Below, in pieces: positions 1 to 14,461 of a stretch of 14,461 bases of DNA. The stretch is from Deltaproteobacteria bacterium RIFOXYA12_FULL_61_11 (lineage in GTDB: Bacteria > Bdellovibrionota_F > JAHFAK01 > YA12-FULL-61-11): contig MGSU01000074.1 in NCBI GenBank assembly GCA_001799195.1, forward strand, positions 1-14,461, written 5' to 3'. Position 1 is the first letter of the stretch; each line of letters opens with the position of its first letter. Under the pieces are notes generated by a model. That model worked only from the letters and a program-made list of their open reading frames with translations, had not been told where the DNA came from and did not search any database. A program made the translations under genes and the position numbers.

Positions 1-1788
1 GCCGCCGGGACCGGTATATGGGGACGGCGGGGGTTCATGCGTTTCGTCGCCCAGCGGCGGTTCAGTCGGTGGTTCGTCCGGTGGGATTGGTGGTTCGTCG
101 GGGCCGGGCTCGTACACCTGAACCGGGGGGCCGTCGAAATCGGGGTCGGCGAACTGCGCGGTGGCGCGGCGGAAATCCATGATGGTGAAGAAGAACTTGT
201 TGTAGTCCTCGTTGATCCGGGTGCCGCGCCCGATGATCTGCTTGAACTCCGCAGGCGAGTTGATGATCTTGTCGAGAACGATCAGGTGACAGGTCTGGGC
301 ATCCACGCCCGTGCTCATGAGCCGGGAGGTGCAGGCGATGACCGGGTAGGTGGACTCGGGATCAATGAAGTTATCGAGTTGGGCCTTGCCCTCGTCATTA
401 TCGCCGGTGATCCGCATAACATACTTGGAATTGGCTGCGGCGAGGTCGGGATTGGCGTTGACCATGGCCTGGCGCATCCGCTCGGCGTGGTCAATGTTCT
501 CGCAGAAGATAATGGTCTTGGCAAAGCGGTTGGTGGCGCGCAGGAACTCGGTCACCTTGCCGGCAACGACCGCCGTGCGCTGTTCGAGGATGAGGTCCCG
601 ATCGTAATCGCGATCGTTGTATTCCCGGTCCTCGATGACCTGCCCGTACTTGTCCGTCTGCCCGTCTTCCGGCCGCCAGCCGTCGAGATCTTTGTCGAGA
701 CCGATGCGCACGACCTTGTAAGGGGCCAGAAACCCATCGGCGATGCCCTGCCGGAGCGAATAGGTGTAGATGGGCTCGCCGAAGTATTCGATGTTGGAAA
801 CGTCGCGGGTCTCCTTGGGCGTTGCGGTAAGGCCGATCTGGGTGGCCGAATTGAAGTATTCCAGCACCTGCCGCCAGCGGGCGTCATCCGCTGCGCTGCC
901 GCGGTGACACTCATCCACGATGACGAGGTCGAAGAAATCGGGGGAGAACTGCTTGTAGATGTTCCGTTCCTCTTCCGTGCCGGTCACTGCTTGGTAGAGG
1001 CAAAGGTAAATCTCAAAAGACTTGTCCACCGTGCGGTTCGTGATCTTCGTCATTGCCTGGCCGAACGGTTTGAAATCGTTGGTCTTGGTCTGGTCGGCGA
1101 GGATATTGCGGTCCACGAGGAAGAGGATGCGCTTCTTTGCTCCGGCCTTCCACAACCGCCAGATGATCTGAAATGCCGTGTAGGTTTTTCCGGTGCCGGT
1201 CGCCATGACCAGTAAAACCCGATTCTTGCCTCGGGCGATGGCTTCGACAGTCCGGTTGATGGCGATGTGCTGATAGTAGCGCGGGGCTTTCCTGGCGCCG
1301 TCGTCGTAATAGTCCTGGGTGTTGACCTGTTGCTGGCTGTCGGTCCAACCCTTCGCCTTGCAGTAGCGCTCCCACAGTTCCTGAGGTGTGGGAAATTGAT
1401 CAAGCGGGATTTCGCGTGTGACGGTACTCGAGGTGCCGGTACGGTCGTGCTCAAGAAAGGCGTCACCGTTGGAACTATAGGCGAAGGGCGCGTCGAGAAT
1501 CTCGGCACTCTCCAGTGCCTGGGCCATACCATCCCCTATGGAGTGGTTATTGTCCTTTGCTTCGACGACGGCCAGAAGGAAGTTGGGCTTGTAGAACAAG
1601 AGATAGTCTGCCTTCCTCGCTTCACCCCGCTTGACGATCTTGCCACGAACGATGACTCGCCCCTTGGTGAAGTAGGCTTCCTCGCGGACCTGTGTCATCA
1701 CGTCCCATTTTTCGCCATGCGCGCCGACTATCGCAGGCGTGATGAACTTCGTGCGGATGTCCGCCTCTGTGAGAGCCTTCTTGTTCAT
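1..1788 (-). CDS. hsdR: Type I restriction endonuclease subunit R, EcoEI-like (3' end beyond window)
   Basis: This is the ATP-dependent translocase and nuclease subunit of a type I restriction-modification system, which cuts unmodified foreign DNA together with HsdM and HsdS. The 596 codons present are uninterrupted. Residues 1-~115 form the HSDR_N nuclease domain, with D61 and E76-A-K78 as the PD-(D/E)xK signature. The SF2 helicase follows: PRYYQ around 168-172, Walker A ATGTGKT 196-202, DECH 292-295, TATP 321-324, STGVD 492-496 and QIIGRGTR 517-524. Residues 556-596 are a proline-rich linker that in EcoEI-type proteins precedes the C-terminal domain, here off the left edge. An in-frame ATG at 1809 would add seven residues; neither start has a strong ribosome binding site. 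hsdM and hsdS are not in the window and, if present, should lie to the left. Family assignment is firm; the exact start is not. Confidence 0.94.
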
Positions 1789-1809
1789 CTGACATCGCGT
1801 TTCTCTCAT

Positions 1810-2256
1810 TGTTCTCGGGAGCCTAACACCCCCGATGAGCAACGCGAACGTGAGAGCATCCGCTGCAACAGGCTGTTAGAATTGCAACTTGTTGGCACGG
1901 TTGGTGGTGAACCACGAAGCTTCCCTTCGGTAAAGCACCGGAGTTGTTGGTAGCACGATGGCAAGTTGATAACAAGTGGCCAAGACCGGCCTGATCCACG
2001 AAGAGACAACCCCAAGAAGACGATGGCTGCTTCAGATCTTGACCAGCGCCCCCTTTTTACGCTGCGGGTCAATACCAAGCCTGTTACAGAGTGCTTGGAT
2101 ATCGGATGCTCGAACAAAGCACCGGTTGAACCAACGCAACCGACTTTCATCGTCGATTGTAGGATTGGGGGGCATTGTCCTACTATTGTATTTCCAACTT
2201 TCCGGTCTATTCTGCAGGCACAATAATTCTTCTATGATTTCAGCAAGTAAAAGGAA
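1810..2256. other. Gene-poor stretch between hsdR and tRNA-Arg
   Basis: These 447 bp are visibly less G+C-rich than the genes to the right. Short open frames exist on both strands, but only one, on the minus strand at 2032-2175, resembles a known motif and it is listed separately. No integrase, transposase, terminal inverted repeat or copy of the tRNA 3' end was found. The promoter of hsdR should lie in the left part, but I could not pick convincing -35 and -10 hexamers. The stretch may be decayed island DNA. Confidence 0.55.
2032..2175 (-). CDS. Possible small SAP-like protein or fragment
   Basis: This is a 47-codon frame with an ATG preceded by AGGA only about 3 nt upstream and by a TACAAT sequence that could be a -10 box. 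The product ends ASDIQALCNRLGIDPQRKK followed by GALVKI. Its spacing of leucines, the LGI turn and the basic KK-x-x-LV-x-x-I end resemble the helix-turn-helix of SAP DNA-binding domains. An E-x-x-L-R-W segment before it also resembles small SAP-type proteins. The frame stops where a SAP domain would end or shortly before. It sits between the tRNA and hsdR, so it could be a remnant of an integrated element or a chance frame. The similarity is a by-eye impression and the gene call is weak. Confidence 0.2.
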   Translation of the reverse strand: MPPNPTIDDESRLRWFNRCFVRASDIQALCNRLGIDPQRKKGALVKI

Positions 2257-2328
2257 CGTCCCCACCTGGAATCGAACCAGGACCTGAGGATTAGGAATCC
2301 TCCGTTGTATCCATTCAACTATGGGGAC
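2257..2328 (-). tRNA. tRNA-Arg, anticodon CCU
   Basis: The minus strand folds into a complete cloverleaf of 72 nt including the discriminator G. The acceptor stem is GTCCCCA/TGGGGAC, the D stem GTTG/CAAC, the anticodon stem GAGGA/TCCTC, and the T arm CCTGG-TTCGATT-CCAGG. The seven-base anticodon loop TTCCTAA gives anticodon CCT (CCU in RNA), which reads the arginine codon AGG. The 3' CCA is not encoded. The 3' end faces the restriction gene, which makes it a possible attachment site for an integrated element. A candidate promoter lies upstream at 2356-2383. Confidence 0.96.
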
Positions 2329-2355
2329 CCGAGGTGGCCTCGCGCCATGGGGAGT

Positions 2356-2383
2356 ACTGTACTCGGCGGACGAGGCTAGTCAA
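2356..2383 (-). promoter_or_regulatory. Candidate promoter of tRNA-Arg
   Basis: Read on the minus strand, TTGACT (2383-2378) is followed after 16 nt by TACAGT (2361-2356), a near-consensus sigma70-type pair. The -10 box ends about 28 nt before the tRNA 5' end at 2328. A short palindrome, TGGTATTTTACCA at 2384-2396, abuts the -35 box on its upstream side. The -10 is only 4/6 to consensus, so this is a reasonable but unproven call. Confidence 0.45.
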
Positions 2384-2424
2384 TGGTATTTTACCAAGTA
2401 CGGTAGCGTGCAGTGGCGGGGTGG

Positions 2425-3366
2425 TCAGCGCAAGGTCTTGAAGATGGCCTCGAGGTCCTGGCGGCTGCGCTGGGCGGTGGCGGGATCGGCGGCATACCGT
2501 TGGCTCTCGGGCCACCCCGTGCCGTGACACCAGCTCTTGTTCGCCTCGAGACATTCGCGGGTGACGATCGGGGCCTGCTCCGCGAACCCTACACAGGGTA
2601 ACCGCAGGAGCCAGGATGCTCGCAGGTGGCTGGTCGAATTGGCAATTTTGTCTTTCTGCGCTTCGAAACCGACCTCCATCGCGAAATCGAGAAGCAGCTC
2701 TCCGACCTTCCATTCAGGGTAGCAGGACAGAGCGGTTTCCTCGTATCTGGCATTGCTGGCCGTTTGTCCGGGGCGTGGGGCTTGGATCCCGGCAAGACCG
2801 ACCTGCCACGCTTCCTCTTCGCACAGGGCAAGGGGATCCGTGGTCAGATTCTTCCTGGGAGAGTCACACAGAGACCAGGCCAAGGGATTTGCCGTGCCGA
2901 GTACGCCCTCTTTGAGCGACCACCAAGTCACGGTCACCGCGGCTGTCATCGCTTTGTCCGCGTTCCCAAAGTGCTGCTCCAGGTCGGGCAGAACCTTAGT
3001 GCCGATATACACGACCATCCGCTTTTCCTGGTTGTTCAGCAGATGTCCGTTCACCTCCAGATCCCCGATCACCGTCGCCGGTGGATCATCCTCATCGCCC
3101 AAGGGAGCACAGTCTTCACCGCAGTCCGGGATATCCTGGGTAGCGGCGAGTGGTAAACTGCCGCCATCGACGGTCTGGTTCGAGGGGATGGCCGCAGGGC
3201 CGTTGGCAGGGATCGCGGACGTTCCCAAGGCACGCGAGGACTCGACCAAGGCCGGTGCTGGAGTAACCGATTGGCCTTGATGTTCGCCGTCGGTCATGAT
3301 GGGTTCTCCACAGGCGACCATCAGGCTGAGGACGCCCACGAGAGAAAAGAGGATTGATCGTCGCAT
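2425..3366 (-). CDS. Cysteine-rich predicted lipoprotein of unknown function
   Basis: This encodes 313 residues starting MRRSILFSLVGVLSLMVACG. The start is a positively charged n-region, a hydrophobic core and a lipobox-like MVAC with C19 as the lipid-bearing cysteine, so the protein is expected to be exported and membrane-anchored. I chose the ATG at 3366 because GGAG lies 8 nt before it and the signal peptide begins there; the frame is open further upstream but that extension does not look like protein. Residues 20-95 are a low-complexity Pro/Ala/Ser/acidic linker. The domain at about 100-313 contains eight cysteines (two more at 82 and 86 are counted in that eight, with 167, 182, 215, 258, 272 and 280), which suggests disulfides outside the cytoplasm. 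The segment WWSLKEGVLG around 148-157 recalls the glutamate-bearing helix of lysozyme-like folds, but I do not recognise the family. It is transcribed divergently from comF. Confidence 0.85.
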   Translation of the reverse strand: MRRSILFSLVGVLSLMVACGEPIMTDGEHQGQSVTPAPALVESSRALGTSAIPANGPAAIPSNQTVDGGSLPLAATQDIPDCGEDCAPLGDEDDPPATVIGDLEVNGHLLNNQEKRMVVYIGTKVLPDLEQHFGNADKAMTAAVTVTWWSLKEGVLGTANPLAWSLCDSPRKNLTTDPLALCEEEAWQVGLAGIQAPRPGQTASNARYEETALSCYPEWKVGELLLDFAMEVGFEAQKDKIANSTSHLRASWLLRLPCVGFAEQAPIVTRECLEANKSWCHGTGWPESQRYAADPATAQRSRQDLEAIFKTLR

Positions 3367-3398
3367 CGCTCGCGCTCCGCGTTGTTCCACGACCTCAG

Positions 3399-3427
3399 AG
3401 TATACAAGAAACGGTCCAGGGGACCAA
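3399..3427 (-). promoter_or_regulatory. Candidate promoter of the lipoprotein gene
   Basis: On the minus strand TTGGTC (3427-3422) and TATACT (3404-3399) are separated by 17 nt. The -10 matches 5/6 of the sigma70 consensus and is preceded by TTG. It lies about 33 nt before the lipoprotein start codon at 3366, leaving room for a short leader carrying GGAG. Confidence 0.45.
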
Positions 3428-3568
3428 CCTACGGCCGAGAGAATACTACAGTACAAGTACAACGAACTACATGAAATACCAAAGTGCCTACCCGGTCTGG
3501 GGTCCTCGACTGTGCACTTCCTGCATGGTGTAGTTCCAACCCCTTGCCTCCTGACCATCATCATTCCC

Positions 3569-3580
3569 CGAACAGGTTCG
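3569..3580. promoter_or_regulatory. Palindrome, possible operator
   Basis: CGAACAGGTTCG consists of perfect half-sites CGAAC and GTTCG around two central bases. It is about 145 bp upstream of comF, at the head of the gene series that reaches recA. GAAC/GTTC half-sites occur in LexA operators of several phyla, but the spacer there is usually 4 nt or more rather than 2. Operator function is therefore only a suggestion. Confidence 0.2.
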
Positions 3581-3725
3581 ACCTTCGGTACCCTCTTCGG
3601 TCAATCGATTCGGAATGACGAATCCTGGGTCTGTGTAACCACCATTGGTATTGATATCATTACTATTCTCAACCGGCTCAGCCTCTGCATCGGGGACCTG
3701 GTGAACCTTTGGCGGGGATACGTCC

Positions 3726-4628
3726 ATGAACGACAAGAAACCCGAGCCTGCGCTGCTACCTCCGACTACCCGGCAGCGCCATTTCCAAGACCTTTCCAAC
3801 CTGCTCGATGCCCTGCTGCCCCCCTGTTGCTTGGTCTGTTCCGGGCAACTCGAACCAGCAGTCGGGGGCCTCTGCTCTACATGTCGCGAAAACTGTATCC
3901 AACTGAGCGGGCCGAGCTGCTGTCGATGCGGACGGCTCTTGCCCGAAGGGGCAGGCAAGCATCATCACTGTGGTTCCTGCCGTCTCAAGCCACCTCCCCA
4001 GCACGGCCTGCGTTCAGGCTACGACTATCGCAGCGTGGCCCCCCTGCTCGCCAGGGTCAAACGGCGAGCCGAGACCGCCTTGCTCGTTCCATTGCTGGAC
4101 CACCTCAGGAGTTTGAAGGAATACTTCCCCGAGATCGACGCCATTGTCCCCGTCCCTTCGCACCGGCTCGAGCTGGCTCGACGTGGGCACGAACCGACCC
4201 TCACCTTGGGTGTCCTGCTCGCCGGCCGCCTCGCTAAACCCTTACTACCGGGCATCTTGCGCAAACAACGCAGCACTCGTCCTCAGCACGAACTCGGCCG
4301 AGGGGAACGCGCACAGAATCTCCACGATGCCTTCGTCGTTCCGAAGTCCCTCCCGCTCTCGGCCCGACTGCTCTGTCGATGGTGCGCCTTGCGCACGGGA
4401 CTCTCCCCCTCCCCTCTGCTTCTACGCATGGCCGCCAACCTCGAGAAGAAGCGCACCATCTTCAATGGTTTCAAATTATTATTGGTCGACGACGTGGTCA
4501 CCACCGGAGCCACCATCGCCGCGTGTTCCCGCGCGCTCTTGCGAGGAGGGGCTACCTCGATCGAGGTCTTCACCTTGGCCAAGACCCTTTCCCGGGAAGA
4601 ATGCGAAGTTCGAAAAAGTGATGGCTAG
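3726..4628 (+). CDS. comF: ComF family phosphoribosyltransferase-like protein
   Basis: This is a 300-residue ComF/GntX-family protein. Members are needed for natural transformation in several bacteria, where they act in the cytoplasm on incoming single-stranded DNA with other ComF proteins. An N-terminal zinc-binding region has cysteine pairs at 34/35 and 38, 50 and 53, 65/66 and 68, and 82 and 85. The phosphoribosyltransferase fold follows, with VPVPSHR at 141-147, the QRSTRPQ...N signature at 181-199 and the PRPP-type loop VDDVVTTGAT at 254-263. Between NLHDAF (199-203) and LLLVDD (251-256) there are about 47 residues, where the family usually has some 15-20, so there is an insertion rich in Leu, Arg and Ser. 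The start has GGGGA about 8 nt upstream. It is the first gene of the series ending at pilT. Confidence 0.9.
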   Translation: MNDKKPEPALLPPTTRQRHFQDLSNLLDALLPPCCLVCSGQLEPAVGGLCSTCRENCIQLSGPSCCRCGRLLPEGAGKHHHCGSCRLKPPPQHGLRSGYDYRSVAPLLARVKRRAETALLVPLLDHLRSLKEYFPEIDAIVPVPSHRLELARRGHEPTLTLGVLLAGRLAKPLLPGILRKQRSTRPQHELGRGERAQNLHDAFVVPKSLPLSARLLCRWCALRTGLSPSPLLLRMAANLEKKRTIFNGFKLLLVDDVVTTGATIAACSRALLRGGATSIEVFTLAKTLSREECEVRKSDG

Positions 4629-4675
4629 GGGGCTCTGTTTGGACTATACAGGAATGACCTCGGAGGAACCCAGCG

Positions 4676-4861
4676 ATGGACGAGACCCCGGAGAAACGCA
4701 ACTATCTCGGCATCTTGTTCGAGTGTTGCAATGTCTACGCTCGCATCCACCGGACCAAGGACGGCACGGCTTACGAAGGCCGTTGCCCGCGTTGTCTTCG
4801 TCCGATCAGGGTCGCCATAGGCGAAGGCGGGACCTCCCAGCGCATCTTCAAGGCGAGATGA
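4676..4861 (+). CDS. Small zinc-binding (CC/CPRC) conserved protein
   Basis: This 61-residue protein has adjacent cysteines C17-C18 and a later CPRC (C37, C40), the pattern of a single zinc ribbon. It also has a short GTAYEG turn and a C-terminal GGTSQRIFKA segment. Small proteins of this layout, with a CPR(C)-R-P/V core and a GGTS(S)RFF-like end, occur as conserved hypotheticals in several Gram-negative phyla; I recall no assigned function. The start is supported by GGAGG 9 nt upstream. The stop overlaps the start of the next gene (ATGA), indicating translational coupling. Although short, the motif, ribosome binding site and overlap make it a real gene. Confidence 0.8.
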   Translation: MDETPEKRNYLGILFECCNVYARIHRTKDGTAYEGRCPRCLRPIRVAIGEGGTSQRIFKAR

Positions 4862-5193
4862 CCATGCTACGGATACTGCTGATCCTCTTCTTAGCTTACG
4901 TGCTCTGGAAAGTGCTGGCTCCCCAGGTCCTTCCCTTCCTCCGGCGCGGACCTCGCCAGAGGTCGGAGATCTTACCGGACGACGACCCCTACGCGGTGCT
5001 CGGAGTACCACGATCGGCCTCTCTCGAGGAGATCACCAGGGCCTTCCACGACCTCGCCGCCAAATACCACCCCGATAAAGTCGCCCATCTCGGCGAAGAC
5101 CTGCAACACCTTGCGAACGAGCGCTTCCTCGCCATCGAGCGCGCCTATTCCACGATCAAACGCAACCACCCACAGTCAGGAGAACAGCGATGA
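4858..5193 (+). CDS. Membrane-anchored J-domain (DnaJ-like) protein
   Basis: This 111-residue protein has a hydrophobic N-terminal helix at residues 4-20 and a complete J domain at about 43-103. The J domain contains [11 protein letters not shown], the [12 protein letters not shown] helix with the HPD triad at 71-73, and a closing [11 protein letters not shown] helix. J domains stimulate the ATPase of DnaK/Hsp70. The N-terminal helix would put this one on the cytoplasmic face of the inner membrane, as in DjlA-like proteins, but there is no TerB-like region. The start ATG overlaps the stop of the upstream small gene; a second ATG two codons later (4864) is also possible. Its own stop overlaps the recA start in the same ATGA arrangement. 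Confidence 0.88.
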
Positions 5194-6260
5194 AAGCCCC
5201 TGCCGCTCACCCGGACAAAGATCGCCTCAAAGCGGTCGACCTGACCATTGCCTCCATCGAGCGCCAGTACGGCAAAGGCTCGATCATGAAACTCGGCTCC
5301 AGAGAAGCCTTGCTCAAGGATCTCCAGGTCATCCCCACTGGCAGCATCAGCCTAGATCTCGCCCTCGGCATCGGAGGCATCGCCCGCGGCAGGATCATCG
5401 AGATCTTCGGACCGGAGAGCTCGGGAAAGACCACCCTGGCCCTGCACCTGTGCGCCGAAGCGCAAAAACTCGGCGGCACCGTCGCCTTCATCGACGCGGA
5501 GCACGCCCTCGACGTGACCTACGCCCGCAAGATCGGGGTCCACACCGAGGATATTCTGATCTCTCAACCGGATTACGGAGAACAAGCCCTTGAGATCGCC
5601 GACATGCTGGTCAAGAGTGGCGCCGTCGACCTGATCATCATCGACTCCGTGGCAGCCCTCACTCCCAGGGCGGAATTGGACGGCGAGATGGGCGACACCC
5701 ACGTCGGCCTGCAAGCTCGGTTGATGAGCCAGGCCTTACGCAAACTCACGGCCACGATCAATAAATCCAACACGGTCCTGGCTTTCATCAACCAGATCCG
5801 CATGAAGATCGGAGTCATGTTCGGCAACCCGGAGACCACCACCGGCGGCAATGCCCTCAAGTTCTACAGCTCGGTGCGACTGGACATCCGTCGCCTCGCG
5901 AACATCAAGAACGGTGAAGAAATCGTCGGCAACCGGGTTTCGGTCAAGGTCGTAAAGAACAAGCTGGCCCCACCGTTCCGCAAGGCCGAGTTCGACATCA
6001 TGTACGATCAAGGCATCTCCCGCGAGGGGGACCTGCTCGACCTCGCCGTAGTCAACAACATCGTCCAGAAGAGCGGCTCCTGGTACAGCTACGGACAAGA
6101 CCGCATCGGCCAAGGCCGCGAGAGCGTGAAGGTATTCCTGCGCGAGAACCCGGAACTCTTCGAGCGGATCAAGACCGACCTCTGTGCCTCGAAAACCCCG
6201 GCCCGCCTTACCCCGGAGAGCAACCTCCCCGAAGAAGGCACACCGGACCCGAGCGAGTGA
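5190..6260 (+). CDS. recA: Recombinase RecA
   Basis: This is a full-length RecA of 356 residues, the strand-exchange protein of homologous recombination and co-protease for LexA in the SOS response. Visible signatures are the Walker A loop GPESSGKT at 74-81, Walker B LIIID at 147-151, the L1 region around AELDGEMGD 161-169, and the L2 DNA-binding loop from NQIR at 201 to GG at 220 with ETTTGG. The acidic C-terminal tail is short. AGGAG lies about 7 nt before the start. The start codon overlaps the stop of the J-domain gene, so recA has no room for its own promoter immediately upstream; transcription must begin inside or before the preceding genes. pilT follows 25 bp after the stop. Confidence 0.99.
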
Positions 6261-6285
6261 CGCTGCCCCCCCCACGGAGAGGAGC

Positions 6286-7446
6286 ATGGACCTCACGACC
6301 ATTCTGACCGCAGCGGTGCGTACGGGCGCCTCGGATATCCACCTGCGGGTCAACGAACCCCCGGTGTTCCGCGTGAACGGACTCCTGCTCAGGACCAAAC
6401 AACCCAAGCTGACCAACGAACAGATCAAGGGGTTCGCCTCCTCGTTCCTGACCGAGGACGACTGGCAAAAATTCCGGATCAACAACCAACTCGACCTTGC
6501 CCATACCATTCCCGACGTCGGGCGTTTCCGCGTCAACATCTTCATGCAGCAACGGGTCCTCGGCATCGTCTTCCGCATCATCCCCTTCAGGGTCAAGACC
6601 CTCGACGAACTCTCCCTGCCCGAGGTGCTCAAGGACATTGCCATGACGCCTCGGGGGCTGGTCCTGGTCACCGGAGCCACGGGCAGCGGTAAATCCACCA
6701 CGCTGGCGGCGATGATCGAGCACCTCAACCAAAATAAACCCCATCACGTGATCACGGTCGAGGACCCGATCGAGTACCTTTTCAAGGACAATCGCTGTGT
6801 CATCAACCAACGCGAGATCGGTCAGGACGCCCCCTCGTTCAATGAGGCTTTCAGGGCCGCTCTGCGTCAGGACCCGGACATTATCCTGGTCGGCGAAATG
6901 CGCGACCTCGAGACCATCGACATCGCCCTCAAGGCGGCCGAGACCGGTCACCTGGTGCTCTCGACTCTGCACACGACCAATGCCGTGGAAACGGCCAACC
7001 GCATCATCGCTGTCTTTCCCAACGAGCAACAGCGTCTGGTGCGACACCGTCTCGCCATGGTCCTCAAATCGATCATCTCGCAGCGCCTGGTGCGCACAGC
7101 CGACGGCAAGGGCCGCCTCGCCGCCAACGAGATCCTGATCAACACCCGACGGGTGATGGAGATCCTGGACGAGGGTGAAGACCTCGCGGGTCTGGCCGAC
7201 GTGATCACCGAAGGGTACGATCCTTACCGGATGCAGACCTTCGATCAACACCTCATGTACCACCTGAAACTGGGCAGGATCAGCTACGACGAGGCCATGG
7301 CCAACTCCACCAATGCCCAGGACTTCAAGCTCCGCTTCCAGGGTATCCACACCGGCGGCAGCGGTGGCGGTTGGGTGGCCTTCGATCAGGCGATCGAAGC
7401 TGAACTGGAGAAGCTCAAGAACGCACCCGCACCTTCCGGCTCCTGA
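6286..7446 (+). CDS. pilT: Type IV pilus retraction ATPase, PilT/PilU family
   Basis: This 386-residue cytoplasmic hexameric ATPase would power retraction of type IV pili in twitching and DNA uptake. An N-terminal PAS-like region with GASDIHLRVNEPP at 14-26 is followed by Walker A TGATGSGKS at 129-137, the Asp box EDPIEYLF at 159-166, Walker B ILVGEMRD at 200-207 and the His box TGHLVLSTLHT at 220-230. The C-terminal part has MQTFDQHL at 316-323, shared by PilT and PilU. The AIRNLIRE-type retraction motif of classical PilT is not obvious; VMEILDEGE stands in its place, so it may be PilU-like. The ATG at 6286 has GGAGAGGAG close upstream; an open extension to 6184 lies inside recA and is rejected. 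Residues after about 355 are Gly-rich then helical. Confidence 0.93.
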   Translation: MDLTTILTAAVRTGASDIHLRVNEPPVFRVNGLLLRTKQPKLTNEQIKGFASSFLTEDDWQKFRINNQLDLAHTIPDVGRFRVNIFMQQRVLGIVFRIIPFRVKTLDELSLPEVLKDIAMTPRGLVLVTGATGSGKSTTLAAMIEHLNQNKPHHVITVEDPIEYLFKDNRCVINQREIGQDAPSFNEAFRAALRQDPDIILVGEMRDLETIDIALKAAETGHLVLSTLHTTNAVETANRIIAVFPNEQQRLVRHRLAMVLKSIISQRLVRTADGKGRLAANEILINTRRVMEILDEGEDLAGLADVITEGYDPYRMQTFDQHLMYHLKLGRISYDEAMANSTNAQDFKLRFQGIHTGGSGGGWVAFDQAIEAELEKLKNAPAPSGS

Positions 7447-7548
7447 TCCGACCTGCTTGACGCAACGACGAAGGCCTTCTTGTCTATCCGTTTCCCGCAT
7501 GCTACTACCGTGTTCTGCTACCAAGCCGTCAACGACGAGGGGGACACC
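7447..7548 (+). promoter_or_regulatory. Probable promoter/leader of the pyrimidine catabolism cluster
   Basis: This 102-bp gap separates pilT from mmsA and is the largest break in the plus-strand run after comF. It contains a TTGACG (7457-7462) that could be a -35 box, though no good -10 at 16-18 nt is visible. It also has a perfect 10-bp palindrome GAAGGCCTTC (7470-7479) where an operator could lie. The mmsA ribosome binding site is the GAGGGGG just before 7549. A promoter here is inferred mainly from the change of function. Confidence 0.3.
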
Positions 7549-8997
7549 ATGGCCGAGATCCTGAAGCACTACATCAACGGAACGTGGGTCGCTTCCCACG
7601 GGACAACCCTGCTCGAGGTGGACAACCCGGCGACGACCGAGGTCCTGGCCAAAGTCCCGCTCGGCGACCGGAAGGACGTGGAAGCGGCGGTCGGCGCGGC
7701 CCAGGAAGCCTTCCGCGACTGGCGCGAGACCCCTCCCCTCGATCGAGCCCAATACTTCTTCAAACTCAAGACGTTGCTCGAGGAGCACTTCGAAGACCTC
7801 AGCCGCATGGTCACCGTGGAGCACGGCAAGACCCTGCACGAGGCTCGCGGGGACGTACGCCGCGGCATCCAGAACGTCGAGGTCGCGGCCGGCATCCCCA
7901 CCCTGCTGATGGGCGAGACCTGCGAGGACGTGTCCCGGGGGGTGGATTCCACCTCCATGCGCAGAGCCCTGGGCGTCTTCGCGGCCATTACCCCCTTCAA
8001 CTTCCCGGCCATGGTCCCACTGTGGTTCTGGCCCTTCGCCGTGGCCTGCGGCAACACCTATGTGGTCAAACCCTCGGAACAAGTGCCGTTGACGCAACAA
8101 CTCCTCTTCCAACTCACCGAACGGGTCGGCTTCCCCAAGGGCGTGCTCAACCTCGTCCACGGGGCCAAGGAAGTGGTCGACGCGCTGTGCGACCACCCCG
8201 ACGTCAAGGGCGTCTCCTTCGTCGGCTCCACGCCCGTGGCCGAACATATCTACCGCCGCTGCGCCGCGGCCGGGAAGAGGGTCCAGGCCCTCGGCGGGGC
8301 CAAGAACTCCATGATCGTTATGGACGACGCGGTCAAGGACAAGACCGTGGCCAACATCCTCGATTCGTCCATGGGTTGCGCCGGACAACGCTGTCTCGCC
8401 GCCTCGGTCGTCCTGTGCGTCGGCGACCATGCCTACGACTGGTTCTCGGCCGGCTTTGTCGAGCAGGCCCGCAAGGTGAAGACCGGCAACGGCCTCGACG
8501 AGAACGTGAACCTCGGCCCGGTCATCTCCCGGGCGGCCAAGGACCGCATCTTGACCGATATCGGGACCGCGCTCGAGCAGGGCGCGACCATGCTCCTCGA
8601 CGGCCGTAACACCGCCGACCTGGGACCCGGCTACTTCCTCCGGCCGACCGTCCTCGCCACCCAAGATCGCGAAAACATCTTGATAACGAAAGAACTGTTC
8701 GGCCCCGTGGTCGCGCTCCTGAAGGTTTCCAGCCTGCAAGAAGGCATCGACCTGATCAACGCCTGTCCCTTCGCCAACACCACCTCGATCTTCACCTCCA
8801 GCGGCCGCGCCGCCCGCCAGTTCCAGTACGAGGTCCACCCGAGTATGATCGGGGTCAACATCGGGGTCCCGGCGCCGATGTCCTTCTTCAGCTTCGGAGG
8901 TACCCGCAAATCCCTCTACGGCGACCTCAAGGCCCACGGCAAGGAGAGCATCGCCTTCTTCACCGACACCAAGGTCAGCATTATCCGCTGGTTCTGA
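7549..8997 (+). CDS. mmsA: CoA-acylating methylmalonate/malonate-semialdehyde dehydrogenase
   Basis: This 482-residue NAD-dependent aldehyde dehydrogenase of the MMSDH type oxidises malonate semialdehyde to acetyl-CoA, or methylmalonate semialdehyde to propionyl-CoA, with loss of CO2. Diagnostic features are TPFNFPAMVPLWFWP at 148-162, with the conserved Asn N151, and the MMSDH-type LGGAKN at 248-253 in place of the ELGGK general-base motif of hydrolytic ALDHs. GQRC at 279-282 places the catalytic cysteine at C282; the residue at 277 is also Cys, where MMSDHs commonly have Ala. The ATG at 7549 follows GAGGGGG and the usual YINGTW start of the family; an earlier in-frame TTG at 7480 is rejected. 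It would take the aminotransferase product and close the pathway. A role in valine or inositol catabolism alone is less likely given the neighbours. Confidence 0.92.
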   Translation: MAEILKHYINGTWVASHGTTLLEVDNPATTEVLAKVPLGDRKDVEAAVGAAQEAFRDWRETPPLDRAQYFFKLKTLLEEHFEDLSRMVTVEHGKTLHEARGDVRRGIQNVEVAAGIPTLLMGETCEDVSRGVDSTSMRRALGVFAAITPFNFPAMVPLWFWPFAVACGNTYVVKPSEQVPLTQQLLFQLTERVGFPKGVLNLVHGAKEVVDALCDHPDVKGVSFVGSTPVAEHIYRRCAAAGKRVQALGGAKNSMIVMDDAVKDKTVANILDSSMGCAGQRCLAASVVLCVGDHAYDWFSAGFVEQARKVKTGNGLDENVNLGPVISRAAKDRILTDIGTALEQGATMLLDGRNTADLGPGYFLRPTVLATQDRENILITKELFGPVVALLKVSSLQEGIDLINACPFANTTSIFTSSGRAARQFQYEVHPSMIGVNIGVPAPMSFFSFGGTRKSLYGDLKAHGKESIAFFTDTKVSIIRWF

Positions 8998-8999
8998 CC

Positions 9000-9012
9000 C
9001 GAGGAGGTACTC
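9000..9012 (+). promoter_or_regulatory. Ribosome binding site of hydA, copy 1 of a repeated leader
   Basis: CGAGGAGGTACTC contains a near-perfect Shine-Dalgarno and sits just before the dihydropyrimidinase ATG. The identical 13-mer precedes the preA start at 14081-14093. It defines both starts. Confidence 0.7.
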
Positions 9013-9013
9013 C

Positions 9014-10402
9014 ATGAGCATCCTGATCACCGGCGGCGACATCGTCACCGCCGCGGACCGTTACCAGGCTGACCTCCTGATCGAGAACGGGAAGATCACC
9101 CGCATCGGTTTGGACCTCAGCTCCATCTTCGTCGCAGAACGGGTCATCGACGCAACCGGGCTCCTGGTCCTGCCCGGGGCCATCGATCCACACACCCACC
9201 TGGACATGCCGTTCATGGGTACCCGGTCGGCGGACGACTTCGAGAGCGGCACCCTGGCCGCCCTCCACGGGGGCACCACCACGGTCATCGATTTCGCCAT
9301 CCAGAGCAAGGGGCACGGCCTGAACGAGGCTCTGGACACCTGGTCCGGCTTTGCCGAGGGCCGCGCGGTGGGCGACTATGCCTTCCACCTGGCCGTCACC
9401 GACTTCAATGACCAAGTCTCCGCCGAGCTACCCGGCATCATCACACGTCGCGGCGTCACCTCCTTCAAGGCTTTCATGGCCTACAAGGGCTCCCTGATGA
9501 TCGACGACCGGCAACTGCTCCTGCTCCTCGAGCAGTGCGGCCGGCACGGAGGCTTGCTCTCGGTGCACGCCACCAACGGCGATATGATCGACCAGCGCGT
9601 CGCCGCTTTCCGGGCCCAGGGAAAAACCTCCCCCCTCTACCACTGGCTGGCCCAGTGCGAACTGACCGAGGAAGAAGCCACCGGGCGTTTCCTCGACCTG
9701 GCCCATCTCTGCGGTACCCCGGTCTACATCGTCCACCTGACCTGCGAGGGCGCGCTCAATAAAGTCCGCAACGCGACCAAGCGCAACCAGCAGGTCTTCG
9801 TCGAAACCTGCCCGCAATACCTGCTGCTCGACGCGTCGCTGTATGAGCGCGGCTTCGAAGCCGCGAAGTGGGTGATGAGTCCGCCGCTACGCCTCGCGAA
9901 AGACCGCGAGACCCTGTGGGCAGGGCTGCGGCAAGGCTTGGTGCAGACGGTCGGCACCGACCACTGTCCCTTCACCCTGGCCCAGAAAGAGACCGGACGG
10001 AACGACTTCAGCAAGATCCCCAACGGCATGCCCGGTATCGAACACCGCCTCGAGTTGCTCCACTCCGAAGGGGTGGTGAAAGGCCGCATCGGCCTCCAGA
10101 AGCTCGTCGAAGTCAGCTCGACCAACGCGGCCAGGATCTTCGGCCTTTTCCCTCAGAAAGGCACCATCGCGGTCGGCAGTGACGCGGATCTCGTCCTATT
10201 CGACCCGCGCGAGGAACACGAAATCTCTGCCGCGACTCATCACCACCGCTGTGACTACTCGGCCTTCGAAGGCTACCGCGCGACCGGTCGCGTCAAGACC
10301 GTGCTGCTCCGCGGCACGGTGGCCATCGAGAACGGCACGGCAAAGATCGGCAAGGGCTTCGGTCGCTACCTTGCCAGAAACCAGTTCAATCCCAATCGCT
10401 GA
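9014..10402 (+). CDS. hydA: Dihydropyrimidinase (D-hydantoinase family)
   Basis: This 462-residue cytoplasmic amidohydrolase opens the ring of 5,6-dihydrouracil or dihydrothymine to give N-carbamoyl-beta-amino acids. All binuclear zinc-site residues of the family are visible: H60 and H62 in DPHTHLDMPF, the lysine that is carboxylated (K152 in SFKAFMAYKG), H185 in HATNGD, H241 in HLT, and catalytic D316 in GTDHCPF. Y157, next to the bridging lysine segment, matches the substrate-binding Tyr. Length is typical. Start supported by GAGGAGG. It lies 16 bp after mmsA and 12 bp before the ureidopropionase gene, so it is cotranscribed with them. Hydantoinase or allantoinase activity cannot be excluded, but the neighbours favour dihydropyrimidines. 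Confidence 0.95.
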   Translation: MSILITGGDIVTAADRYQADLLIENGKITRIGLDLSSIFVAERVIDATGLLVLPGAIDPHTHLDMPFMGTRSADDFESGTLAALHGGTTTVIDFAIQSKGHGLNEALDTWSGFAEGRAVGDYAFHLAVTDFNDQVSAELPGIITRRGVTSFKAFMAYKGSLMIDDRQLLLLLEQCGRHGGLLSVHATNGDMIDQRVAAFRAQGKTSPLYHWLAQCELTEEEATGRFLDLAHLCGTPVYIVHLTCEGALNKVRNATKRNQQVFVETCPQYLLLDASLYERGFEAAKWVMSPPLRLAKDRETLWAGLRQGLVQTVGTDHCPFTLAQKETGRNDFSKIPNGMPGIEHRLELLHSEGVVKGRIGLQKLVEVSSTNAARIFGLFPQKGTIAVGSDADLVLFDPREEHEISAATHHHRCDYSAFEGYRATGRVKTVLLRGTVAIENGTAKIGKGFGRYLARNQFNPNR

Positions 10403-10414
10403 ACAGGAGGCACT

Positions 10415-11281
10415 ATGACCAGGACCGTCACCGCGGGTCTCATCCAGCTCGCGAACCAACTCCCCACCGAGTCGAGCTGCGCCGAGCACCGCGAAGCCAT
10501 GATCGAGGCCCATATTCCCTTCCTCGAGCAGGCAGCTTCCAAAGGGGTGCAGGTGCTGTGCCTGGAAGAAGTCTGCACCGGACCCTATTTCTGTCCGTCC
10601 CAGGATAAAAAATGGTACGGCCTGGCCGAGGCCATCCCCGAGGGTCCCACGACCCAGCGCTTCATGGCCCTGGCCAAGAAGTACGGTATGGTCATCGTCC
10701 TCCCCATCTACGAGGAGGAAATGCCGGGGGTCTACTACAACACCGCGGCGGTGATCGACGCCGACGGCACCTACCTGGGCAAGTATCGTAAACACCACAT
10801 CCCGCAAGTCGCCGGCTTCTGGGAAAAGTTCTTCTTCAAACCCGGCAACCTCGGCTTCCCGGTCTTCGAGACGGCCTTCGCTAAAATCGGGGTCTACATC
10901 TGCTACGATCGCCACTTCCCCGAGGGCGCCAGGGCCCTCGGCCTGAACGGGGCGGAACTGGTCTTCAACCCCTCGGCCACCGTGGCCGGGCTGTCCCAAT
11001 ACCTTTGGCAACTCGAACAACCCGCTCACGCCGTGGCCAACGGGTATTTCGTCGGTGCGATCAACCGAGTCGGCTGCGAACTGCCCTGGAACATCGGCGA
11101 ATTCTATGGTTCTTCCTACTTCGTGGACCCACGCGGCCAGATCGTGGCCCAGGGCTCCAAGGACAAGGATGATCTGGTCACCGCGGTGTTGGACCTCGAC
11201 TCCATCCGCGAGATCCGCAACTTGTGGCAATTTTACCGGGACCGCCGACCCGAGGCTTACGAGGACCTGGTCCTCCTCTGA
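10415..11281 (+). CDS. pydC: Beta-ureidopropionase (N-carbamoyl-beta-alanine amidohydrolase)
   Basis: This 288-residue nitrilase-superfamily enzyme hydrolyses N-carbamoyl-beta-alanine to beta-alanine, CO2 and NH3. The catalytic triad is visible: Glu in LEEVCTGPYFC (probably E52), K126 in KYRKHHIPQ and C163 in YICYDRHFPE. The GPYFC and KYRK-x-HIP segments are close to those of beta-ureidopropionases and N-carbamoylputrescine amidases; the neighbouring dihydropyrimidinase favours the former. Start is preceded by AGGAGG about 5 nt away. The next gene begins 65 bp after the stop, the longest gap in the cluster after the mmsA leader, and that gap holds a hairpin. Confidence 0.92.
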   Translation: MTRTVTAGLIQLANQLPTESSCAEHREAMIEAHIPFLEQAASKGVQVLCLEEVCTGPYFCPSQDKKWYGLAEAIPEGPTTQRFMALAKKYGMVIVLPIYEEEMPGVYYNTAAVIDADGTYLGKYRKHHIPQVAGFWEKFFFKPGNLGFPVFETAFAKIGVYICYDRHFPEGARALGLNGAELVFNPSATVAGLSQYLWQLEQPAHAVANGYFVGAINRVGCELPWNIGEFYGSSYFVDPRGQIVAQGSKDKDDLVTAVLDLDSIREIRNLWQFYRDRRPEAYEDLVLL

Positions 11282-11287
11282 CCTCAT

Positions 11288-11326
11288 GGCAGCCGGCTTC
11301 GTGCCGCTGCCGGGTTTCCGGTTTTT
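11288..11326 (+). terminator. Intercistronic hairpin with trailing T-run, possible attenuator
   Basis: GGCAGCCGGC (11288-11297) can pair with GCCGCTGCC (11303-11311) around the loop TTCGT, giving nine base pairs with one bulged C. A run of five T (11322-11326) follows about 10 nt later, too far for a classical strong terminator. It lies between the ureidopropionase and aminotransferase genes, so partial termination or mRNA stabilisation is plausible. Confidence 0.35.
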
Positions 11327-11346
11327 ACAACGAGGAGATGGACGAC

Positions 11347-12696
11347 ATGACCCACAACCTCAAGGACAATGCCGACGACATCGTAGCCCTGTGCAAACGC
11401 TACACCCTCTTTTCCTGGGCAGCCCAGGGCAAGGTCAACCCCATCCCGGTCACCCGAGCCAAGGGCGTGTACTTCTGGGACGCCGCCGGCAAGCGTTACC
11501 TCGACTTCAGCTCGCAACTCATGAACGTCAACATCGGCCACGGCGATCCCCGCGTGCTCGAAGCGATCACGGCCCAAGCCGCCGAGCTGACCTACGCCTA
11601 CCCGGGCATGGCCACCAGGCCGCGCGGCGAACTCGGCCGCAAGTTGTCCGAGCTCACGCCCGGCGGTCCGAAGAGGACCTTCTTCACCCTCGGCGGAGCC
11701 GAGGCTATCGAGAACGCGATGAAAATCGCGCGACTCTACACCGGTCGGCAGAAAATCGTCACGCGGTACCGTTCCTTCCACGGGGGGACCTTTGCCGCGG
11801 CCTCGGCCGGCGGCGATCCTCGCAGACTGGCCAACGAACCCGGGGTGCCCTGGATCGTCCGCACCCTCGACCCCTATGCCTACCGCAGCCCGATCTACCG
11901 CCACTGCACTCCCGAAGAAGGGGACATGGTGCTCATCGACCTGCTCGCCGAACAGCTCGAGATGGAGGGTCCGGGCAACGTGGCCGCGGTCCTGCTGGAA
12001 GGCTACAGCGGCTCGAGTGGCATCATGGCCCCCAGCACCCCGCTGTATTGGCAGCGCCTGCGCGAGCTGTGCACCGCCCACGGCATCCTGCTCATCGTGG
12101 ACGAGGTCATGAGCGGTTTCGGCCGCACGGGTAAATGGTTCGCCATTGAGCACTACGGCGTGCAGCCGGACCTCATGGTCCTCGCGAAGGGGTTGACCTC
12201 GGGCTACCTGCCCCTCGGCGCGGTCGTGGTCAACGAGAACATCGCCGCCCACTTCGATCAACACGAACTGGTCGCCGGCTTGACCTATGGGGCACATACG
12301 CTCGCCTGTGCCACAGCCCTGGCCTGCATCTCGGTGTACGAACAGGATCACCTCGTCGAACGCGCTGCACACCTGGGCAAGAAACTCGAGGTCAAGCTGC
12401 AGAGGCTCCAGGAGCACCACCCGTCCCTCGGCGACATCCGCGGTACCGGGCTCTTCTACGTCCTGGAAGTGGTCAAGGACCGGGCCACGCGCGAACCCAT
12501 GTCCGCCTGGAACAAACCCCTAACCCCGCCCATGGCCGCGATCGCCGCTTACCTGCGCGAGCACGGGGTCTCGACCTTCGTGCGCTGGAACTTGATCTTC
12601 GTGGTCCCACCGTTGATCATCGAAGAACAGGAACTCGACGAAGGGTTGAGCGTCATCGACCAGGCCCTCGCGATCAGCGACAGGGCAATGGCCTGA
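11347..12696 (+). CDS. Class III PLP aminotransferase, probably beta-alanine:pyruvate type
   Basis: This 449-residue class III (omega) aminotransferase probably converts beta-alanine, or beta-aminoisobutyrate from thymine, to the corresponding semialdehyde. The PLP lysine is K281 in VLAKGLTSGYLPLG, the pyridine-binding Asp is D252 in LIVDEVMSGFGRTGKW, and FTLGGAEAIENAMKIAR (113-129) binds the cofactor phosphate. The GLTSGYLPLGA and GLTYGAHTLACA segments are close to taurine:pyruvate aminotransferases, so taurine or another omega-amine is an alternative. Its place between the ureidopropionase and MmsA functions favours beta-alanine. The ATG at 11347 is chosen because GAGGAG lies 9 nt upstream; the ATG at 11338 directly abuts that site and cannot use it. 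Confidence 0.9.
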   Translation: MTHNLKDNADDIVALCKRYTLFSWAAQGKVNPIPVTRAKGVYFWDAAGKRYLDFSSQLMNVNIGHGDPRVLEAITAQAAELTYAYPGMATRPRGELGRKLSELTPGGPKRTFFTLGGAEAIENAMKIARLYTGRQKIVTRYRSFHGGTFAAASAGGDPRRLANEPGVPWIVRTLDPYAYRSPIYRHCTPEEGDMVLIDLLAEQLEMEGPGNVAAVLLEGYSGSSGIMAPSTPLYWQRLRELCTAHGILLIVDEVMSGFGRTGKWFAIEHYGVQPDLMVLAKGLTSGYLPLGAVVVNENIAAHFDQHELVAGLTYGAHTLACATALACISVYEQDHLVERAAHLGKKLEVKLQRLQEHHPSLGDIRGTGLFYVLEVVKDRATREPMSAWNKPLTPPMAAIAAYLREHGVSTFVRWNLIFVVPPLIIEEQELDEGLSVIDQALAISDRAMA

Positions 12697-12730
12697 GCCC
12701 TTCCTACCCCCCTTCAGCGGAGGTTTTCCC

Positions 12731-14053
12731 ATGACCTTGGAACCCACGACCTGCCGCGAGCCCTGGGACCTCGGCCGCATCACTGCCGAAGCCGCCAGGT
12801 GTCTCCTGTGCCACGACGCTCCCTGTTCCAGGGACTGCCCGGCCGGGACCGATCCCGGCCGTTTCATCCGCAAGGTGCGCTTGCGCAATCTCAAGGGCGC
12901 CATCCGCACCATCAGGACCAACAACGTGTTCGGCGGCACCTGCGGTCTGCTCTGCCCGACCGAGAAGCTGTGCGAGAAGGCCTGCTCCGCGGCAGCCTTG
13001 GATCGGCCGATCCGCATCGGCGAACTCCAACACGGACTTGTCGAACTCGGGTACCGGCTCGGTTACAACCCACTTCGGCCGGTGCCCCTTCGGGGACCGA
13101 GGGTTGCGATCCTCGGCTCCGGTCCCGCGGGTCTGGCCTGCGCCGCCGAACTGGCGAGGCACGGGCTCCGGGTCACGGTCTTCGAGCGCGAGGGAGAGCC
13201 CGGCGGAGTCGTGCGGCACCTGCTGCCCGACCAACGAGTCCGCAGCACCATCGTCGAACGGGAGATCGAGGACATCCTCGGCCTGGGCGTCGAAGTACGC
13301 ACCGGCCTGGCCATCACCGGTGCGAACGCCGCGAAGAACCTCCTCGACGAAGGCTATGCCGCCGTTTTCGTCGCCACGGGCACGACCCACAGCAAGAGTC
13401 TGGGACTGGCTCCGGCGGCTACGCCGAACTTGCTCCTCGCCCTCCCCTTCCTCCGGGCGTGCAAGGGAAAACCCGACCCTGCCGTTCTCGGGCTGGTGCA
13501 GGGCAAGACCGTGACCGTCATCGGCGGCGGCGACGTGGCCATGGACGTTGCCGCTTCGGCCCTGCAACTCGGCGCCTCCACGGTCTCGGTCTTGTACCGC
13601 CGCTCCTTCAACGAAATGCCGGGGGACAGGGGGCAAAAACTCGCGACCCAGGAACTCGGCGTCCACTTCCTGTTCCTGGTCACCCCGCTCGCCTATGAGC
13701 TGCAGCAGGGCAGCATCGTATCCGTGCGGCTGGTCCGGAACGAACTTGGTTCGCCGGACCCGGACGGGCGACGCAGACCCTCACCCCTCCCCGGCAGCGA
13801 ACACCTCGTACCGACCGACCTGGTGATAGAGGCCATCGGTGAAGAGGTCGCCCCGGACAATATTCTGCTCAACGATCATCTCGGCGCCAATGCCGGGCAC
13901 CTTGTCCGCACCGACCCGGCCGGCAGGGCGACGAATATCGACCGAGTCTATGCCGGAGGCGACACTGTCCGGGGTCCTGCCCTGGTCGTCCAGGCCGTGG
14001 CCGACGGTAAAGCCGCCGCGCACGGCATCCTCGAACGTTTGCAGCGGAGCTGA
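12731..14053 (+). CDS. preT: NAD-dependent dihydropyrimidine dehydrogenase, subunit PreT
   Basis: This 440-residue flavin and iron-sulfur subunit takes electrons from NADH and passes them to PreA for reduction of uracil or thymine. The N-terminus has two cysteine sets for [4Fe-4S] clusters: C24, C27, C32, C36 and C71, C75, C81, C85. An FAD Rossmann motif ILGSGPAGLA follows at 127-136 with EREGEPGGV at 152-160, then an NAD(P) motif VIGGGDVAMDVA at 263-274. The closing YAGGDTVRGPALVVQAVADG is typical of the GltB-beta-like family. GltD or NADH-dependent sulfide/ferredoxin reductases share this architecture, but the adjacent PreA settles the call. Start is preceded by GGAGG. It sits 34 bp after the aminotransferase gene. 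Confidence 0.93.
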   Translation: MTLEPTTCREPWDLGRITAEAARCLLCHDAPCSRDCPAGTDPGRFIRKVRLRNLKGAIRTIRTNNVFGGTCGLLCPTEKLCEKACSAAALDRPIRIGELQHGLVELGYRLGYNPLRPVPLRGPRVAILGSGPAGLACAAELARHGLRVTVFEREGEPGGVVRHLLPDQRVRSTIVEREIEDILGLGVEVRTGLAITGANAAKNLLDEGYAAVFVATGTTHSKSLGLAPAATPNLLLALPFLRACKGKPDPAVLGLVQGKTVTVIGGGDVAMDVAASALQLGASTVSVLYRRSFNEMPGDRGQKLATQELGVHFLFLVTPLAYELQQGSIVSVRLVRNELGSPDPDGRRRPSPLPGSEHLVPTDLVIEAIGEEVAPDNILLNDHLGANAGHLVRTDPAGRATNIDRVYAGGDTVRGPALVVQAVADGKAAAHGILERLQRS

Positions 14054-14080
14054 TCGTATTCTCTGGAACTCTCACCTCTC

Positions 14081-14093
14081 CGAGGAGGTACTC
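14081..14093 (+). promoter_or_regulatory. Ribosome binding site of preA, copy 2 of a repeated leader
   Basis: CGAGGAGGTACTC is identical to the 13-mer before the dihydropyrimidinase gene (9000-9012). It lies 2 nt before the preA ATG and sets that start. Confidence 0.7.
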
Positions 14094-14095
14094 GC

Positions 14096-14461
14096 ATGTT
14101 CGACCCCACCTTCGACCTGAGCGTGGATTTCTGCGGCAAGCGGATGGTCAATCCGTTCATGCTTTCGTCCTCACCGGTCTCCAACAGCGCCGAGATGATC
14201 CACCGGGCCTTCGAGGCCGGTTGGGGGGGCGTGGCCTACAAGACGATCAGCTCCCCCACCGAGCTCGTCGTCCATCCCTCGCCGCGCATGTGTACCTACG
14301 ACTACCAGGGCCGGAAGCTGATCGGCCTGCAGAACGTCGAACAGACCTCAGACCGTCCCATCGCGGACAACCTCGCGGACCTCGCCGCCCTGAAGCGTGC
14401 GTGGCCGGACCGCCTGGTCATCGGCAGCATCATGGGTTTTTCCACCGAGGAATGGCGGGAG
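14096..14461 (+). CDS. preA: NAD-dependent dihydropyrimidine dehydrogenase, subunit PreA (5' part)
   Basis: Only the first 122 codons are in the window; the gene runs off the right edge. The product begins with the FMN-binding barrel of dihydroorotate-dehydrogenase-like enzymes: LSVDFCGKRMVNPFMLSSSP at 8-27, AGWGGVAYKTIS at 41-52 with K49 at the expected flavin-contacting position, and GLQNVEQTSD at 77-86. These closely match PreA and the C-terminal half of eukaryotic dihydropyrimidine dehydrogenase. With PreT it reduces uracil or thymine to the dihydro form. The C-terminal ferredoxin-like clusters expected for the family lie outside the window. It starts 42 bp after preT, behind GAGGAGG. Confidence 0.93.
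   Translation, partial: MFDPTFDLSVDFCGKRMVNPFMLSSSPVSNSAEMIHRAFEAGWGGVAYKTISSPTELVVHPSPRMCTYDYQGRKLIGLQNVEQTSDRPIADNLADLAALKRAWPDRLVIGSIMGFSTEEWRE

Follow-up and report, generated by a model that had tools for sequence, protein, structure and literature searches.

The window, that is, the whole stretch of DNA analysed here, is the entire contig C74 (14,461 bp) of a 4.64-Mb genome that comprises 342 contigs and is 87% complete. Five genes follow one another on its forward strand: comF, two small genes that encode a zinc-ribbon protein (61 aa) and a membrane J protein (111 aa), recA, and pilT (Table 1). An earlier note on this DNA had described these genes as a same-strand row with two ATGA overlaps and 25 bp between recA and pilT, and the coordinates proved exact; comF and the zinc-ribbon gene are separated by 47 bp. 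A simple scan detected no sigma-70-like promoter on the forward strand and no more terminators than expected by chance, an outcome that is compatible with one operon but proves nothing. Since the GC content at the third codon position of the zinc-ribbon gene (0.75) and of the J-protein gene (0.74) is similar to that of their neighbours, the zinc-ribbon homologues share eight invariant residues, and the J domain carries an HPD motif, both small open reading frames look like genuine genes.

Table 1. Features of the comF–pilT row, with positions in the window.
Feature	Position	Strand	Basis
comF/GntX-like gene, 300 aa	3726-4628	+	ORF and domain searches
Zinc-ribbon gene, 61 aa, unnamed conserved family	4676-4861	+	ORF and homologues
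Membrane-anchored J-domain gene, 111 aa	4858-5193	+	ORF and Pfam DnaJ
recA, 356 aa	5190-6260	+	ORF and TIGR02012
pilT-family ATPase gene, 386 aa	6286-7446	+	ORF and TIGR01420
ATGA stop/start overlap, zinc-ribbon gene to J-protein gene	4858-4861	+	
ATGA stop/start overlap, J-protein gene to recA	5190-5193	+	

The remainder of the window is occupied by genes of other kinds. Positions 1-1900 of the reverse strand encode part of an HsdR-like R subunit of a type I restriction enzyme, with the motifs ATGTGKT and VDECHRG, which is truncated by the contig start; a 392-aa forward-strand open reading frame over this fragment is antisense. A tRNA-Arg gene (CCT anticodon) lies at 2257-2328 on the reverse strand. 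Beyond pilT, the forward strand from 7549 to 14461 harbours a reductive pyrimidine-degradation set with an MMSDH-type aldehyde dehydrogenase, a dihydropyrimidinase, a carbon-nitrogen hydrolase, a class III aminotransferase, and a PreT-like oxidoreductase, ending in the start of a PreA-like gene that is cut by the contig end.

RecA scores 547 bits against TIGR02012 (cut-off 325) and is the single RecA match in the genome, while the pilT product reaches 445 bits against TIGR01420 (cut-off 319). For comparison, 92 recA neighbourhoods from 90 other genomes were queried with the window proteins and with cinA, pgpA, recX, alaS, and comF from other loci. A pilT gene was found directly 3′ of recA, on the same strand and at similar spacing, in 18 of the 91 loci with enough downstream sequence, and these 18 loci belong to 18 different families. 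The adjacency of recA and pilT is conserved across unrelated families, far above chance. Upstream of recA, a same-strand cinA lies no more than 5.5 kb away at 39 of 81 loci; downstream, alaS is present at 31 of 82. The commonest order around the pair is (pgpA–cinA–)recA–pilT–(recX–)alaS. The window resembles such loci in that pilT follows recA on the same strand at similar spacing, but cinA, pgpA, and alaS do not adjoin its recA. No CinA match was obtained in the window's genome, where 87% completeness leaves absence unproven; CinA is present in G001, the phylum relative. G004 and G061 (L160 and L164) show the recA–pilT linkage in another form, with a same-strand pilT-like gene placed upstream of recA, at a distance of about 3.4 and 5.9 kb, respectively. 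The five-gene order as a whole is absent from all 92 other recA loci and is, in this sample, unique to the present genome.

A recA–pilT pairing is already known from Geobacter sulfurreducens, to which the 18 families seen here are added. At the locus of this species (GSU0146), pilT1 is located between recA and recX, recA and pilT1 are co-transcribed, and PilT1 has been proposed by the authors to be a DNA-uptake ATPase (PMC5065972). The window likewise encodes a PilT paralogue beside recA. Unlike the Geobacter locus, however, it features comF, the zinc-ribbon gene, and the J-protein gene before recA, and whereas recX lies beyond pilT1 in Geobacter, neither recX nor alaS follows pilT in the window. 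In a maximum-likelihood tree of PilT proteins, from which several T2SSE-family matches of G000 and G001 were left out as too distant from PilT, the recA-linked PilTs group together, with 2 label changes where shuffles average 9.1. The PilT of the window is placed in their midst, although the fork that joins them is weakly supported (84/87) and two unlinked proteins lie inside.

The comF product combines an N-terminal double zinc ribbon (Pfam DZR_2, 31.6 bits, cut-off 27) with a C-terminal phosphoribosyltransferase domain (Pribosyltran, 27.3 bits, cut-off 26.3) that bears the LLVDDVVTTGATI motif. It thereby resembles Helicobacter pylori ComFC, a protein with zinc-finger and phosphoribosyltransferase domains that binds single-stranded DNA and helps to transport and handle the DNA that is taken up (PMC9005727). 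In contrast to ComFC, the window protein is known from its sequence, and its best NCBIfam models, GntX and ComF, both score below their curated cut-offs. The phylum comparison consists of one other genome, G001 (same class, another family), which limits every statement on close relatives; there, comF also lies upstream, in the order comF–cinA–recA. At the other sampled recA loci, comF was found neither by tblastn nor with a two-sequence profile, searches in which the cross-phylum queries are divergent and may miss distant copies.

The zinc-ribbon protein belongs to a family with homologues in 15 of the 385 other genomes searched. Eight residues are invariant (C17, C18, Y21, G35, C37, P38, C40, and G52) and include a CC and a CPxC motif. 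No Pfam or NCBIfam model matched above its cut-off. Identity with RNHCP (Pfam PF12647) was considered and rejected, the model giving 16.5 bits against a cut-off of 24 and matching one of 16 family members. A single-sequence AlphaFold model shows four strands at a mean pLDDT of 75; Foldseek returned no match to it under E 0.001, a profile search of the PDB gave nothing significant, and a search of plasmids yielded no matches. None of the 15 homologues has recA, comF, or a J-protein gene beside it. Their neighbours, whose names were assigned by eye from sequence without a family search, include macro-domain genes (L204, L205, and L210), nucleoside-degradation genes (L201), and ATP-synthase genes (L206). 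A macro-domain-like gene directly adjoins three of the 15 homologues (L204, L205, and L210), and the macro-domain neighbours make a tie of the family to ADP-ribose chemistry possible. In G140 (L208:6177-8502), the zinc-family gene lies one open reading frame downstream of pilT on the same strand, and in L200 recA is found about 7 kb from the homologue in opposite orientation. The phylum relative G001 does not carry the zinc-ribbon gene.

The J protein consists of an N-terminal hydrophobic helix followed by a C-terminal J domain with an HPD motif, which starts at residue 43 of 111; Pfam DnaJ (1.9e-13, 50.7 bits) is the sole family matched. Hydrophobicity peaks at 2.19 over residues 3-21, and a single-sequence AlphaFold model places a helix at residues 3-29. 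An HPD-bearing J domain together with a predicted transmembrane helix characterizes the protein as a membrane-anchored J protein; it is a likely DnaK co-chaperone. Its best relatives are J domains that form the C terminus either of TerB–DnaJ-like proteins, one of which is the best sequence match, or of small membrane J proteins. With DjlA and TerB–DnaJ proteins it shares a membrane anchor and the same type of J domain (YHPDKV-HLGE motif); in DjlA, however, TerB is located between the membrane segment and the J domain, whereas the window protein has no TerB and measures only 111 aa. The closest short J genes of the same architecture, in G095 and G233 (same genus), both adjoin a CoA-transferase gene, and no small membrane J gene occurs at any of the 92 other recA loci. 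Two candidates were discarded: the J match that precedes recA by 2.4 kb in G105 belongs to an ordinary full-length DnaJ, with another gene in between, and the one locus returned when genome contigs were scanned with the J protein (L087) encodes a transposase-like protein that has a short FLAYVLWK stretch in common with it.

Taken together, the locus is probably a local variant of an old recA–pilT neighbourhood that carries two passenger genes. RecA would serve as a general recombinase, and the adjoining PilT, probably one of the recA-linked paralogues, would most likely be co-expressed with it and may power a DNA-uptake pilus as its ATPase, the kind of role suggested for PilT1 of Geobacter. 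Within the phylum, comF would have joined upstream of recA; its product would act at the membrane, binding single strands as they enter and helping to pass them to DprA/RecA, in the manner of Helicobacter ComFC. The usual place of cinA (and pgpA) upstream is taken by the zinc-ribbon and J-protein genes, and that of alaS downstream by the unrelated pyrimidine-degradation set. The two small genes would most likely travel as passengers on a shared transcript, the membrane-tethered J protein stimulating DnaK at the membrane and the zinc-ribbon protein acting in a general process of some kind by binding nucleic acid or protein. Several points speak against this reading. With their two 4-bp overlaps, the small genes are coupled closely to recA, an uncommon state for a recent chance insertion, and the sole phylum relative is without the zinc-ribbon protein, which limits the view of the linkage in closer relatives. 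The weak support of the PilT fork and the divergence of the comF queries likewise count against it. Gene identities, their order, the recurrence of recA–pilT, and the scattering of the small genes in other bacteria are observed here, whereas co-transcription, the biochemical roles, and DNA uptake by this bacterium are inferred.

Other explanations have been weighed against the passenger reading. The row might constitute a general DNA-repair or stress operon in which RecA repairs, the J protein recruits DnaK, the zinc-ribbon protein is a helper, and PilT and ComF are unrelated to uptake. This would fit the housekeeping character of the usual recA neighbours (cinA, pgpA, recX, and alaS) as well as the likely co-chaperone function of the J protein. 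However, neither of two tested SOS-type box patterns is present in the window, and the Geobacter authors tie recA–pilT1 to DNA uptake (PMC5065972); we regard such an operon as unlikely.

The earlier note had extended a role in transformation to the entire row and had put forward the two small proteins as candidate DNA-uptake or RecA-loading factors. ComEC and DprA, together with several secretion/pilus ATPases, are encoded in both phylum genomes. Because the ComEC and DprA families match in most control genomes too, their presence is weak evidence for transformation; as judged from its gene content, natural transformation of the present bacterium by ComEC, DprA, and pilus ATPases is plausible. 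The view of recA and pilT as functional neighbours holds in light of the 18 loci and of the co-transcription and proposed uptake role in Geobacter (PMC5065972), whereas the full series does not recur; the link between comF and recA, in turn, recurs in the one phylum relative but nowhere else in the sample. Within this sample, which includes one other genome of the phylum, the extension to the small genes fails by the standard that the note had set for its refutation, since the complete order is unique and these genes lie elsewhere in other bacteria, the zinc homologues in 15 unrelated neighbourhoods and the closest J genes next to a CoA-transferase gene. A DNA-uptake role for the small proteins, drawn as it is from the present genome only, is unsupported. 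A dedicated five-gene transformation operon, with both proteins acting in DNA uptake or RecA loading, would account for the ATGA overlaps, the partly conserved recA–pilT and comF–recA linkages, and a genome equipped with ComEC, DprA, and pilus ATPases. Nevertheless, it appears very improbable given that neither small gene is near recA at the 92 other loci, that recA, comF, and J genes are missing beside all zinc homologues, and that the phylum relative displays comF–cinA–recA without a zinc-ribbon gene. Slightly more doubtful still is the notion that, in this deep-branching phylum, the two proteins have become working parts of a ComF–RecA–PilT DNA-uptake pathway in the place of cinA, for example by recruiting DnaK to the membrane for the transfer of incoming strands to RecA. 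A chance juxtaposition of genes with several separate promoters and no common function would agree with the absence of the full order from the other recA loci and with the continuation of functionally unrelated pyrimidine-degradation genes on the same strand, but is scarcely credible in view of recA–pilT in 18 families, the two 4-bp overlaps, and the lack of a forward-strand promoter-like site inside the row.

The passenger reading separates a real conserved link, that of recA with pilT, from an accidental-looking one, that of the two small genes. The zinc-ribbon family, which is spread across many lineages and unannotated in Pfam and NCBIfam, is therefore worth naming. Given that the recA–pilT pair recurs across unrelated families, the recA-linked PilT lends itself well to tests of a driving role in DNA uptake.
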